Under the pieces are notes generated by a model, which saw only the letters and a program-made list of their open reading frames with translations, was not told the DNA's origin and ran no database searches. A stretch of 64,000 nt of DNA. Source: Acidimicrobiales bacterium mtb01 (GTDB lineage: Bacteria; Actinomycetota; Acidimicrobiia; Acidimicrobiales; Ilumatobacteraceae). The DNA lies in assembly GCA_004379135.1 (NCBI GenBank), contig NBNI01000002.1, positions 62,001-126,000 on the forward strand. The letters run 5' to 3'. Shown piece after piece: positions 1-64,000 of this stretch; positions within the stretch are counted from its first letter, which is position 1, and each line of letters starts with the position of its first letter. Position numbers and translations under genes: made by a program.

Positions 1-402
1 CGTTTGCTACCGCACGTGTCGGAGGTACTGGCTGCGGTCGGCGACCACTACCGGGTGATCCTGGTGACCAAGGGTGATCTCATCCATCAGTCGCGCAAAG
101 TGGGTACGAGCGGACTCGATCATCACTTCGACCACGTGGAGATCGTGCTCGAGAAGGACGTCGAGACGTACGCCCGGATCATCGCGGAGCAAGGTGTCGA
201 GGCGCAGCGGTTCTGCATGATCGGCAATTCGGTTCGCAGCGACGTTCTCCCGGTCCTCGATCTGGGCGGCTGGGCCGTGCACGTGCCGTATCCGTATCTC
301 TGGGAACTCGAACGGGTGGAAACCCTGCCCTCCGGACCGCGATTCGCCGAACTCCAGTCGATCGCGCAGATCCCGTCGTGGCTCGGAATCCGGGCAGACT
401 AG
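1..402 (+). CDS. HAD-family hydrolase, C-terminal part (cut by window edge)
   Basis: The reading frame is open from base 1, so the true start lies outside the window and only the last ~133 residues are present. HAD features are visible in order: a hydrophobic strand ending in Thr-Lys-Gly-Asp (VILVTKGD, motif II region), a lysine in IHQSRKVG (motif III), and GNSVRSD, the metal-binding motif IV. The N-terminal DxD nucleophile motif must lie upstream. HAD enzymes are mostly cytosolic phosphatases; the substrate cannot be inferred. The stop codon is 7 bases before the next gene, suggesting co-transcription with the MscS gene. Confidence 0.8.
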   Translation, partial: RLLPHVSEVLAAVGDHYRVILVTKGDLIHQSRKVGTSGLDHHFDHVEIVLEKDVETYARIIAEQGVEAQRFCMIGNSVRSDVLPVLDLGGWAVHVPYPYLWELERVETLPSGPRFAELQSIAQIPSWLGIRAD

Positions 403-409
403 GGACGTC

Positions 410-1303
410 ATGACGTTCTTGTGGTTGCGCACCCTCACTCCCAGTCCGGCCGAAACCTCGCCGGGGGACGCCTTCTCCAAGCCTCTCCTGGTGGCGATCA
501 TCGTGGTGGGTGCCGCGATTCTCACCCGAGTCACCCATCTCGTCGTTCGCCGGGTGGTGAGACGCCTGTCGATTCGCGCCGCCGCTCGCCCCTCGCGGTG
601 GTGGCGGACACGAGCCCGCTACAGCGATTTCGAAGTGGGCGAGGTGGGCGAGAACCGCCGGCAGCAGCGGGCCGATGCCGCGGCCCGCATGATCCACCAT
701 CTCTTCGCGGTCGTCGTGTGGATCGGCGTGCTCATCGCGGTGTTCCACATCCTCGACGTGGACGCGGCGTTCTTCTTGTCGAGCGCGGGTTTCCTCGGTG
801 CTGGTCTGGCCATCGGCGGCCAACACAAGGTGAACGACTACCTCACCGGATTGTCGGTCCTCCTCGAGGATCGCTACGGCATAGGCGACGAGATCGAGGT
901 CGACACCGGATTGCCCTCGGGTGTTCGCGGAATCGTCGAGCACATCGGTCTGGTGTCGACACGAGTGCGCGATGGCATCAGCACGGTCCACCTGCCGCAC
1001 GGTGCACTGGCGCGCGTACGAAATTTGAGTCAGGAGCCGGTGGAGACGCGTCTGTCCATCCACCTCCCAGCCGATGCCGAACCGGGTGAAGCCGCCTCCC
1101 GAGCCGCCGACACCATTCGCGAACTGGCCGGAACCCCTCATCTCACCGAGATGGTCCTCGTCGACGACATCGCTTTGGCCACTCCGGCCGAGGGTGTCGA
1201 TCAATTGGAGATCAAGGTGAAGACGGCCAAGCCGTTGTCGCCGGCCGAACGCGAAACTCTCGTGCGACGCACCGAAGAACGTCTGAGCGCCCAGGATTCG
1301 TGA
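410..1303 (+). CDS. MscS-family mechanosensitive channel
   Basis: This 297-residue membrane protein belongs to the small-conductance mechanosensitive channel family, which releases solutes on hypo-osmotic shock. It has a hydrophobic helix at ~25-46, a second at ~98-117, and the pore-lining TM3 region at ~123-160 (SSAGFLGAGLAIGGQ, alternating Gly/Ala packing), running into YLTGLSVLLEDRYGIGDEIEV, the start of the beta domain. A soluble alpha/beta C-terminal domain follows. Between TM1 and TM2 is a long basic, Arg-rich loop (~47-95), longer than in E. coli MscS. The ATG lies 7 bases after the HAD gene, so they are probably an operon. Confidence 0.9.
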   Translation: MTFLWLRTLTPSPAETSPGDAFSKPLLVAIIVVGAAILTRVTHLVVRRVVRRLSIRAAARPSRWWRTRARYSDFEVGEVGENRRQQRADAAARMIHHLFAVVVWIGVLIAVFHILDVDAAFFLSSAGFLGAGLAIGGQHKVNDYLTGLSVLLEDRYGIGDEIEVDTGLPSGVRGIVEHIGLVSTRVRDGISTVHLPHGALARVRNLSQEPVETRLSIHLPADAEPGEAASRAADTIRELAGTPHLTEMVLVDDIALATPAEGVDQLEIKVKTAKPLSPAERETLVRRTEERLSAQDS

Positions 1304-1311
1304 CGTGTCCG

Positions 1312-1327
1312 GCCGACTAGGGTCGGC
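1312..1327. promoter_or_regulatory. Palindrome on the predicted -10 of the fucosidase gene
   Basis: GCCGAC-TAGG-GTCGGC is a perfect 6-bp inverted repeat. It contains TAGGGT (1318-1323), a plausible -10 box giving a start near 1330 and a short leader carrying the GAGAAGGGGG ribosome site before the ATG at 1345. It could be a repressor operator or, less likely, a short terminator stem for the MscS gene (no T run follows). Confidence 0.35.
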
Positions 1328-1344
1328 GGGAGAAGGGGGCAGTC

Positions 1345-2682
1345 ATGTTCGAACCGACTTTCGAGTCGTTGCGTACTCACTCCGTACCGCGGTGGTACGA
1401 CGATGCCAAGTTCGGATTGTTCGCGCACTGGACCGTCGGTTCGGTGCCGTCGTACGCACCCATGGGGCGCGATCCGTTCACACTCGCTCGCGAAGAGGGC
1501 GAGGAAGTGGCGTTCAGCCACACGCCTTACGCCGAGTGGTACTGGAACTCGATCAGCATCCCGGGCTCGCCGGCCGAAAAGTATCACCGCGAGGTTCTCG
1601 GCAACCCCGACTACTCGACCTTCGTCGAGACGTTCCTGAATCGTGCTCAGGATTGGGACTCGTCGCATTGGCGCGACGTGTTCAAGCGATCCGGGGCCAA
1701 GTACTGCGTCTTCGTCACCAAACATCATGACGGCGTTCTGCTGTGGCCGTCCGACGTCCCGAACCCGGTGCACGGGGACAAGTGGCAGTCGAAGCGCGAC
1801 CTGGTGGGTGAGTGCGCACAGGCGGCCCGAGACGCCGGAATGCGCTTCGGCGTGTACTACTCGGGAGGAATCGACTGGACGTTCCAGGGCCTCGGTATCA
1901 AGAGTTGGGCCACACTCTTCGCCGCCATTCCTCAGGACGACGCCTATCTCGAGTACGCCGATGCCCACTGGCGCGAACTGATCGCGAAGTATCAGCCCGA
2001 TGTCCTGTGGAACGACATCGGCTATCCGAAGTTCGCCGACGGCGCCAATCCGCTGATCGCCGACTTCTACAACGGCAATCCCGACGGAGTCGTCAACGAT
2101 CGTTTCGACATGCTCGGCGTGATCCAGGGTCGACATCACACCGACTTCACGACTCCCGAATACACGACGCGGCCGATGGACGCGAACAAGAAGTTCGAAG
2201 TATGCCGGGGCATTGGAACGAGCTTCGGCTACATGCAGTTCGAGGACGACAGCACCTACATGGCCACTGACGAGCTGATCACGATGCTCGTCAACATCGT
2301 GGCCGATGGCGGCAACCTCCTGCTCAACTTCGGTGCCATGCCCGGTGGCACCATTCCATGGGCGCAGCAGATCCGAATCATCGGCATGGGCCAATGGCTC
2401 GAGGTCAACGGCAACGCCATCTACGGAAGCCGGCCGTACGAGCAGTCGACCCTCACAACCGACGAAGGTGCGACGGTTCGTCTCACGGCCGGTTCCGACG
2501 GCGCCGTGTACGCGATGGTGTGCGGTCGCCCGTCGAGTGCGAGCGTGACCATCAGCGGACTGCCGGCGGGCGACGTGACTCTGCTGGGCTCGCGAGCGTC
2601 GATCGCACGACGCGGCGACACGGTGGTGCTACCGGTGCGTCCCGACGACACGCCGGTGTGGACGCTTCGAATCTCTCGCTGA
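1345..2682 (+). CDS. GH29 alpha-L-fucosidase
   Basis: This 445-residue protein carries the GH29 hallmarks: KFGLFAHWTVGSVPSY near residues 22-36, KYCVFVTKHHDG at ~119-130 (substrate-binding His pair), and LWNDIGYP, in which Asp224 is the predicted retaining nucleophile. A beta-sandwich tail follows from ~360. GH29 enzymes remove alpha-linked L-fucose from oligosaccharides. No signal peptide is seen, so it is probably cytoplasmic and acts on imported fragments. A GAGAAGGGGG ribosome site precedes the ATG by about 6 bases. Its stop codon abuts that of the convergent GH3 gene; with the sulfatase this suggests use of sulfated fucose-containing glycans. Linkage specificity cannot be read from sequence. 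Confidence 0.9.
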   Translation: MFEPTFESLRTHSVPRWYDDAKFGLFAHWTVGSVPSYAPMGRDPFTLAREEGEEVAFSHTPYAEWYWNSISIPGSPAEKYHREVLGNPDYSTFVETFLNRAQDWDSSHWRDVFKRSGAKYCVFVTKHHDGVLLWPSDVPNPVHGDKWQSKRDLVGECAQAARDAGMRFGVYYSGGIDWTFQGLGIKSWATLFAAIPQDDAYLEYADAHWRELIAKYQPDVLWNDIGYPKFADGANPLIADFYNGNPDGVVNDRFDMLGVIQGRHHTDFTTPEYTTRPMDANKKFEVCRGIGTSFGYMQFEDDSTYMATDELITMLVNIVADGGNLLLNFGAMPGGTIPWAQQIRIIGMGQWLEVNGNAIYGSRPYEQSTLTTDEGATVRLTAGSDGAVYAMVCGRPSSASVTISGLPAGDVTLLGSRASIARRGDTVVLPVRPDDTPVWTLRISR

Positions 2683-5220
2683 TCAATCGGTGATGGTGAG
2701 CAACGCCACGGCGTCGATGTGCCGCGACGACGATGCGACGCGAATCTCGTAGACGCCCGGCTCGACCGTCCACTCTCCCGACCGTCCGATCTCGACCGAG
2801 GTGCTGAGCCCGGTCGGATGCGGGCGCAACGGGTTCGCGTAGGAATCGCCCGGATCCCAGTGGGCGAAGGCGCGCGGGCCGAGTTGCAGTTCGACCGTTC
2901 GGGTCTCACCCGCTGCGAGATGGACCTTGGCGAAGGCCTTCAGTTCTTGCACCGGCCGCGTGATCGCCGACTTCGGTGGCGCTACGTAGACCTGGACGAC
3001 ATGTGAACCCGCTCGCGTCCCGGTGTTGGTGACAGGAACTCGCAAGGTCACGGTGTCGGTGTTCGACATCTCCCAGCGGTCGAATTCGGGTTCACCGATG
3101 GCGAACGTCGTGTACGACAGACCGAATCCGAACGGGAACGCCACCGGAAGGTGCCGCGAGTCGTACCAACGGTGCCCGATGTGGACCCCTTCGCCGTAGC
3201 GGACCTGATGGTGCTCGCCCGGAAAGTTTCCGAAGGCCGGTGTGTGCTCGAGGCGCACCGGAATGGTGGTGGGCAGACGACCTCCGGGTTCGGCGTCACC
3301 GCTGAGAACGTCGGCCACCGCCGGACCCATCTCCTGCCCGCCGAACCACACCTGCATCACCGCGGGCACCGAGTCGACCCATTCCATGTCGATGGGAGCA
3401 CCGGTGTTCACGAGGACGATCGTGCGCGGATTGGCGGCGGCGACGCGCCGGATCATTTCGACCTGTCGGCCCGGCAGGTCGAGCGACTCGCGATCGTGTC
3501 CCTCGCTCTCCCACTCGTTGTTGGTTCCGACCACCACGAGAGCCACGTCGGACGAACGGGCCAACTCGACGGCGGCGGCGATCGGATCAGCGTCGTCGAC
3601 CCGGGCCAGGCCGATCTGGGCACCGTGGGCCCATTGGCGCGACACGGCTTCGCATTCGAGGCGCAGGACGTGGGCCCGATCTGCGGTGAGCCGGACGGTC
3701 GTCGCGATCTCTTCGCGGAACAGTCCGAAGAACCGATGGCCCGGCGGAGGCAACTCGGTGCCGTCGATGACGCATTCGTCGTCGAGGAAGAGTCGACACG
3801 GGCTCGTCTCCGAGACCGAGATGGTGTAGTCGCCGGTCGCGTCGACCCGCAGATGCCCGACCGCCGAGAATCGGAAGCCGGAGATCGGAACACCCTCTTC
3901 TTGGCGGGCCACCACCAGAACGCGTCCGTCGGGGCGCTGAATCGTGGTGATGTCCCGCCCGTTGTCGATGATCGTCACCGCGAATCCCGGTTCGCCGTTC
4001 GGAGACGTGACCATGTCGCCGGCGATCGTCGGCGTCGATCGATCGATCGAACAACCGTGTTCGTGCTCGATCTCGACTCCGGTGAAACGCGATCGAAGCG
4101 CTTCCATGATCGTGAGGTGCGGATGAGGCATGACCTCGGCCGAACCACCGCCCATGATGCGTGCGCGGGCCGCGTTCGGACCGATGACCGCGAGGCGACG
4201 CAAGGCTCCCGTATCGAGTGGGAGGAGCGGCGAGCCGTTCGCGACGCCCTCGTTGCGGAGCAGGACCATCGACGCGGCCGAGGCCCGACGAACCAGTGCG
4301 CGGTGATCGTCGAGGTCGATGGCCGTCGGCTCGGCCGGTCGATCATCCAGGGCTCCGAGTCGATCGAACACGGTGAGCAAGGTGCGCACGGCCCGATCGA
4401 CCTGCGATTCGTCGACGTGTCCTTCCTTCACTGCTTCCACGAGGTGTTTGCCGTAGTAGCGAGCGGGCGCCGGCATCTCGAGATCGAGCCCGGCGTCGGC
4501 GGCTCCTTCCGTCGTGAAGCCGGCGTACCAGTCGGTGATGACGAAACCTTCGAAACCCCATTCGCCGCGCAGGAGATCGTGGAGCAGCCAGCGGTTCTCG
4601 GCGTTGTACCGGCCGTTGAGTCGGTTGTACGACGTCATGATTCCGAGCGAGCCGCCTTCGCGCACGGCCAGTTCGAAGGGAACCAGGTACACCTCGCGGA
4701 GGGTTCTCTCATCGATGACGCTGTCGATCGTCATACGCTCGAACTCGGCGTCGTTGCCGACGAAGTGCTTCACCGTGGTGGCCACTCCGTTCGACTGCAC
4801 ACCGCGGATGTAGGCGGCGGCCAACTTGCCGCTCAGCAACGGGTCCTCCGAGTAGCACTCGAAATTGCGGCCGGCCAGGGGCGAGCGGTGCAGGTTGACG
4901 GTCGGCGCGAGGAGCACGCGCGCCGTCTTCGATCGAGCCTGATGTCCGACGGCGGCGCCGATGTCCTCGAGAAGTTCGACGTCGAAGGTGGCGCCGAGTG
5001 CGGATCCGCACGGCACGCACAGCGACGCGCTCTGCTTGCCGAGGCCCGGGGTGAAGGGGCCGCGCGCACCGGCCGGTCCGTCGGTCACGACGACCGAGGG
5101 GATGCCGACTCGTTCGATGTCGACCGTCGACCACAGGGTTGCTCCGGATGTGAGCCGCGCCTTCTCGTCGAGCGTCATCCGCTCGATCAGCTGGTCGATC
5201 TCGTGGGTGGTTCGGCTCAT
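2683..5220 (-). CDS. GH3 beta-glycosidase with PA14 insert
   Basis: 845 residues, a full-length three-domain GH3 enzyme. The TIM barrel carries VKHFVGNDAEFER (~150-162) and VITDWYAG, where Asp230 is the predicted nucleophile. The second domain contains NNEWESEGHDRESLDLPG, the usual region of the acid/base glutamate. A PA14-like insertion (~400-540, with the EEGVPISGFRF segment and following beta strands) splits that domain, and a fibronectin-III-like domain closes the protein. GH3 members with this layout are usually beta-glucosidases or beta-xylosidases. The ATG at 5220 overlaps the sulfatase stop (ATGA), so it is translationally coupled; a longer frame upstream is not used. No signal peptide is seen. 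Confidence 0.92.
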   Translation of the reverse strand: MSRTTHEIDQLIERMTLDEKARLTSGATLWSTVDIERVGIPSVVVTDGPAGARGPFTPGLGKQSASLCVPCGSALGATFDVELLEDIGAAVGHQARSKTARVLLAPTVNLHRSPLAGRNFECYSEDPLLSGKLAAAYIRGVQSNGVATTVKHFVGNDAEFERMTIDSVIDERTLREVYLVPFELAVREGGSLGIMTSYNRLNGRYNAENRWLLHDLLRGEWGFEGFVITDWYAGFTTEGAADAGLDLEMPAPARYYGKHLVEAVKEGHVDESQVDRAVRTLLTVFDRLGALDDRPAEPTAIDLDDHRALVRRASAASMVLLRNEGVANGSPLLPLDTGALRRLAVIGPNAARARIMGGGSAEVMPHPHLTIMEALRSRFTGVEIEHEHGCSIDRSTPTIAGDMVTSPNGEPGFAVTIIDNGRDITTIQRPDGRVLVVARQEEGVPISGFRFSAVGHLRVDATGDYTISVSETSPCRLFLDDECVIDGTELPPPGHRFFGLFREEIATTVRLTADRAHVLRLECEAVSRQWAHGAQIGLARVDDADPIAAAVELARSSDVALVVVGTNNEWESEGHDRESLDLPGRQVEMIRRVAAANPRTIVLVNTGAPIDMEWVDSVPAVMQVWFGGQEMGPAVADVLSGDAEPGGRLPTTIPVRLEHTPAFGNFPGEHHQVRYGEGVHIGHRWYDSRHLPVAFPFGFGLSYTTFAIGEPEFDRWEMSNTDTVTLRVPVTNTGTRAGSHVVQVYVAPPKSAITRPVQELKAFAKVHLAAGETRTVELQLGPRAFAHWDPGDSYANPLRPHPTGLSTSVEIGRSGEWTVEPGVYEIRVASSSRHIDAVALLTITD

Positions 5221-6704
5221 GCCGACGATCTTGGCATCTCCGAGCGCCACGGAATTCCGTCCGGCCATCGCCCCACGCCTCCGGCATCGACGAGGAGTCC
5301 GGTGTGGGTGCGATCGCTGTGGGTGCTGCGCCAGACGAGCATGTCCTGGGCCATCGCGAGGACTCGGGTCGGGTCGTCGATGGGTGTGCGCCACGTCGGG
5401 TCGGCGGCGATGTCGAAGCACAGCCACGAGCCGTCACCGAACTGCACGTAGGCGGTGTCGGCCGAGCGGCGCACGGTGAGGTGCTGATTCTCGAGGCGGC
5501 GATCCCAGGGCCAGCGGTATTCGCCCCACGCGATGAGCGCGAAGCGCCAGTCGAATTCCCACGATGCGGCCGTGCGCCACCACGGCGGCTCGGTTCCCTC
5601 GATGAACGGGGTGAGCGGCAGACCGTCGCATTGCAGCGGCACGTCGAGGTTCAAGGCTTGCGCGAGCGTGGGCATCACGTCGACGCTCTCGGTGAACGAC
5701 TCGACGACGCGACCGCCCGGGTGGCGCGGATCGCTCCAGATGAGGGGAATGTGGTGGCTCTCCTCGAACCAGCCGACCTTCTGGAGCAGTCCGTGGTCGC
5801 CGAGTTGTTCACCATGATCGGATGTGACGACGATGATCGTGTCGTCCCATCGTCCGCGGGCACGTAGAGCGGCGCACAGCCGACCCACTTCGTGGTCGAC
5901 CGCGGAGATCATGCCGAAGTACTGCGCTCTGACCCTCCGCATCTCGGCCGGATCGGTCGGAACCTTCACGATGTCGAGGTTCATCAAGACGTCGTGGAAG
6001 GGATGGCGATCGTCGGAGGGTGGGATCGGATCGCCGCAATCGTCGGGCGAATACATCGTGGCGAAACGTCCGGGAGCCGAATAGGGAGGATGCGGACGCA
6101 GGTAGCTCGCGTGCACGAACCACGGATCGTCGCCGTGGCCGTCGATCCAGTCGATGATCCGGTCGGTCGTGAACGACGCCATCGAGAGTTCTTCGGGTCG
6201 CTCGTTCTCGCTCCGCAGCATCGCGTCGTATCCGGCCGACACGTCGACACCGCGATCGGCGAGGAAGTCGATCCAGGGTTGGTGCGGAATGGCCAGATCG
6301 ACGATGCAGTCGAACCCGGGCAGTACGCCCTCGTACGACTGGAGACGTGGATCGTCGGGGCCGCTCGTGACGCGGGGGTCGACCGCTTGATCGGTGTAGC
6401 CGAAGAGGACGGGTCGCCGTCCCGCCCGTCGCGCGAGGAGGGCCACGTTGTCGAATCGAGAATCGAGTGGAGTGCCGTTGGCGACCACGCGATGGTTCAT
6501 CTGGTACATCCCGGTGTACAAACCGGCTCGACCAGGGGCACACGGGGTGGACTGCGTGTAGTGCCGCGAGAAGCGGACTCCTTGTGCGGCCAGGTCGTCG
6601 AGGTGCGGCGTGCGCACGAGAGGATGACCGGCGCTCGAGAGCGCGTCACCGCGGAATTGATCGAGTGTGATGAAGAGAACGTTGGGCGTCGACGTCGACG
6701 TCAT
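5217..6704 (-). CDS. Type I sulfatase (formylglycine-dependent)
   Basis: 495 residues of the alkaline-phosphatase superfamily. NVLFITLDQFRGD near the N-terminus supplies the metal-binding aspartates. CAPGRAGLYTG contains the CxPxR signature: Cys55 would be converted to formylglycine and Arg59 helps stabilise it. The HGEQLGDHG segment adds metal and sulfate ligands. Cys-type sulfatases need an FGE or anSME maturase, which is not in this window. No signal peptide is visible. The start has CACAAT 6 nt upstream (leaderless arrangement). It is coupled to the GH3 gene and lies near the GH29 fucosidase, fitting desulfation of a fucose-rich polysaccharide. Confidence 0.92.
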   Translation of the reverse strand: MTSTSTPNVLFITLDQFRGDALSSAGHPLVRTPHLDDLAAQGVRFSRHYTQSTPCAPGRAGLYTGMYQMNHRVVANGTPLDSRFDNVALLARRAGRRPVLFGYTDQAVDPRVTSGPDDPRLQSYEGVLPGFDCIVDLAIPHQPWIDFLADRGVDVSAGYDAMLRSENERPEELSMASFTTDRIIDWIDGHGDDPWFVHASYLRPHPPYSAPGRFATMYSPDDCGDPIPPSDDRHPFHDVLMNLDIVKVPTDPAEMRRVRAQYFGMISAVDHEVGRLCAALRARGRWDDTIIVVTSDHGEQLGDHGLLQKVGWFEESHHIPLIWSDPRHPGGRVVESFTESVDVMPTLAQALNLDVPLQCDGLPLTPFIEGTEPPWWRTAASWEFDWRFALIAWGEYRWPWDRRLENQHLTVRRSADTAYVQFGDGSWLCFDIAADPTWRTPIDDPTRVLAMAQDMLVWRSTHSDRTHTGLLVDAGGVGRWPDGIPWRSEMPRSSA

Positions 6705-6710
6705 GACCCG

Positions 6711-6716
6711 ATTGTG
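6711..6716 (-). promoter_or_regulatory. -10 box of the sulfatase-GH3 operon
   Basis: CACAAT on the minus strand, 6 nt before the ATG at 6704; transcription would begin at or next to the start codon. Confidence 0.45.
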
Positions 6717-6720
6717 CCAC

Positions 6721-7803
6721 TCAATCGGCGCGTGCGTACTCGAATCGATCGGTGTGCTCGATCCGGACGAATTCGCCGGCCAGCCGCAGGTGTTCGAGAT
6801 GGGCGAAGGTCTCGCTGTCGGCCATTCCGCCGAGGGCCCGCGGTGAGAACAGATGGGTGGACATCTCCATCACGGTGGCCGGACGGTCGAGTTCGGCGGC
6901 CGCGTCACGGAGCTTCTGGAGCCGGCCCTCGTGGTGCTCCTTGATGGCGCGGGCTCGCCCGGCCAGATCGGTGAACGGATTGCCGTGGGCGGGCAGCGCG
7001 GTCGTGACCTGCGATCCGAACTCGGCCACCTTGTCGAGGGAGTGGAAGAACTTCTTGAGCGGATCGCGCGCGCCGATCAGGCCGCTGATGTGAGGCGTGA
7101 TGGTGGGCAGCACGTGGTCGCCGCAGAGCATCAGACCGTGTTCGGGATCGAAGAGACACAGGTGATCGTCGGTGTGGCCCGGCGTGTGGAGGGCGATCCA
7201 GTCGCGACGGGCGAATCGGATGTGCTCGCTGTCGTCGAGGCGAACCGTGGGCTTCGGCGTCTTGATGAGCCCGGGAACCCGGCGAGCCACGGCGTATCGC
7301 ATCTTGCGTTGCCACGGAATCTCGTAGCCGGGACCTCCCCATGGTGTGGCGTCCCACGGACGGCGCTGCACCGGAATGTCGGCGGCGTCCTCGACGTCGA
7401 TGTCGGGCGCCTCGGTCGGATCCCAGAACATGCGGAACCGCTTGCTCGTGATGATCTCGCTTCCGGTCTCCTTCTGGAGCCAGTACGCACCGCCGTAGTG
7501 ATCGGGGTGGCTGTGCGTGACGACGATCGAATGCACGCGCTTGAGCGGAACGCCAGCCAGCCCCAGTCGGTGGGTGATTGCCTTGTAATTGGCGGCGGTG
7601 GCGAGACCGGGGTCGACCACGGTGACACCACGGTCGTCCTCCAACACGTACATGTTGACGTGGCCGAGACCGGGCATGTCGATGGGCAATTGCGTGCGAA
7701 GGACCCCGGGAGCGATCTCGTCGATCTGCTCGGTGGCCGGCAGCTGCTCCTGCTTCGGAGGTCGTGGCGTCGACGATTGTTGATGCGAGCGGGCGTCGGT
7801 CAC
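6721..7803 (-). CDS. Metallo-beta-lactamase-fold hydrolase
   Basis: 360 residues with the HxHxDH zinc motif in THSHPDHYGG (His97, His99, Asp101, His102), a further ligand in LHTPGHTDDH, and CGDHVLP. This resembles glyoxalase-II-like thioesterase/hydrolase relatives; the substrate is unknown. A C-terminal helical region (~290-360) is typical of MBL proteins with a winged-helix tail (LACTB2 type). The GTG at 7803 overlaps the oligoribonuclease stop (GTGA), which fixes the start; the frame continues far upstream but would cover the orn gene. LACTB2 itself is an RNase, so an RNA-related role beside orn is possible but unproven. Confidence 0.85.
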   Translation of the reverse strand: MTDARSHQQSSTPRPPKQEQLPATEQIDEIAPGVLRTQLPIDMPGLGHVNMYVLEDDRGVTVVDPGLATAANYKAITHRLGLAGVPLKRVHSIVVTHSHPDHYGGAYWLQKETGSEIITSKRFRMFWDPTEAPDIDVEDAADIPVQRRPWDATPWGGPGYEIPWQRKMRYAVARRVPGLIKTPKPTVRLDDSEHIRFARRDWIALHTPGHTDDHLCLFDPEHGLMLCGDHVLPTITPHISGLIGARDPLKKFFHSLDKVAEFGSQVTTALPAHGNPFTDLAGRARAIKEHHEGRLQKLRDAAAELDRPATVMEMSTHLFSPRALGGMADSETFAHLEHLRLAGEFVRIEHTDRFEYARAD

Positions 7804-8375
7804 GACGACGAGGGTACTGGTGCGCTCTCGCCCGCGACGAATACTCGCTCGCGGTAGAAGCGGAGCTCCTCGATGCTCTGACGCACGTCGTCGAGCGCCC
7901 GGTGCGTTCCGGCCTTGAAGGGCCGAACGTTGTCGGTGCCGGGGTACCAACGCTTCACCAATTCCTTGATGGAGCTGACGTCGACCGAGCGATAGTGCAA
8001 GTAGTTCTCGATGTCGGGGAGGTACTTGGCCAGGAAGCGGCGGTCGGTTCCGATGGAGTTGCCGCACAGGGGCACGGTGCGCGGCTCGGGGACGTGCGAC
8101 TTGATGAATTCGAGCGTGAGGCGGCCGGCTTCCTCGAGCGACAGCGCGGACGCCTTCATGAGTTCGAGCAGACCCGATTTCGTGTGCATGTCGACCACGA
8201 ATGGATCCATCGCGGCCAGGACATCGGGGGGAGCCGGTATCACCAGGTCGGGACCCTCGGCAACGACGGCGAGCTGGTCGTCGGTGACGATGGTGGCGAT
8301 CTCGACGATGACCTCCTTCTCGGGGTCGAGCCCCGTCATCTCGAGATCCATCCACACCAGCACGTCGGAGACCAT
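7800..8375 (-). CDS. orn: Oligoribonuclease
   Basis: 191 residues of the DEDDh exonuclease family. The catalytic residues can be placed: Asp10 and Glu12 in WMDLEMTG, Asp111 in NSIGTDRRF, and His158 plus Asp163 in THRALDD. Orn degrades 2-5-nt RNA oligomers, and pGpG in c-di-GMP turnover, to mononucleotides in the cytoplasm. Length matches the family (~180-200). The ATG at 8375 is close to the divergent dut start (8433), leaving a 57-bp shared promoter region. It is co-transcribed with the downstream metallo-hydrolase (4-base overlap). Confidence 0.95.
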   Translation of the reverse strand: MVSDVLVWMDLEMTGLDPEKEVIVEIATIVTDDQLAVVAEGPDLVIPAPPDVLAAMDPFVVDMHTKSGLLELMKASALSLEEAGRLTLEFIKSHVPEPRTVPLCGNSIGTDRRFLAKYLPDIENYLHYRSVDVSSIKELVKRWYPGTDNVRPFKAGTHRALDDVRQSIEELRFYRERVFVAGESAPVPSSS

Positions 8376-8420
8376 AGGTCATCCATGTGGCGCGGATCGA
8401 AGACCTCGGGCGACACCGCC

Positions 8421-8426
8421 TATCGT
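8421..8426 (+). promoter_or_regulatory. -10 box of dut
   Basis: TATCGT, 6 nt before the GTG at 8433, implying a leaderless transcript. Confidence 0.45.
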
Positions 8427-8432
8427 CGAACC

Positions 8433-8888
8433 GTGTCCAATGCGTCGTGGCCCCATGTGACCGTTCCGGTCGTCCGCCTCGACGCCGAACTTCCGTTGCC
8501 GGGTTACGCGCATCCGGGCGATGCCGGACTCGATCTGTTGGCCCGTGAGGATGCGCTCGTCCGAGCGGGTGGCGGTCGCGTTCTCGTTCCGACCGGAATC
8601 GCGCTCGCGTTGCCGCGCGGCACCGCGGCCTTCGTTCTGCCCCGCAGCGGACTCGCGTTGAAGCACGGAGTCACGGTGGTGAACAGCCCCGGTCTGATCG
8701 ATTGCGCGTATCGGGGCGAGATCAAGGTGGTTCTGCTCAACACCGACCCGAGCAGCGACTATCAGGTGCGCCGCGGCGACCGCATCGCTCAACTCGTGGT
8801 GCAGTCGGTTCTCGAAGTGCGTTGGAACGAGGTCGAGTCGCTCGACGGCGACGACCGCGGCGGCGGTTTCGGCCACTCGGGCCGCTAG
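8433..8888 (+). CDS. dut: dUTP diphosphatase
   Basis: 151 residues, the usual size of trimeric dUTPase. All five conserved motifs are present: PGDAGLDL (motif 1), PRSGLA (2), GLIDCAYRGEIKV (3), RGDRIAQLVV (4) and the Gly-rich tail RGGGFGHSG (5). The enzyme converts dUTP to dUMP and PPi, keeping uracil out of DNA and supplying thymidylate synthase. The GTG at 8433 is chosen because a TATCGT box sits 6 nt upstream. The stop overlaps the convergent acyltransferase stop by 4 bases. Other pyrimidine-salvage genes (cdd, deoC) lie 1 kb downstream. Confidence 0.96.
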   Translation: MSNASWPHVTVPVVRLDAELPLPGYAHPGDAGLDLLAREDALVRAGGGRVLVPTGIALALPRGTAAFVLPRSGLALKHGVTVVNSPGLIDCAYRGEIKVVLLNTDPSSDYQVRRGDRIAQLVVQSVLEVRWNEVESLDGDDRGGGFGHSGR

Positions 8889-9640
8889 GCGGCAGCCGAC
8901 ATCTCGTCGAGTTCGCGGCCAATGAGTGCCCGCACATCGTCGCGCAACTTCGGCATGTCGTCGAGAGTCATGCCCTCGGTGGAGATCGGCTCGAGTACGC
9001 GAACCACCGCGTGCGAGTCGCCCAGACGCCAGTCGTGCTTGCGAAGAGCGGTCCGGGTTCCGTGAACGACGAGCGGCAGGATCGGCACACCGGCCTCGAT
9101 CGCCAAGCGGAACGCTCCGTCCTTGAACGCACCGAGTGATCCATCGGCCGAACGCGTGCCTTCGGGGAAGATCATCACCGAGACCTTCTTGCGGAGACGG
9201 TCGTGGCAGGCGGCGATGGCAGCGGCTCCACTCGCGCGATCACCGCGCACGAGTCTGATGTCGCCGGCCATGCGCATCATCCAGCCGACGAGCGGGAACT
9301 TGAAGAACGTCTCCTTCGACATCCATTTCATTTCGATCGGCAGATGGCTGATGAGGAGGATGTCGACGAAACTCTCGTGGTTGGCGACCACCACGTAGGG
9401 GCGTCGCTTGTCGGCGGGCAGGTGACCACTGGTTCGGAACTTCCACATCGGAGTGAGGACTTGGTGGACGACGGTCAGTTTGCGGAACAAGTAACCCGCC
9501 GCGTAGTGGCCCTTGTCGAAGGGCAGAGTGACCAGCCAGGTGACGAAGACCAGCGGCGTCCAGACGATGATGACGATCACCAGGATCACCCAACTCCAGA
9601 TGCTGAGGATGCTTCTTCTGATCACGAGCCATCCTCGCAC
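8885..9640 (-). CDS. plsC: 1-acyl-glycerol-3-phosphate acyltransferase (PlsC family)
   Basis: 251 residues. Two hydrophobic N-terminal stretches (~11-40) anchor the protein in the membrane. NHESFVD (His88, Asp93) is the NHx4D acyltransferase box, and VMIFPEGTRSADG is the substrate-binding motif III. PlsC enzymes acylate lysophosphatidic acid at sn-2 to make phosphatidic acid; paralogues exist in most actinobacteria, so the exact acceptor is unconfirmed. The longest start (GTG 9640) is used; a GTG five codons later is possible. The start is 46 bp from the divergent cdd start. Confidence 0.88.
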   Translation of the reverse strand: MRGWLVIRRSILSIWSWVILVIVIIVWTPLVFVTWLVTLPFDKGHYAAGYLFRKLTVVHQVLTPMWKFRTSGHLPADKRRPYVVVANHESFVDILLISHLPIEMKWMSKETFFKFPLVGWMMRMAGDIRLVRGDRASGAAAIAACHDRLRKKVSVMIFPEGTRSADGSLGAFKDGAFRLAIEAGVPILPLVVHGTRTALRKHDWRLGDSHAVVRVLEPISTEGMTLDDMPKLRDDVRALIGRELDEMSAAA

Positions 9641-9673
9641 ACGAGGTCGACACCACCCGGTCGCCCGGAGTCG

Positions 9674-9679
9674 TAAGTT
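9674..9679 (+). promoter_or_regulatory. -10 box of cdd-deoC
   Basis: TAAGTT, 7 nt before the GTG at 9687. A GGGAGG string lies between, so either leaderless or very short-leader initiation is possible. Confidence 0.45.
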
Positions 9680-9686
9680 GGGAGGC

Positions 9687-10124
9687 GTGAGCGAGAACTG
9701 GCCGTATCCGTCCGAACATCGTGTCGCCGAGCTCTTCGCGGCCGCGAAACTCGTCCAGGAGCAGGCCTACGCGCCGTACTCCCACTTCCTCGTCGGTGCC
9801 GCGATTCTTTCGCCGTCGGGTCGCATTCATGTCGGCTGCAACGTCGAGAACGCGGCGTATCCGGTGGGAACGTGCGCCGAAGCCGGCGCCATCGCCGCGA
9901 TGTGCGCGGCCGGCGATCGTGAGATCGCGGTTCTCGTGACCATCTGCGACAGCGTGGACGTTGGCACGTGCTGCGGTGGCTGTCGACAGCGCGTCCGCGA
10001 GTTCGCCGGCCCCACGACGCCCATCTACGCGTGCGGACCCGATGGTGTGCGGGCGGTGTTCACGATGGATTCGCTCCTTCCCACGTCGTTCGGCCCCGAG
10101 AACCTCAGCGGCTTCGTGTCGTGA
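9687..10124 (+). CDS. cdd: Cytidine deaminase
   Basis: 145 residues, the size of the homotetrameric CDA type. The zinc site is visible: the CAEAGAI segment (ligand Cys and catalytic Glu, after NVENAAYPVGT) and CCGGCRQR, which supplies two more cysteine ligands. It deaminates cytidine and deoxycytidine to uridine and deoxyuridine in salvage. The GTG at 9687 follows a GGGAGG and a TAAGTT box. Its stop overlaps the deoC start (GTGA), so the two catabolic enzymes of deoxynucleosides are translationally coupled. Confidence 0.95.
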   Translation: MSENWPYPSEHRVAELFAAAKLVQEQAYAPYSHFLVGAAILSPSGRIHVGCNVENAAYPVGTCAEAGAIAAMCAAGDREIAVLVTICDSVDVGTCCGGCRQRVREFAGPTTPIYACGPDGVRAVFTMDSLLPTSFGPENLSGFVS

Positions 10125-10858
10125 CCACCGATCGCGAGATCGCGCAGCGGGCGCTGGCCTGTCTCGATCTGACCAATCTCGACGATCGGTGCACGCGCGA
10201 CGAGGTGGTTCAATTGTGCGAGCGCGCATCGACGCCGTTCGGACACGTCGCCGCGGTGTGCGTGTGGCCTCGTTTCGTCTCCACCGCCGTCGAGGCTCTG
10301 GCGGGTCGAACGATCGGAATCGCCACCGTCGTCAACTTCCCCTCAGGTGACGAGCCGCTCGGCGACGTGATCGACATGACGCGGGCGTCGTTGGCCGATG
10401 GGGCGACCGAGATCGATCTGGTCATTCCCTACTCGTCGTTCGTTCGCGGCGACATCGCCCGGGCCAGCGAATACGTGTCGACCGTTCGCGGCGTGGTGCC
10501 CGACTCGCGCCATCTCAAGGTGATCCTCGAAACGGGCGAGATCGGCGATGTCGCTCTCATCGAAGCGGCGGCGCGACTCGCCATCGCGGCGGGCGCCGAT
10601 TTCGTGAAGACGTCCACGGGCAAGACGAAGGTGTCGGCGACCCCCGAAGCCGTTCGAGCTCTGCTCGGCGTGATTCGAGCCAGTGGAGCGCCGGTCGGCA
10701 TCAAGCCATCGGGTGGCATTCGCACGATCGACGACGCGCGGATGTACCTCGAACTCGCCGACGAGATCATGGGACCGGCCTGGGCCACGCGGCACACCTT
10801 TCGCTTCGGCGCCAGTGGACTTCTCGATGCCATCCTCGCGACGCTCGGCGTAACCTGA
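10121..10858 (+). CDS. deoC: Deoxyribose-phosphate aldolase
   Basis: 245 residues, TIM-barrel class I aldolase. FVKTSTGK holds the Schiff-base lysine (Lys163), and the GIKPSGGIRT segment carries the second, proton-relay lysine. It cleaves 2-deoxyribose-5-phosphate to glyceraldehyde-3-phosphate and acetaldehyde, feeding deoxynucleoside sugar into glycolysis. The GTG at 10121 overlaps the cdd stop, which fixes the start. The last bases of the gene carry TAACCT (10851-10856), the apparent -10 of the following aminotransferase. Confidence 0.95.
   Translation: MTTDREIAQRALACLDLTNLDDRCTRDEVVQLCERASTPFGHVAAVCVWPRFVSTAVEALAGRTIGIATVVNFPSGDEPLGDVIDMTRASLADGATEIDLVIPYSSFVRGDIARASEYVSTVRGVVPDSRHLKVILETGEIGDVALIEAAARLAIAAGADFVKTSTGKTKVSATPEAVRALLGVIRASGAPVGIKPSGGIRTIDDARMYLELADEIMGPAWATRHTFRFGASGLLDAILATLGVT
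10851..10856 (+). promoter_or_regulatory. -10 box of the aminotransferase-amidase pair
   Basis: TAACCT inside the end of deoC, 6 nt before the ATG at 10863; it indicates a separate leaderless transcript for the next two genes. Confidence 0.45.
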
Positions 10859-10862
10859 CCCC

Positions 10863-12035
10863 ATGCCTCGTGCGCCGTTCCTGACTTCGAAACTTCAGGG
10901 GTTCGGCTCGACGATCTTCGCGGAGATGACCGCGCTCGCCACGGAAACCGGCTCGATCAATCTTGGTCAGGGATTCCCCGATTACGACGGGCCGAGCGAG
11001 GTGCTCGACGCAGCCGTGGCTGCCATTCGTTCGGGGCAGAACCAATATCCGCCCGGACCCGGTGTGCCCGTTCTGCGTCGAGCCATCAGCGAACACCAGA
11101 AGCGCTTCTGGGGTCTCGAGTACGACCCCGACCGCGAGATCCTGGTGACAGCCGGAGCAACCGAGGCCCTGGCCGGATGTCTGCTCGGTCTGCTCGAGAC
11201 CGGTGACGAGGTCGCGCTCCTCGAACCGATGTACGACAGCTATCAGGCCTGCATCGCGTTGGCCGGGGCGGTCACGCGTCCGGTCACGCTGCGACCGCCG
11301 TTGTACTCGTTCGATCCGGACGAGTTGCGGGCCGCGATCACGCCGAAGACGCGCGTGATCCTGCTCAACTCACCGCACAATCCGACCGGCGCGGTTCTGG
11401 ACGACGAGCAGTTGAGGACGATCGCCGACATCGCGATCGCCAACGATCTGATCGTCGTGTCCGACGAGGTGTACGAGCACCTCACCTACGACGGTCTCGT
11501 CCATCGCTCGATCGCCGCGCTCCCCGGGATGAAGGAGCGCACGCTCGTGATCTCGAGCGGCGGCAAGACGTTCAACACCACCGGATGGAAGGTGGGTTGG
11601 GTGTGCGGCCCGGCGCCTCTCGTCGCGGCGGCCCGGGCGGCCAAGCAGTTCCTCACGTATGTGTCGTCCGGACCCTTCCAGCCGGCCATTGCCGCCGGGC
11701 TACGACTTCCCGACGAGTACTTCTCCGAGTTGGCCCGCGATCTGCAGACCAAGCGCGATCGCCTGATGACGGGTCTGGCCGAGGCCGGTTTCGACGTCTT
11801 CAAGCCGGCCGGCACCTACTTCGTCACGGTCGACATCCGACCCATCGAACCGTCGGGTGACGGCTACGCGTTCTGTCGGTCGCTGCCATCACGATGCGGC
11901 GTGGTCGGGATTCCGAACGTCGTGTTCTACGACCGGGCCCATGAGAACGAGGGTCGGCATCTCGTGCGTTTCGCCTTCTGCAAGCGGTTCGAACTCATCG
12001 ACGAGGCAGTCACCCGGTTGAAGGGTCTGTCGTGA
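10863..12035 (+). CDS. Class I PLP aminotransferase (kynurenine/methionine aminotransferase type)
   Basis: 390 residues of fold-type I. NLGQGFPD near residue 33 is typical of the KAT/GTK/YbdL subgroup; SPHNPTG, SDEVYEHL and SSGGKTFNTTGWKVGW (PLP lysine Lys235) follow. Members transaminate methionine, aromatic amino acids or glutamine, and some act as N-succinyldiaminopimelate aminotransferase in actinobacteria. The next gene overlaps it (GTGA) and encodes an omega-amidase-like nitrilase. That pairing is known from glutamine transaminase-omega-amidase pathways and favours glutamine as amino donor (inference). Confidence 0.88.
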   Translation: MPRAPFLTSKLQGFGSTIFAEMTALATETGSINLGQGFPDYDGPSEVLDAAVAAIRSGQNQYPPGPGVPVLRRAISEHQKRFWGLEYDPDREILVTAGATEALAGCLLGLLETGDEVALLEPMYDSYQACIALAGAVTRPVTLRPPLYSFDPDELRAAITPKTRVILLNSPHNPTGAVLDDEQLRTIADIAIANDLIVVSDEVYEHLTYDGLVHRSIAALPGMKERTLVISSGGKTFNTTGWKVGWVCGPAPLVAAARAAKQFLTYVSSGPFQPAIAAGLRLPDEYFSELARDLQTKRDRLMTGLAEAGFDVFKPAGTYFVTVDIRPIEPSGDGYAFCRSLPSRCGVVGIPNVVFYDRAHENEGRHLVRFAFCKRFELIDEAVTRLKGLS

Positions 12036-12805
12036 GGTTCGCCGCCGTGCAACACGACATCGTGTGGTGCGATCGCCCGACCAACTTCGCGCACTTGTCC
12101 GAACTCGTCGAGGCGGCCGTCGCGCGCGGGGCCGAATTCGTCCTGCTCTCCGAGACGTTCTCCACGGGTTTCGCCGTCGAGTCACCGGAGTTCGCCGAGG
12201 AGGAAGGCGGATCCTCGTCGCGATTCCTCGTCGAACAAGCCCGTCGCCACGGTGTGTGGATCGCCGGATCGTGCCCGGAGATCCCGAGTGATTCGTCGCC
12301 CGACGATCGCCGCCCTGCCAACACACTCATCGTCGCCTCGCCCGACGGCATCGTCCATCGCTACCGGAAGATCCACCCCTTCACGTTCGGTGGAGAGGAT
12401 CGCCATGTCCGGCCCGGAACCGATCTGGTCACGATCGCGGTGGGCGATCTTCGAGTGTCGCTCTTCGTCTGCTACGACCTGCGTTTCTCCGACGAGTTCT
12501 GGCGGTTGGCTCGCGACACCGATGTCTTCCTGGTTCCGGCGAACTGGCCCGAGCCGCGCCGCGAGCACTGGATGACCCTCCTGCGCGCGCGGGCCATCGA
12601 GAACCAGGCGTACGTCGTCGGCTGCAATCGCGTCGGTTCGGGCGGTGGTCTGCACTACTCCGGTGACAGTTGCATCATCGATCCGTTCGGTGACGTACTG
12701 GCCAGTCAGCGTTATGGCGAAGGAATCCTCCTGGCCGACATCAGCGCCGACCGGGTGAGGGAAGTGCGCGACCGCTTCCGTTTCCTGCCCGATCGACGTT
12801 CGTGA
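12032..12805 (+). CDS. Nitrilase-superfamily amidohydrolase (omega-amidase-like)
   Basis: 257 residues with the Glu-Lys-Cys triad: Glu41 in LLSETFSTGF, Lys113 in YRKIHPF, and Cys147 in FVCYDLRF. The second glutamate region lies near WPEPRREHW. The ETFSTGF and CYDLRF strings are characteristic of the Nit2/YafV branch, which hydrolyses alpha-ketoglutaramate or alpha-ketosuccinamate to the keto acid and ammonia. The overlap with the aminotransferase supports that use: removing the amide makes glutamine-dependent transamination irreversible. Its stop abuts the convergent acetyltransferase stop in TGATCA. Confidence 0.88.
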   Translation: MRFAAVQHDIVWCDRPTNFAHLSELVEAAVARGAEFVLLSETFSTGFAVESPEFAEEEGGSSSRFLVEQARRHGVWIAGSCPEIPSDSSPDDRRPANTLIVASPDGIVHRYRKIHPFTFGGEDRHVRPGTDLVTIAVGDLRVSLFVCYDLRFSDEFWRLARDTDVFLVPANWPEPRREHWMTLLRARAIENQAYVVGCNRVGSGGGLHYSGDSCIIDPFGDVLASQRYGEGILLADISADRVREVRDRFRFLPDRRS

Positions 12806-13282
12806 TCAGCGCAGTCTTTTGGCCATCAGGCTGACGATCTTCCCGGGACGCGTCTCCTGTTGGCTCACTTCGACGAAGCCTTCGCGGGAGTGGAAGCGCA
12901 GTGAACCTTCGTTGAGGGGTTTGACGTTCACTTCGAGGGTGAACCAGTCGGCCCGGGCCCGACGCTCGACTTCGCGATACAGCAGTGGACCGATGCCTCT
13001 TCCACGCCAGTCGTCGGCCACCGCGACGCGGTCGAGGTACACGAAGCTCGTGTAGTTGTCGCAGAAGTAGAGATAGTTGGGGCTGTCGTAGTCGACGCCG
13101 GGCGGCATCACCATGCAGAAACCACGCACCGATCCTTCGGCCTCGACGACGAGGTTCATCGACGACACGGCGAAGATGTGTTCGAAGTCGGTGAACGTCT
13201 CTTCTCCGACGGCGGGAACGTTCGCCTGATTGATCGCATGGGCGATCGGCAGATCGGCGGGCGTCATGTCACGAACGATCAC
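12806..13282 (-). CDS. GNAT-family N-acetyltransferase
   Basis: 158 residues with the GNAT fold. The acetyl-CoA pyrophosphate loop is DDWRGRGIGPLLYREVERRA (~85-104), preceded by the hydrophobic beta-4 strand VYLDRVAVA. An N-terminal IRDMTPADLPIAHAIN-like stretch is typical. The acceptor is unknown. The GTG at 13282 has TAGTTT 6 nt upstream on its strand. The start lies 26 bp from the divergent ABC exporter start, and the two -10 boxes are separated by one base. Confidence 0.85.
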   Translation of the reverse strand: MIVRDMTPADLPIAHAINQANVPAVGEETFTDFEHIFAVSSMNLVVEAEGSVRGFCMVMPPGVDYDSPNYLYFCDNYTSFVYLDRVAVADDWRGRGIGPLLYREVERRARADWFTLEVNVKPLNEGSLRFHSREGFVEVSQQETRPGKIVSLMAKRLR

Positions 13283-13288
13283 ACGGCG

Positions 13289-13294
13289 AAACTA
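13289..13294 (-). promoter_or_regulatory. -10 box of the GNAT gene
   Basis: TAGTTT on the minus strand, 6 nt before the GTG at 13282; one base away from the divergent -10 at 13296. Confidence 0.45.
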
Positions 13295-13295
13295 C

Positions 13296-13301
13296 TAGGG
13301 T
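13296..13301 (+). promoter_or_regulatory. -10 box of the ABC-2 exporter operon
   Basis: TAGGGT, 7 nt before the GTG at 13309, back-to-back with the minus-strand box at 13289-13294. Confidence 0.45.
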
Positions 13302-13308
13302 TCTCGAC

Positions 13309-14241
13309 GTGTCTGATGGTGAAGCAGTGATCGAGGCGCGCGCTCTCGTCAAGAGGTTCGGCGACTTCGAAGCCGTGAAGGGTGTCGACTTCAGGATCGA
13401 GCGCGGAGAATCCTTCGGATTCCTCGGCCCGAATGGAGCCGGCAAATCGAGCACCATGCGCATGATCGGTTGCGTGTCGCCGGCGTCGGGTGGCGATTTG
13501 CGCATCTTCGGCCTCGACCCGACGGCGCACGGAAGTCGCATCCGTGCTCGCATGGGAGTCGTTCCGCAGCAGGACAATCTCGACAGCGAGTTGACCGTTC
13601 TCGAGAACCTGGTCGTGTACGGACGGTACTTCGACATCCCCCGATCCGAGTGCAAGGCGCGTGCGGCCGAACTGCTCGACTTCGTGCAGCTGACCGATCG
13701 CGCCAACTCGCGCGTCGAGCCACTGAGCGGCGGTATGAAGCGCCGGGTGACGATCGCCCGCAGTCTCATCAACCGCCCCGAGTTGCTGCTGCTCGACGAG
13801 CCCACCACCGGTCTCGATCCGCAGGCCCGGCACATCCTGTGGGACCGCTTGTATCGGCTCAAGCAGCAGGGTGTCACTCTGGTCCTCACCACTCATTACA
13901 TGGACGAGGCCGAGCAGTTGTGCGATCGGCTGGTGGTGATGGATGGTGGACGCATCGTCGCCGAAGGGTCGCCTCGGCAACTGATCGAACGGCACTCGAG
14001 TCGCGAGGTGCTGGAGTTGCGTTTCGCCGCCGGCACCAACGCTGATCAGACGACCGTTCTCGCCGGTCTCGGCGATCGCCAGGAGGTCCTCCCCGACCGC
14101 GTTCTGATCTACGCGGTCGACGGCGAGGAGGTTTTGGGCGAGGTCCATCGCCGTGGAGTGCCGCACGAGAGCGCGCTGGTGCGCCGGAGTTCGCTGGAGG
14201 ACGTGTTCCTGCGTCTCACCGGCCGAAGCCTGGTGGAGTGA
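13309..14241 (+). CDS. ABC-2 exporter ATP-binding protein (DrrA/NodI type)
   Basis: 310 residues. Walker A is GPNGAGKSS (~40-48), the signature is LSGGMKRR, and Walker B is LLLLDEPTTGLD, followed by the switch region LTTHYMDEAEQLCDR. The variable C-terminal domain (~220-310) is of the DrrA/NodI kind. The protein energises export by the two downstream permeases; the whole set resembles drug or lipo-oligosaccharide exporters. The GTG is fixed by the TAGGGT box. Its stop overlaps the first permease start (ATGA). The substrate cannot be predicted. Confidence 0.92.
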   Translation: MSDGEAVIEARALVKRFGDFEAVKGVDFRIERGESFGFLGPNGAGKSSTMRMIGCVSPASGGDLRIFGLDPTAHGSRIRARMGVVPQQDNLDSELTVLENLVVYGRYFDIPRSECKARAAELLDFVQLTDRANSRVEPLSGGMKRRVTIARSLINRPELLLLDEPTTGLDPQARHILWDRLYRLKQQGVTLVLTTHYMDEAEQLCDRLVVMDGGRIVAEGSPRQLIERHSSREVLELRFAAGTNADQTTVLAGLGDRQEVLPDRVLIYAVDGEEVLGEVHRRGVPHESALVRRSSLEDVFLRLTGRSLVE

Positions 14242-15023
14242 TGACCACTCTGCCGGCGGTTCGCGTCTGGGAGTACTACGCGACGATCCTGCGTCGTACC
14301 TGGAAGACCGAAGTCGTCCTCGGGTTGCTGCAACCCCTCGTCTTCCTGCTCGGCATGGGACTCGGCGTCGGTTCGCTCGTCAACTCGCGACAGTCGTCCG
14401 TCGACGCACTGGGCGGAGTTCCGTACGTCTCGTTCCTCGCCCCCGGACTCCTGGCCACCACGGCGATGATCGTCGGCGCGTTCGAGTCGACCTATCCGGT
14501 GATGGCCGGCTTCAAGTGGCAGGGCTTCTTCGAGGCCATGGCCGCCACCCGCTTGTCACCGATGCAGATCGTGCGCGGCATGTTCCTGTGGCTGGCCACG
14601 CGCATCGGAATCTTCGTGGCTGGCGTCGGAGTCGTTCTGGCACTGTTCCCCGACACGCGGTCGTGGGGACTCCTGCTGGCCGTGCCAGTGGCGGTTCTCT
14701 GCGGTCTTTCCTTCGCCACTGTCATCGCGTCGTACGCCGCCGTGTGTCAATACGACGCGTCGTTCAACTACGTCCAGCGTTTCATCATCACTCCGCTGTT
14801 CCTCTTCGGCGGCGCGTTCTACCCGATCGAATCATTGCCAGTTGCGTTGCGGCCCATCGCCTGGATCACGCCGCTGTGGCATGGCGTCGAGTTGTGCCGC
14901 GGGTTCTCGCTGCACACCATGGGCTTCACCACGGCGCTCGGACACTTCGCGGTGATCGTCGCCTACATCGTGGTCGGCATCGCCATCTGTCGTCGACTCT
15001 TCATCCGGCGGTTGTACCGATGA
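14238..15023 (+). CDS. ABC-2 type permease (NodJ/DrrB family), first copy
   Basis: 261 residues with about six hydrophobic helices (near 25-45, 62-80, 107-140, 145-170, 175-197, 230-252). Conserved features of the family include LGLGVGSLV in the first external region, YVSFLAPGLLATTAMI, and FLFGGAFYPIESLP before the last helices. It forms the membrane channel with the next gene product and the upstream ATPase. Both junctions are 4-base ATGA overlaps, so the three genes are made in fixed proportion. Confidence 0.9.
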   Translation: MMTTLPAVRVWEYYATILRRTWKTEVVLGLLQPLVFLLGMGLGVGSLVNSRQSSVDALGGVPYVSFLAPGLLATTAMIVGAFESTYPVMAGFKWQGFFEAMAATRLSPMQIVRGMFLWLATRIGIFVAGVGVVLALFPDTRSWGLLLAVPVAVLCGLSFATVIASYAAVCQYDASFNYVQRFIITPLFLFGGAFYPIESLPVALRPIAWITPLWHGVELCRGFSLHTMGFTTALGHFAVIVAYIVVGIAICRRLFIRRLYR

Positions 15024-15826
15024 CCTCGACGTTCCTCGTGGCTCGGGTGATTCCGCCCATCTTCCGCGGCGCGCGTCGTCCGCAGCGGATGGTCGAGCGG
15101 AGCATCTTCGTGTACCGCCGCACCTGGATGATCCTGGTGTCCGGCTTCTTCGAGCCACTCTTCTATCTGCTGTCCATTCGCATCGGCTTCGGGTCGTTGG
15201 TGGGTGACGTCGATTTCGCCGGACGCAGCATCGACTACGCCAAATTCGTGGCACCGGCCCTCATGGCCAGCTCGGCCATGAACGGCGCGGTGTACGACAG
15301 CACGATGAACATCTTCTTCAAGTTGCGACACGAGCGCCTGTACGACGCGGTGCTCGCGACGCCGATGGGATCCAAGGACGTCGCCCTCGGCGAGATCGGC
15401 TGGGCGCTCCTGCGCGGCACCATCTACTCAACGACGTTCCTCGCGTGTCTGCTCGGCCTCGGTATGGCCGACAGTGCGTGGGTCGTGCTGTCCCTGCCGG
15501 CCTGCATGCTCGTCGGCCTGGCCTTCGCCTCGGTCGGAATGGCGGCTACCACGTACATGCGCTCGTGGGTCGACTTCGAATGGGTCCAGACCATCGTGAT
15601 GCCGCTGTTCTTGTTCTCGGCCACGTTCTACCCCCTGTCGTCCTACGGCGATTGGGGATGGCTGGTCCAACTCAGTCCGCTGTATCACGGGGTGTCTCTC
15701 GTGCGTTGCGCGTCACTCGGCATCGCGACGTGGGGGATCCTGGTGCACGTGGTCGTGCTACTCGGCATCTCGATCGTGGGTCTGAGCGTGTCGGCCCGTC
15801 GCATCGACGAACTCCTCTTGAAGTAG
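15020..15826 (+). CDS. ABC-2 type permease (NodJ/DrrB family), second copy
   Basis: 268 residues, paralogous to the preceding permease: the same LSIRIGFGSLVGDV, YAKFVAPALMASSAM and FLFSATFYPLSSYG landmarks occur in the same order. A cytoplasmic basic N-terminus (~12-30) leads into about six helices. The pair most likely forms a heterodimeric channel. The ATG at 15020 overlaps the first permease stop and fixes the start; the frame is open far upstream but would cover the first permease. The gene ends 42 bp before msrA, which has its own -10 box. Confidence 0.9.
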   Translation: MTSTFLVARVIPPIFRGARRPQRMVERSIFVYRRTWMILVSGFFEPLFYLLSIRIGFGSLVGDVDFAGRSIDYAKFVAPALMASSAMNGAVYDSTMNIFFKLRHERLYDAVLATPMGSKDVALGEIGWALLRGTIYSTTFLACLLGLGMADSAWVVLSLPACMLVGLAFASVGMAATTYMRSWVDFEWVQTIVMPLFLFSATFYPLSSYGDWGWLVQLSPLYHGVSLVRCASLGIATWGILVHVVVLLGISIVGLSVSARRIDELLLK

Positions 15827-15856
15827 CCCCGTTCGGCGAAGCGAAACGACTGCCCG

Positions 15857-15862
15857 TAATCT
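15857..15862 (+). promoter_or_regulatory. -10 box of msrA
   Basis: TAATCT, 6 nt before the ATG at 15869; leaderless arrangement. Confidence 0.45.
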
Positions 15863-15868
15863 GACGAC

Positions 15869-16519
15869 ATGTTGTTCGCCAAGAAGAACGCGTCGATGGT
15901 GTCACCCGAGCAGGCGCTCCCGGGTCGAACCGACCAGACCATGCCGGTTCCGGCCCAGCACCATGCCCTCGGCACTCCCCTCGTCGGCCCGTGGCCGAAC
16001 GGCTTCGAGACGGCGATCTTCGGGATGGGCTGCTTCTGGGGCGCCGAGCGCAAGTTCTGGCAGGTCGACGGCGTGCATTCGACCGCGGTCGGATACGCCG
16101 GCGGCTACACGCCGAACTGCACCTACGAGGAGTGCTGCAGCGGTCTCACCGGCCACGCCGAGGTCGTGCTCGTCGTGTTCGACCCGTCGAAGGTGTCGTA
16201 CGACGACCTGCTCCGAGTCTTCTGGGAGAACCACGATCCGACTCAAGGCATGCGGCAGGGCAACGACATCGGAAGCCAGTACCGCAGCTCCGTGTACGCG
16301 CTGACCGACGAGCAATTGTCGGCGGCCCGTGCGTCGGCGTCGGTGTTCCAGGAACGACTCACCCAGGCCGGCTACCCGTCGATCACCACCGAGATCGCGA
16401 TGGCCGGGCCGTTCTATTACGCCGAGCCGTATCACCAGCAGTACCTGTCGAAGAACCCGAACGGCTACTGCGGAATCGGTGGCACCGGCGTGTCGTGCCC
16501 CATCGGCACGCGCGCCTGA
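15869..16519 (+). CDS. msrA: Peptide-methionine (S)-S-oxide reductase
   Basis: 216 residues. [14 protein letters not shown] holds the catalytic Cys55. The substrate pocket segments [25 protein letters not shown] and [23 protein letters not shown] are intact, and the C-terminal [14 protein letters not shown] supplies two candidate recycling cysteines. MsrA repairs methionine-S-sulfoxide in proteins using thioredoxin. The ~45-residue N-terminal extension before the catalytic core matches the longer actinobacterial and E. coli-type enzymes. The convergent deoxyribosyltransferase gene ends 12 bp downstream. Confidence 0.96.
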
Positions 16520-16531
16520 TCTCGTCATCGA

Positions 16532-16966
16532 TCAGAGGTTGGCGAGTTTCCATTCGGTGAGGGCCCCCTCGAGTTCGTCGAGCGAGCGAACGAGGGTGTT
16601 CATCGAGCACTGCATCATGAGGTTGACGACTTCGTTGGGAGCGGGGAAACGTGCTCGCCAGTCGGTGAACAATCCGATGCTGTACTTGCCGAGGCCGTAG
16701 GCGTATCCGAGTTCCCACGCGGTGCCGTCATCGGTGGTGATGCCGTTGAGGTTGGCCACGATCACGTCGCATCGGTCGATGCCACCCTTGTCGTTCTCGA
16801 AGATCGTGTGCACGTTGTGCGCGGTCTTCGGTGGATTGTCGCGGTGCGGCAGAAAGGTGTCGAATCCGAGCGATCGGATGAGTGCATCGACTTTCTCGAT
16901 GAACCACCGTTCACCTTCGTCGAACAACGGACCCGCCACGTACACGTACGGTTTGCGATCAGCCAC
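16532..16966 (-). CDS. Nucleoside 2-deoxyribosyltransferase family protein
   Basis: 144 residues with the family landmarks: YVYVAGPLFDEGE at the N-terminus, DRCDVIVANLNGITTDDGTAWELGYAYGLGK (~75-105; Asp pair and the catalytic glutamate in the ELG triplet), and a C-terminal helix with MMQCSM. These enzymes swap bases between deoxynucleosides or hydrolyse dNMPs. The GTG at 16966 overlaps the end of the CaiB-type gene by 8 bases. The purpose of a nucleoside enzyme at the end of a CoA-metabolism operon is unclear; a nucleotide-hydrolase paralogue is an alternative. Confidence 0.82.
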   Translation of the reverse strand: MADRKPYVYVAGPLFDEGERWFIEKVDALIRSLGFDTFLPHRDNPPKTAHNVHTIFENDKGGIDRCDVIVANLNGITTDDGTAWELGYAYGLGKYSIGLFTDWRARFPAPNEVVNLMMQCSMNTLVRSLDELEGALTEWKLANL

Positions 16967-18080
16967 GGCCCCAACCCTTCTGTCTGATGTCGTCCCCGTC
17001 GGCGTCGAGCGCCCGGCCGGGATGGCGGAGTTCACCCGGTGTCCTCGACAACCGGGCGATGAGGTTCTGCATCGGCGTGCCATCGACGTCAACTACGGCT
17101 CGGCGAGCCAGGTAGTGCGGATCGGTGGCGATGTCGGCCATGTCGAGAATCGGCCCGATCGCGGCCTCGGCCTCCTCGAAGGCGTGCAGAACCTCGTGCT
17201 GCGGCCGCGCGGCGCACCAATCGCGCATGAGGCGTTCCAATTCGTCGCGGTTGGCCGCCCGGCCGTCGAACGTGGCGAATCGCCGGTCGTTGCCGACGCC
17301 GAGCAGATCCATCACGCGACGGGCCACCGAGTCGGACGATGTGGAGATTCCGACCCACTTGCCGTCGGCACAGCGATACGTCCCACGCGGCACCGTGTAC
17401 GGCAGACCCGAGCCGAGTCGGGGCTGGGTCTCGCCGGTGAGCGCGTACAGCGACGCGAGTGGTCCCATCGCGTGGAAGACGCTCTCGAGCAAGTTGACAT
17501 CCACCACCTGTCCGACTCCGGAGTGCAGCGCGACCATGGTGGCGAAAGCCGCGACGATCCCGGTGAGTTCGTCGGTGAGTGCGATGGGAGGAAGCATCGG
17601 TGCGCCGTCGGCTTCACCGGCGATGGCCGCGTACCCCGACATGGCTTCGGCGATCGAGGCGAAGCCGGGTCGCTGGGAGTACGGACCGTCCTGTCCGAAA
17701 CCGGTCACGCGGGTGATGACGAGATCAGGGTTGAGTCGATGCAATTCGTCGGGGCCGAGACCGAGTCGTTCGAGTGTTCCGGGGCGGAAGTTCTCGACGA
17801 GAACGTGGGCGTCGCGAACGAGGTGCAAGAGCACGGCGCGGTCGTCGTCGTTCTTCAGATCTAGGGCGATGGTGCGCTTGTTGCGGTTGGTGAGCTTCCA
17901 CCAGAGCCCCACCCCATCGCGCGGGTCCTTCCAGGCCATGTTGCGCAGGGTGTCGCCGGTGTCGGGGCGTTCGACCTTGATCACGTCGGCCCCGAAGTCG
18001 GCCAGGTAGCGGGCGCAGTTCGGGCCGGCGATCACCGTCGACAGATCGATGACGCGCAGATCGGCCAGCGGTGTCGTCAT
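16959..18080 (-). CDS. CaiB/BaiF (class III) CoA-transferase
   Basis: 373 residues. The N-terminal LRVIDLSTVIAGPNCARYLADFGADVIKVERP is the class III signature, followed by LWWKLTNRNKRTIALDLKN and VENFRPGTLERLGLG. The catalytic aspartate is expected in the PPIALTDELTG segment (~170). Family members move CoA between carboxylic acids (formyl-CoA, carnitine, succinyl-CoA donors) without free intermediates; the substrate here is unknown. It is translationally coupled at both ends (ATGA with the aminotransferase upstream, 8-base overlap downstream) and belongs to the carboxylase-led operon. Confidence 0.92.
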   Translation of the reverse strand: MTTPLADLRVIDLSTVIAGPNCARYLADFGADVIKVERPDTGDTLRNMAWKDPRDGVGLWWKLTNRNKRTIALDLKNDDDRAVLLHLVRDAHVLVENFRPGTLERLGLGPDELHRLNPDLVITRVTGFGQDGPYSQRPGFASIAEAMSGYAAIAGEADGAPMLPPIALTDELTGIVAAFATMVALHSGVGQVVDVNLLESVFHAMGPLASLYALTGETQPRLGSGLPYTVPRGTYRCADGKWVGISTSSDSVARRVMDLLGVGNDRRFATFDGRAANRDELERLMRDWCAARPQHEVLHAFEEAEAAIGPILDMADIATDPHYLARRAVVDVDGTPMQNLIARLSRTPGELRHPGRALDADGDDIRQKGWGRG

Positions 18081-19237
18081 GGCTTCCAGCCTGCCAGGAG
18101 ACCGCAGGCTTCCTCCAGATGCTCGCGTTCGCCGGCGTACGAGAAACGCACGAATCGATGGCCCCGGGCCAGGTCGAAGTCGAGTCCTGGTGTGGTGGCC
18201 ACACCAAGTCGGTCGAGCCATTGGTGGCACAGCTCCATCGAGTCGTCGGCGAGATGGCCGACATCCGCGTACACGTAGAAGGCGCCGTCGGCGGCCGCGA
18301 TTCGATCGATACCGGCGGCGGCCAGACCGGCGATGAGCACTCGTCGATTCACCGCGTAGCGCGCGACATGACCGTCGAGCTCCTCGGTGCAGTCGAACGC
18401 GGCCAGGCCCGCGATCTGGCTCACATGCGGTGCGCAGATGTAGAGGTTCTGTTGAAGTCGATCGACGGCGTCGCGCAGGTGATCGGGAACCACCATCCAT
18501 CCGAGTCGCCAGCCCGTCATCGAGAAGTACTTCGAGAACGAGTTGATGATCACGGCGTCGGGTGCTCGACCGGCGAGTGTGGGAGCCGGACCGTCGTAGG
18601 TGATGCCGTGGTAGATCTCATCGGCGATCAGTTGCACGTTGCGTTCGCGGCACCACGAGACGATCTCGTCGAGCGATGTCGAATCGAGGGTGGTGCCGGT
18701 CGGATTCGATGGCGAAGCGATCACCAGACCGTCGATGGGACCGGCGGCGTCGAGCATCGCGCGGGTGGGAATCCAGCGCGACTCGGGCCCGACCGCGATC
18801 GGAACCGGTGTCGCTCCGAGAGCGAGAAGAGTGTTGCGGTAGCACGGATAGCCCGGTTCGAGGACGGCCACGCGATCGCCGGCGTCGAACGCGGCGAGGA
18901 ACGCCAGAGTGAAACCAGCCGAAGCCCCGCTCACGATCGTGATGCGATCACTCGCCACCGCTTGGCCATGGACATCGTGGTAGTGACGCGCGATGCGTTC
19001 GGCGAGGGCCGGAAGTCCGGGAGCGTTCGTGTATCCGAGCGGTGAACCGTCGCGCATCGCATCGATCACCGCTTGGCGCGCTCGAACCGGGGCGCCGGTG
19101 CTCGGCTGGCCGACTTGGAGGAAGAGGGTTCGCTGGCCCGATTTCGCGCGGGCGGTGGCCTTCGACGACATGGCCATCGCGTGGAAGGGCGGAACCTGGG
19201 CGGCGCGGAGCGCGCTCGTCAACCGATTGGTCGTCAT
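18077..19237 (-). CDS. Class I/II PLP aminotransferase
   Basis: 386 residues of fold-type I. LQVGQPSTGAP, GYTNAPGLPALAERIA, SPSNPTGT, ADEIYHGITYDG and INSFSKYFSMTGWRLGW (PLP lysine in SFSKYF) are present in order. It is related to aspartate/tyrosine-type aminotransferases; the exact amino acid cannot be assigned. The start ATG at 19237 overlaps the metallophosphoesterase stop. It differs clearly from the other aminotransferase at 10.9 kb, which is of the KAT type. Confidence 0.9.
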   Translation of the reverse strand: MTTNRLTSALRAAQVPPFHAMAMSSKATARAKSGQRTLFLQVGQPSTGAPVRARQAVIDAMRDGSPLGYTNAPGLPALAERIARHYHDVHGQAVASDRITIVSGASAGFTLAFLAAFDAGDRVAVLEPGYPCYRNTLLALGATPVPIAVGPESRWIPTRAMLDAAGPIDGLVIASPSNPTGTTLDSTSLDEIVSWCRERNVQLIADEIYHGITYDGPAPTLAGRAPDAVIINSFSKYFSMTGWRLGWMVVPDHLRDAVDRLQQNLYICAPHVSQIAGLAAFDCTEELDGHVARYAVNRRVLIAGLAAAGIDRIAAADGAFYVYADVGHLADDSMELCHQWLDRLGVATTPGLDFDLARGHRFVRFSYAGEREHLEEACGLLAGWKP

Positions 19238-20277
19238 CGTCCGCCGCGGTTCGGGAACACGAAGCATCGCTCGGCGAGCGATCCCATCGCGTACGACTGG
19301 TAGTCGACGCCGAAGTCGGCGTAGAGACCGCGGCAACGCTCGCTCCAGTCGAGAGCCTCGGGTGTCGAGACGCGGTGGACGACCTGCATGACACCGCCCT
19401 CGTACACGCGGTACTCGGCCCACGTGCCCGGGAAGTCCTTGATGGTTCCGATCTCGACGGTGGGTGCTCCGCACGGCATGCGTCGAACACGGTGGCGGTG
19501 CGTGTGGCCGGCGGTGTAGCCGATGATGTTCGGGTGGGCGGCGACCACGCGATCGAGCGCGTCGCTCGAATCGGGATGCAACCCGAAATAGTCGTCGCTG
19601 CGTTTGCCCGAGACCCACTGCTGATGGTGACCCATCACGATCACCGGAAGCGACGTGGAGGCGGCACGATCGGCGAGCCACTGCATCTGGTGATCGTCGA
19701 ACGCCCCGGTCGTCTCGGTGGGAATCGCGGTGTCCATGAGTGCCACGCAGGCACCGGGCACCTCGATCCAGAGGTCGTCGTCGTAGAGACCTTGGTCGAG
19801 ATACGAATCGTGGTTGCCGCGCACGACGTGGAGCCGATCACCGAACGCTCCGCGGTAACACGCCTCGAAAGCGGCGAACTCGGCGTCGGTGCCGAAGGCG
19901 GTGAGATCACCCTTCACGAGAACCGCAACCGGGTCGATGGATGCGATCTCGCGACAGGCCTCTTCGTTCATCATCTCGGGATGGCGGCTCTGGTGATCGT
20001 CGCGGCTGATGATCGGGCCGAGAGGACTGTCGTCCATGCGTCCGCACACGATCTCGCCGAAGTGGACGTCGTTGACGGTGGCGAAGCGGCTGAGGAGTTG
20101 GCCCCCTGGCCTCGGCAACGTGCGCACTTCGAGGCCGTGGAACTCGTGTCCGGAGTCGGGCGTCAAGTCGTCGAAGCGGTGGACGTCGCTTCCGTGGTGG
20201 AGGACGACGAGATCATCGGCGACGGTGGTGACTTCCACTCCGGTCACGGTAGTGCCGCCATGATGCGGTGCTTCCAC
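19234..20277 (-). CDS. Calcineurin-like metallophosphoesterase
   Basis: About 347 residues. The dimetal motifs appear in order: NDVHFGE (DxH), VLVKGDLTAFG (GDxx), VRGNHDSYLD (GNHD), VMGHHQQW (GH) and GYTAGHTHRHR (GHxH). This is the class III cyclic-nucleotide phosphodiesterase/Icc arrangement, though many homologues act on other phosphodiesters. GTG 20277 is used; a GTG ten codons later (20247) is equally possible because neither has a clear ribosome site. The gene sits between the carboxylase epsilon subunit and an aminotransferase in one minus-strand operon. Confidence 0.88.
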   Translation of the reverse strand: MEAPHHGGTTVTGVEVTTVADDLVVLHHGSDVHRFDDLTPDSGHEFHGLEVRTLPRPGGQLLSRFATVNDVHFGEIVCGRMDDSPLGPIISRDDHQSRHPEMMNEEACREIASIDPVAVLVKGDLTAFGTDAEFAAFEACYRGAFGDRLHVVRGNHDSYLDQGLYDDDLWIEVPGACVALMDTAIPTETTGAFDDHQMQWLADRAASTSLPVIVMGHHQQWVSGKRSDDYFGLHPDSSDALDRVVAAHPNIIGYTAGHTHRHRVRRMPCGAPTVEIGTIKDFPGTWAEYRVYEGGVMQVVHRVSTPEALDWSERCRGLYADFGVDYQSYAMGSLAERCFVFPNRGGR

Positions 20278-20313
20278 GGTCCGGGATGCGGACGGCTCGG
20301 AGGAGACGGGTCG

Positions 20314-20502
20314 TCACCAGGGCCGAGCGCGACGCGATACGACCGGCGGAGACCACCAGCGTCCGCTGAATCGCCACGAGGACCGACGCGTGGAGCCGTC
20401 GTCGGCCTGAGCCACCACAGGACGCGGCCACAATGCCTCGATGGCCGCCGCGATGGCCACCGCTTCTTCGTCGGTGGGTGCGGGCGAAATCGAATTGCTC
20501 AT
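20314..20502 (-). CDS. Acyl-CoA carboxylase epsilon subunit
   Basis: A 62-residue protein whose ATG overlaps the stop of the carboxyltransferase gene (ATGA). The sequence shows the AccE/PccE pattern: an N-terminal acidic helix (PTDEEAVAIAAAIEALWP), a low-complexity linker, and a C-terminal SSWRFSGRWWSPP box. Epsilon subunits are found in actinobacteria, bind the beta subunit and raise holoenzyme activity. It is easily missed because of its size and because a much longer frame runs through the same bases over the beta-subunit gene. Confidence 0.85.
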   Translation of the reverse strand: MSNSISPAPTDEEAVAIAAAIEALWPRPVVAQADDGSTRRSSWRFSGRWWSPPVVSRRARPW

Positions 20503-22058
20503 AGCGGCATGTTGCCGTGCTTGCGGCGAGGAAGTTCCTCGCGCTTGCTGCGCAGCATCTTGAAGCCGTTGATGACCTTCACTCGGGTCTCGGCCGGATC
20601 GATCACGTCGTCGATGTATCCGCGCTCGGCCGCGGCGTACGGATTGGCGTACTTCTCGGTGTACTCCGCGACGAGTTCGGCGCGACGCGCGACCGGGTCG
20701 GCGGCCTGCTGCAGTTCGCGTCGGTACACGATCTCCACCGCGCCGTTTGGTCCCATCACGGCCAGCTCGGCGGTGGGCCAGGCGTAGGCCAGATCGGATC
20801 CGATCGACTTCGAGTCCATGACGACGTACGCACCGCCGTAGGCCTTGCGCGTGATGACCTGGATGCGCGGCACCGTCGCCTCGCAGTACGCGTAGAGCAA
20901 CTTCGCGCCGTGGCGGATGATGCCGCCGTACTCCTGGTCGACTCCGGGCAGGAATCCCGGCACGTCGACGAGCGTGAGCAGCGGGATGTTGAACGCGTCG
21001 CAGGTGCGAACGAAGCGCGCACCCTTCTCGGCGCTCTCGATGTCGAGCACTCCGGCGAGAACCATCGGCTGGTTGCCGACGACGCCCACCGTCTGGCCGT
21101 CGATGCGCGCGAAGCCGCACACGATGCTCTTTGCCCAGTACGGGAAGTACTCGAAGAACTCGCCGTCGTCGACGATGGAGGCGATGACCTTCTTCATGTC
21201 GTACGGCTGGTTGGGCGACGGCGGCAGGATGTCGCGCAGTTCGGGGCAGAGACGCTCGGGGTCGTCGCCGGAGTCGACGCTCGGCGGCTCCTCCATGTTG
21301 TTCTGCGGCAGGAACGACACGAGATAGCGAACGTCGTCGAGGCAGGCCTTCTCGTCGGCCGACACGAACGTGGCGACACCCGACTTGCTGGCGTGGCTCA
21401 TGGCGCCACCCAGCTCTTCGAGCGTCACCTCTTCGCCGGTGACCGTCTTGACCACGTCGGGGCCGGTGATGAACATGTGGCTCGATTCGCGGACCATGAA
21501 GATGAAGTCGGTCATGGCCGGCGAGTACACCGCGCCGCCCGCGCACGGGCCGAGGATCACCGAGATCTGCGGAATGACACCGCTCGACAAGACGTTGCGA
21601 TAGAAGATGCCGCCGTAACTGGCGAGCGACACCACGCCTTCCTGGATGCGCGCGCCGGCTCCGTCGTTGAGTCCGATCACCGGGGCGCCGACCTTGAGGG
21701 CGAGGTCCATCAACTTGTGGATCTTCTCGGCGAACACTTCGCCCAACGCGCCGCCGAAGACCGTGAAGTCCTGTGAGAACACGAACACCTTGCGGCCCTC
21801 GACGGTGCCCCAGCCGGTGATGACACCGTCGGTGTACGGGCGCTCCTCGAGACCGGCGGCCTGCGCGCGGTGGCGGGCCAGCATGTCGAGTTCCTGGAAC
21901 GAACCCGGGTCGAGCAGGTAGTCGATCCGCTCGCGGGCCAGCATCTTGCCCTTCTCGTGCTGGCGCTCGATGGCGCGCGGTGAGCCGGCCAGAAGGGCCT
22001 GCTCCTTGCGCTGCTTGAGGTCGTCGAGCTTGTCGTGCATGGGGTTGCCGCTGGTCAC
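20499..22058 (-). CDS. pccB: Acyl-CoA carboxylase beta subunit (propionyl-CoA carboxylase type)
   Basis: 519 residues of the carboxyltransferase family. Landmarks are KMLARERIDYLLDPGSFQE near the N-terminus, the acyl-CoA oxyanion region (GLNDGAGARIQEGVVSL, with GPCAGGAVYSPA), and the biotin-side region (VDVPGFLPGVDQEYGG, RKAYGGAYVVMDSK). It transfers the carboxyl from biotin to propionyl- or acetyl-CoA. The alpha (biotin) subunit is not in the window. GTG 22058 has TAGCGT 7 nt upstream. It starts an operon that continues with epsilon, phosphoesterase, aminotransferase, CoA transferase and deoxyribosyltransferase genes. Confidence 0.95.
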   Translation of the reverse strand: MTSGNPMHDKLDDLKQRKEQALLAGSPRAIERQHEKGKMLARERIDYLLDPGSFQELDMLARHRAQAAGLEERPYTDGVITGWGTVEGRKVFVFSQDFTVFGGALGEVFAEKIHKLMDLALKVGAPVIGLNDGAGARIQEGVVSLASYGGIFYRNVLSSGVIPQISVILGPCAGGAVYSPAMTDFIFMVRESSHMFITGPDVVKTVTGEEVTLEELGGAMSHASKSGVATFVSADEKACLDDVRYLVSFLPQNNMEEPPSVDSGDDPERLCPELRDILPPSPNQPYDMKKVIASIVDDGEFFEYFPYWAKSIVCGFARIDGQTVGVVGNQPMVLAGVLDIESAEKGARFVRTCDAFNIPLLTLVDVPGFLPGVDQEYGGIIRHGAKLLYAYCEATVPRIQVITRKAYGGAYVVMDSKSIGSDLAYAWPTAELAVMGPNGAVEIVYRRELQQAADPVARRAELVAEYTEKYANPYAAAERGYIDDVIDPAETRVKVINGFKMLRSKREELPRRKHGNMPL

Positions 22059-22065
22059 GGAGGAG

Positions 22066-22071
22066 ACGCTA
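22066..22071 (-). promoter_or_regulatory. -10 box of the pccB operon
   Basis: TAGCGT on the minus strand, 7 nt before the GTG at 22058. Confidence 0.45.
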
Positions 22072-22124
22072 CCCCTCGGTCTGCGACGGGCTCACAGTCG
22101 GATCGGCCCGAAAGACGCGGTGGT

Positions 22125-24002
22125 TTACGGAACGACCGTGGCCGTGACCGGCTGGATTCCCGGCACCGTCGTGGTGGCGGCTCCGACGGGCGCCGATCCA
22201 CCGACGGGGACCAGGGCCGTCATCGGAACCGTGGCCGCGGTTCCGACGGGAGAGGTGGTGCTCACCAGCACGGCGGCGTCGGGGTTGTCGTCGTTGGCCA
22301 TCACCGACACGGTGTACGTGACCGACGGAAGCGGACCGTCGGGCCCGTTGCCGCTCACGATCACGGTCCAGAGTCCGGCGGTTCCGAAGGGAACACCTTC
22401 CTTCAGCGGAAGACGCGCGGCGCCCTTTCCGTCGAGAGGAACCGACAGTGTCACGCTCGCGGTGTCGGCGGTGGGCGGGTTGAACTGAACCGTGAGATCG
22501 GTGAGGCCGCTCTCGGGCGAGTGAACGTCGATGCGCACCGCGTTGAGTCCGACCATGGCGGGAGTGACCTTGACCTGAACGTCGAACGCTCCGCCCGAAC
22601 GTTCGCCGACGAACGCGTAGTTGGTGCGGTCGGTTCCGGCCGGCTCGATGTTGGCCGGAAGCGTCGCGACGGCCCACGACGACAGTGCGAAGACGAACAC
22701 GCCGAACGCGGCTTCGGTGGCGACCGCGCGTCGGAGACTGAACGCCATCTTGGCGTTGAGCGCCTTGGCTTTCCCGAGACGGGTCGCGACGACCTGGCGC
22801 ATGAGCATTCCGAGGTACACCATGCCGGCGACACCGATCACCTTGAGAACGATGAGTCGTCCGTGCCGACTGCTGAGGAATCCACCACCGTCGAGTTGGA
22901 TGAGATGAAGAGTTCCCGACACGACGGCCACGGTGACGAACGCCGGCGCGAGTCGGGTGAAGCCGCGCACGGCGTGCACGAGGTCTTCCTCACCGGGACC
23001 GGCCAGCACGGCGAGGAGCAGAAGTGCGAGTCCGCCGAACCACAACGACACCGAGATTCCGTGGAACGCGCCGGCCACGGTGCCCACGAGCGAGAACTCG
23101 GCGGTCGCCCGCGTGAGTGAAAGTGATGCGACCGCGATGCCGAGCGGAGCGAGGGACACCGCCTGGGTTCTCGGGTCGAGCAATCGCTCGGGACGAACCA
23201 TCACGCCGACGCTCGCGGCCACCAGGAAGAAGCGGGCCAGGATCGCGGTGCCGCTCAGCGAGTCGAAGAGATCGAACCATTCGGTGGGATTGAGCGCCGA
23301 TGTGACCGAGATGCGCGACTCGATCGCCACCGTGAGAACCACCACGAAGAACGTGGAGATCGTGCCGACGAACCACGAGATGCGGAAGAAACGCGGAACC
23401 AGTCCGTCGTCGACTCCCTCGGGCCACACCAGGACGATGAGCACCGCTCCGCCGAACAGCGCGGCCAGGGCCATGTACGCGACCATCCGCGCCAGCCCGA
23501 GCGGACCGCTCACCGGCGGGGGATCGGCCAGCAGATTGCCGCCGTCGGTGAGGTCGGCTTCGGTGAGATCACCCGGGTCGATGCTGGCCGGATCGAGCAC
23601 CTCGAACGAGAAGACGCCCGTGGCGACCTTGCCGTCGGGCTGCGGGATCGAATACGTGACGTTGCAGGTGCCCACCGGAAGTGCGCCGACCACCGGTACC
23701 GAGATGGAGATGCCGTCGGCTCCGAACTCGGCCGGTCCGATGGGTGCCGGCGCCTGATCGCACACGGCCTGCACCACCGAATTGGACGGGACCGTCTCGT
23801 TGAAGACGACCGTGATTCGCGCGGGTGCGACCGCGACCTTTTCTCCGTCGGCCGGTGTCGACGACACGAGCGTGGTCTCGGCTCGAGCCGGCTCGGCTCC
23901 GATGAAACCGGGAGCCACGATGCCGACCGCGAACATGGCGAGAACGACTCGCCGGAACACGCGTGTTCGGCCGGTCGTGGCGGTGTTCGGCGACAGCGAC
24001 AT
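22125..24002 (-). CDS. CopC-CopD fusion membrane protein
   Basis: 625 residues. A signal peptide (~15-41, ending ARA) is followed by a CopC-like beta-sandwich (~42-135: LVSSTPADGEKVAVAPARITVVFNETV), then about eight helices of the CopD type (~180-460) and a C-terminal YtkA-like beta domain (~475-580) before a Pro/Thr-rich tail. CopC/CopD proteins bind and import copper. CopC normally begins its mature form with a His that is a copper ligand; here the corresponding residue after the cleavage site is Glu, so the canonical site is lost. ATG 24002 is the preferred start because longer frames would lose the signal-peptide layout. Confidence 0.85.
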   Translation of the reverse strand: MSLSPNTATTGRTRVFRRVVLAMFAVGIVAPGFIGAEPARAETTLVSSTPADGEKVAVAPARITVVFNETVPSNSVVQAVCDQAPAPIGPAEFGADGISISVPVVGALPVGTCNVTYSIPQPDGKVATGVFSFEVLDPASIDPGDLTEADLTDGGNLLADPPPVSGPLGLARMVAYMALAALFGGAVLIVLVWPEGVDDGLVPRFFRISWFVGTISTFFVVVLTVAIESRISVTSALNPTEWFDLFDSLSGTAILARFFLVAASVGVMVRPERLLDPRTQAVSLAPLGIAVASLSLTRATAEFSLVGTVAGAFHGISVSLWFGGLALLLLAVLAGPGEEDLVHAVRGFTRLAPAFVTVAVVSGTLHLIQLDGGGFLSSRHGRLIVLKVIGVAGMVYLGMLMRQVVATRLGKAKALNAKMAFSLRRAVATEAAFGVFVFALSSWAVATLPANIEPAGTDRTNYAFVGERSGGAFDVQVKVTPAMVGLNAVRIDVHSPESGLTDLTVQFNPPTADTASVTLSVPLDGKGAARLPLKEGVPFGTAGLWTVIVSGNGPDGPLPSVTYTVSVMANDDNPDAAVLVSTTSPVGTAATVPMTALVPVGGSAPVGAATTTVPGIQPVTATVVP

Positions 24003-24076
24003 GGTCGATACCACGGTAGTCAGCGACCCGCGGGCGACCGGGGCACTCGCGGGGAACGCCGACCACACCCCATCTG

Positions 24077-24082
24077 TAAAGT
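24077..24082 (+). promoter_or_regulatory. -10 box of dnaX-recR
   Basis: TAAAGT, 6 nt before the GTG at 24089; leaderless arrangement. Confidence 0.45.
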
Positions 24083-24088
24083 CGGTGC

Positions 24089-25786
24089 GTGGCCGACACC
24101 GGATACCAGGCGCTCTATCGGCGTTATCGCCCCCAGCGATTCTCCGAACTACGCGGCCAGGATCACATCGCGCTCGCGCTGCGCAACGCGGTCAAGTCCG
24201 ATCGCGTGGGCCACGCGTATCTCTTCTCGGGTCCGCGCGGCACCGGCAAGACCACCACCGCGCGCATCCTCGCCAAGGTGCTCAATTGCGAGAAGCCGGT
24301 CGACGGTGAACCGTGTTGCACATGCGGATCGTGCGACGCGGTTCAGCGGGGCAGCAGTTTCGACGTGATCGAACTCGACGCCGCGAGCAATCGCAGTATC
24401 GAGGACATCCGCGAGATCATCGCCACCGCATCCCTCGGCTCGCCCGGCCGACACAAGGTGTACATCCTCGACGAGGTGCATCAGCTCACGGCTCCGGCCG
24501 CGGCCGCGCTTCTCAAGACGCTCGAAGAGCCCCCGTCGCACGTGGTGTTCGTCCTGGCCACCACCGACCCCGAGAAGGTGCCCGAGACCATCCGGAGCCG
24601 AACGCAGCACTTGCAGTTCCACCTCCTCCCGGTGGCCGATCTCGAAGATCACGTGCGCTGGGTCGCCAATGATGCCGGCATCCCGCTCGACGAGCGCGGA
24701 CTCGAGGCGGTTCTGCGTCAAGGCGGCGGGTCGGCTCGCGACACGTTGTCGGCCCTCGAACTCCTCGCCGCCACCGGCGGGCAGATCGACGAGATCACCC
24801 CGGTCGACGAGTTCGTGGAAGCACTCGTCGACTACGACGCCGGGCGCGCACTCGCGGCCGTCGCGCACACCGTGCACCGTGGTCGCGACCCGCGCACGAT
24901 CATCGACGACCTCGTTCGCCACCTGCGCGATTGCTTCCTCACCCAGATGGCCCCCGAACTCGTGCAGGCGCAGGAGCACCGGGCCAATGAACTCGCCGAT
25001 CAGGCTCGCCGACTCGGGACCGCGCGCATCGTGAAGGTGATGGAGACGCTCGGTTCGGCATTGCTCGAGATGCGCGGTGCACCCGATCAGCGCGTGGTGC
25101 TCGAAGTCGCCCTCGTCCGTCTCGTGCATCGCCAACTCGACACCGGTATCGACGCCTTGCTGGCGCGAGTCGAACGTCTCGAACGCGAAGTGGCCGAGCG
25201 GTCCACGACCCTCGCGCCGGCGCCGGTCAATCCGGCCACCGGACGGGCCGTACTGGGCGGACGAGTGAGTCGCGATGCGTCGGCACCCACTCCCCGTCCG
25301 TCCACTCCGAGTCCGGCTCCGGTTGCCCCGTCGTCCGAATCGAGTCCCGAGCCCGAGGCGCCGGTGTCGGCGCCCGTCGGGTCACTCGATTCGCTGGTGA
25401 GCCGCTGGTCCGATGACGTGTTGGCCAGGTTGGTCGGAATGCGCCGCGCGGTGGCCCAGATGGTGAAGCCCGTCGTCCGCGACGGTGGGGTGGTTCTCGT
25501 GGTCGACAACGAGCACGCGGCCAAACGCGTGAACGACTACCTCGACGACCTATCAGTCGCTGTTCGTGCCGCCGCCGGTTCGTCGTGCGCGGTGGTGGTG
25601 GAAGTGCGGGCCGATGCGCCGGCCGAGGCCGCGCCGAAGCGGAAGAAGGCGGCCGTGGTGCCCGACGACGACGAGATCGACATCGAAGAGGCCAAGAAGC
25701 TGCCCACGTCCACCGCCAAGAGCACCGAGGACGAACTGCTCGAAGCGTTCCCGGCCGCCAAGTTCGTCAAGAAGAAAGACGAGTGA
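24089..25786 (+). CDS. dnaX: DNA polymerase III subunit tau/gamma
   Basis: 565 residues. The AAA+ clamp-loader module has Walker A GPRGTGKTTTARILAK, a four-cysteine zinc module (CEKPVDGEPCCTCGSC), Walker B YILDEVHQLT, sensor 1 VLATTDPEKVPETIRSRT and an SRC-like arginine. A Pro/Ser-rich linker (~395-435) leads to a C-terminal domain expected to bind DnaE and DnaB. No A-rich slippery site is visible, so a frameshifted gamma form is not indicated. A GTG start follows the -10 box by 6 nt. recR follows after 3 bases, the common dnaX-recR arrangement. Confidence 0.96.
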   Translation: MADTGYQALYRRYRPQRFSELRGQDHIALALRNAVKSDRVGHAYLFSGPRGTGKTTTARILAKVLNCEKPVDGEPCCTCGSCDAVQRGSSFDVIELDAASNRSIEDIREIIATASLGSPGRHKVYILDEVHQLTAPAAAALLKTLEEPPSHVVFVLATTDPEKVPETIRSRTQHLQFHLLPVADLEDHVRWVANDAGIPLDERGLEAVLRQGGGSARDTLSALELLAATGGQIDEITPVDEFVEALVDYDAGRALAAVAHTVHRGRDPRTIIDDLVRHLRDCFLTQMAPELVQAQEHRANELADQARRLGTARIVKVMETLGSALLEMRGAPDQRVVLEVALVRLVHRQLDTGIDALLARVERLEREVAERSTTLAPAPVNPATGRAVLGGRVSRDASAPTPRPSTPSPAPVAPSSESSPEPEAPVSAPVGSLDSLVSRWSDDVLARLVGMRRAVAQMVKPVVRDGGVVLVVDNEHAAKRVNDYLDDLSVAVRAAAGSSCAVVVEVRADAPAEAAPKRKKAAVVPDDDEIDIEEAKKLPTSTAKSTEDELLEAFPAAKFVKKKDE

Positions 25787-25789
25787 TCG

Positions 25790-26398
25790 GTGGCTTCCAC
25801 CTACACGCTGCCGGTCCAGAACCTCATCGATCATCTGGGGCGGCTTCCCGGAATCGGACCTCGTTCGGCGCAGCGCATCGCCTTTCATCTGTTGAAACTG
25901 CCGGCCGAAGATGTGCAGCGCCTCACGCAGGCCATCACCGATGCCAAGGAGCGCGTGCGGTTCTGCTCGCAATGCTTCAACTTCGCCGAAGACGACCTCT
26001 GCCCCATCTGCGCCGATCCGCGCCGCGACTCGAGCGTCATCTGCGTGGTCGAGGAGAGTCGCGACATCATCCCGCTCGAACGCACCGGTGAGTTCAAGGG
26101 TCGCTACCACGTCCTGCTCGGCGTCATGAATCCGATCGAGGGCATCGGCCCCGATCAACTCAAGATGCGCGAACTCGTCATGCGCATCGGAAGCGAAGAC
26201 GTGCGCGAGGTGATCGTGTGCACCAACCCCAACACCGAGGGCGAAGTGACCGCGCAGTACATCGGCCGTCTGTTGAAGCCCTTCGACATCACCGTCACGC
26301 GACCGGCGTCCGGACTCCCGGTGGGCGGCGATCTCGAATACGCCGACGAACTCACCCTGGGTCGGGCCATCAGCGGCCGCCGCCGACTCGACGACTGA
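25790..26398 (+). CDS. recR: Recombination mediator RecR
   Basis: 202 residues, the normal size. A helix-hairpin-helix ([17 protein letters not shown]), a four-cysteine zinc finger ([16 protein letters not shown]), a Toprim domain ([12 protein letters not shown]...HVLLG) and a C-terminal [25 protein letters not shown] are intact. RecR with RecO/RecF loads RecA on gapped DNA. The GTG at 25790 lies 3 bases after dnaX. A long imperfect hairpin begins 7 bases after the stop. Confidence 0.96.
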
Positions 26399-26404
26399 CG
26401 CGGT

Positions 26405-26462
26405 CCGGGGTACCGCTCGGGGCTGGCGCGGGCGGAAAGGCCATCCCCGGTCGATACCCCGG
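26405..26462 (+). terminator. Large imperfect hairpin after recR
   Basis: Outer arms CCGGGGTA (26405-26412) and TACCCCGG (26455-26462) pair perfectly. Inner arms GGGGcTGG (26419-26426) and CCAtCCCC (26441-26448) pair with one mismatch, and most of the six bases between them also pair. There is no T run, so it is either a factor-assisted terminator or a structured RNA. The 150 bases between it and the end of the thiolase gene hold no convincing gene. Confidence 0.45.
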
Positions 26463-26613
26463 ATCAACGGAGACGGCGGGACCGCCCCTGTATGACGATC
26501 AGGTTACGAATATGACGGAACCAGTGCAAGAATTAACTCTGAGCAGGTGTTTTCCGCCCGTTCAGTATGACGACATGTCGGCTCGCCGGCCCGAGTAGGA
26601 ACCGGATCGCGGG

Positions 26614-27795
26614 TCAGAGGGCCCGAATGATCAGGGCATCGCCCTGGCCGCCGCCGCCGCACAGGGCGGCCGCCCCGAGTCCGCCGCCGCGACGACGGAG
26701 TTCGTGGAGCAAGGTGAGCGCGATGCGGTTGCCGCTCATGCCGATCGGGTGACCGAGGGCGATCGCGCCGCCGTTCACGTTGGTGATCTCGTCGGTGATC
26801 CCGAGGTCGGCCATCGACGCGATTCCGACGGCAGCGAACGCTTCGTTGAGTTCGAACAACTTCATGTCCGACACCTTGAGGTTCGCCTTGTGAAGCGCCT
26901 TCATGATCGCGCGACTCGGCTGTTGCAGCAGCGACGCGTTGTCGGGGCCGGCCACCATGCCGTAGCCGACCACTTGTCCGAGGGGCTGCACACTGCGGGC
27001 CTTCATCGCCCGTTCGGACATGATCACCATCGCCGAACCGCCGTCGCTGATCTGCGACGCGTTGGCGGCGGTGATGGTTCCTTCCTTGTCGAAGGCCGGC
27101 TTGAGCGTGCCGAGCGTGTCCATCGTGGTATCGGCGCGAACACCCTCGTCGTTCTTCACCAGAACCGGATCGCCCTTGCGCTGCGGAATGGCGACCTCGA
27201 CGATCTCGTCGGCCAACTTGCCGCTGGCGATGGCGGCGGCGGCCCGCTGGTTGCTCTTCATGGCGAAGTCGTCCTGCGCGGTGCGGGAGATTCCGCCGCC
27301 GTTGTAACGCTCGGTGCCGAGGCCCATGAGACACGCGTCGAACGCGCACCACAGGCCGTCGGCGATGATCGCGTCGCGCAGTTCGGTGTTGCCGTAGCGG
27401 AATCCGCCGCGTGCACCGGCCGCGATGTACGGAGCCTGCGTCATGCTCTCCATGCCGCCGGCGATCACGATGTCGGCGTCGCCGGCCTGGATCATCTGGT
27501 CGGCGAGATAGATCGCGTTGATTCCCGACAGGCACACCTTGTTGATGTTCACGGCTGGAACGCTCATCGGAATGCCGGCCTTGACAGCAGCCTGACGGCT
27601 CGGCACCTGACCTTGTCCGGCCATGAGGACCTGACCCATGATCACGTGCTCGACCTCGTTGGGCGCCACAACTGCGCGCTGCAGCGCCGCACTGATGGCG
27701 AAACCGCCCAAGTCGGCGGCGGTGAACGATGCGAGTGCGCCGCTCATCTTTCCGATGGGTGTGCGGGCTCCTGAAACGATGTACGACCCGGGCAT
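26614..27795 (-). CDS. Acetyl-CoA C-acetyltransferase (thiolase)
   Basis: 393 residues. The acylated cysteine is Cys88 in VCLSGINAI, and the C-terminal catalytic pair is in GGAIALGHPIGMSG (His) and CGGGGQGDA (Cys). GMESMTQAPY and NEAFAAV segments are typical of biosynthetic thiolases. It would condense two acetyl-CoA to acetoacetyl-CoA. ATG 27795 is preceded by AGAAAGG, a ribosome site, and by CAGACT on the minus strand (27824-27819) as -10 with a ~15-nt leader. Its position divergent from crotonyl-CoA carboxylase/reductase supports supply of the ethylmalonyl-CoA pathway or polyhydroxybutyrate. Confidence 0.94.
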   Translation of the reverse strand: MPGSYIVSGARTPIGKMSGALASFTAADLGGFAISAALQRAVVAPNEVEHVIMGQVLMAGQGQVPSRQAAVKAGIPMSVPAVNINKVCLSGINAIYLADQMIQAGDADIVIAGGMESMTQAPYIAAGARGGFRYGNTELRDAIIADGLWCAFDACLMGLGTERYNGGGISRTAQDDFAMKSNQRAAAAIASGKLADEIVEVAIPQRKGDPVLVKNDEGVRADTTMDTLGTLKPAFDKEGTITAANASQISDGGSAMVIMSERAMKARSVQPLGQVVGYGMVAGPDNASLLQQPSRAIMKALHKANLKVSDMKLFELNEAFAAVGIASMADLGITDEITNVNGGAIALGHPIGMSGNRIALTLLHELRRRGGGLGAAALCGGGGQGDALIIRAL

Positions 27796-27880
27796 GACGC
27801 GCCTTTCTGTTGACGACAAGTCTGGCCGGGAAGATCCTGGCCCGAGAAGGCCAAACTTACCCACGAGTAACAACGGGCGA

Positions 27881-27886
27881 TAAGTT
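27881..27886 (+). promoter_or_regulatory. -10 box of the ccr-epimerase operon
   Basis: TAAGTT, 6 nt before the ATG at 27893; leaderless arrangement. Confidence 0.45.
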
Positions 27887-27892
27887 CGCCGA

Positions 27893-29227
27893 ATGGAGCA
27901 AATTCGCGAGGCCATTCTCGGTGGGGCCGATTCCGCGGCCATCGCCGCCCTCCCCATCCCCACGCACTACCGGGCGGCCCATTTGCTGGCCTCGGAGACC
28001 GCGATGTTCGAGGGCATGCCGTCCGAGCAGAAGGACCCGCGTCGGAGTATCCACGTGAGCGACGTGCCGACGCCCGAACTCGCCCCCGACGAGGTGTACG
28101 TGGCGGTGATGGCGAGCAGCATCAACTTCAACACGGTCTGGTCGAGCATCTTCGAGCCGGTGTCGACGTTCGGGCCGATGAAGCGTTTGTCGCGCGACAG
28201 CGACTGGATGAAGCGGCACGATCAGCCGTACCAGGTGATCGGCAGCGACGGATCGGGCGTGGTCCTCGGGGTCGGATCGGCGGTGCGTCTGTGGAAGCCG
28301 GGCGATCACGTGACCATCCACTGCAATTTCGTCGACGATCAGGACAACACTGCGCACAACGATTCGATGTTGGCGGCCAACCAGCGCATCTGGGGATACG
28401 AATCGAATTTCGGCGGACTGGCCGATCTCTCCGTTGTGAAGGCCAACCAGCTCATGCCCAAGCCGGCCCACTTGTCGTGGGAGGAAGCCGCGGTCAACGC
28501 GCTCTGCAATTCCACGTCGTACCGCATGCTGGTGTCGCGCAACGGTGCGGCGATGAAGCAGGGCGACGTCGTCCTCATCTGGGGTGCGACCGGCGGTATC
28601 GGTGCGTACGCCACCCAATACGTGCTGAACGGTGGTGGCATTCCGGTGTGCGTGGTGTCGAATTCCGACAAGGCGCAGATCCTCCGCGACATGGGAGTCG
28701 AGGCGATCATCGACCGCAAGGCCGCCGGCTACAAGTTCTGGAAGGACGAGCACACTCACGACGAAGGCGAATGGCGCCGCCTCGGGAGCGACATCCGCGA
28801 TCTCGTCGGCGAGGATCCGGACATCGTGTTCGAGCATCCGGGCCGCTCCACGTTCGCGGCGTCGATGTACGTGGCCAAACGCGGTGGCACCATCGTGACG
28901 TGCGCGGCCACGAGTGGATTCATGATGGAGTTCGACAACCGCCACTTCTGGATGCGTCTGAAGAATCTCGTCGGTAGCCACTTCGCTAATTATCAGGAGT
29001 CGTGGCAGGCCAATCGCCTCATCGCCAAGGGCATGATCCATCCGGTCATCAGCCAGACCTTCGACCTCGAGAACGTCGGCGAGGCGGCGTACCAGGTGCA
29101 CCACAACATGCACGAGGGCAAGTTGGGTGTGCTGTGTCTGTCGCCCGAGCCCGGTCTCGGCGTGACCGATCCGGAGTTCCGCGCCAAGGTGGGCGAGGAG
29201 AACCTGTCCCGGTTCCGTCGTTCCTGA
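27893..29227 (+). CDS. ccr: Crotonyl-CoA carboxylase/reductase
   Basis: 444 residues of the MDR superfamily, full length for Ccr. The NADPH-binding loop is WGATGGIGAYATQY. Residues known to hold CO2 in characterised Ccr enzymes can be matched: Asn80 in INFNTVW, Glu170 in IWGYE, and His363 in GSHFANY; the phenylalanine next to the Glu is Tyr169 here. These make it a carboxylating rather than a simple enoyl reductase. It converts crotonyl-CoA, CO2 and NADPH to (2S)-ethylmalonyl-CoA. The epimerase gene follows after 22 bp. Confidence 0.96.
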   Translation: MEQIREAILGGADSAAIAALPIPTHYRAAHLLASETAMFEGMPSEQKDPRRSIHVSDVPTPELAPDEVYVAVMASSINFNTVWSSIFEPVSTFGPMKRLSRDSDWMKRHDQPYQVIGSDGSGVVLGVGSAVRLWKPGDHVTIHCNFVDDQDNTAHNDSMLAANQRIWGYESNFGGLADLSVVKANQLMPKPAHLSWEEAAVNALCNSTSYRMLVSRNGAAMKQGDVVLIWGATGGIGAYATQYVLNGGGIPVCVVSNSDKAQILRDMGVEAIIDRKAAGYKFWKDEHTHDEGEWRRLGSDIRDLVGEDPDIVFEHPGRSTFAASMYVAKRGGTIVTCAATSGFMMEFDNRHFWMRLKNLVGSHFANYQESWQANRLIAKGMIHPVISQTFDLENVGEAAYQVHHNMHEGKLGVLCLSPEPGLGVTDPEFRAKVGEENLSRFRRS

Positions 29228-29237
29228 GCGGTCGTGG

Positions 29238-29243
29238 CAGGCT
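29238..29243 (+). promoter_or_regulatory. Possible internal -10 box of the epimerase gene
   Basis: CAGGCT, 6 nt before the ATG at 29250; the same string and spacing precede the prepilin peptidase start. Confidence 0.35.
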
Positions 29244-29249
29244 GAGAAC

Positions 29250-29651
29250 ATGATCCTCACCGAAATCGACCACGTGGCCATCGCAGTGAAAGATCTCGAA
29301 GCGGCCATCGACTACTACAAGCGCGCGTTCGGCGCCACCGTCGATCATCGCGAAGTGGTCGAGAGCGACGGTGTGGAAGAGGCGTTGTTGAAAGTGGCCG
29401 AGAGCTACGTGCAGTTGCTCACGCCGACGCGTGACGACAGCCCGGTGGCCAAGGCGATCGAGAAGCGTGGCGAGGGCCTGCATCACATCGGGTATCGCGT
29501 GAATGATTGCGGTCAGGCTCTGGCGTCGATGGTGGCGGCCGGTGCCACGCCGATCGACAAGGCGCCGCGCCCGGGGAGTCGCGGGACGACCGTGGCGTTC
29601 ATCCACCCGAAGGGCAGCTTCGGGACCCTCATCGAACTCGTCCAGGAATGA
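29250..29651 (+). CDS. Methylmalonyl/ethylmalonyl-CoA epimerase
   Basis: 133 residues of the glyoxalase/VOC fold. Metal ligands are visible in IDHVAIAV (His), SYVQLL (Gln), LHHIGYRV (His) and TLIELVQ (Glu). It interconverts 2R and 2S forms of methylmalonyl-CoA and, in Ccr-containing organisms, ethylmalonyl-CoA. Position directly after ccr supports the ethylmalonyl-CoA role. Family length is usually 130-150 residues. No ribosome site is seen, but a CAGGCT box lies 6 nt upstream. Confidence 0.93.
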   Translation: MILTEIDHVAIAVKDLEAAIDYYKRAFGATVDHREVVESDGVEEALLKVAESYVQLLTPTRDDSPVAKAIEKRGEGLHHIGYRVNDCGQALASMVAAGATPIDKAPRPGSRGTTVAFIHPKGSFGTLIELVQE

Positions 29652-29684
29652 CCCACCCAGATCCACAAAGTTCGGCTGTGTTGT

Positions 29685-30869
29685 CTAGAGCGTGAGGACG
29701 ATCAGGCCTTTGAGGTATTCGGCTTCCGGGAAGTGCAACGGGATCGGGTGATCGGACGGTTGCCCCAGTCGTCCGACGATGTGCGCTTCGCGATTCGCAT
29801 CGACGGCCGCACCGGCCACGACTTTCTGGAACAGATCGCTCGACACCGCACCCGAACACGAATACGTGAACAGGAGTCCACCGGGGCGCAGCAACTTGAG
29901 AGCGAGCAGGTTGAGGTCCTTGTACGCGCGCGTGGCCCGGTCGACCTGATTCGGATTGTTGGCCAACTTGGGCGGATCGAGGACGATCAGGTCGAAACTG
30001 GCCCGCCGGTCGCGGAGCGACCGCAACTCGGTGAACGCGTCGGCCTCGACGAGATCGCCGATGTCCACATTGTTGGCGCGGGCGTTCGCTTCGGCCAGGC
30101 GCAGAGCGGGTCCGGACGAGTCGATGGTGGTGATGGAAGCCGCACCACCGCGGGCGGCGGCCACGCTGAATGATCCGGTGTAGCCGAACACGTTGAGCAC
30201 CGCTCGATCACGAGAGTGCCGCGCGACCAATCGGCGGCTGTCGCGTTGATCGATGTAGAAGCCCGTCTTGTGACCGTGTTCGACGTCGACGTGGAATCGA
30301 AGGTCGCCCTCCCGAGCCCAGACATCCGCCGGAAGCGAGCCGTGACGGACGCCGGTGCGCGGTTCGAGACCTTCACGCGATCGGTTGTCACCATCGCTCC
30401 GCTCGTACACGCACTCGACACCATCGAGGGACGCGAGCGCGGAGACCACCGCGTCGCGCCGTGCATCGACACCCACCGTCGTGATCTGGAAGACGACGAC
30501 CGGGCCGTATCGATCGACCACGAGCCCGGGTAACCCATCGGCCTCGCCGAAGACCAACCGAACGGCATCACCGTTGGCGATTCCGAGTCGATGTCGACGC
30601 TCGGCCGCGGCCGCCACGCGATTCGCCACGAAGTCGTCGTCGATCGACTGCTCGATGTCGAACGTCCACACGCGGGCTCGAATCGACGAATGGGGGCTGT
30701 ATGACGCGAGTGCCACAGGCCGATTCGCATCGTCGATCACGAGGACGGTGTCGCCCGGTTGCGGATCACCCGTCACGCGGTCGACCGAACCGCTCATGAT
30801 CCACGGATGGTGGCGACGCAGGCTGCGATCGCGACCGGCCTTGAGTCGAATCGTCGACTGGTCGCTCAC
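29685..30869 (-). CDS. Class I rRNA large-subunit methyltransferase (RlmI-like)
   Basis: 394 residues. An N-terminal PUA domain (~1-75; LKAGRDRSLRRHHPWIMSGSV) is followed by a linker domain with GLPGLVVDRYG, then a Rossmann SAM-binding domain (VLNVFGYTGSFSVAAARGGA) and the catalytic-region motif IVLDPPKLANNPNQ. This is the RlmI/YwbD architecture, which makes m5C on 23S rRNA; a DPPK rather than a PC-type motif is seen, as in RlmI. The GTG at 30869 is preceded by an AAGGTGAGG ribosome site. The start is divergent from the prepilin peptidase gene. Confidence 0.88.
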   Translation of the reverse strand: MSDQSTIRLKAGRDRSLRRHHPWIMSGSVDRVTGDPQPGDTVLVIDDANRPVALASYSPHSSIRARVWTFDIEQSIDDDFVANRVAAAAERRHRLGIANGDAVRLVFGEADGLPGLVVDRYGPVVVFQITTVGVDARRDAVVSALASLDGVECVYERSDGDNRSREGLEPRTGVRHGSLPADVWAREGDLRFHVDVEHGHKTGFYIDQRDSRRLVARHSRDRAVLNVFGYTGSFSVAAARGGAASITTIDSSGPALRLAEANARANNVDIGDLVEADAFTELRSLRDRRASFDLIVLDPPKLANNPNQVDRATRAYKDLNLLALKLLRPGGLLFTYSCSGAVSSDLFQKVVAGAAVDANREAHIVGRLGQPSDHPIPLHFPEAEYLKGLIVLTL

Positions 30870-30919
30870 GTCGGCCTCACCTTGATGCGAACTTGATCGA
30901 CAACGGTGGCGAGAGCGGT

Positions 30920-30925
30920 CAGGCT
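30920..30925 (+). promoter_or_regulatory. -10 box of the prepilin peptidase gene
   Basis: CAGGCT, 6 nt before the GTG at 30932. Confidence 0.35.
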
Positions 30926-30931
30926 CGGAGC

Positions 30932-31573
30932 GTGCAGGGACACGTTCTGACCGTAGTGCTCGGGGCCGCGCTCTCGGCGTTGGGCTGTGTCGTGATGTCG
31001 CGGGTCGTCGATTCGTTCGTGGATCGGCGCTCGATTTCGTGGCTTGCCCCGTTCGCGGCCGCGGTGGTCGCGGGGGTTCTCGTGACGCGAGCTCCCGACC
31101 CGTTGGTAGCGGTTGCGCTTTGCGTGTTCGCGTCCGCACTGGTGTCGTTGTGCGAGATCGACATCCGTGTGCGTCGTCTTCCGCGCGAGATCAGTTACAG
31201 CGCCTTCGCCATCTCGACGCCGTTGCTCGTGGCGAGTGCACTCGCGAACGACGATCCGCGTCGTGCCGCGATGGTGCTGGCCGGGTCGGTGATCTTCGGA
31301 CTCGTGATGTTGGGGTTGTACGCCGCGAGTCGGGGTGCGATGGGTGACGGCGACGTTCGAGTCGCTCCCCTCCTCGGCGCCTTCCTCGGTTACTGGTCGC
31401 CGGCTCTCGTGTTGGTGGCCTTGTTCGTGGCGTCGTTCTCTGCTGCGGTCGTGGGTGTCGGAGTCATGGCGCTCCGGCGTACCGGACGGGCCACGACGGT
31501 GGCCTTCGGGCCGTTCCTGGCGGTCGGCACCGTGGTCGCCATCGTGCTTGGTTCGAGTCCACAATGGTCGTGA
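30932..31573 (+). CDS. A24-family prepilin peptidase
   Basis: About 213 residues with seven or so hydrophobic helices. Two aspartates typical of type IV prepilin peptidases are visible: CEIDIRVRRLP (Dx6P pattern) and SRGAMGDGDVRVA (GxGD motif). The long N-terminal methylase domain is absent, as in TadV/CpaA-like enzymes. It would cleave pseudopilin leaders at the membrane. No pilin or secretion ATPase gene is nearby, so it is an orphan here. GTG 30932 is chosen from its -10 spacing; a TTG at 30893 would add 13 residues. Confidence 0.82.
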   Translation: MQGHVLTVVLGAALSALGCVVMSRVVDSFVDRRSISWLAPFAAAVVAGVLVTRAPDPLVAVALCVFASALVSLCEIDIRVRRLPREISYSAFAISTPLLVASALANDDPRRAAMVLAGSVIFGLVMLGLYAASRGAMGDGDVRVAPLLGAFLGYWSPALVLVALFVASFSAAVVGVGVMALRRTGRATTVAFGPFLAVGTVVAIVLGSSPQWS

Positions 31574-31577
31574 CGAG

Positions 31578-31596
31578 TGGTATCAAAGCGATACCA
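31578..31596. promoter_or_regulatory. Toxin-antitoxin operator overlapping the -10
   Basis: TGGTATC-AAAGC-GATACCA is a perfect 7-bp inverted repeat with a 5-base centre. TACCAT (31592-31597), a -10 box 7 nt before ATG 31605, lies in its right arm. Ribbon-helix-helix antitoxins usually bind such repeats and repress their own operon. Confidence 0.6.
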
Positions 31597-31604
31597 TCAA
31601 GGAG

Positions 31605-31808
31605 ATGGCCATGACCCTACGCCTCACCGACGACGAGCAGGCTGCCTTGCGGCAGCGCGCCGAAGCCGAGGGCATTTCGATGCAGGAGGCCGCCCGCCGG
31701 GCGGTGCGCGAATACGTCGCACGAACTGCTCATCGTGATCGGGTCGCCGAGGCGGCGAGCCGGATCATGACGGTTCACGCCGACGCCATCGAGCGCCTCG
31801 GCCAGTGA
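31605..31808 (+). CDS. Ribbon-helix-helix antitoxin (Doc partner)
   Basis: About 67 residues. The N-terminal strand and helices (TLRLTDDEQAALRQRAEAEGISMQEAARRAVREYV) fit a ribbon-helix-helix DNA-binding domain; the C-terminal helix probably neutralises the toxin. ATG 31605 has TACCAT 7 nt upstream (leaderless); ATG 31611 has AAGGAG 6 nt upstream, so either start could be used. The stop overlaps the toxin start (GTGA), the usual antitoxin-first order. The operator palindrome immediately upstream suggests autoregulation. Confidence 0.82.
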   Translation: MAMTLRLTDDEQAALRQRAEAEGISMQEAARRAVREYVARTAHRDRVAEAASRIMTVHADAIERLGQ

Positions 31809-32203
31809 GTCGCCCGGTCGAATACCTCGACCTCGACGACGTGTTGTCGCTGGCTCGAAGTCTGTTGGGTGATCCGCCTCCGATTCGCGACGTTGGTCTC
31901 CTGGGGTCGGCGGTCGCTCGACCGCAAACCTCGGTGTTCGGGGAGGATGCCTACCCCGATGTCCATTCGAAGGCGGCGGCCCTTCTTCAATCCATCGTCA
32001 ACAATCACCCTCTCGTCGACGGCAACAAGCGTTTGGGCTGGTTGGCCACCGCCGTCTTCCTCGAACTCAACGGGGTCCGAGCGTCGTCTGCCACCAACGA
32101 CGAGGTTTTCGACTTCGTGATCTGGGTGACCTCGTCCAATCCGGAACTCGACGCGATCGTCCACCGCCTTCGCCTTATCGTGGGTTCGGAGGTCGAATCG
32201 TGA
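31805..32203 (+). CDS. doc: Fic-family Doc-like toxin
   Basis: 132 residues of the death-on-curing family. The active-site loop reads HPLVDGNKRLGW, matching HxFx(D/A)(G/A)NKR with Leu for Phe. An N-terminal helix with YLDLDDVLSLARSLLG is typical of Doc. Doc phosphorylates EF-Tu in phage P1; related Fic proteins AMPylate targets. The RHH antitoxin lies upstream and overlaps by 4 bases. Its own stop overlaps the exonuclease start, so the toxin pair is translationally linked to a nuclease gene. Confidence 0.88.
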   Translation: MSRPVEYLDLDDVLSLARSLLGDPPPIRDVGLLGSAVARPQTSVFGEDAYPDVHSKAAALLQSIVNNHPLVDGNKRLGWLATAVFLELNGVRASSATNDEVFDFVIWVTSSNPELDAIVHRLRLIVGSEVES

Positions 32204-33093
32204 TCGTTCATCTGGTCGATGGCACGTACGAGCTGTACCGGCAGCACTACGGCCAGGCCGTGCGCTCGTCCGAGCCGTCCCCCAACGCGGCCACCGTCGG
32301 AGTGCTCAATTCCACGTTCCAATTGCTCTCCGACGGCGCCTCTTACATCGGCGTCGCGACCGATCATGTCATCGAGAGTTTCCGCAACGATCTGTGGGCC
32401 GGTTACAAGACATCGGAGGGAATGGAACCGGAGATCCTCACGCAGATTCCGATCCTCGAAGAGGCGCTGCGATCGATGGGTGTCGCGGTGTGGCCGATGG
32501 AGGAGTTCGAGGCCGACGACGCACTCGGATCGGCCGCCGCGGTTGCCGACCGCGACAAGCGCGTCGAGCAGGTTCAGATCTTCAGCCCCGACAAGGATCT
32601 CGGTCAGTGCGTTCGCGGTCGTCGCATCGTGCAGATCGACCGGCGAAAGATGGCCAAGGACGGAACCGGCCTCATCGACGAAGACGCGGTGCGCGAGAAG
32701 TTCGGCGTGGGGCCGGCGAGCATCGCCGACTGGCTCGGACTGGTGGGCGACACCGCCGATGGTTTTCCCGGTCTGAGCGGATGGGGAGCCAAGTCGGCTT
32801 CCGCGGTTCTCGCGCGTTACGAACGCATCGAGAACGTTCCCGACGCGGTGGGCGACTGGGACGTTCCCGGACTTCGTGGTGCCGCCAAGTTGGCCGAGTC
32901 GCTGTCGTCGCAACGCGACCTCGCGTTTCTCTTTCGCCAAGTGGCCACCATCGTCACCACGGTGCCGGTGGGTGGCGTCGACGACTGGCACTGGACGGGC
33001 CCGCGCGACGATTTCCGCGATTTCTGCAACGATCTCGGCGTACCGCGCCTGGCCGAGCGGGTCGCCGGTCTGGCCTCAGCACGCGGGCGGTAA
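32200..33093 (+). CDS. 5'-3' exonuclease, PolA N-terminal domain type
   Basis: 297 residues resembling the flap/5'-nuclease domain of DNA polymerase I without the polymerase. Acidic metal ligands can be seen in HLVDGTYELYR, in MEEFEADDALGSAAA (EADD) and in QIFSPDKDLGQCV; the H3TH region is GVGPASIADWLGLVGDTADGFPGLSGWGAKSA. Such stand-alone proteins process flaps or RNA primers. GTG 32200 overlaps the doc stop. The TAA stop is shared with a TAACCT box (33091-33096) that could drive the SRP RNA. Confidence 0.88.
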   Translation: MIVHLVDGTYELYRQHYGQAVRSSEPSPNAATVGVLNSTFQLLSDGASYIGVATDHVIESFRNDLWAGYKTSEGMEPEILTQIPILEEALRSMGVAVWPMEEFEADDALGSAAAVADRDKRVEQVQIFSPDKDLGQCVRGRRIVQIDRRKMAKDGTGLIDEDAVREKFGVGPASIADWLGLVGDTADGFPGLSGWGAKSASAVLARYERIENVPDAVGDWDVPGLRGAAKLAESLSSQRDLAFLFRQVATIVTTVPVGGVDDWHWTGPRDDFRDFCNDLGVPRLAERVAGLASARGR

Positions 33094-33096
33094 CCT
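33091..33096 (+). promoter_or_regulatory. -10 box upstream of SRP RNA
   Basis: TAACCT, sharing its TAA with the exonuclease stop; a start about 7 nt downstream would precede the SRP RNA stem by ~12 nt. Confidence 0.35.
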
Positions 33097-33115
33097 CACC
33101 CGTGCGTCATTCGGC

Positions 33116-33249
33116 TCCTGCCGGGTGAGGTGACGGTCGGGTCCTGTGCAACGGGTTCCCGTGAATCAGGTCAGGACCGGGAGGTAGCAGCCTTCAGCGG
33201 AACGGCTCGTGTGCCGCAGATCGCCTGGCCGTCACCTCATCCGGCAGGA
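33116..33249 (+). ncRNA. ffs: Bacterial SRP RNA (4.5S type)
   Basis: The conserved SRP core, caggtcaggaccgg followed by gaggtagcagcc (33167-33192), is present and matches the Ffh-binding hairpin of E. coli 4.5S RNA. The ends pair perfectly: 33116-33124 with 33241-33249 (9 bp) and 33127-33136 with 33229-33238 (10 bp). The exact mature ends are inferred from this stem. It joins Ffh in co-translational membrane targeting. It lies 16 bp before tRNA-Ser(GGA), so the two are probably one precursor. Confidence 0.88.
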
Positions 33250-33265
33250 ACGTGTCTGACCACCG

Positions 33266-33355
33266 GGAAGGATGCGAGAGCGGCCGAATCGGCAGCACTG
33301 GAAATGCTGTGACCTCGCAAGGGGTCCGTGGGTTCAAATCCCACTCCTTCCGCCA
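33266..33355 (+). tRNA. tRNA-Ser (anticodon GGA)
   Basis: Acceptor arms GGAAGGA (33266-33272) and TCCTTCC (33345-33351) pair; the anticodon stem CAGCA/TGCTG encloses CTGGAAA with anticodon GGA. A long variable arm and GTGGG-TTCAAAT-CCCAC T arm follow. CCA is encoded (33353-33355), and its final A is also the first base of the tadA start codon. Confidence 0.96.
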
Positions 33356-33801
33356 TGGACATCGAAGAAGCCATGCGTCGTGCGCTCGACGAAGCGCGAA
33401 CCGCGGCGAGTCGCGGTGACGTTCCCGTCGGTGCCGTCGTTCTCCATGAAGGTCGTGTGATCGCGGCTCGTCACAACGAGCGCGAAGCCACTTCCGATCC
33501 CACGGCCCACGCCGAGGTGCTGGCGCTGCGCGATGCCGCCGCGGCGCTCGGTCGTTGGCGCCTCGACGACTGCACCCTCGTGGTCACTCTCGAGCCGTGC
33601 GTGATGTGCGCGGGTGCACTCCTCAACGCTCGGATCGGCCACCTCGTGTACGGGGCGGCCGACTTGAAGGGCGGTGCGACGGCCAGCCTCTACAACGTGT
33701 GCTCCGACCCGCGCCTCAACCACAATCCCCCGGTCACGCACGGGATTCTGGGCGCCGACTCGGCGGCACTGCTCGAGCAGTTCTTCGCCGACCGCCGATA
33801 A
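33355..33801 (+). CDS. tadA: tRNA-specific adenosine deaminase
   Basis: 148 residues. The zinc site is TAHAEVLAL (His52, catalytic Glu54) and EPCVMCAGALLNAR (Cys82, Cys85). TadA makes inosine-34 in tRNA-Arg(ACG), required to read CGN codons. ATG 33355 is preferred: earlier in-frame starts would lie inside the tRNA-Ser body. There is no leader at all, because the A of ATG is the last base of the tRNA CCA. Translation may therefore use the unprocessed precursor or a leaderless 5' end. Two tRNA-Ser genes flank it closely. Confidence 0.95.
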   Translation: MDIEEAMRRALDEARTAASRGDVPVGAVVLHEGRVIAARHNEREATSDPTAHAEVLALRDAAAALGRWRLDDCTLVVTLEPCVMCAGALLNARIGHLVYGAADLKGGATASLYNVCSDPRLNHNPPVTHGILGADSAALLEQFFADRR

Positions 33802-33804
33802 CCT
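33799..33804 (+). promoter_or_regulatory. -10 box of tRNA-Ser(CGA)
   Basis: TAACCT, sharing TAA with the tadA stop, 8 nt before the tRNA 5' end. Confidence 0.35.
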
Positions 33805-33812
33805 CGATCGAC

Positions 33813-33900
33813 GGAAGGGTGCCCGAGCGGCCGAAGGGACACGCCTCGAAAGCGTGCGACGTGCAAGCGTCCGTGGGTTCAAATCCCACCCCTTCCGCCA
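33813..33900 (+). tRNA. tRNA-Ser (anticodon CGA)
   Basis: Acceptor arms GGAAGGG and CCCTTCC pair; anticodon stem CACGC/GCGTG encloses CTCGAAA with anticodon CGA. A long variable arm, the T arm GTGGG-TTCAAAT-CCCAC and an encoded CCA complete it. Confidence 0.96.
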
Positions 33901-33907
33901 GAGAGTG

Positions 33908-35419
33908 TCAGCACTCCACGTCGTTATTGGGTGCCTTCAGGTCGATCAAGTAGTCGTCCACCACGTCGCGCGCGCATTTGCTCGCGGTGTAACCCGTGTG
34001 CTGGTTGGCCGTCACCACCACGAGCCGTCCACCTTCGAGCGCCTTCACCATGTTGCGCGTGCTGTCGAGCGGTGTGGACGGATCACCAGTGGTTCCGATC
34101 ACCACGATCGGCCCGGCTCCGCGACCCGTCACGTCGACGCGTGGATCGATCGCGACCGGCCAGAACGTGCATCCGTAGTTGCCCTGCGTCTCCGGCGACA
34201 TGCGCGGTGCGACTTCCTGATAGCGAGGAACGAACGAGTCGGCTTCTTCGATCGTGAAGCGTTCGTCTTCGTCGGCACAGGTGATGGCGATGAACGCCTC
34301 GAGTTCGTTTCCGTACGAGCCGTTGGGCTGGCGTTGGAAGTAGGCGTCGAAGAGCGCGAGAAGAATCGATCCGTTTCCGTCGGCGGCTTCAGCCAGACCG
34401 GCGGCGAGCGTGTCCCAGTACGACTCGTCGTACAGCGCTTGCGCGACGCTGGTGGACGCCATCCCCCGCGTCAGTTCGGGTCGTCCGTCTTCGGTGGGCA
34501 GCGGATTCTCGTCCAACTCGGCCATGAGACGGTCGAACGCTCCTTCGGCGTCACCGTCGTTGTGGAACTTGCACGAGCGTGTGGCCGAGCAGTCGGCGAG
34601 GAACGCGTCGAGCGCCTGCTCGAACCCGCGCTTCTGCTGAACACTCGCCTCCACTGATCCGACGTTCGGATCGGCGGCACCGTCGAGAACGGCCGCGCGA
34701 ACGGTGTCGGGGAACATCGTCGCCCACACCGCACCGAGCTCGCTGCCGTACGACAGCCCGAAGTACGAAATCTTCTCTTCGCCGAGGGCCTGGCGGATTC
34801 GATCCATGTCGCGGGCGACGTTGTTGGTGCCCACGTGATCGATGAACTCGCCGTTCTTGGTGATGCACTCGTCGATGAACTCCTTGGTCAGGTCGATGTT
34901 GAACTGGGCCTCGGTGTCGTCGTCGGGGGTGATGTCTCCCTGCGCGAAGTAGTAGTCGTAGTCGTCGGTGCAGTCGATGGCGGGCTCGGACTCGCCGGTG
35001 CCGCGCGGATCGAAGCCGACGATGTCGAAGTGGTCGAGCAGGCCCTCGCTCAGGATCTGATCGGCGGCCCGGGCCAGGATCGATCCTCCGAATCCGGGTC
35101 CACCCGGATTCATCAGCAGCGAACCGATCCGCTTGTCGGGATCATTGGCGAGGCGCCGTTCGAGGTAGATGGAGATGGTGTCCGAATCCGGGTCGGAATA
35201 GTCGAGGGGAACCTCGAGTGTTCCGCATTCGACCGGCCCGCACTTCTCCCAGTCGATCGTTCCGGCGGCTGTCGTGTCGCCGTCGGACGGGGCATCGGTC
35301 GAGTCGGTTGCGACCGACGACGATTCGGTGGTTTCGGAATCGACGAGCACGACATCGGCATCACCACCACACGAAACGACAACGAGAAGAAAGCCGATGA
35401 CAAGAGTGTTCCGCCGCAT
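33908..35419 (-). CDS. Secreted alpha/beta-hydrolase lipoprotein (tripeptidyl aminopeptidase-like, S33)
   Basis: 503 residues. A lipoprotein signal ends at VVVSC (Cys17), followed by a Ser/Thr/Asp-rich linker. The hydrolase core has the oxyanion motif MNPGGPGFGGS, IVGFDPRGTGES, nucleophile Ser223 in YFGLSYGSELG, Asp in GTTGDPSTPL and His in ANQHTGY. Streptomyces Tap/SlpD-type proteins share this order and release N-terminal tripeptides outside the cell. ATG 35419 has TACCAT 6 nt upstream. The gene is convergent with tRNA-Ser and divergent from the ABC exporter, with only 32 bp between start codons. Confidence 0.9.
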   Translation of the reverse strand: MRRNTLVIGFLLVVVSCGGDADVVLVDSETTESSSVATDSTDAPSDGDTTAAGTIDWEKCGPVECGTLEVPLDYSDPDSDTISIYLERRLANDPDKRIGSLLMNPGGPGFGGSILARAADQILSEGLLDHFDIVGFDPRGTGESEPAIDCTDDYDYYFAQGDITPDDDTEAQFNIDLTKEFIDECITKNGEFIDHVGTNNVARDMDRIRQALGEEKISYFGLSYGSELGAVWATMFPDTVRAAVLDGAADPNVGSVEASVQQKRGFEQALDAFLADCSATRSCKFHNDGDAEGAFDRLMAELDENPLPTEDGRPELTRGMASTSVAQALYDESYWDTLAAGLAEAADGNGSILLALFDAYFQRQPNGSYGNELEAFIAITCADEDERFTIEEADSFVPRYQEVAPRMSPETQGNYGCTFWPVAIDPRVDVTGRGAGPIVVIGTTGDPSTPLDSTRNMVKALEGGRLVVVTANQHTGYTASKCARDVVDDYLIDLKAPNNDVEC

Positions 35420-35425
35420 GCGTCG

Positions 35426-35431
35426 ATGGTA
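35426..35431 (-). promoter_or_regulatory. -10 box of the lipoprotein hydrolase
   Basis: TACCAT on the minus strand, 6 nt before ATG 35419; 8 bases from the divergent -10 at 35440. Confidence 0.45.
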
Positions 35432-35439
35432 GGTGAAAG

Positions 35440-35445
35440 TAACCT
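35440..35445 (+). promoter_or_regulatory. -10 box of the ABC exporter
   Basis: TAACCT, 6 nt before GTG 35452. Confidence 0.45.
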
Positions 35446-35451
35446 CGCAGC

Positions 35452-37314
35452 GTGCGCATGAACCCTCACATGATGATGCCGGGTGACGCATCGGCGGTGA
35501 AGGGCCGTCGCATCGAGCGCGCGGCGTTGCAGAGAGTATGGATCTTCGCGCGGCCGTACCGCGCGAGCATCTTCGGATTCCTGGCGACCATTCTCGTGGC
35601 GGCCTTGGTCGCCCTCGTCCCGCCATTCGTGTTCAGAGCAATCATCGACGATGCGATTCCCGACGGATCGCGGTCGCGTATCTGGACGCTGGCTCTCTTC
35701 GCGGTCGGTGCGGCGATCGTCGACGCCGTTCTCGCGATCGGCCAGCGCTGGTATTCGGCCCGGATCGGCGAAGGCCTCATCTACGACCTGCGGGTCGCGC
35801 TGTTCGACAAGGTCCAGCGCATGCCGGTGGCGTTCTTCACGCGCACGCAGACCGGTTCGCTGATCAGCCGTCTCAACAACGACGTGATCGGAGCGCAGAC
35901 GGCCGTCACGTCCACTCTGGGAAGTGTCGTGAGCAACGTCGTGGTGCTGGTGACCACGCTCGCGGCCATGATCGCGCTCGAATGGCGACTCACCCTCATC
36001 GCCTTGATCGTTCTTCCAGTGTTCGTGGTGCCCGCTCGTCGCGTGGGCAACAAACTCCAAGAGATCGCGCGCGAGCAGATGGGTCTCAATGCGCAGATGA
36101 ACACGCAGATGTCCGAGCGGTTCAACGTGGCCGGTGCGATGCTGGTGAAGTTGTTCGGTCGTCACGATCGCGAGGTCGGCGAATTCTCGGGTCGGGCCGC
36201 CGGAGTTCGCGACACCGGCATCCGCTCGGCGATGTACGGACGTGTGTTCTTCGTGGCGCTCGGTCTCGTCGGTGCGCTCGGTGCGGTGGCGGTGTACGGC
36301 ATCGGTGCTCAGTTGGTGGTGTCGGGTGACATCACGTCGGGAACCCTCGTGGCTCTGGCCGCGCTGGTGGCGCGCGTGTACCAGCCGCTCACCGGTCTCA
36401 CGAATGCCCGCGTCGATCTGCTCACCTCGTTCGTCAGTTTCGAGCGCGTGTTCGAGGTGCTCGATGCTCCCGTGGCGATCGTCGACAAACCGGGGGCGGT
36501 CGATCTCGTCGATCCGCGCGGTCGTGTCGAACTCGATCGGGTCACGTTCCGCTATCCCCCGGCCTCGGCCGTCTCGATCGCATCGCTCGAAACACCGGGA
36601 GCGCCCACCGGCGATCCCGATCGCGACGTGCTGCACGGTGTGTCTCTCACGATCGAGCCCGGCGAGACGGTCGCCCTCGTCGGTTCGTCGGGATCGGGCA
36701 AGACCACTCTCGCGTCGCTCATTCCTCGGCTCTACGACGTCACCGGTGGCGCCGTTCGCATCGATGGCAACGATGTACGCGACCTCACCGGGCACACGCT
36801 TCGCGCCGCCATCGGTGTGGTGTCGCAGGACCCGCATCTCTTCCACGAGAGCATCGAGTCGAATCTGCGCTACGTGAAGGAAGGTGCGAGTGCGGCCGAC
36901 ATCGAAGAAGCGTGTCGGCGCGCGCGGATCCACGACACGATCGCCGCTCTCCCTGACGGTTACGCGACCGTCGTGGGCGAGCGGGGTTATCGACTATCGG
37001 GTGGCGAGAAGCAGCGCTTGGCCATCGCCCGTCTTCTCCTGAAGGATCCCGCGGTCATGATCCTCGACGAAGCGACGAGTCATCTCGACAACGAGAACGA
37101 GGCGCTCGTTCAGAGTGCGCTCGACGACGCCATGCGTGGTCGCACAGCCATCGTGATCGCGCATCGACTCTCCACCATCAAGGATGCCGACCGCATCGTG
37201 GTTCTCGATGACGGACGAATCGTCGAGCAGGGAACGCACGACGAGCTGATGGCGATCGACGGCACGTACGCGCGCCAGGTTCGGGCCGGCAGCCTGTTCT
37301 CCGTCACGAACTGA
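35452..37314 (+). CDS. ABC exporter, fused membrane and ATPase domains (MsbA/LmrA type)
   Basis: 620 residues: six membrane helices (~35-320) with the long cytoplasmic helices of type IV exporters, then an ATPase domain with Walker A GSSGSGKTT, Q-loop VVSQDPHLFHE, signature LSGGEKQR, Walker B VMILDEATSHLD and switch His in IAHRLSTI. A half-transporter that would act as a dimer exporting lipid, drug or peptide. An insertion with SIASLETPGAPTGDPDRD lies just before the Walker A strand. GTG 35452 is supported by the TAACCT box; ATG 35458 is possible. Confidence 0.93.
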   Translation: MRMNPHMMMPGDASAVKGRRIERAALQRVWIFARPYRASIFGFLATILVAALVALVPPFVFRAIIDDAIPDGSRSRIWTLALFAVGAAIVDAVLAIGQRWYSARIGEGLIYDLRVALFDKVQRMPVAFFTRTQTGSLISRLNNDVIGAQTAVTSTLGSVVSNVVVLVTTLAAMIALEWRLTLIALIVLPVFVVPARRVGNKLQEIAREQMGLNAQMNTQMSERFNVAGAMLVKLFGRHDREVGEFSGRAAGVRDTGIRSAMYGRVFFVALGLVGALGAVAVYGIGAQLVVSGDITSGTLVALAALVARVYQPLTGLTNARVDLLTSFVSFERVFEVLDAPVAIVDKPGAVDLVDPRGRVELDRVTFRYPPASAVSIASLETPGAPTGDPDRDVLHGVSLTIEPGETVALVGSSGSGKTTLASLIPRLYDVTGGAVRIDGNDVRDLTGHTLRAAIGVVSQDPHLFHESIESNLRYVKEGASAADIEEACRRARIHDTIAALPDGYATVVGERGYRLSGGEKQRLAIARLLLKDPAVMILDEATSHLDNENEALVQSALDDAMRGRTAIVIAHRLSTIKDADRIVVLDDGRIVEQGTHDELMAIDGTYARQVRAGSLFSVTN

Positions 37315-37329
37315 CGTCGGCGACTCGAG

Positions 37330-39090
<1,761 letters not shown>

Positions 39091-39096
39091 GTCGTC

Positions 39097-39102
39097 ATTG
39101 TG
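39097..39102 (-). promoter_or_regulatory. -10 box of the amidohydrolase
   Basis: CACAAT on the minus strand, 6 nt before ATG 39090. Confidence 0.45.
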
Positions 39103-39165
39103 GCCGATTCGGATGGTGGTGTCAGCAGGGGAGAGGAACCGAAGACATGAGACGAGAGGATAGGA

Positions 39166-39186
39166 CTTGAGTCACTTCGACTGAAG
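39166..39186. promoter_or_regulatory. HAIR operator (HspR binding site)
   Basis: CTTGAGT-N7-ACTGAAG differs at one base from the HAIR consensus CTTGAGT-N7-ACTCAAG. It lies 155-175 bp upstream of dnaK and just before a candidate promoter. The hspR gene is in the operon it would control, giving an autoregulated heat-shock circuit. Confidence 0.85.
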
Positions 39187-39202
39187 ATTCGACTTTTCCG
39201 GG

Positions 39203-39231
39203 TTGTCCATCCCGACGACCCCGGCTAACTT
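39203..39231 (+). promoter_or_regulatory. Candidate dnaK promoter
   Basis: TTGTCC (39203-39208), a 17-base spacer and TAACTT (39226-39231) predict a start near 39238, about 50 bp after the HAIR site. The match to consensus is moderate. Confidence 0.45.
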
Positions 39232-39238
39232 GACACGC

Positions 39239-39281
39239 ACCGACGCAGGTTTCCGACACCCCCCGGGAAATCTGCGTCGGT
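39239..39281 (+). other. Strong hairpin at the predicted 5' end of dnaK mRNA
   Basis: A 16-bp stem pairs ACCGACGCAGGTTTCC with GGAAATCTGCGTCGGT (one G-U pair) around an 11-base loop. It begins one base after the predicted transcript start. No T run follows, so it is not an intrinsic terminator; a 5' stabilising stem or a temperature-responsive structure is possible. Confidence 0.6.
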
Positions 39282-39340
39282 CCAACACCCCCGAACCCGG
39301 CAGGTCGGCCTCCCGGGACCCCAGTGAGAGGTTCATCACC

Positions 39341-41182
<1,842 letters not shown>

Positions 41183-41191
41183 GGCGTCGTC

Positions 41192-41725
41192 GTGGATGCC
41201 GACATGGTCGACGGCGAGGCGCCGATCACCGAGTCAGTCGACGAGCCGGTCGCGGAGTCGGACGACGCCTCCGGAGTCGTTGTCGAGGACGCCGTCGAAC
41301 TCGATGCCGCGACGTTGCTGGCCGAGCGCGATTCGTTCCGCGACATCGCCCAGCGCCTGCAGGCCGACTTCGAGAACTACCGCAAGCGTGTGAGCAGTCA
41401 GACCGCCGACGAAGTCGAGCGGGCCACCGGACGTCTCGCCGAAGCGTTGTTGCCCGTTCTCGACGCGTGCGAAGCGGCGTTCGTCGCCCACCCGGCCGAG
41501 GTCGAGCCGTTGTTCAATCTGTTGTTGGGTGAACTCCGCAAGCAGGGCCTCGAAGGGATGAACCTCAACGGGCAGGCCTTCGATCCGAACCTTGCCGAAG
41601 CGGTGATGCGCGAGGACGGCGAGGGCGACGGCAATGGCAACGCGATCGTCACCGACGTCATGAGGTCGGGCTACACGTGGAAGGGACGCGTTCTGCGCGC
41701 CGCACTCGTCAAGGTGCGCGGCTGA
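41192..41725 (+). CDS. grpE: Nucleotide exchange factor GrpE
   Basis: 177 residues. A long acidic N-terminus (~1-40) leads into the dimeric coiled coil (LLAERDSFRDIAQRLQADFENYRKRVSSQT), and the beta-wing domain ends with GMNLNGQAFDPNLAEAVMREDGEGDG and GYTWKGRVLRAALVKV. It releases ADP from DnaK. GTG 41192 lies 9 bases after dnaK with an AAGG upstream. The FDP and GY-KGRVLRPA-like signature is intact apart from A for P in the last motif. Confidence 0.95.
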   Translation: MDADMVDGEAPITESVDEPVAESDDASGVVVEDAVELDAATLLAERDSFRDIAQRLQADFENYRKRVSSQTADEVERATGRLAEALLPVLDACEAAFVAHPAEVEPLFNLLLGELRKQGLEGMNLNGQAFDPNLAEAVMREDGEGDGNGNAIVTDVMRSGYTWKGRVLRAALVKVRG

Positions 41726-41770
41726 CGTCGCGGTACTGATCGTTCACGGCCGGGGAGAGGAGGGGACACG

Positions 41771-42880
41771 ATGACAGCACAGCGCGAGTGGTACGAGAAG
41801 GACTACTACGCCGTGCTCGGTGTCCCGTCCGACGCCTCGGCCAAGGACATCACGAAGGCCTACCGCAAACTCGCGCGCGAGAATCATCCCGACGCTAATC
41901 CCGGCAACGCCGAGGCCGAGGAGCGGTTCAAGGAGATCTCGGCCGCCTACGACGTTCTCTCCGACGACGACAAGCGGCGCGAATACGACGAAGTTCGGCG
42001 TATGGGTCCGATGGGAATGGGCAACATGCGTTTCACCGTCGGCGGTGAGGCCGGTTCGTTCGAAGATCTGTTCCGGATGTTCTCGGGCGGTCGCAGCCGA
42101 AGTGGTCGTCCGTCCACCGGAGTGAGTCCGCGACGCGGCTCCGACCTCGAGACGCAACTCATGCTCGACTTCGAAGAGGCCGCTCTCGGTGTCACCACCG
42201 CGGTGCATCTCACAAGCGACGATCGTTGCCAGACCTGCAGTGGCTCGGGTGCGCGACCGGGTTCGAAGGTCGAAGTGTGCTCGCAGTGCAGTGGTCGTGG
42301 GCAGGTCGAGGACAATCAGGGCTTCTTCGCGTTCGCGAGTCCGTGCGGTCGATGCAGCGGTCGTGGCAACGTCATCAAGGATCCGTGCGGGGTGTGCCGC
42401 GGCACCGGGATCGAGAAGCGAGCCCGTGAAGTGAAGGTGCGCGTGCCGGCGGGTATCGCGAACGGCCAACGAATTCGCCTGGCCGGTCGGGGCGAGCCCG
42501 GTCGCAACGGCGGCCCGGCGGGCGATTTGTTCATCGTGTGTCATGTGAGCGGTCATGAGTTGTTCGGTCGCGACGGCGACAATCTCACCGTGCGCGTTCC
42601 GATTTCGTTCGCCGAGGCGGCTCTCGGGGCCGACATCGAGGTCCCGACGTTGTCGAGCGAAGGCGTGACTCTGCGCATCAAGCCGGGGACGCAGAGCGGT
42701 TCGCGTCATCGCGTGAAGGGTCGCGGAATCGAAACCGCCAAGGGAAAGGGCGATCTGATCGTCACCGTCGACGTGGTGGTGCCAACGTCGTTGTCCGACG
42801 ACGAGAAGAAGGCCATCGAGGAGCTGGCTGCATTGTCGTCGGACGATCCCCGTGAGAAGTTGAATAGGAATCGAAAGTAA
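41771..42880 (+). CDS. dnaJ: Co-chaperone DnaJ
   Basis: 369 residues. The J domain has the HPD motif (His39-Asp41 in RENHPDANPGN). A Gly/Met-rich segment follows, then four zinc-finger repeats: CQTCSGSG, CSQCSGRG, CGRCSGRG and CGVCRGTG, and the substrate-binding C-terminal domains. It stimulates DnaK ATPase and delivers clients. The ATG is preceded by GGAGAGGAGGGG, one of the strongest ribosome sites in the window. hspR follows without a gap. Confidence 0.97.
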   Translation: MTAQREWYEKDYYAVLGVPSDASAKDITKAYRKLARENHPDANPGNAEAEERFKEISAAYDVLSDDDKRREYDEVRRMGPMGMGNMRFTVGGEAGSFEDLFRMFSGGRSRSGRPSTGVSPRRGSDLETQLMLDFEEAALGVTTAVHLTSDDRCQTCSGSGARPGSKVEVCSQCSGRGQVEDNQGFFAFASPCGRCSGRGNVIKDPCGVCRGTGIEKRAREVKVRVPAGIANGQRIRLAGRGEPGRNGGPAGDLFIVCHVSGHELFGRDGDNLTVRVPISFAEAALGADIEVPTLSSEGVTLRIKPGTQSGSRHRVKGRGIETAKGKGDLIVTVDVVVPTSLSDDEKKAIEELAALSSDDPREKLNRNRK

Positions 42881-43300
42881 GTGGTGATGAACGTGCCAGG
42901 TCGAGAGCAGACGATGTACGTGATTTCGGTGGCCGCCGAACTCGCGGGCATGCATCCGCAGACTCTGCGCATCTACGAACGTCGCGGTTTGCTGCAGCCC
43001 GCGCGTACTCGTGGAGGCGACCGCCGCTATTCCGAGGCCGACATCGCCCGTTTGCGGCGAATCGCCGAACTCACCGCTGCGGGCATGAACGTCGAGGGAA
43101 TCAGGCGCATCATGGATCTCGAGGCCGAGGTCGCTCGTTTGCGCGACGAGGTCGATCGCCTGCGGTTGCTGGCCGCCCAGGCCATTTCGGCGGCCGATCC
43201 CAACGCGAGTCGGTCGGGCGGACTCGTTCCGTTGCGCCAGCAGGTCGCAGTGTTCGGCCAGGTTCCTCCCGTGCTCCGTCGTGGACGGAGGCAACCATGA
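42881..43300 (+). CDS. hspR: Heat-shock repressor HspR (MerR family)
   Basis: About 139 residues. The winged helix-turn-helix YVISVAAELAGMHPQTLRIYERRGLLQPARTRGGDRRYSEADI is the HspR form of the MerR domain; a coiled coil (LEAEVARLRDEVDRLRLLAAQA) follows and the tail is short. HspR binds HAIR sites with DnaK as co-repressor in Streptomyces, so the near-perfect HAIR upstream of dnaK is its likely target. GTG 42881 directly follows the dnaJ stop; GTG 42884 or ATG 42887 are alternatives. The stop overlaps the DUF3445 start. Confidence 0.95.
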   Translation: MVMNVPGREQTMYVISVAAELAGMHPQTLRIYERRGLLQPARTRGGDRRYSEADIARLRRIAELTAAGMNVEGIRRIMDLEAEVARLRDEVDRLRLLAAQAISAADPNASRSGGLVPLRQQVAVFGQVPPVLRRGRRQP

Positions 43301-44238
43301 CCGACGTCGTGCGCAACGCACCCGACTATCAGCCGTACGTCGCGGGCTCGTTCCGCTGGCGTCTCGGCCTTCGTCAGCTCGACCTGACCGATTGGATCCA
43401 GATCGGCGACGACTACGACCACGAGATGGAACGCAAGGATCATGTGCTCCGCGATCACTTCGACACCGCGGTGGGTGTTCTGCCCGGGATCGAACCCGAG
43501 TCGGCCGAGATCCTCGAGGCGCTCGTCGATCATCTCTGTGCCCAGTGGCCGCAGTGGTTCGCTCGCTCCGGAGACGATGTGGTGAATCTCCACCGGAACG
43601 AACGATTCCGCATCGCCCCTCACGCCGACGGTCGGTGGTCCGAGCATCCGCTGTCGATCGCCGGCCGCCTCGTGCAGGAAGACATGGCACTGCTCGTCGA
43701 ACGCGACGGCCGTCTCGTGTTCGGCGGCGGAACCGTGTGCTTCCCCAATCGGTGGAACCTCGCGTCGAAACTCGGCCAGTCGATGGCCGATGTGCACGCT
43801 CCGGTGTCCCGACTCAACGAGCAACTCGAGTCGACCATCGACGAGTTCTTCGTGCGGCTCACGCCCGCCCGCCCGTTCTGGCGTCTCGGTTGGGGAGTGC
43901 TCGACACCGACGAGCCGTACCAACCGCTCGACGGCACGGCACCGGTCGCTCCACCCATTCCCGATGTGGGCGACCCGACCACACCCGATCGACTGTTCCT
44001 GCGCGTCGAACGCGAAACCTTGCGGCGGTTCGCGCGAACGAATTGCATCCTGTTCACCATCCGCACGTACATCCGGCCGCTGCGGCATCTGGCCGATCGT
44101 CCCGACGATGCGGCGCGCCTGGCCGACGCGCTCGTGAATCTTCCCGACGACGTCGCCGATTACAAGCAGATCAGTGCACTGTCCGAGTCCGCTCGTCACT
44201 GGCTGTCTTCGGTGGCAGCCAACCGATCGACCATCTGA
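43297..44238 (+). CDS. DUF3445 protein (heme-dependent oxidative N-demethylase-like)
   Basis: 313 residues. [51 protein letters not shown] (central third, ~125-175) and [19 protein letters not shown] match the pattern of DUF3445, a family that includes the alpha subunit of the heme-dependent dimethylamine N-demethylase. [19 protein letters not shown] near the end is also conserved. The activity is not established for most members. Its ATG overlaps the hspR stop and its own stop runs into the clpB ribosome site, so it is embedded in the heat-shock operon. Confidence 0.78.
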
Positions 44239-44251
44239 GGAGGTAGCGATC

Positions 44252-46735
44252 ATGGCAATCAACCCGAAGCAATGGACCCACAAGACCCAGGAGGCGGTGG
44301 CGGCCGCTCTCGATCAGGCGAAGTCACTCTCCAATCCGGAGATCACTCCCGATCACGTGATGGCGGCCATCGCACGGCAGGACGACACGATCGTTCCGGC
44401 GGTCCTGTCGAAGTTGGGTCTCGCGCCGCTCATGGTGCGCAACCAGGCCGATGAGGCCGTGGCCAAACTGCCCAAGGCCTACGGCGGTGAAGAGCCGCGG
44501 ATGAACCGCGAACTCAACAACGTGTTCGACAACGCCGAGCGGTATCGCAAGGATTTCAAGGACGACTTCTTGTCGGTCGAGCATCTGCTGCTGGCGATGA
44601 ACCAGCGACTCGGCGTCGGCAGCGAAGAACTCCTGCAGGCGTTGCGCGACGTGCGCGGCAGCCACCGCGTCACGAGCCAGAACCCCGAGGACCAGTTCCA
44701 GGCCCTCGAGAAGTACGGACAGGATCTCACCAAGCGCGCGCGTGACGGGAAGATCGACCCGGTCATCGGTCGTGACGAGGAGATCCGACGCGTCATCCAG
44801 GTCCTGAGCCGTCGCACCAAGAACAATCCGGTTCTCATCGGCGAGCCCGGTGTGGGCAAGACCGCGATCGTCGAGGGTCTGGCTCGTCGCATCGCCGACG
44901 GCGACGTCCCCGAAGGTCTGAAGAACAAGAGGCTCATCTCACTCGACATCGCCGCCCTCCTGGCCGGTGCGAAGTATCGCGGTGAATTCGAGGAGCGGCT
45001 CAAGGCCGTCCTCAAGGAGATCACCGATTCGGCTGGTGAAGTGATCACGTTCGTCGATGAATTGCACACCATCGTCGGCGCCGGTGGAGCCGAGGGCGCC
45101 ATGGACGCCGGCAACATGATCAAGCCGATGTTGGCGCGCGGCGAGTTGCGCATGATCGGTGCCACCACGCTCGACGAGTACCGCAAGTACGTCGAGAAGG
45201 ATCCGGCGCTCGAACGTCGCTTCCAGCAGGTGTACGTGGGCGAGCCCACCGTGGAGGACACCATCGCGATCCTGCGCGGGTTGAAGGAGCGCTACGAGGT
45301 CCATCACGGTGTTCGAATCCAGGACTCGGCCCTGGTGAGCGCCGCGGTGCTCTCGAATCGCTATCTCACCAATCGTTTCCTCCCTGACAAGGCGATCGAC
45401 CTGGTGGACGAGTCGGCCAGCAAGTTGCGCATCGAGATCGACTCGCTGCCCACCGAGATCGACATCGTCGAACGCCGCATCCTCCAGTTGGAGATCGAGA
45501 AGGTGGCTCTCGACAAGGAGACCGACTCGGCATCGAAGGAACGCTTGGGTGCGCTGAACGACGAACTCGTCCTTCTCCAGCGTCAGTCGGCCGAGATGCG
45601 CGAGCACTGGCAGCAGGAGAAGGACGCCATCGCCGCCATTCGCAACCTGAAGGAAGAACTCGAGCAGGTGCGCGGCGCGATCGAGCGCGAAACCGACCTC
45701 AACAAGGTCGCCGAGATGCAGTACGGGCGCATGCCCGAAATCGAACGGCGCATCGCCGAGGCGACCACGCACCTCGATTCGCTGCAGACCGGCAACAAGA
45801 TGTTGAAGGAAGAGGTCGACGCCGAAGACATCGCCGAAGTGGTGAGCAAGTGGACCGGTGTGCCGGTCACCCGCCTCATGGAAGGCGAGATGTCGAAACT
45901 CGTCCATCTCGAAGACCTCCTGCATCAGCGCGTGGTGGGTCAGCACGAGGCGGTCGTCGCGGTGTCCAACGCGATCCGGCGCAGTCGAGCCGGTCTCTCC
46001 GATCCCAACCGTCCGATCGGTTCGTTCCTCTTCCTCGGTCCCACCGGTGTCGGCAAGACCGAGTTGGCGCGGGCGGTGGCCGAGTTCCTGTTCGACGACG
46101 AGCGGGCCATGGTGCGCATCGACATGGGCGAGTACATGGAGAAGCACTCGGTGTCGCGTCTGGTGGGAGCGCCCCCCGGATACGTCGGTTACGACGAGGG
46201 CGGTCAGCTCACCGAGGCGGTTCGCCGCCGCCCGTACAGCGTGGTTCTGCTCGACGAGATCGAGAAGGCCCACCCCGATGTGTTCAACATCTTGTTGCAG
46301 GTGCTCGACGACGGTCGTCTCACCGACGGTCAGGGCCGCACGGTCGACTTCACCAACGTGGTCGTGGTCATGACCTCCAACCTTCCGGGTGAGCCGATCG
46401 AGTACTTCAAGCCCGAATTCGTGAACCGCATCGACGAGATCATCCGTTTCCGGCCGCTCGACGAGAGCGATCTGTCGAAGATCGTCGAGATCCAGGTGGA
46501 GCGCCTCCGCAAGCGTCTGGCCGATCGGCGCATCACTCTCAACGTGAGCCCCGAGGCCATGGCCAAGTTGGCTCGCGACGGTTACGACCCGTCCTTCGGC
46601 GCCCGACCGCTGAAGCGTGTGATCCAGAAGGTCATCGGCGACAACGCCTCGATCCTCATTCTCGAGGGCAAGGTGGCCGAGGACGGAATGATCAACGTCG
46701 AAGTGCAGGACGACCGGATCGTCCTGCATTCGTGA
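44252..46735 (+). CDS. clpB: ATP-dependent disaggregase ClpB
   Basis: 827 residues. The N-domain (~1-145) is followed by AAA-1 with Walker A GEPGVGKT (197-204), the M-domain coiled coil (~400-520), and AAA-2 with Walker A GPTGVGKT, Walker [15 protein letters not shown] and the C-terminal [15 protein letters not shown]. It is somewhat shorter than the usual 850-870 because the segment between MTSNLPGE and [12 protein letters not shown] is nearly absent. ClpB resolves aggregates with DnaK. ATG 44252 has GAGGAGGT 7 bases upstream. Placement in the dnaK operon suggests joint HspR control. Confidence 0.97.
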
Positions 46736-46742
46736 CGTTCGG

Positions 46743-47777
46743 TTACACGTCCTCCACCAGCAACTCCGACGAGGGCCACGAGACTCGCACGCGCTCGCCG
46801 GGATGGCGCACGTCCGCACTGCACGGCTCGACGACCTCCACGATCCGGTCGAGCCGATCGAGGCGAATCTCGACCGTTCGCACCGGTCCCATGAAGGTCG
46901 ATCGAACGATCGATCCGTCGAAGCCGTGGTCGTCGATCCGGAGATCTTCCGGGCGAATGAGGATGAGAACATCCCGGGAACCGGAACCTTCGCTGCTCGC
47001 GACCGGGAGTCGACGGCCGGCGCATTCGACCGTTCGAGCATCGAGACGTAGCGAGGGGAACTCGTTGATACGGCCGACGAATCGGGCGACGAATGGAGTT
47101 GCCGGTCGGCGGTACACGCTCTCCGGCGTATCGATCTGTTCGAGTCGTCCGTTCGACATGACACCAACCCGGTCGCTGATCGACAACGCTTCTTCTTGAT
47201 CATGGGTGACGAAGATTGTCGTGATTCCCAACTCGGCCTGGATTCGACGAATCTCGTCGCGGAGGGAGGACCGGACCTGCGCGTCGAGAGCCGACAAAGG
47301 TTCGTCCAACAACAGGACGTCGGGCCGAATCGCCAGGGCTCGGGCGAGTGCGACTCGCTGTTGCTGTCCACCCGAGAGTTGATGTGCGAAGCGGCCCGCT
47401 TGATCCGTGAGTTGCACCAACTCGAGCATCTCGTCGACCCGAGCCCGTCGCTCGGTGGTGCTTTGACGGCGGGTTCGGAGGCCGAACTCGATGTTCGCCC
47501 GAACGTCGAGGTTCGGAAAGAGGCTGTAGCTCTGGAACACCATGCCCATGTTCCTCCGGTGAGCGGGAATCGGTGAGATGTCGGATCCACCGACGATCAC
47601 CCGCCCTCGATCGAGCGACTCGAATCCGGCGGCAACTCTGAGGGCGGTGGTCTTTCCACATCCCGAGGGACCGAGGAGGCTGATGAATTCGCCGGCCTCC
47701 ACATCGAGGTCGAAGTCGACGAGGGCACGTGTCGTTCCGAACGACTTGGCCACTTGTTCGAACGAGATACCGGTCAT
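46743..47777 (-). CDS. ABC importer ATP-binding protein (PotA/FbpC type)
   Basis: 344 residues. Walker A GPSGCGKTT, Q-loop VFQSYSLFPN, signature LSGGQQQR, Walker B LLLDEPLSALD and switch VTHDQEEAL are followed by a TOBE-like C-terminal domain (~245-344, LILIRPEDLRI). It powers import with the two permeases and the binding lipoprotein encoded upstream. Candidates for this CUT-type/iron-type system are spermidine, thiamine, Fe3+ or phosphonate; sequence alone does not decide. The ATG overlaps the permease stop, and its stop is 7 bases from the convergent clpB stop. Confidence 0.9.
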   Translation of the reverse strand: MTGISFEQVAKSFGTTRALVDFDLDVEAGEFISLLGPSGCGKTTALRVAAGFESLDRGRVIVGGSDISPIPAHRRNMGMVFQSYSLFPNLDVRANIEFGLRTRRQSTTERRARVDEMLELVQLTDQAGRFAHQLSGGQQQRVALARALAIRPDVLLLDEPLSALDAQVRSSLRDEIRRIQAELGITTIFVTHDQEEALSISDRVGVMSNGRLEQIDTPESVYRRPATPFVARFVGRINEFPSLRLDARTVECAGRRLPVASSEGSGSRDVLILIRPEDLRIDDHGFDGSIVRSTFMGPVRTVEIRLDRLDRIVEVVEPCSADVRHPGERVRVSWPSSELLVEDV

Positions 47778-48619
47778 GTCTTCCTCGGTGTGTTCGTGCC
47801 GATCGAGTCGATGCGGCGCCGCGGACGGGTCAGTTGAGCCAGGACGATGAAGAGCAGAGTCGTGAGGCCCAGGGCCAGGACCGCGAGCGCGTAACCGCCT
47901 CTCGGATCGGACTGGCGATACTCGGCCATGAAAGCCGGAAAGGTTCTCTTGAGGAGAACATCGGCGATCGTGAACTCGCCGAGGACGACGGCGATCGTGA
48001 GAAAGGTGCTTGCGATGATGGCGGACCGCAGATTCGGAGCGATCACGGTGAAAAGCGTCCGAAACCAACCCGCGCCGAGGTTTCGCGCGGCTTCGGTCAA
48101 AGTCTTGAGATCGATCGACTGGAGACCCGTGTCGATCGCTCGGTACGTGAAGGGCAGCGCGAGGACGACATAGAACGGAATCAGCGAGAGATCGCTGCTG
48201 ATGAACCACCGAACGTGGGGTTTCACGACGATGATTCCGGCCACGAGGCCGATCGCTGGGATCACGTAGGGAAGAACAGTGAGGAATTCGACGAATGCCC
48301 GAGCCCGGGGGAGTTTGAGGTGGACCCAGACCGCCGTCGGAACGAGGAGGAGCAATGTGAGCAGGACCGTTCCGATCGCGATCTTGGTCGACATGACCAG
48401 GGAGTCGAGGAAGAAGTCGTTTCCGAATGCGTTGGTGAAGACATCGAGCGACCACTTGTCGAAGAGAGTCGACCAGCCGAGGTCGATGACCTGCACGTTC
48501 TGCAACGCGAATCGAGTCATGGCCGCGAACGGCAACACGAAGAACAGTCCGGCAAGCACCAGGATCCCGGCCTTCCCGAGGCGGGAGAAGGATCGTGCGG
48601 AAACCGGCCGCGCAGTCAT
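47774..48619 (-). CDS. ABC importer permease, second subunit
   Basis: About 281 residues with six hydrophobic helices (near 18-37, 75-100, 108-128, 145-165, 200-220, 245-268). The EAA-like loop, coupling to the ATPase, reads LTEAARNLGAGWFRTLFTVIAPNL (~178-201). This is the PotC/ThiP-type inner-membrane permease. ATG 48619 overlaps the first permease stop (ATGA); a GTG three codons upstream is less likely. Confidence 0.9.
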   Translation of the reverse strand: MTARPVSARSFSRLGKAGILVLAGLFFVLPFAAMTRFALQNVQVIDLGWSTLFDKWSLDVFTNAFGNDFFLDSLVMSTKIAIGTVLLTLLLLVPTAVWVHLKLPRARAFVEFLTVLPYVIPAIGLVAGIIVVKPHVRWFISSDLSLIPFYVVLALPFTYRAIDTGLQSIDLKTLTEAARNLGAGWFRTLFTVIAPNLRSAIIASTFLTIAVVLGEFTIADVLLKRTFPAFMAEYRQSDPRGGYALAVLALGLTTLLFIVLAQLTRPRRRIDSIGTNTPRKT

Positions 48620-49524
48620 TGGAGCCACCGTTCGGAACGGCGACGCAGTTGCCAGTACAGGAGCATGGCCACCGCCATGACGATGATCATCCAGGCCGAA
48701 AGGGCGTAACCGACGGCATCCTCGCCGATCGAGACGTCACCACCGAGAAAGAAGCCGATCCGGAGAGGAACGATCTTCGAGTTGTCGGTGACCTGCGCGG
48801 CCGTGGCGTAGGCGCTGAACGAATTGGCGAAGAGGAGAAGGAATCCACCGAGGATCGACGGCATGAGGACGGGAAGTCCGATGCGACGCCAGTACGTGAA
48901 GGTGTTTCCTCCCAGGCTCGAACACGCCTCGCGCCACGACGACTTCGATCCTTCGATAGCGGGAAGGATCACGAGGATCATGAGTGGGATGTTGAAGTAC
49001 GAGTAGATGGTCACGAGACCACTCACCTCGCCGAGGCCGAAGTCGCCGGCGTAGAGATCCCACCCGAAGTGGTCGAGGATCTTGGTGAGGATTCCCTGCC
49101 GTCCGAGCAGGCTCAAGAACATGAAGGCGAGAGGAACTCCTCCCATGTTGGCCGCGACGCCGCTGAAGGATGTGACGAGCTGCTTGACCGCCCGCGGCCT
49201 TTCCACGGAATGTGCCGCGTATGCGACGAGCGTTCCGAAGACCACGCCGACGAGCGCGGCCCCGATGGAGAACGTGATCGAGAACCTAAATGCTTCGAAG
49301 TTCTGGCCGCGGATCGCCTCGAAGAAGGCGCGGGTGCCGAAGGACCCGTCCGGATCGCGAAGCGCTTGACGAAACACGCTGATGGCCGGGACGAGCAGGA
49401 AGAGCACGAGGAACGCGACGAAGGGGACGAGTCCGATCCATGTCCGACCCGAGGTACGACGAACAGGGACCCCGGCGCGAGCCGGGGTCCCTGCATTGGG
49501 GGGAAGAGAGACTGCCGATGCCAC
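48616..49524 (-). CDS. ABC importer permease, first subunit
   Basis: 302 residues, PotB-type. The EAA-like loop is WREACSSLGGNTFTYWRRIGLPVLMPSI (~195-222), and about six helices are visible, the first at ~30-50. GTG 49524 lies two bases after the binding-protein stop; no in-frame start exists between it and the first helix, so it is retained although the early codons contain a very stable hairpin (see 49466-49491). Confidence 0.88.
   Translation of the reverse strand: MASAVSLPPNAGTPARAGVPVRRTSGRTWIGLVPFVAFLVLFLLVPAISVFRQALRDPDGSFGTRAFFEAIRGQNFEAFRFSITFSIGAALVGVVFGTLVAYAAHSVERPRAVKQLVTSFSGVAANMGGVPLAFMFLSLLGRQGILTKILDHFGWDLYAGDFGLGEVSGLVTIYSYFNIPLMILVILPAIEGSKSSWREACSSLGGNTFTYWRRIGLPVLMPSILGGFLLLFANSFSAYATAAQVTDNSKIVPLRIGFFLGGDVSIGEDAVGYALSAWMIIVMAVAMLLYWQLRRRSERWLQ
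49466..49491 (-). other. Stable hairpin in the first codons of the importer permease
   Basis: An 11-bp perfect stem, GGGACCCCGGC against GCCGGGGTCCC, closes a four-base loop. On the transcript it lies 36-60 bases after the binding-protein stop, inside codons ~12-20 of the permease. It could protect the 3' end of the binding-protein message or slow permease translation, giving excess of the binding protein. Confidence 0.6.
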
Positions 49525-49526
49525 GA

Positions 49527-50711
49527 TCAGGCGTCAGCCACCAGCGGTCCCCAGTTCTCGGCGAGAACCTCCTTGGCAGCGGCAATCTGAGACGGGGTGA
49601 GGAAGTTGATCTTCGCGATCAACTCGTCCGGGGGCAGATTCTTCTTCACCTCGTCGGTCACCAGACCGGCTTCGGTCAGGGCCTCGATTCGAGCCGGGAC
49701 TGCGCCGCCTTCCAAGTAACCGAGAGCACCCTCGTCCGAGAGGATGTGCTCCGTCCAGAGTTTCGAGCATGCCTGGTGCGGAGAATCCTTGACCACACCC
49801 TGGGCGTAGAAGCCTCCGTAGATGCCGTCGCTCGGGAAGTTGGTCTCGTAGGTGATTCCGGCTGCGTCGAGTTCGGCCGCGAGTCCGGGCACGTTGTAGC
49901 TCCAGTCGATCGCGATCGGCGTCTCACCAGAGAGGATGGTTTCCTTCGTGACGTCGGAACTACCGAGATTGCCGGACGCCTTCAATTCGGCGAAGAACTC
50001 GATGCCGGGGAGGATGTCGTCGGCGCTTCCACCGTTGGCGAGAGAAGCCGCCATGACGGCAGCGAACGCCGCACCAGCCTCACGCGGATCGCCGTTCAGG
50101 GCGACGAGACCTTTGTACTCGGGCTTCTTGAGATCGGCGAACGTCTTCGGAGCGGTCGGCACGATCTTCGTGTTGGTCGTGATGGCCATGATGCCGTAGT
50201 AGGCAGCCACCCAGTTGTTGTCCGGGTCCTTCAGCCCGGCCGGGATCTCGCTGTCCACGGTCAGGACGTACGGCTCGAAGAGTCCGCGGTTGACCATTTC
50301 CTGGGCGATTGCCGGGCTCACATCGACGTTGTCGGGCATGTCGGGCTGGCCGGCCAGGGTCTCGACTGCTTCCATCTCCTCGGCGGAGGAGGCGTCGGGG
50401 TTGGCCACCGGATTCTCGACACCGGGGTACTTGTCGCGGAAGCTCTGGAGGATGCCCTTGTAGTTGGCCCATTCATCGGGCAAGGCGATGAGGTTCACCT
50501 TTCCTTCTGCCTTGCACTCCTCGTACAGCGCCGCCAACGGGTCGTCGGAGGGTGCGGACGTCGACTCTGCCGGGGCGGCTTGGGTCGATTCGGGTGACGC
50601 GGGCGGTGTGTCGGTTGTCGACTCGTCGTCCCCACCACACGCCGCGAGGCCGAGGGAGGTGGAAACGATCAACGCACCGAGAAAGCGGACATTCTTGGTC
50701 ATGTGTCGCAT
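49527..50711 (-). CDS. ABC importer substrate-binding lipoprotein
   Basis: 394 residues. The lipoprotein signal ends in STSLGLAACGG (Cys25), followed by a Thr/Ser/Pro/Glu-rich linker (~28-55). The mature part resembles extracellular solute-binding family 1 proteins of the Fe3+/thiamine/phosphonate/polyamine group (LIALPDEWANYKGILQSFRDKYPGV; YYGIMAITTNTKIVPTAPKTFADLKKPEYKG). A ribosome site AAAGGA lies 6 bases before ATG 50711. First gene of the four-gene importer operon. The ligand cannot be assigned. Confidence 0.88.
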   Translation of the reverse strand: MRHMTKNVRFLGALIVSTSLGLAACGGDDESTTDTPPASPESTQAAPAESTSAPSDDPLAALYEECKAEGKVNLIALPDEWANYKGILQSFRDKYPGVENPVANPDASSAEEMEAVETLAGQPDMPDNVDVSPAIAQEMVNRGLFEPYVLTVDSEIPAGLKDPDNNWVAAYYGIMAITTNTKIVPTAPKTFADLKKPEYKGLVALNGDPREAGAAFAAVMAASLANGGSADDILPGIEFFAELKASGNLGSSDVTKETILSGETPIAIDWSYNVPGLAAELDAAGITYETNFPSDGIYGGFYAQGVVKDSPHQACSKLWTEHILSDEGALGYLEGGAVPARIEALTEAGLVTDEVKKNLPPDELIAKINFLTPSQIAAAKEVLAENWGPLVADA

Positions 50712-50874
50712 TCGGATTCCTTTGATCGGTTTGTCTTCGGCTCATCACTGCGATGACGCCGAGGTAAAGGTGCCAGGGTCGGCTGAAATCCGATTGGAAT
50801 GGCGGGTAACCGTGGGTGAAGTGATCGTGAAATTCGGACGCCACCTCGACCGAGGGGGTTCGCTTCCGGGCGAG

Positions 50875-50880
50875 TACAGT
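50875..50880 (+). promoter_or_regulatory. -10 box of purA-purB-pyrE
   Basis: TACAGT, giving a leader of about 27 nt that contains the AAGGAG ribosome site of purA; unlike most genes here this operon is not leaderless. Confidence 0.4.
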
Positions 50881-50913
50881 CACATCACGTTCCAGTCGTG
50901 AAGGAGCGTGAAC

Positions 50914-52197
50914 ATGCCGGTCACCGTGGTCGTGGGTGCCCAATGGGGTGACGAGGGCAAAGCGAAGGTCATCGACCTCCTCGCTCGCGATCATTCGGTG
51001 GTGGCTCGCTATCAGGGCGGACACAACGCCGGCCACACCGTCGTGGTGGGAGCCGAGAAGTACGCGCTCCAGTTGATTCCGTCCGGGGTCCTCTACGACC
51101 ACGTCACACCCGTGATCGGCAATGGCGTGGTGGTCGATCTTCCCACTCTGTTCGGCGAGATCGACCGCCTCGAGGCGCGCGGTGTCTCGTGCTCGCGGTT
51201 GCGCGTGTCGAGCCAGGCCCATCTCATCTTCCCGTGGCATCAGTCGTTCGATGCGCTCCTCGAATCGCAGCGGGGCGACGGCAAGATCGGCACGACCCTG
51301 AAGGGGATCGGGCCCGCGTACGCGGACAAGGCGCGCCGTGTGGGCATCCGCGCCGGTGACGTGCTCGATGCGGCGTCGTTCGCGACCGCGGTTCGTGCTC
51401 GTGCCGTCGATGCCAACGCCGATCTCGTTGCCGCTGGCGGCGAACCCGTCGACGTCGACGCGGTCGTCGATCAGTTCACCGTGCTCGGACGTCGGCTGGC
51501 TCCGTACGTCGCCGACACCGTCGATCTGCTCCACGCCGCCGTCGAGTCGGGTGGGACCGTCCTGCTCGAAGGTGCCCAGGCCACGTTCCTCGATCTCGAT
51601 CACGGCACATATCCGTACGTCACGTCGTCCAACCCCACCGCGGGTGGCGCATCGGCCGGTTCGGGGCTCGGTCCGCGTCTGCTCGATCGCATCGTCGGAA
51701 TCACCAAGGCCTACACGACCCGCGTGGGTTCGGGACCGTTCCCCACCGAACTGCTCGACGAGAAAGGCGAGGCGTTGGTCGACATCGGCCGCGAGTTCGG
51801 CACGGTCACCGGACGTCGTCGTCGCACCGGCTGGATCGACTGCGTGATGTTGCGCCATGCGGTGCGGGTGAACAGCCTCACCGAGGTCGCCCTCACCAAG
51901 CTCGACGTGCTCGACACCTTCGACGAAGTCAAGGTGTGCGTGGGCTATCGACTCGACGGCCGGGAATGCACCGCTTATCCCGATCGAAGTGATCTACTGG
52001 CGCGAGTGGAACCGGTGTACGAAACGCTGCCGGGTTGGCGGACCGTGATCAGCGGATGCCGTTCGGCTACCGACCTGCCCGCGGCCGCTCGCCGGTTCGT
52101 CGCGCTCGTCGAAGCGCAAGTGGGTGTTCCGGTGCGCATCGTGGGCGTCGGTCCCGAGCGCGACGCGGTTCTCATGTGGGACGGAGCGCGGGCATGA
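50914..52197 (+). CDS. purA: Adenylosuccinate synthetase
   Basis: 427 residues, normal length. The GTP-binding loop is GAQWGDEGKAKVIDLLA at the very N-terminus; RYQGGHNAGHTVV, GPAYADKARRVGIRAGD and a C-terminal TKLDVLD (NKxD-like) motif are intact, with EGAQATFLDLDHGTYPYVTSSN in the middle. It makes adenylosuccinate from IMP, aspartate and GTP. ATG 50914 has AAGGAG 7 bases upstream; the in-frame GTG at 50908 is too close to that site. The stop overlaps the purB ATG. Confidence 0.97.
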   Translation: MPVTVVVGAQWGDEGKAKVIDLLARDHSVVARYQGGHNAGHTVVVGAEKYALQLIPSGVLYDHVTPVIGNGVVVDLPTLFGEIDRLEARGVSCSRLRVSSQAHLIFPWHQSFDALLESQRGDGKIGTTLKGIGPAYADKARRVGIRAGDVLDAASFATAVRARAVDANADLVAAGGEPVDVDAVVDQFTVLGRRLAPYVADTVDLLHAAVESGGTVLLEGAQATFLDLDHGTYPYVTSSNPTAGGASAGSGLGPRLLDRIVGITKAYTTRVGSGPFPTELLDEKGEALVDIGREFGTVTGRRRRTGWIDCVMLRHAVRVNSLTEVALTKLDVLDTFDEVKVCVGYRLDGRECTAYPDRSDLLARVEPVYETLPGWRTVISGCRSATDLPAAARRFVALVEAQVGVPVRIVGVGPERDAVLMWDGARA

Positions 52198-53498
52198 TCC
52201 CGCGCTATTCACTGCCCGAAATGGAGCAGGTGTTCTCCGACGAATCGCGTTTCGGCCGGTGGCTCGAAATCGAATTGTTGGCCACCGAGGCCCATGCGTC
52301 GCTCGGAGTCGTCCCGGCGGCCGATGCGGCGGCCTGTCGCGCGCGAGCGCCTCAGGTCGATTCCGCGTTCATCGACGCCGTGCTCGAACGCGAGCGCGTC
52401 ACCGACCATGACGTCGCGGCGTTTGTCGACGTGGTTCAGGCGCGCATCGGCGGATCGGAGGGCTCGTGGATCCATTACGGCCTGACATCGAGCGACATCG
52501 TCGACACGGCGTGGTGCTGGATGCTGCGCGACGCATCCGACCTCCTCATCGAGGCGTCGACCCAGCTGGTGCGCACTCTCGTCTCCATCGCGCAACGCCA
52601 CCGCGGCACGGTCATGATCGGTCGGACCCACGGTGTCCACGCCGAACCCACCACGTTCGGAATGAAGGTCGCCCTGTGGGCGTTGCAGGTCGATCGCGAT
52701 CGTGAGCGTCTGCGGCGGGCCCGCGAGGCCGTCGCGGTCTGCAAGTTGTCGGGTGCCGTCGGTACGTACTCCAACATCGATCCGCGGGTGGAAGTCGCCG
52801 TCGCCGAGAAACTCGGTCTGGTTCCGGTCCCGGCCACTCAGGTGATCGCCCGAGACCGACATGCGGAGTATCTGTGGGCCTGCGCTTCGATCGCCGCGAC
52901 GTGCGAGATGATCGCCGTCGAACTGCGTCATCTCCAGCGCACCGAGGTGCGCGAGGTGGAAGAGGGTTTCAAGGCCGGTCAGAAGGGCTCGTCGGCCATG
53001 CCGCACAAGCGCAATCCGATCTCGGCCGAGACCATCAGCGGACTCGCCCGCGTGTTGCGCGGAAATCTGCAGGCCGCTCTGCAGGACGTCGCGCTCTGGC
53101 ACGAGCGCGACATCTCGCACAGTTCGGTCGAGCGCATCGTGCTCCCCGATTCGTCGCTGCTCGCTCATTACATGGTGCAACGCCTGCGTCGTCTCCTCGA
53201 AGGTCTGCAGGTTCACGCCGAACGCATGCGCGAGAACCTCAACGCCACGCGCGGCTTGGTCTTCAGCCAGCCGGTTCTCCTCGCCCTCGTGAAGAGCGGA
53301 ATGTCGCGCGACGATGCCTACCGGGTCGTGCAGGAAGCTTCGTCGGTGTCGTGGGCGCGGGGCGAGCAGTTCCGCTCGGTGCTCGAGGCCGACCCGCGTC
53401 TCCAGCGGATTCCCGCCTCCGTCCTCGACGAGGCCTTCGACCTGCGACGCTCGCTCGTGCACGTCGACCGCGTGTTCGAGCAACTGCCCCACGCATGA
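52194..53498 (+). CDS. purB: Adenylosuccinate lyase
   Basis: 434 residues of the fumarase/aspartase superfamily. The C3 signature KGSSAMPHKRNPISAE (mobile catalytic Ser) is intact, with TSSDIVDTAWCW and IGRTHGVHAEPTTFG (catalytic His region) upstream. It catalyses two steps of AMP synthesis, removing fumarate from adenylosuccinate and SAICAR. It directly follows purA through an ATGA overlap, so consecutive enzymes of the AMP branch are coupled. Confidence 0.97.
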   Translation: MIPRYSLPEMEQVFSDESRFGRWLEIELLATEAHASLGVVPAADAAACRARAPQVDSAFIDAVLERERVTDHDVAAFVDVVQARIGGSEGSWIHYGLTSSDIVDTAWCWMLRDASDLLIEASTQLVRTLVSIAQRHRGTVMIGRTHGVHAEPTTFGMKVALWALQVDRDRERLRRAREAVAVCKLSGAVGTYSNIDPRVEVAVAEKLGLVPVPATQVIARDRHAEYLWACASIAATCEMIAVELRHLQRTEVREVEEGFKAGQKGSSAMPHKRNPISAETISGLARVLRGNLQAALQDVALWHERDISHSSVERIVLPDSSLLAHYMVQRLRRLLEGLQVHAERMRENLNATRGLVFSQPVLLALVKSGMSRDDAYRVVQEASSVSWARGEQFRSVLEADPRLQRIPASVLDEAFDLRRSLVHVDRVFEQLPHA

Positions 53499-54067
53499 GC
53501 AACGATCTGCCGCCCCTCGATCCGGCTCGCGACGCTCTGCGTCGGCACGTTCTCGCTCATTCGCTGAAGACCGGGGACTTCACGTTGAAGTCGGGGGCGA
53601 AGAGCACCTGGTTCCTCGACACCAAGCAGACCGCGTGCCGTCCGGACGGAATCGTCCTGGTGGCCGACGTCGCCTTGTCGTTGTTGCCGGCCGATGCCAC
53701 CGCCATCGGCGGACTCACGATGGGAGCCGATCCGGTTGCGTTCGGTATCGCGGCGGTCGCCGCGACTCGCGGTCGCCCACTGCGCAGTTTCAGCGTGCGC
53801 AAGGAGTCGAAGGATCACGGCGTCACCGGTCGCGTGGCCGGTGCTCTGCAGCCGGGTGATCGCGTGGTGATCACCGAGGACACCGTCACCCGGGGCACGA
53901 GCATCATGGAAGCCGTCGACGTAGTGGAGGGTTTCGGAGCCATTCCGGTCCTCATCACGGTGATCGTCGACCGCGGTGGAACCTGCGGTGCGATGGCGGC
54001 CGAGCGCGGCATTCCGTTCGTGCCGATGCTCACCGCACCCGACCTCGGTTTCGGTTTCGGCACCTGA
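53495..54067 (+). CDS. pyrE: Orotate phosphoribosyltransferase
   Basis: 190 residues, type I PRTase. The PRPP loop is VVITEDTVTRGTSI, with LKSGAKSTWFLDTKQ near the N-terminus and VRKESKDHGVTGRV as the catalytic flexible loop (Lys). It forms OMP from orotate and PRPP. The ATG overlaps the purB stop, linking a pyrimidine enzyme to two purine enzymes; all three draw on nucleotide precursors. An unusually late ending (TAPDLGFGFGT) is within family variation. Confidence 0.94.
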   Translation: MSNDLPPLDPARDALRRHVLAHSLKTGDFTLKSGAKSTWFLDTKQTACRPDGIVLVADVALSLLPADATAIGGLTMGADPVAFGIAAVAATRGRPLRSFSVRKESKDHGVTGRVAGALQPGDRVVITEDTVTRGTSIMEAVDVVEGFGAIPVLITVIVDRGGTCGAMAAERGIPFVPMLTAPDLGFGFGT

Positions 54068-54113
54068 CCGCTCCTTGCGACGTCGGCCGCCGCGCCGGTG
54101 ACGTTCGTACCCG

Positions 54114-54141
54114 GGTCATTGGTCCTTCGTACCGAATGACC
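54114..54141. promoter_or_regulatory. Inverted repeat upstream of the universal stress protein gene
   Basis: GGTCATT and AATGACC (7 bp each) flank 14 bases that include a GGT/ACC pair. It lies 33 bp before the -10 box GACAAT, where an activator would bind; the target factor is unknown. Confidence 0.35.
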
Positions 54142-54173
54142 GAGTCCCCTGGTCGGAACGGCTTCGCGCGTCC

Positions 54174-54179
54174 GACAAT
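54174..54179 (+). promoter_or_regulatory. -10 box of the universal stress protein gene
   Basis: GACAAT, 6 nt before ATG 54186. Confidence 0.45.
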
Positions 54180-54185
54180 GACCGC

Positions 54186-55130
54186 ATGAGCAACTCCTGG
54201 AACTCCCGTATCGATGCGTCGAACGACGATTCGCGTCCCGTCCTCGTGGGGTACGACGGTTCGACGAACTCGGAAATGGCGGTGTGGTGGGCCGCCGATG
54301 TCGCAGGCTCGTCGAAGCGAGTGTTGCGCATCCTGACGAGTTACGCGTTGCCCACCATGGTGGCGCTCGGTGTGAGTGCGGGATACGTGGTGCCGGCCCT
54401 GTCGTCGGAGGAAGTGCACGAGATCGACCTGCGTCATCGGACGATGCTCAACGAACTGGCCGATCGAGTTCGCAAGCAGTTCCCCGATCTCCCGGTGGAA
54501 ACCTTCCTCGAACAAGGCGCGCCGGCCACGGCGATTCTGAAGGCGGGCGATGACGTGGCGATGATGGTGCTCGGAACCCGCGGCGTCGGCTCGGCTCAAG
54601 GTCTGCTCATGGGCTCGGTCAGTTATGCCGTGGTTCACCGAGCCAAGTGCCCGGTGATGCTCGTGCCCGAATCGAGCAATCGCGCGGTTCCGGGGAAGGT
54701 GGTGGTGGGCGTCGACGGTTCGAGCCGGTCGACCCAAGCGGCCCAGTGGGCACTGTCGTTGGCGTCGTGCATGCATCGTCCGCTCGAAGTGGTGACGGCG
54801 TGGCACTACCCGTATCAGGCGATGGTTCCCGAGGCCGGCATGATGATGGGTCCGAACATCGAGGAACTGCGCATGGCGTTGCTGCGAGACGCGAAGCAAC
54901 TCGTCGAACGCGAGAAGCATCGCCTCGAGGGACCGCACGGAACGTCGATCGAAGCCAACGCGGTTGAGGGTTCGGCCACCGATGTTCTCGCGGAGGAAGC
55001 CGGCCCCCAGGACGTCGTCGTCGTGTCGTCGAAGAGCCACAGTCTTCTCGCGTCGGTACTGCTCGGAAGCATCGCGGTGTCGCTCGCTCATCGCAGTCGT
55101 GGGCCGGTGGTGATCGTCCACCCCGTGTGA
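54186..55130 (+). CDS. Tandem universal stress protein
   Basis: 314 residues made of two USP domains. Domain 1 (~18-160) has PVLVGYDGS and the ATP loop VLGTRGVGSAQGLLMGSVSYAVVH; domain 2 (~170-314) has VVVGVDGSSRSTQAA and VVSSKSHSLLASVLLGSIAVSLAHRS, in which the first loop glycines are replaced, so ATP binding there is doubtful. Tandem USPs are common in actinobacteria and often respond to hypoxia or starvation. ATG 54186 is fixed by the GACAAT box; the stop overlaps nothing of the next gene if tesB starts at 55187. Confidence 0.93.
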   Translation: MSNSWNSRIDASNDDSRPVLVGYDGSTNSEMAVWWAADVAGSSKRVLRILTSYALPTMVALGVSAGYVVPALSSEEVHEIDLRHRTMLNELADRVRKQFPDLPVETFLEQGAPATAILKAGDDVAMMVLGTRGVGSAQGLLMGSVSYAVVHRAKCPVMLVPESSNRAVPGKVVVGVDGSSRSTQAAQWALSLASCMHRPLEVVTAWHYPYQAMVPEAGMMMGPNIEELRMALLRDAKQLVEREKHRLEGPHGTSIEANAVEGSATDVLAEEAGPQDVVVVSSKSHSLLASVLLGSIAVSLAHRSRGPVVIVHPV

Positions 55131-55173
55131 TGCCCGTCGAGCCATCGCCCGATGCGAATCATCGATCACTGCG

Positions 55174-55179
55174 TAACCT
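55174..55179 (+). promoter_or_regulatory. -10 box of tesB
   Basis: TAACCT, 7 nt before GTG 55187; it decides the start in favour of 55187 over the upstream GTG 55127. Confidence 0.45.
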
Positions 55180-55186
55180 GACGACC

Positions 55187-56020
55187 GTGTCGATCGCCCG
55201 CCTCTTCTCGCTCGAGCATCACGGGCCCGACACCTTCGTCGGATCGGGTTACAAGTATCCGTGGGGCGGTCTCTTCGGCGGCCACATCGTCGCGCAGGCT
55301 CTGGTTGCGGCGGCCAACACAGTCGAGGGCGGTATGGAGGTCCATTCGCTGCGCGCCTACTTCATCCGCCGCGGCGACACCTCTGAGCCGGTGCGATACG
55401 AAGTCGATCGCATCCGCAACGGCAAGAGTTTCTGCACTCGCCGCGTCGTCGCTCGACAGTCGAACGGCGCGATCCTGAACATGGAGGCCAGTTTCCAGAT
55501 CCGCGAGGAGCAGCGCGACGTCCAGCCGATCGAGTTTCCCGATGGGCTGCCGTCGCCCGACTCGATCGCCAATTCGTCGTGGTCCGAAGGTTTCGACCGC
55601 CGGTGGATCGAACCCGGTTCCACCCCGCGATCGGGCCGCGAAGGATCCGGCCGTGTCATGTCGTGGTTCCGCGCGACCGAAGATCTGGGTGATGGCGCGA
55701 CGATCGAATCACGACTTCTGCACTTGTGTGCTTTGTCGTATCTCAGCGACGATCTGCCCACCGATGCGGTGGTGCGGGCGCATCCCGACATCGCACGGCG
55801 ACCCGACGGAGAGCGCAACTTCCAGGGGGCCAGTCTCGATCACTCGATCTGGTTCCACCGTCCGGTGCGCAGCGACCACTGGCATCTGCACGACTTCACC
55901 TGTCATTCCATCGGCAACAGCCGCGGTCTCTCGCTCGGTCACATCTTCAGCCAGGACGGCGTCCTGGTGGCCACCGTGGCTCAGGAAGTGCTGATTCGCG
56001 ATCTCACGCCGTTCACGTAG
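55187..56020 (+). CDS. tesB: Acyl-CoA thioesterase II
   Basis: 277 residues with the double hot-dog layout of TesB. GGLFGGHIVAQALVAAANTV and VHSLRAYFIRRGD mark the N-terminal hot-dog, and LDHSIWFHRPVRSDHWHLHDFTCHSIGNSRGLSLGHIF the C-terminal one, with Asp/Thr/Gln active-site region. It hydrolyses acyl-CoA to free acid and CoA. GTG 55187 is chosen because a TAACCT box precedes it by 7 nt. Its last 40 bases overlap the end of the convergent acyltransferase gene. Confidence 0.93.
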   Translation: MSIARLFSLEHHGPDTFVGSGYKYPWGGLFGGHIVAQALVAAANTVEGGMEVHSLRAYFIRRGDTSEPVRYEVDRIRNGKSFCTRRVVARQSNGAILNMEASFQIREEQRDVQPIEFPDGLPSPDSIANSSWSEGFDRRWIEPGSTPRSGREGSGRVMSWFRATEDLGDGATIESRLLHLCALSYLSDDLPTDAVVRAHPDIARRPDGERNFQGASLDHSIWFHRPVRSDHWHLHDFTCHSIGNSRGLSLGHIFSQDGVLVATVAQEVLIRDLTPFT

Positions 56021-58110
56021 GGCTCGATCGCGGCCGCGAACACCGGCTTCAACCACTCGGCGTACGCGGTGGTCACATGGTTCGAATCGCGGTACACCAG
56101 CAGATTGCCGACGATCACCGGGCAGGCCTTGTCTGTGCACAGCCAGTTGATGACGTCGAGATACTGCACGCCGTTGCGCACCGCCGAGTCGATCACCGTC
56201 TGCTGACGCGACGCGCGCACCGCCTTCTCGCGAGTCGCGACGCATGATGACACATCGCGCACCGACTTCGAGAGGCAGACCGGAACGTCCTGACCGGGAT
56301 ACGGCGTGTCGGTCACGAGCACGGGCACCACGCCGATGGACACGAGTCGTGCGATGAGCGCGTCGTAGCCCTTCGACCACACCGAGTCGGCGAACGGTTG
56401 CTGGGTGTCGGGATCGAGCAGTCGGTTGGAAGCGGCGACGAACACCACGTCGACGTCCTGCTCGGCCATGAGGGCGAACACGTTCTCGCGCCACGGACGG
56501 CAGGCCGGGTAGGTGGGGCCGACCAGGCTGTTGTACGTGATCTCGTCGATGGGCGGACAGCCCGACTTGCTGAGCGGCAGCAGGCGCCAGCCGTTGTCGA
56601 CCGCGATCGATTCGAGAACCGGGAACCATTGCGCCGCGTGACTGTCGCCGAACAGGGCGACCGTGAAGTCGGACGTCGCGTCGCCGTACTCGCACAGATT
56701 GGGTCGCGTCGCACCGAAGTCGACGTGGCAATCGTTGTCGTAGATGACGGGCTTGTCGCCGGCGGCACCGCCGATGGATGGTTCGAGATTGGCCGGAACC
56801 TCGTCGGTGTCGACCGCGGCGTAGAGCGCGTCGAGTGGAGCCGTGGCGTTGGCCACGGGCGATGGCGGTCCGTCCGGGATGGGTGCTGCGGTCGTGGTGG
56901 TCGAGGCGGATGCGCCGGGCGTGACGGGCATCGTCGTGGTCGTGACGAGAGAGGGTGTCTCGGCAACGACATCCGTGGAGAGTTCGACGTCGGCCGATCG
57001 CACCACGAGCCCGGTGCCGACGCCCGAAGCGATGATGACGGCACCCAGCGACAATGCCAGTGCCGGTCGTGCTTGAAGTCGTTCGGAATGGCGAATCGGA
57101 TTCTCGACGTAGCGATAGGAGAGTGACGCGCCCACGAGTGACACGGCGATGAGACCGACCCGTTCGAGAACATTGAGAGGTCGCTCGGCCCAGGCCTCGC
57201 CGATGATGAGCGCGGGCCAATGCCACAAGTAGATGGAGTACGAGCGGGCACCGATCCACTGCGCGGCCGGATGACGCAACACGATCGACGGGCCCCAACG
57301 CGAGTCGTCACCACCGGCGAGTGCCGCCGCGGTACCGAGTACGGGGATCGCGGCCAGCCAACCGGGGAACGCCATCGTCTCGTCGAGCCAGAAAGCAGCG
57401 AACACGACGGCGGCGACGCCGATCCAGGCCAGTGCGTTGCGCACGTCGCCCGCGACCACGCGCACCCACGGCCATGCGATGGCGAGGAGTGCGCCGACAC
57501 CGAGTTCCCATGCTCGCGTGTGCAGTCCGAAGAAGGCCCATGGTTGCGACGCCTCGGTCTGCCAGATGCACAGCGCGAACGACGCGATGCTGATGGCCGC
57601 GATTCCGAACGTGGCGCGGGTTCGCGAGCGACCGGTCCGCCACAAGAGAACGAGCAGGAGAGTGGGCCAGATCACGTAGAACTGCTCTTCGACCGACAGC
57701 GACCAGAAGTGCTGCAGTGGCGACGGCGGAATGCCGGCCTGCAAGTAGTCGGTGTTGCGCCCGGCGAACACCATGTTCGACACGAATCCGGCGGCGGCGA
57801 TCGAATCGGAACCGAGGTTCCTCAGGCGCAGCGGCTCGAGCCACACCCACGATGCGATGGCGGTGAGGACGATCACGAGTGCCGAGGCCGGAAGCAGTCG
57901 TCGTGCGCGACGCGCGTAGAAGTTGCCGATGGAGATCGCGCCGGAGTTGTCGTGCTCGCGTAGCAAGAGACTGGTGATCAGGAATCCGGAGATGACGAAG
58001 AAGACGTCGACGCCAATGAATCCGCCGTCGAGGCCGAGGAAATGGGCGTGGTAAAGAACCACGAGCCCGACGGCAAGCGCACGCAACCCCTCGATGTCGC
58101 GTCTCAACAT
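55981..58110 (-). CDS. Acyltransferase-3 / SGNH hydrolase fusion membrane protein
   Basis: 709 residues. The N-terminal half is an acyltransferase-3 domain with about ten helices: DIEGLRALAVGLVVLYHAHF (His), GFIGVDVFFVISGFLIT, FWSLSVEEQFY. A Thr/Pro-rich external linker (~390-430) joins an SGNH-type domain (VALFGDSHAAQW; C-terminal VYRDSNHVTTAY). Such fusions (OatA-like) O-acetylate extracellular polysaccharide or peptidoglycan. The start codon is 4 nt after the tRNA-Phe 3' end with no ribosome site. Its end overlaps tesB by 40 bases. Confidence 0.92.
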   Translation of the reverse strand: MLRRDIEGLRALAVGLVVLYHAHFLGLDGGFIGVDVFFVISGFLITSLLLREHDNSGAISIGNFYARRARRLLPASALVIVLTAIASWVWLEPLRLRNLGSDSIAAAGFVSNMVFAGRNTDYLQAGIPPSPLQHFWSLSVEEQFYVIWPTLLLVLLWRTGRSRTRATFGIAAISIASFALCIWQTEASQPWAFFGLHTRAWELGVGALLAIAWPWVRVVAGDVRNALAWIGVAAVVFAAFWLDETMAFPGWLAAIPVLGTAAALAGGDDSRWGPSIVLRHPAAQWIGARSYSIYLWHWPALIIGEAWAERPLNVLERVGLIAVSLVGASLSYRYVENPIRHSERLQARPALALSLGAVIIASGVGTGLVVRSADVELSTDVVAETPSLVTTTTMPVTPGASASTTTTAAPIPDGPPSPVANATAPLDALYAAVDTDEVPANLEPSIGGAAGDKPVIYDNDCHVDFGATRPNLCEYGDATSDFTVALFGDSHAAQWFPVLESIAVDNGWRLLPLSKSGCPPIDEITYNSLVGPTYPACRPWRENVFALMAEQDVDVVFVAASNRLLDPDTQQPFADSVWSKGYDALIARLVSIGVVPVLVTDTPYPGQDVPVCLSKSVRDVSSCVATREKAVRASRQQTVIDSAVRNGVQYLDVINWLCTDKACPVIVGNLLVYRDSNHVTTAYAEWLKPVFAAAIEPYVNGVRSRISTS

Positions 58111-58114
58111 GCGG

Positions 58115-58187
58115 TGGTCGAGACCGGCGTCGATCCGGTGACCCCACGCTTTTCAGGCGTGTGCTCTGCCAACTGAGCTACTCGACC
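58115..58187 (-). tRNA. tRNA-Phe (anticodon GAA)
   Basis: Acceptor arms GGTCGAG and CTCGACC pair; the anticodon stem CACGC/GCGTG encloses CTGAAAA with anticodon GAA. CCA is not encoded (CCG follows the discriminator A). The acyltransferase ATG lies 4 bases downstream. Confidence 0.95.
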
Positions 58188-58213
58188 GCGTGCGTTCGGC
58201 GAACCGAACGCAC

Positions 58214-58290
58214 TGGCGGTCCCGACGGGACTCGAACCCGCGACCTCCGGCTTGACAGGCCGGCGTGAACTCCAACTTCACCACGAGACC
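58214..58290 (-). tRNA. tRNA-Asp (anticodon GTC)
   Basis: Acceptor arms GGTCTCG and CGGGACC pair with one wobble; anticodon stem CCGGC/GCCGG encloses CTGTCAA with anticodon GTC. CCA is encoded. Confidence 0.96.
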
Positions 58291-58296
58291 AGGAAT

Positions 58297-58372
58297 TGGC
58301 ACCCCCAACGGGATTCGAACCCGTGCCGCCACCTTGAAAGGGTGGTGTCCTAGGCCACTAGACGATGGGGGC
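58297..58372 (-). tRNA. tRNA-Glu (anticodon TTC)
   Basis: Acceptor arms GCCCCCA and TGGGGGT pair (one wobble); anticodon stem CCACC/GGTGG encloses CTTTCAA with anticodon TTC. CCA is encoded. First gene of the Glu-Asp-Phe cluster; the -10 box TAGGCT lies at 58402-58407 on the minus strand. Confidence 0.96.
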
Positions 58373-58401
58373 TAGGTACTTGTCCTGCTGAGAGCCTCGC
58401 C

Positions 58402-58407
58402 AGCCTA
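58402..58407 (-). promoter_or_regulatory. -10 box of the tRNA-Glu-Asp-Phe cluster
   Basis: TAGGCT on the minus strand, about 30 bases before the tRNA-Glu 5' end. Confidence 0.4.
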
Positions 58408-58450
58408 GCGGAGGGTCACCGGTGCCACACCGGGGCGATTGTTCCGCTGG

Positions 58451-58918
58451 TCAGCGGGTCATGAGTGCGTTGATGGCGCTGTCGACCAGCCACGAGAGGT
58501 ACTGATACAGCGCGAAGTCGGGTCCCTCGGGTTCGTCGGCGTCGTCGGCGACACCGAGCAGAGTGCCGAGGATCAGTCGCACGGCGTTGAGGCTCGACGC
58601 GAAGGCTTCCACCTCGACGGCGGACATGGCGCGGCCGTCGGTGGCGGCCAAGAACTCGTCGACCATCGAGATGGAACTCAATCGGCTGGCCACGAGCTCG
58701 TCGCGCATCAATCGCTGGTACTCGGTGTCGAGTTCTTCGTCGTCGGTATAGGCGGGCGGGAACAGTCGACGCATCTTGACGTCGTCGCTCGCACCAGAGG
58801 TGATCAGCTCGCGCACCTCTCCGATGAGTCGACGTAGCAGATGTCGTTGTTCGTCATCGAGGTCGAGCATGAACCCCGACGATGTGCGGTACACGGGTTC
58901 ACGACGTCGCCGGATCAT
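58451..58918 (-). CDS. DUF2017 family protein
   Basis: 155 residues, mostly helical. Basic N-terminus [38 protein letters not shown], then [31 protein letters not shown] and a C-terminal [14 protein letters not shown]...[16 protein letters not shown]. This pattern matches DUF2017, an actinobacterial family usually encoded next to clpS. The function is unknown. The ATG overlaps the clpS stop, and constant pairing suggests a role in N-degron proteolysis (inference). Confidence 0.88.
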
Positions 58919-59274
58919 CGCGTCGAACCGCTTCCGGTTGATCCGTCGCCGGTCGCGCCGTCCTTCTGCATGGTGGCCCACAGCCCGTGTTCGTGGAGAC
59001 GGAACACGTCCATCTCGGCTTTCTCGCGCGTTCCGCTGCTCACCACGGCCTTGCCCTTGTGATGGACGTCGAGCATGAGCTCGGTGGCCTTCTGCAGGCT
59101 GTAACCGAACAACTTCTGGAGCACGTAGGTCACGTAGCTCATCAGATTGATCGGGTCGTTCCAGACCAGAACCACCCACGGATTGTCGGGCGCGACGGTT
59201 TGGTCGTCGCGCACATCGGGTTTTTCGATCGTGGAGGGTGCTGCGGCGACCAGAGTCACGCACTCGATGCCCAC
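58915..59274 (-). CDS. clpS: ATP-dependent Clp protease adaptor ClpS
   Basis: 119 residues. [27 protein letters not shown] holds the N-degron pocket (Asn39-Asp40, Met45), and [19 protein letters not shown] supplies the conserved His and the ClpA/C contact; the tail is Gly/Ser-rich. It delivers proteins with bulky N-terminal residues to Clp protease. GTG 59274 has GACAAT 6 nt upstream. Divergent from ctaB. Confidence 0.94.
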
Positions 59275-59280
59275 ACATCC

Positions 59281-59286
59281 ATTGTC
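59281..59286 (-). promoter_or_regulatory. -10 box of clpS-DUF2017
   Basis: GACAAT on the minus strand, 6 nt before GTG 59274. Confidence 0.45.
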
Positions 59287-59314
59287 GCGGTTGGCCAGGG
59301 GTTTCGCACCCCCG

Positions 59315-59320
59315 TACCAT
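59315..59320 (+). promoter_or_regulatory. -10 box of ctaB
   Basis: TACCAT, 7 nt before ATG 59328. Confidence 0.45.
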
Positions 59321-59327
59321 CACAGTG

Positions 59328-60272
59328 ATGGCAACGCGCCCCCTCGTCCCGTCCCGGTTGGCCCCGGGTGGCGTGTCGGCCCACGGTCCTCGTCGCGCTC
59401 CGCGTTCGGTTGTCGGCGGCTATGTCGCCCTCACCAAGCCGCGCATCATCGAACTGCTCCTCATCACGACCGTGCCCACGATGGTTCTGGCCGAGCAGGG
59501 TTGGCCCGGTTGGGGCCTGCTCTTCATCACGCTGCTGGGCGGGAGCCTGGCCGCCGGGGGTGCCAACGCCATCAATATGGTCGTCGACCGCGACATCGAC
59601 CGGCTGATGGAGCGGACCCGGAATCGCCCCCTGGTCACGGGCCTCATCGCCCCGCGTTCGGCCCTGATCTTCGCCTTGGCCCTGGAGGCCCTGGCCTTCG
59701 CCGTGCTCTGGGCTGGGGCCAACCTGCTGTCGGCCTTTCTTGCGTTGTCGGCGACCCTCTTCTACGTCTTCATCTACACCTTGTGGCTGAAGCGCACGAG
59801 CCGTCAGAACATCGTGATCGGCGGGGCGGCCGGGGCCGTCCCGGTCCTGGTGGGCTGGGCGGCGGTCCGAAATTCTCTCGATTGGGAGCCATTCGTCCTG
59901 TTCACGGCCATTTTCCTGTGGACTCCGCCCCACTTCTGGGCCTTGGCCATCCGCCACGCCGACGACTACCGGGCCGCCAACGTTCCCATGCTCCCGACCG
60001 TGAGCACCATGGCCACCACGGTGCGTCACATGTTCACATACACGGTCGTGCTCACCGCCAGCACCCTCGTTCTGGCCCCGGTGGCCGATCTCGGACCGTT
60101 GTACTGGGTCTCGGCCCTGGTTCTCGGCCTCGGCTTCATGCTCGGCACGATCGATCTCGGCCGTCATCCGACGCCCGCCCGGTCGATGCGGCTGTTCGCC
60201 TTCTCGATCTCGTATGTCACGGTTCTCTTCGTCGCGATGGCCGCCGATGTGCTCATCCGCCACGGGGTGTGA
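59328..60272 (+). CDS. ctaB: Protoheme IX farnesyltransferase (heme O synthase)
   Basis: 314 residues of the UbiA family with about nine helices. NAINMVVDRDIDRLMERTRNRPLVTG is the first prenyl-diphosphate motif (NxxxDxxxD) and RHADDYRAANVPMLP the second. It attaches farnesyl to heme b, the step to heme O and A, so the organism makes heme for an aa3-type oxidase. ATG 59328 is supported by the TACCAT box. A 158-bp gap with a hairpin and a -10 separates it from the oxidase-like genes. Confidence 0.95.
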   Translation: MATRPLVPSRLAPGGVSAHGPRRAPRSVVGGYVALTKPRIIELLLITTVPTMVLAEQGWPGWGLLFITLLGGSLAAGGANAINMVVDRDIDRLMERTRNRPLVTGLIAPRSALIFALALEALAFAVLWAGANLLSAFLALSATLFYVFIYTLWLKRTSRQNIVIGGAAGAVPVLVGWAAVRNSLDWEPFVLFTAIFLWTPPHFWALAIRHADDYRAANVPMLPTVSTMATTVRHMFTYTVVLTASTLVLAPVADLGPLYWVSALVLGLGFMLGTIDLGRHPTPARSMRLFAFSISYVTVLFVAMAADVLIRHGV

Positions 60273-60295
60273 CGTCTCGGGTGTGACGCTCTTTG

Positions 60296-60333
60296 CCCTG
60301 GCAGACGGGCTGATGATTTCGGTCTGACCAGGG
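60296..60333 (+). terminator. Bulged hairpin after ctaB
   Basis: CCCTGGCAGAC and GTCTGACCAGGG form 11 pairs with a single bulged A around a 15-base loop. It begins 24 bases after the ctaB stop and ends 10 bases before the next -10. No T run follows, so termination would need a factor. Confidence 0.4.
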
Positions 60334-60342
60334 GCGAATGGG

Positions 60343-60348
60343 TAATCT
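60343..60348 (+). promoter_or_regulatory. -10 box of the oxidase-like operon
   Basis: TAATCT, predicting a start near 60355 and a leader of about 75 nt before ATG 60431. Confidence 0.4.
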
Positions 60349-60430
60349 CGGTTCTCGGACTTCCTAGTCCACCCCTGTCACCCCGGGAAGCTCCGGCCTC
60401 CCTCTGTGCGCGAGAAGCGAGCCATCTCGA

Positions 60431-62047
60431 ATGACATCGACCGAGACCCACCACGCGGCTGGAGCAGCGTCGTCGACTGACGCGCCTGCCATCGCCACGT
60501 GGCTCACCACCGCCGACCACAAGCAGGTCGGTCGCCTCTTCATCGGCACCGGACTCGTGGGCCTGCTCGGCGGACTCGTCCTTGCCGTGCTCGTCGCGTT
60601 CGAACGCATCGATGCCGAGGGCTTCCAACTCCTCGACTCGGGTTCGGCAACGCAGGTGTTGTCGGCCGCGCGTCTTCTCCTCACGTTCGGTGCCGTTGCA
60701 CCCCTCGTGATGGGTCTGGCCGTGGCCATCGTTCCGCTGCAACTGGGTTCGCGTTCCATCGCCTTCCCGCGGGTCGCGGCCAGCGGTTTCTGGATGTGGC
60801 TCACCGGCCTTGTTCTGTCGGTGGCCGCCATCATCGGAAACGGCGGTCCGTCGGGCGGCGAATCCGAGATGGTCGATCTGTATCTCGCCGCCTCGGTGGT
60901 CATGGTTCTCGGTCTGGCCCTGGCCGCACTGTCGATTGCGGTCACCGGCCTCACGTCGCGCGCCCCCGGCATGGGTCTGCTGCGCGCGCCCTTCTTCTCG
61001 TGGTCGTCGTTCGTCGGATCGATCGCCCTGCTCATGAGCCTGCCGGTGTTCATCGGAACCTCGGTGTACCTCTACGTCGACCACCGCTACGCGCGCGCGG
61101 CGTTCGGCGGCAACTTCGGCGTGAACAACTGGGTCGGCTGGGCCATCTCGCAGCCGTTCACCTACGTGCTCGCCATCCCGGTTCTGGGTTTCGTGCTCGA
61201 CGCCATTCCGGTACTCGGTCGCACTCGCTTGGCTCAGCGCCCGGCGGCCAACGTCGCGGTCGGTCTCGTGTCGGTCGCGATCCTCGCGTCGCTCACGCAC
61301 CGCGCGGTCACGCTTCCGTGGGAAGGCGACGGCTTCTTCTCGGGCCTCGGCACCAAGATCGCCGACCTTCTCCCGTTCGGACTCGTCAACGTGATTCCGC
61401 TGTTGGGCCTGCTCGGTGTGCTCGGCCTCACGATGCTCACTCTCAAGAGTGCCAAGCCCATGCTCGCGGCGCCACTGCCCTTCGCGGTGCTCGGCTTGCT
61501 GATGATCCTCCTCGGAGCCGCGTCGCATCTTCTGTACACGGTCGAAGACGCCGCTCTCGGCGGCACCATCTTCGAAGCGGGTTCGTACGTCGCGGTCACG
61601 TTCGGAACCGTTCTTCTCGCGTTCGGCGGTCTCACTTATTGGGGCCCGAAGTTGTGGGGACGGCGCATCCCCGACAAGGCGGCGCTTCCGCTCGCTCTGC
61701 TCGGATTCGTGGCCGCCGCACTCGGCTCGCTCCCGTACATGATCGCCGGTTTCGCCGATCAGCCCGCCGGAGTCGTCGACGGATTCGCCTACAGCGGTCC
61801 GCAAGAACTCTGGAACGTCGTCACCACCGGCGCGTTCGCGCTCATGCTGCTCGTGAGTCTCGCGTTCATCGGCTTGGCCGTGCGCAGTTTCACCGCGGGT
61901 GAAGCCGCCGGTGACGACCCGTGGGATGGCACCACTCTCGAGTGGGCGACGTCGTCGCCGCCGCCCGCCGACAATTTCTCCGACCTGATCGTGGTCGGTT
62001 CGGAGTATCCGCTCGCAGACATCAAGAACTCAGGGAAGGTTGGCTGA
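60431..62047 (+). CDS. Cytochrome oxidase subunit I-like protein lacking heme and CuB ligands
   Basis: 538 residues with about twelve helices. COX1 landmarks are clear: WLTTADHKQVGRLF (~24-37), IVPLQLG and IAFPR (~100-114), GPKLWGRRIPDKAA (~405-418), and the C-terminal signature DPWDGTTLEWATSSPPPADNF (~496-516). The metal ligands are gone. Where COX1 has the low-spin heme His (HG motif), residue 80 is Ala; HPEVY is QPFTY (Gln241); the CuB His pair is His290-Arg291; and HFH near the end is FGT (391-393). Only one of six ligand histidines remains. It cannot be a normal oxidase subunit; a structural or regulatory paralogue is inferred. Confidence 0.85.
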   Translation: MTSTETHHAAGAASSTDAPAIATWLTTADHKQVGRLFIGTGLVGLLGGLVLAVLVAFERIDAEGFQLLDSGSATQVLSAARLLLTFGAVAPLVMGLAVAIVPLQLGSRSIAFPRVAASGFWMWLTGLVLSVAAIIGNGGPSGGESEMVDLYLAASVVMVLGLALAALSIAVTGLTSRAPGMGLLRAPFFSWSSFVGSIALLMSLPVFIGTSVYLYVDHRYARAAFGGNFGVNNWVGWAISQPFTYVLAIPVLGFVLDAIPVLGRTRLAQRPAANVAVGLVSVAILASLTHRAVTLPWEGDGFFSGLGTKIADLLPFGLVNVIPLLGLLGVLGLTMLTLKSAKPMLAAPLPFAVLGLLMILLGAASHLLYTVEDAALGGTIFEAGSYVAVTFGTVLLAFGGLTYWGPKLWGRRIPDKAALPLALLGFVAAALGSLPYMIAGFADQPAGVVDGFAYSGPQELWNVVTTGAFALMLLVSLAFIGLAVRSFTAGEAAGDDPWDGTTLEWATSSPPPADNFSDLIVVGSEYPLADIKNSGKVG

Positions 62048-62646
62048 TGCTCACGCTGCCCCCCGCACCTCAGCCGGCTCCGAAGCGTCAGGTCTTCGTC
62101 GGCACGGCCCTGGTCTCGGCCGCCGCGACCATGCTCGTCGGCGGAATGCTCGCCATCTGGTCGCAGTTCCGCGCCGATGCGCCGTTCCGCGAATCGCCGC
62201 GCCGCGGCCCCATCAAGGACTGGATGCCCAAGGACATCGTGGTTCCCGAAGTGGCCGCCAACATGATGCTCATCGCGTTCTTCGTGGTGTGCGTCATGGC
62301 CCAGTGGGCGGTGTGGTCGGCCAAGCGCAACGACCGCCAGCACGCCGGAATGGCGCTCGGCATGACGTTGCTCATGGGCCTCGCCACGCTCAACGCCCAA
62401 CTCTTCATCTGGTCGCAGATGGGAGTCGACGTTCGCGGCGGTGCGTTCAATTCGATGTTCTACGCGATCACCGGTGTCATGACGTTCCTCGTGATCGCCG
62501 GACTCGTGTACACGGCGGTTGCCACGTTCCGCTACCTCGGTCGCGGCAACTCCGATGTGCCGACACTGTCGGCGCATGCCCTCTATTGGTACTTCCTCAC
62601 GGCGGCGTTCAGTGCCGTGTGGTTCGTGGTGTACGTGCAGAAGTGA
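62047..62646 (+). CDS. Cytochrome oxidase subunit III-like membrane protein
   Basis: 199 residues with five predicted helices (~20-40, 70-90, 103-125, 138-160, 178-196). Helical spacing, NAQLFIWSQMGVDVRGGAFNSMFYAITGVMTFLVIAGLVY and the terminal YWYFLTAAFSAVWFVVYV resemble COX3, but the conserved His of the COX3 GxHxxHV segment is absent (AITGVMTF). Its ATG shares one base with the preceding stop (TGATG), so production is coupled to the subunit-I-like protein. Family assignment is moderate. Confidence 0.7.
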   Translation: MLTLPPAPQPAPKRQVFVGTALVSAAATMLVGGMLAIWSQFRADAPFRESPRRGPIKDWMPKDIVVPEVAANMMLIAFFVVCVMAQWAVWSAKRNDRQHAGMALGMTLLMGLATLNAQLFIWSQMGVDVRGGAFNSMFYAITGVMTFLVIAGLVYTAVATFRYLGRGNSDVPTLSAHALYWYFLTAAFSAVWFVVYVQK

Positions 62647-62655
62647 CGAGGCGAC

Positions 62656-63804
62656 ATGATGATCACCACTAGTTCCAAACTTCTCTACGGACTCGGCGCG
62701 GGTTCGCTCGCGGCCGGCTTCGTCTGGTTCGTCGCCAACGAGGGTCAGCAACTCGGCTCGGTGATGTTCGCGTTCCTCGCCGTCGCCTTCATCTTCCTGG
62801 GCGCCATTGCGTCGTACACCCGCGACGGACACGTTCTCTCCACCGACACGGCGGCGCACGCGTCGTCGGCGGCTTCGCAGAAGTCGGTCGGCCGCAGCCT
62901 GTGGCCCTTCGGCACGGCCGTGTCGGCGGGTGTCACCGTCGTCGGCCTCATCAGCTCGCCCGGCATCTTCAAGGTCGGTGTTGCGCTCCTCATCGCCATG
63001 TTGGGCGAATGGATGATCAGCAACTGGGCCGAGCGCGCGTCGTCGAGCAATGAGTACAACACCAAGGTTCGCGACTACCTCGTCCACCCGCTCGAGCTGC
63101 CGGTCGCGGGTGCCCTGTTGCTCGCTGTCATCGTGCTGTCGTTCTCGCGCGTCTTCCTGGCGCTCAGCAAGTCGGTCGGTGCCATCGTGTTCGCCGGAAT
63201 GGGTGCTCTGATCCTGTTCTTCGGAGCTCTCATCGCCGTGAAGCGTCAGGCGAATCGCCGCGTCGTCGGTGCAATCCTCGGCGTCCTCCTCCTGGCTCTG
63301 GCCGGGACCGGTGTGGCCACCGCTCTCGACGGCGAGCGCGAACAGCTCACCGAGGCGGCCGAAGAAGATCACTTCGCCCACCGCGGCTGCACCGAGGAGA
63401 AGGAATACTCCGACAAGAAGGCCTCGCGGGCCGTGTCGATGAAGAGCAGCATCCTCGCCAACGTGATCCTCACCGAGGACGGCCAGCTGTACGCCGAGGC
63501 CACCGGATATCCGGGTCAGCAGTCGGCGATCACCATCCAGCGCTCGAACCCGTCCACCATCTTGTTCGTCAACGAGAGCAGCGAGGCTCGCCGGATGGTT
63601 CTGAGCTACGGCAAGGTCGTCGAAGATCTGGGTGACGGCGTCGAGCGGGAAAGCGCACTCGAAGCCTGCACCTCCAAAGTCGAGAAGGGCGGCCAGCAAG
63701 CCGTCACCGTCGTGGTTCCCAAGCCGTCCTCGGCCAGCGACGAACCCTTCACCATCACCGTCCCCGGAGTCGAGGGCGCCAAGATCGACGTCTTCGTCCC
63801 GTGA
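62656..63804 (+). CDS. Membrane protein with cupredoxin-like tail (oxidase-locus hypothetical)
   Basis: 382 residues, not a recognised single family. Two N-terminal helices (~7-50, WFVANEGQQLGSVMFAFLAV) resemble the actinobacterial subunit IV (CtaF). Further helices lie at ~85-115, 145-170, 172-192 and 200-220. A soluble domain follows (~240-382): ILANVILTEDGQLYAEAT, STILFVNESSEARRMVLSYG and EPFTITVPGVEG, which suggests a cupredoxin fold. Copper ligands are absent: Arg stands where the first His would be, there is one Cys (EACTSKV) and no following His or Met site. It lies between the COX3-like gene and ctaC and is probably part of the same complex. Confidence 0.6.
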   Translation: MMITTSSKLLYGLGAGSLAAGFVWFVANEGQQLGSVMFAFLAVAFIFLGAIASYTRDGHVLSTDTAAHASSAASQKSVGRSLWPFGTAVSAGVTVVGLISSPGIFKVGVALLIAMLGEWMISNWAERASSSNEYNTKVRDYLVHPLELPVAGALLLAVIVLSFSRVFLALSKSVGAIVFAGMGALILFFGALIAVKRQANRRVVGAILGVLLLALAGTGVATALDGEREQLTEAAEEDHFAHRGCTEEKEYSDKKASRAVSMKSSILANVILTEDGQLYAEATGYPGQQSAITIQRSNPSTILFVNESSEARRMVLSYGKVVEDLGDGVERESALEACTSKVEKGGQQAVTVVVPKPSSASDEPFTITVPGVEGAKIDVFVP

Positions 63805-64000
63805 GTGAGAACACCATGTCAACCTCGTCGCAACCATCATCCGGAGATTCGATGAAGAACCCCCGTCGTCGTTTTCTGTCCCTTGCTGGCGCCGCGGCCG
63901 GCCTGGTCGCCGTGGCCGGCTGCGCGAAGGACGCACCGCAGGACACCTGGCAGCCGGCCGGCCCCAACGCTGAAATGATCGACAACCTCCAGCGGCCGGT
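63801..64000 (+). CDS. ctaC: Cytochrome c oxidase subunit II, N-terminal part (cut by window edge)
   Basis: About 66 residues are inside the window. After a short polar N-terminus comes MKNPRRRFLSLAGAAAGLVAVAGCAKD, a signal with a twin-arginine-like RRRFL and a lipobox ending in Cys; the mature part starts APQDTWQPAGPNAEMIDNLQRPV, typical of actinobacterial CtaC before its first helix. GTG 63801 overlaps the preceding stop (GTGA); in-frame ATGs at 63816 and 63852 are alternatives. The CuA domain lies beyond the window, so its integrity cannot be checked. Confidence 0.8.
   Translation, partial: MSENTMSTSSQPSSGDSMKNPRRRFLSLAGAAAGLVAVAGCAKDAPQDTWQPAGPNAEMIDNLQRP

Follow-up and report, generated by a model that had tools for sequence, protein, structure and literature searches.

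The protein encoded at 60431..62047 on the plus strand of the stretch analysed here (hereafter the window; 64,000 nucleotides from Acidimicrobiales bacterium mtb01, genome G000) is a COX1 paralogue with a 12-TM COX1 fold and a single one of the six ligand histidines. It is followed by two companion paralogues and by the genes of a canonical caa3 oxidase. We designate the three paralogues D', E' and F'. We tentatively interpret D'-E'-F' as a pseudo-oxidase that would be retained as a partner without catalytic activity, associated with the caa3 oxidase which the operon also encodes.

Results

D', a COX1 paralogue lacking five of six ligand histidines

The D' reading frame starts with ATG and codes for 538 amino acids without an internal stop, i.e. 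the frame is undamaged as originally predicted. The Pfam profile COX1 (PF00115) matched residues 33-464 with an E-value of 4.5e-31 and 108.6 bits (cut-off 34.8). The motifs DHK, AFPR and LEW..SPPP..NF, on which the prediction of a retained COX1 frame had been based, were all located. D' remained below the cut-offs of both NCBIfam CtaD equivalogs (TIGR02891, 176.9 vs 670.75; NF050116, 165.1 vs 880). The canonical CtaD of the same genome passed TIGR02891 with 683.3 and was also below the cut-off of NF050116 with 609.1.

The alignment of D' with the canonical CtaD of the same genome gave A80 for the first low-spin heme His, Q241, H290 and R291 for the three CuB His, S385 for the heme a3 His and V387 for the second low-spin His. 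Thus, one ligand His out of six is left, and this H290 is itself not conserved (Q in 16 of 20 rows of the genus). This agrees with the original prediction, made from the letters alone, that only His290 persists, that the low-spin His was replaced by Ala and that HPEVY became QPFTY and HH became HR. The proposed change of HFH to FGT was off by a register of about six residues; HFH corresponds to S385/V387 whereas FGT is located at 391-393. The COX1 alignment which had been suggested as a check yielded the same count of histidines. Recovery of all six His by realignment was ruled out, as three alignments gave identical letters for the window protein. Accordingly, D' does not display the residues of a functional A-type heme-copper oxygen reductase, six His plus the D-channel Asp and the K-channel Lys.

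An AlphaFold2 model of D', computed with 18 aligned paralogues, had a pLDDT of 78.8 and a pTM of 0.86 and reproduced the COX1 helix pattern. The best structural match was 6adq_F (Z 40.0, rmsd 2.8, 492 residues), the CtaD of M. smegmatis in the CIII2CIV2 complex, so the predicted fold is that of a 12-TM COX1. As judged by sequence, D' is placed within the COX1 fold family and outside the functional heme-copper reductases.

The paralogues are part of a caa3 oxidase operon

Reading past the window end gave the gene order ctaB-[D'-E'-F']-ctaC-ctaD-ctaE-COX4-ctaG. The first operon gene, ctaB, codes for a heme O synthase of the UbiA family (59328..60272, +; Pfam UbiA PF01040, E 2.6e-66), and it was found upstream of D' in most loci which reach far enough. 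Genes for tRNA-Phe, -Asp and -Glu are located upstream of ctaB on the minus strand (58113-58372). Two tRNA-Ser genes were seen elsewhere in the window (33266-33355 and 33813-33900).

E' (62047..62646, +; 199 amino acids) is joined to D' by the sequence TGATG, in which the D' stop codon (TGA, 62045-62047) overlaps the E' start codon (ATG, 62047-62049). Since the E' start lies inside the D' stop codon, the originally asserted coupling to the next gene is plausible. F' (62656..63804, +) codes for a membrane protein of 382 amino acids. The ctaC gene starts within the window (63801..64000, +) and continues to G000:C4:127063 (ORF L003:6802-8064; COX2 and Cytochrom_C domains). Judged by eye, the N-terminus of its product has twin-Arg and lipobox-like features.

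The second COX1 gene of G000 (2.56 Mb on seven contigs) was detected at C4:127224-128582 with 512.7 bits, the window end being C4:126000. It is the canonical ctaD (L003:8078-10093, 671 amino acids), possesses all ligands and starts 1.1 kb beyond the window in the same operon. A canonical ctaD next to ctaC just beyond base 64000 had been anticipated. It is followed by ctaE, a COX4_pro gene and ctaG. Thus, the original view of a maintained paralogue beside a true oxidase stood; it had missed that the paralogue belongs to a three-gene block and that some relatives have kept ligands.

E' is related to CtaE, and F' weakly resembles CtaF

Compared by hhalign, E' and the true CtaE family are homologous with a probability of 99.1 (E 9.5e-19). 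NCBIfam NF050119 recognized E' with an E-value of 2.1e-11 and 44.4 bits, without reaching the equivalog cut-off of 190. A Pfam scan of a slightly shorter E' frame had no match.

The N-terminal part of F' has a weak likeness to actinobacterial CtaF. PF12270 (Cyt_c_ox_IV), applied at E-values up to 1, matched nine of 15 members of the F' family (best E 0.0006), and the F' of locus L080 scored just under the cut-off (E 2.7e-5, 24.7 vs 26.9 bits). The F' of the window had no match at E 1. An AlphaFold2 model of F' comprised helices and a C-terminal beta domain; overall confidence was limited (pLDDT 67, pTM 0.38), with values of 66-93 in C-terminal ten-residue blocks. All 50 listed structure matches aligned within residues 257-382 (Z 10.4 to 8.8), and judged by their titles almost all of them are cupredoxins or cupredoxin-domain copper enzymes. 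A cupredoxin fold thus occupies approximately residues 263-382. The type-1 copper motif C..H..M (full ligand set H...C..H..M) is absent from the window F' while the cupredoxin fold is retained. The motif was present in 12 of 103 copies with a usable F' (L034-L038, L209, L210, L214, L217, L218, L250 and L255), and in L034, L037 and L038 Pfam Cupredoxin_1 scored above its cut-off. In a number of other copies the cupredoxin domain of F' is missing altogether. D'-E'-F' is thus a shadow set corresponding to subunits I, III and, probably, IV; it lacks a subunit II, and its gene order mirrors that of ctaD-ctaE-ctaF.

Heme and copper ligands were lost to different extents

Ligand residues were compared in 107 distinct D' copies, leaving out copies of less than 400 amino acids or 200 bits and five near-identical ones. 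The first low-spin His was kept in 29 copies, the second in 18 and the heme a3 His in 10. The three CuB positions had a His in one, four and two copies. Two or more CuB His were present in none of the 107 and, correspondingly, none had all six ligand His; the same ligand loss, for which a search of Acidimicrobiia genomes had been proposed, is therefore widespread. The low-spin pair was complete in 18 copies and absent in 89; eight of the 18 also had the a3 His. The K-channel Lys was absent throughout and the D-channel Asp was present once. By comparison, 64 of 67 canonical CtaD proteins read HHEYHHKHHRR at eleven compared positions, and the other three differed at one non-ligand position.

Eleven of the 107 copies combine the low-spin pair with the type-1 copper motif on F', and seven of these also have the a3 His. 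The pair without the motif occurred in seven copies, the motif without the pair in one (L214, in which ctaD is split over two frames and residue calls are doubtful), neither in 84, and in four F' was unusable; the independent contrasts are too few for a test of this link. Even L034-L038 have changes at D132 and K362 and in the heme-propionate arginine pair. In the genus of the window both heme sites and the copper motif are lost and the folds are kept.

In three trees the D' copies formed one clade (SH-aLRT 100). The branches are long, and the depth of this clade compared to the canonical oxidases may be exaggerated. The CuB ligands changed once, both in the first, smaller tree and in a tree of 68 of the first 82 copies. 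The low-spin pair changed once in the former, three times in the latter and six times in a tree of 65 carriers. The single loss of the pair suggested by the first tree was thus overturned by the larger trees. The a3 His changed four, seven and six times in the same three trees, and the type-1 copper motif three times in each of the two larger ones.

D' accompanies one type of ctaD throughout the order

A PF00115 search in 41 relatives showed that the pair of a ctaD and a weaker COX1 recurs. Among 108 genomes of the order, 64 had the ctaD type of the window by our reading of profile matches (four in fragments). D' was present in 62 of these, in each case read from the locus sequence, and in the remaining two (G126 and G222) a contig ends exactly where D' is expected. 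In five of the 62, D' and ctaD are on separate contigs (G036, G048, G059, G227 and G236). Three more genomes have D' without a whole partner. In G028 and G213 this is explained by contig ends. In G188, D', E' and a shortened F' (L211/L230, G188:C84) are accompanied by neither ctaC nor ctaD in the remaining 17 kb of the contig, and an oxidase of the window's ctaD type was not found in this genome. G188, the sole case unexplained by a contig end, is either a true linkage exception or a binning gap. For the 41 genomes counted as lacking the paralogue the statement holds among the matches listed, and a low-scoring copy could escape.

Counted by locus, D' accompanied the window's ctaD type in 63 of 67 cases, the other four being cut by contig ends; at least one genome is counted twice here (L064 and L115). 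At loci with another or an incomplete ctaD, D' was present in five of 92, and in all five ctaD belonged to the window's type and was truncated or frame-split. In this set of loci, all nine genes were found together in 48. In L209 and L210, F' and ctaC are separated by approximately 5 kb of additional DNA. By eye, the ORFs of the L209 insert (about 4.7 kb) resemble genes for a metal (Zn/Mn-type) ABC transporter, with one for a Fur-like regulator in opposite orientation.

A scan of named genome contigs yielded at least 80 loci, at least 17 of them with the paralogue. Their labels were Acidimicrobiia, Acidimicrobiales, Acidimicrobiaceae, Ilumatobacter, or MAGs of Actinomycetota/Actinomycetes. In the class-wide set, genomes from other orders were judged by score except for a few loci which were read. 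Among 197 genomes of the phylum, the best six places outside the class were canonical oxidases, with the lower of the matches listed judged by score only. The spread over the order, the open frames and the conserved gene order rule out a single-strain artefact.

Selection acts on the fold and on the cytoplasmic face

In 40 congeneric pairs, which share species and are not independent (19 genus loci; ctaD dS 0.02 to 1.2), the median dN/dS was 0.18 for D' (maximum 0.26), 0.21 for F' and 0.08 for ctaD; for E' it was 0.16 in 39 pairs. Thus D' evolves faster than CtaD. The low ratio and the open frames across the order bear out the prediction of a maintained protein and not a decaying gene. A decaying pseudogene or an assembly artefact, for which nothing speaks besides ligand loss and faster evolution, is refuted for practical purposes by long open frames in 107 distinct copies, by the dN/dS and by the conserved gene order.

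Conservation of D' was evaluated in 30 loci with both proteins, the membrane sides of residues being those we presume from COX1 topology. It was highest in the cytoplasmic (N-side) loops (0.628) and lowest in the outer (P-side) loops (0.459). Within the transmembrane segments the inner halves exceeded the outer ones (0.561 vs 0.512, permutation p 0.003). In the canonical CtaD partners this was reversed (outer half 0.867 vs inner half 0.790), the hemes and CuB being located in the outer half. This indicates that in D' selection operates on the fold and on one face rather than on what was once the active site. The conservation of cytoplasmic loops could reflect merely signals for folding or insertion.

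SURF1 is missing mostly where ligands remain

SURF1 is a heme-insertion factor. Its gene (PF02104) was detected in 55 of the 108 genomes of the order, i.e. in 54 of 65 D' carriers and in G126, and in none of the 41 others. Where F' had the copper motif, 8 of 11 carriers were devoid of SURF1, compared to 3 of 53 where the motif was absent (Fisher 5e-6). For the low-spin pair the corresponding figures were 8 of 17 carriers having the pair and 3 of 48 lacking it (Fisher 5e-4). On the tree the association amounts to about three to five independent contrasts and is not significant, and common descent may account for it. SURF1 and the copper motif occurred together in three carriers and were both absent in three more. 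The notion that SURF1 simply goes with the paralogue, against an assembly role, was dropped after the count over 65 carriers.

Between F' and ctaC a gene for a TlpA/ResA-like thioredoxin was seen at L034:7591-8232 (Pfam) and at L039:10226-10798 (by eye). Both lineages keep ligands and their genomes are devoid of SURF1.

An operon for a b6f-like bc complex was located at L194 (G000:C4:182000-199000), 7117-11510 on the plus strand. It codes for a dicluster ferredoxin, cytochrome b6, a cytochrome b C-terminal subunit which is considerably extended at its N-terminus, a Rieske protein and a product containing two stretches of the cytochrome c type. This complex is probably the electron supplier in G000. 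A cytochrome c-like ORF lies on the opposite strand at 5907-6749 (by eye). No specific tie of the b6f-like complex to D' was found. A short b6-type cytochrome b appeared promising as a D'-specific partner in the 41 relatives; it was rejected because, class-wide, many genomes of other orders have a short cytochrome b.

Discussion

What is the function of an oxidase-like block in which the redox centres are gone and the folds are kept? D' has kept the fold without being an enzyme, and it is coupled to two sister subunits and to an active oxidase. This led us to the reading of a non-catalytic partner, which we rate a little short of an even chance. Assembly factor, supercomplex scaffold and sensor had been proposed originally; we prefer a structural partner, and the SURF1 pattern adds to the case for an assembly role. 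Stripped of their redox centres, subunits I, III and probably IV would most likely make up the inactive half of a membrane heteromer with the active oxidase. Such a heteromer may serve to organise or stabilise either the oxidase itself or the contact between the oxidase and the b6f-like bc complex. We infer that D'-E'-F' resides with the active oxidase and that its role is structural from the near-strict operon linkage, the purifying selection, the lack of the CuB set everywhere, the shifted conservation and the persistence of folds without ligands. The SURF1 pattern, G188 with D' and without ctaC/ctaD, and the faster evolution of D' compared to CtaD speak against it. The latter suggests that the contacts of D' are not tightly fixed. 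Further, ligands are kept in some lineages, so the ancestral role may have been more than purely structural.

The main rival is a biogenesis factor, which we consider less likely than the structural partner. Here, D'-E'-F' would be a transient template or chaperone which hands heme from CtaB/CtaA, or copper via the cupredoxin domain and CtaG, to CtaD, and SURF1 would take over where the ligands of D' and F' are lost. The position of D' directly behind ctaB, with ctaG closing the operon, is consistent with this, as is the thioredoxin gene in the SURF1-less L034 and L039. That SURF1 is missing mostly where F' copper and D' heme ligands remain also fits a biogenesis factor whose cofactor work passed to SURF1. 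This lowered our confidence in the structural partner from evenly balanced to slightly less. However, in the genus of the window no ligand set is left to carry heme, the window genome has SURF1 as well, and the few phylogenetic contrasts and the six carriers with both or neither of SURF1 and the copper motif weaken the association. The cofactor-free copies of this genus favour a permanent subunit and the SURF1 pattern favours a biogenesis aid.

The eleven copies with a bis-His pair and a type-1 copper motif, seven of them with the a3 His, would be compatible with electron transfer. In the ligand-keeping lineages a low-spin heme and a type-1 copper, joined in some by a second heme, could constitute e.g. 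a quinol- or cupredoxin-linked oxidoreductase feeding CtaC, the derived forms being vestigial or without redox work. We regard this as improbable. It leaves unexplained why cofactor-free copies are maintained under purifying selection in the genus of the window, and L034-L038 themselves deviate at the arginine pair, D132 and K362. More improbable still is a membrane sensor or channel evolved from COX1, e.g. a gas sensor or a proton leak. The ten copies which keep the heme a3 His while lacking CuB could bind gas, but the nine conserved genes include no regulator, the channel residues are gone and most copies have lost the ligands; for copies devoid of every heme ligand a heme sensor is unlikely.

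How does the proposed pseudo-oxidase partner relate to established systems? D' resembles A-type subunit I (CtaD/COX1), including the mycobacterial and corynebacterial aa3 enzymes (PDB 6adq, 6hwh, 7q21), in the 12-TM fold, the operon context and the cytoplasmic motifs DHK, VPLQ.G, AFPR and LEW..SPPP..NF. It differs in the loss of at least two CuB His in every copy and of the low-spin pair in most, and in being a paralogue beside a real CtaD. E' is homologous to CtaE/COX3 below the family cut-off. F' is weakly similar to actinobacterial CtaF (PF12270) in its N-terminal part, again below the cut-off, and adds a membrane part and in some lineages the cupredoxin domain. Nitric oxide reductases and NO dismutase also have the heme-copper oxidase fold with a changed binuclear site; they keep their hemes and are catalytic. 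In D', unlike in these, the CuB set is gone and most copies are without the low-spin pair. There is also an analogy with pseudoenzyme subunits which support an active paralogue; as in this general class, the fold is kept, catalytic residues are lost and an active copy is encoded in the same operon. We know of no such supporting subunit for heme-copper oxidases.

SURF1 and Caa3_CtaG serve the assembly of subunit I. D'-E'-F' are different, as a Pfam scan of D', E' and F' returned no match to SURF1 or CtaG, ctaG has its own place in the operon and most carriers possess SURF1. A full-text literature search, with most subscription papers outside its scope, retrieved no ligand-less COX1 paralogue of this sort. 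Passages of PMC9145763 touch on the service of SURF1/Caa3_CtaG in subunit I assembly, and PMC8239418 reports that long-branch COX1 subclades were taken out before tree building; passages of these two and of PMC10654088 contain nothing on such a protein.

It is possible, if on balance doubtful, that with D'-E'-F' a pseudoenzyme branch of the heme-copper oxidase superfamily has been met for the first time. Subunits I, III and IV would then constitute a shadow oxidase which forms a heteromer with the active caa3 core. All of the surviving relatives are devoid of CuB, and heme a3, heme a and the cupredoxin copper would have disappeared in one lineage after another without loss of the folds. For annotation a warning is due; genes of the D' type score above the Pfam COX1 cut-off and may be mistaken for oxidase genes. 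The SURF1 pattern renders a biogenesis role testable, and the intermediate forms offer a natural ladder for the question which cofactors the COX1 fold needs for stability. Subunit I of heme-copper oxidases is among the most invariant catalytic proteins. Ligand loss with the gene kept across an order would show that the COX1 fold is useful apart from redox chemistry.
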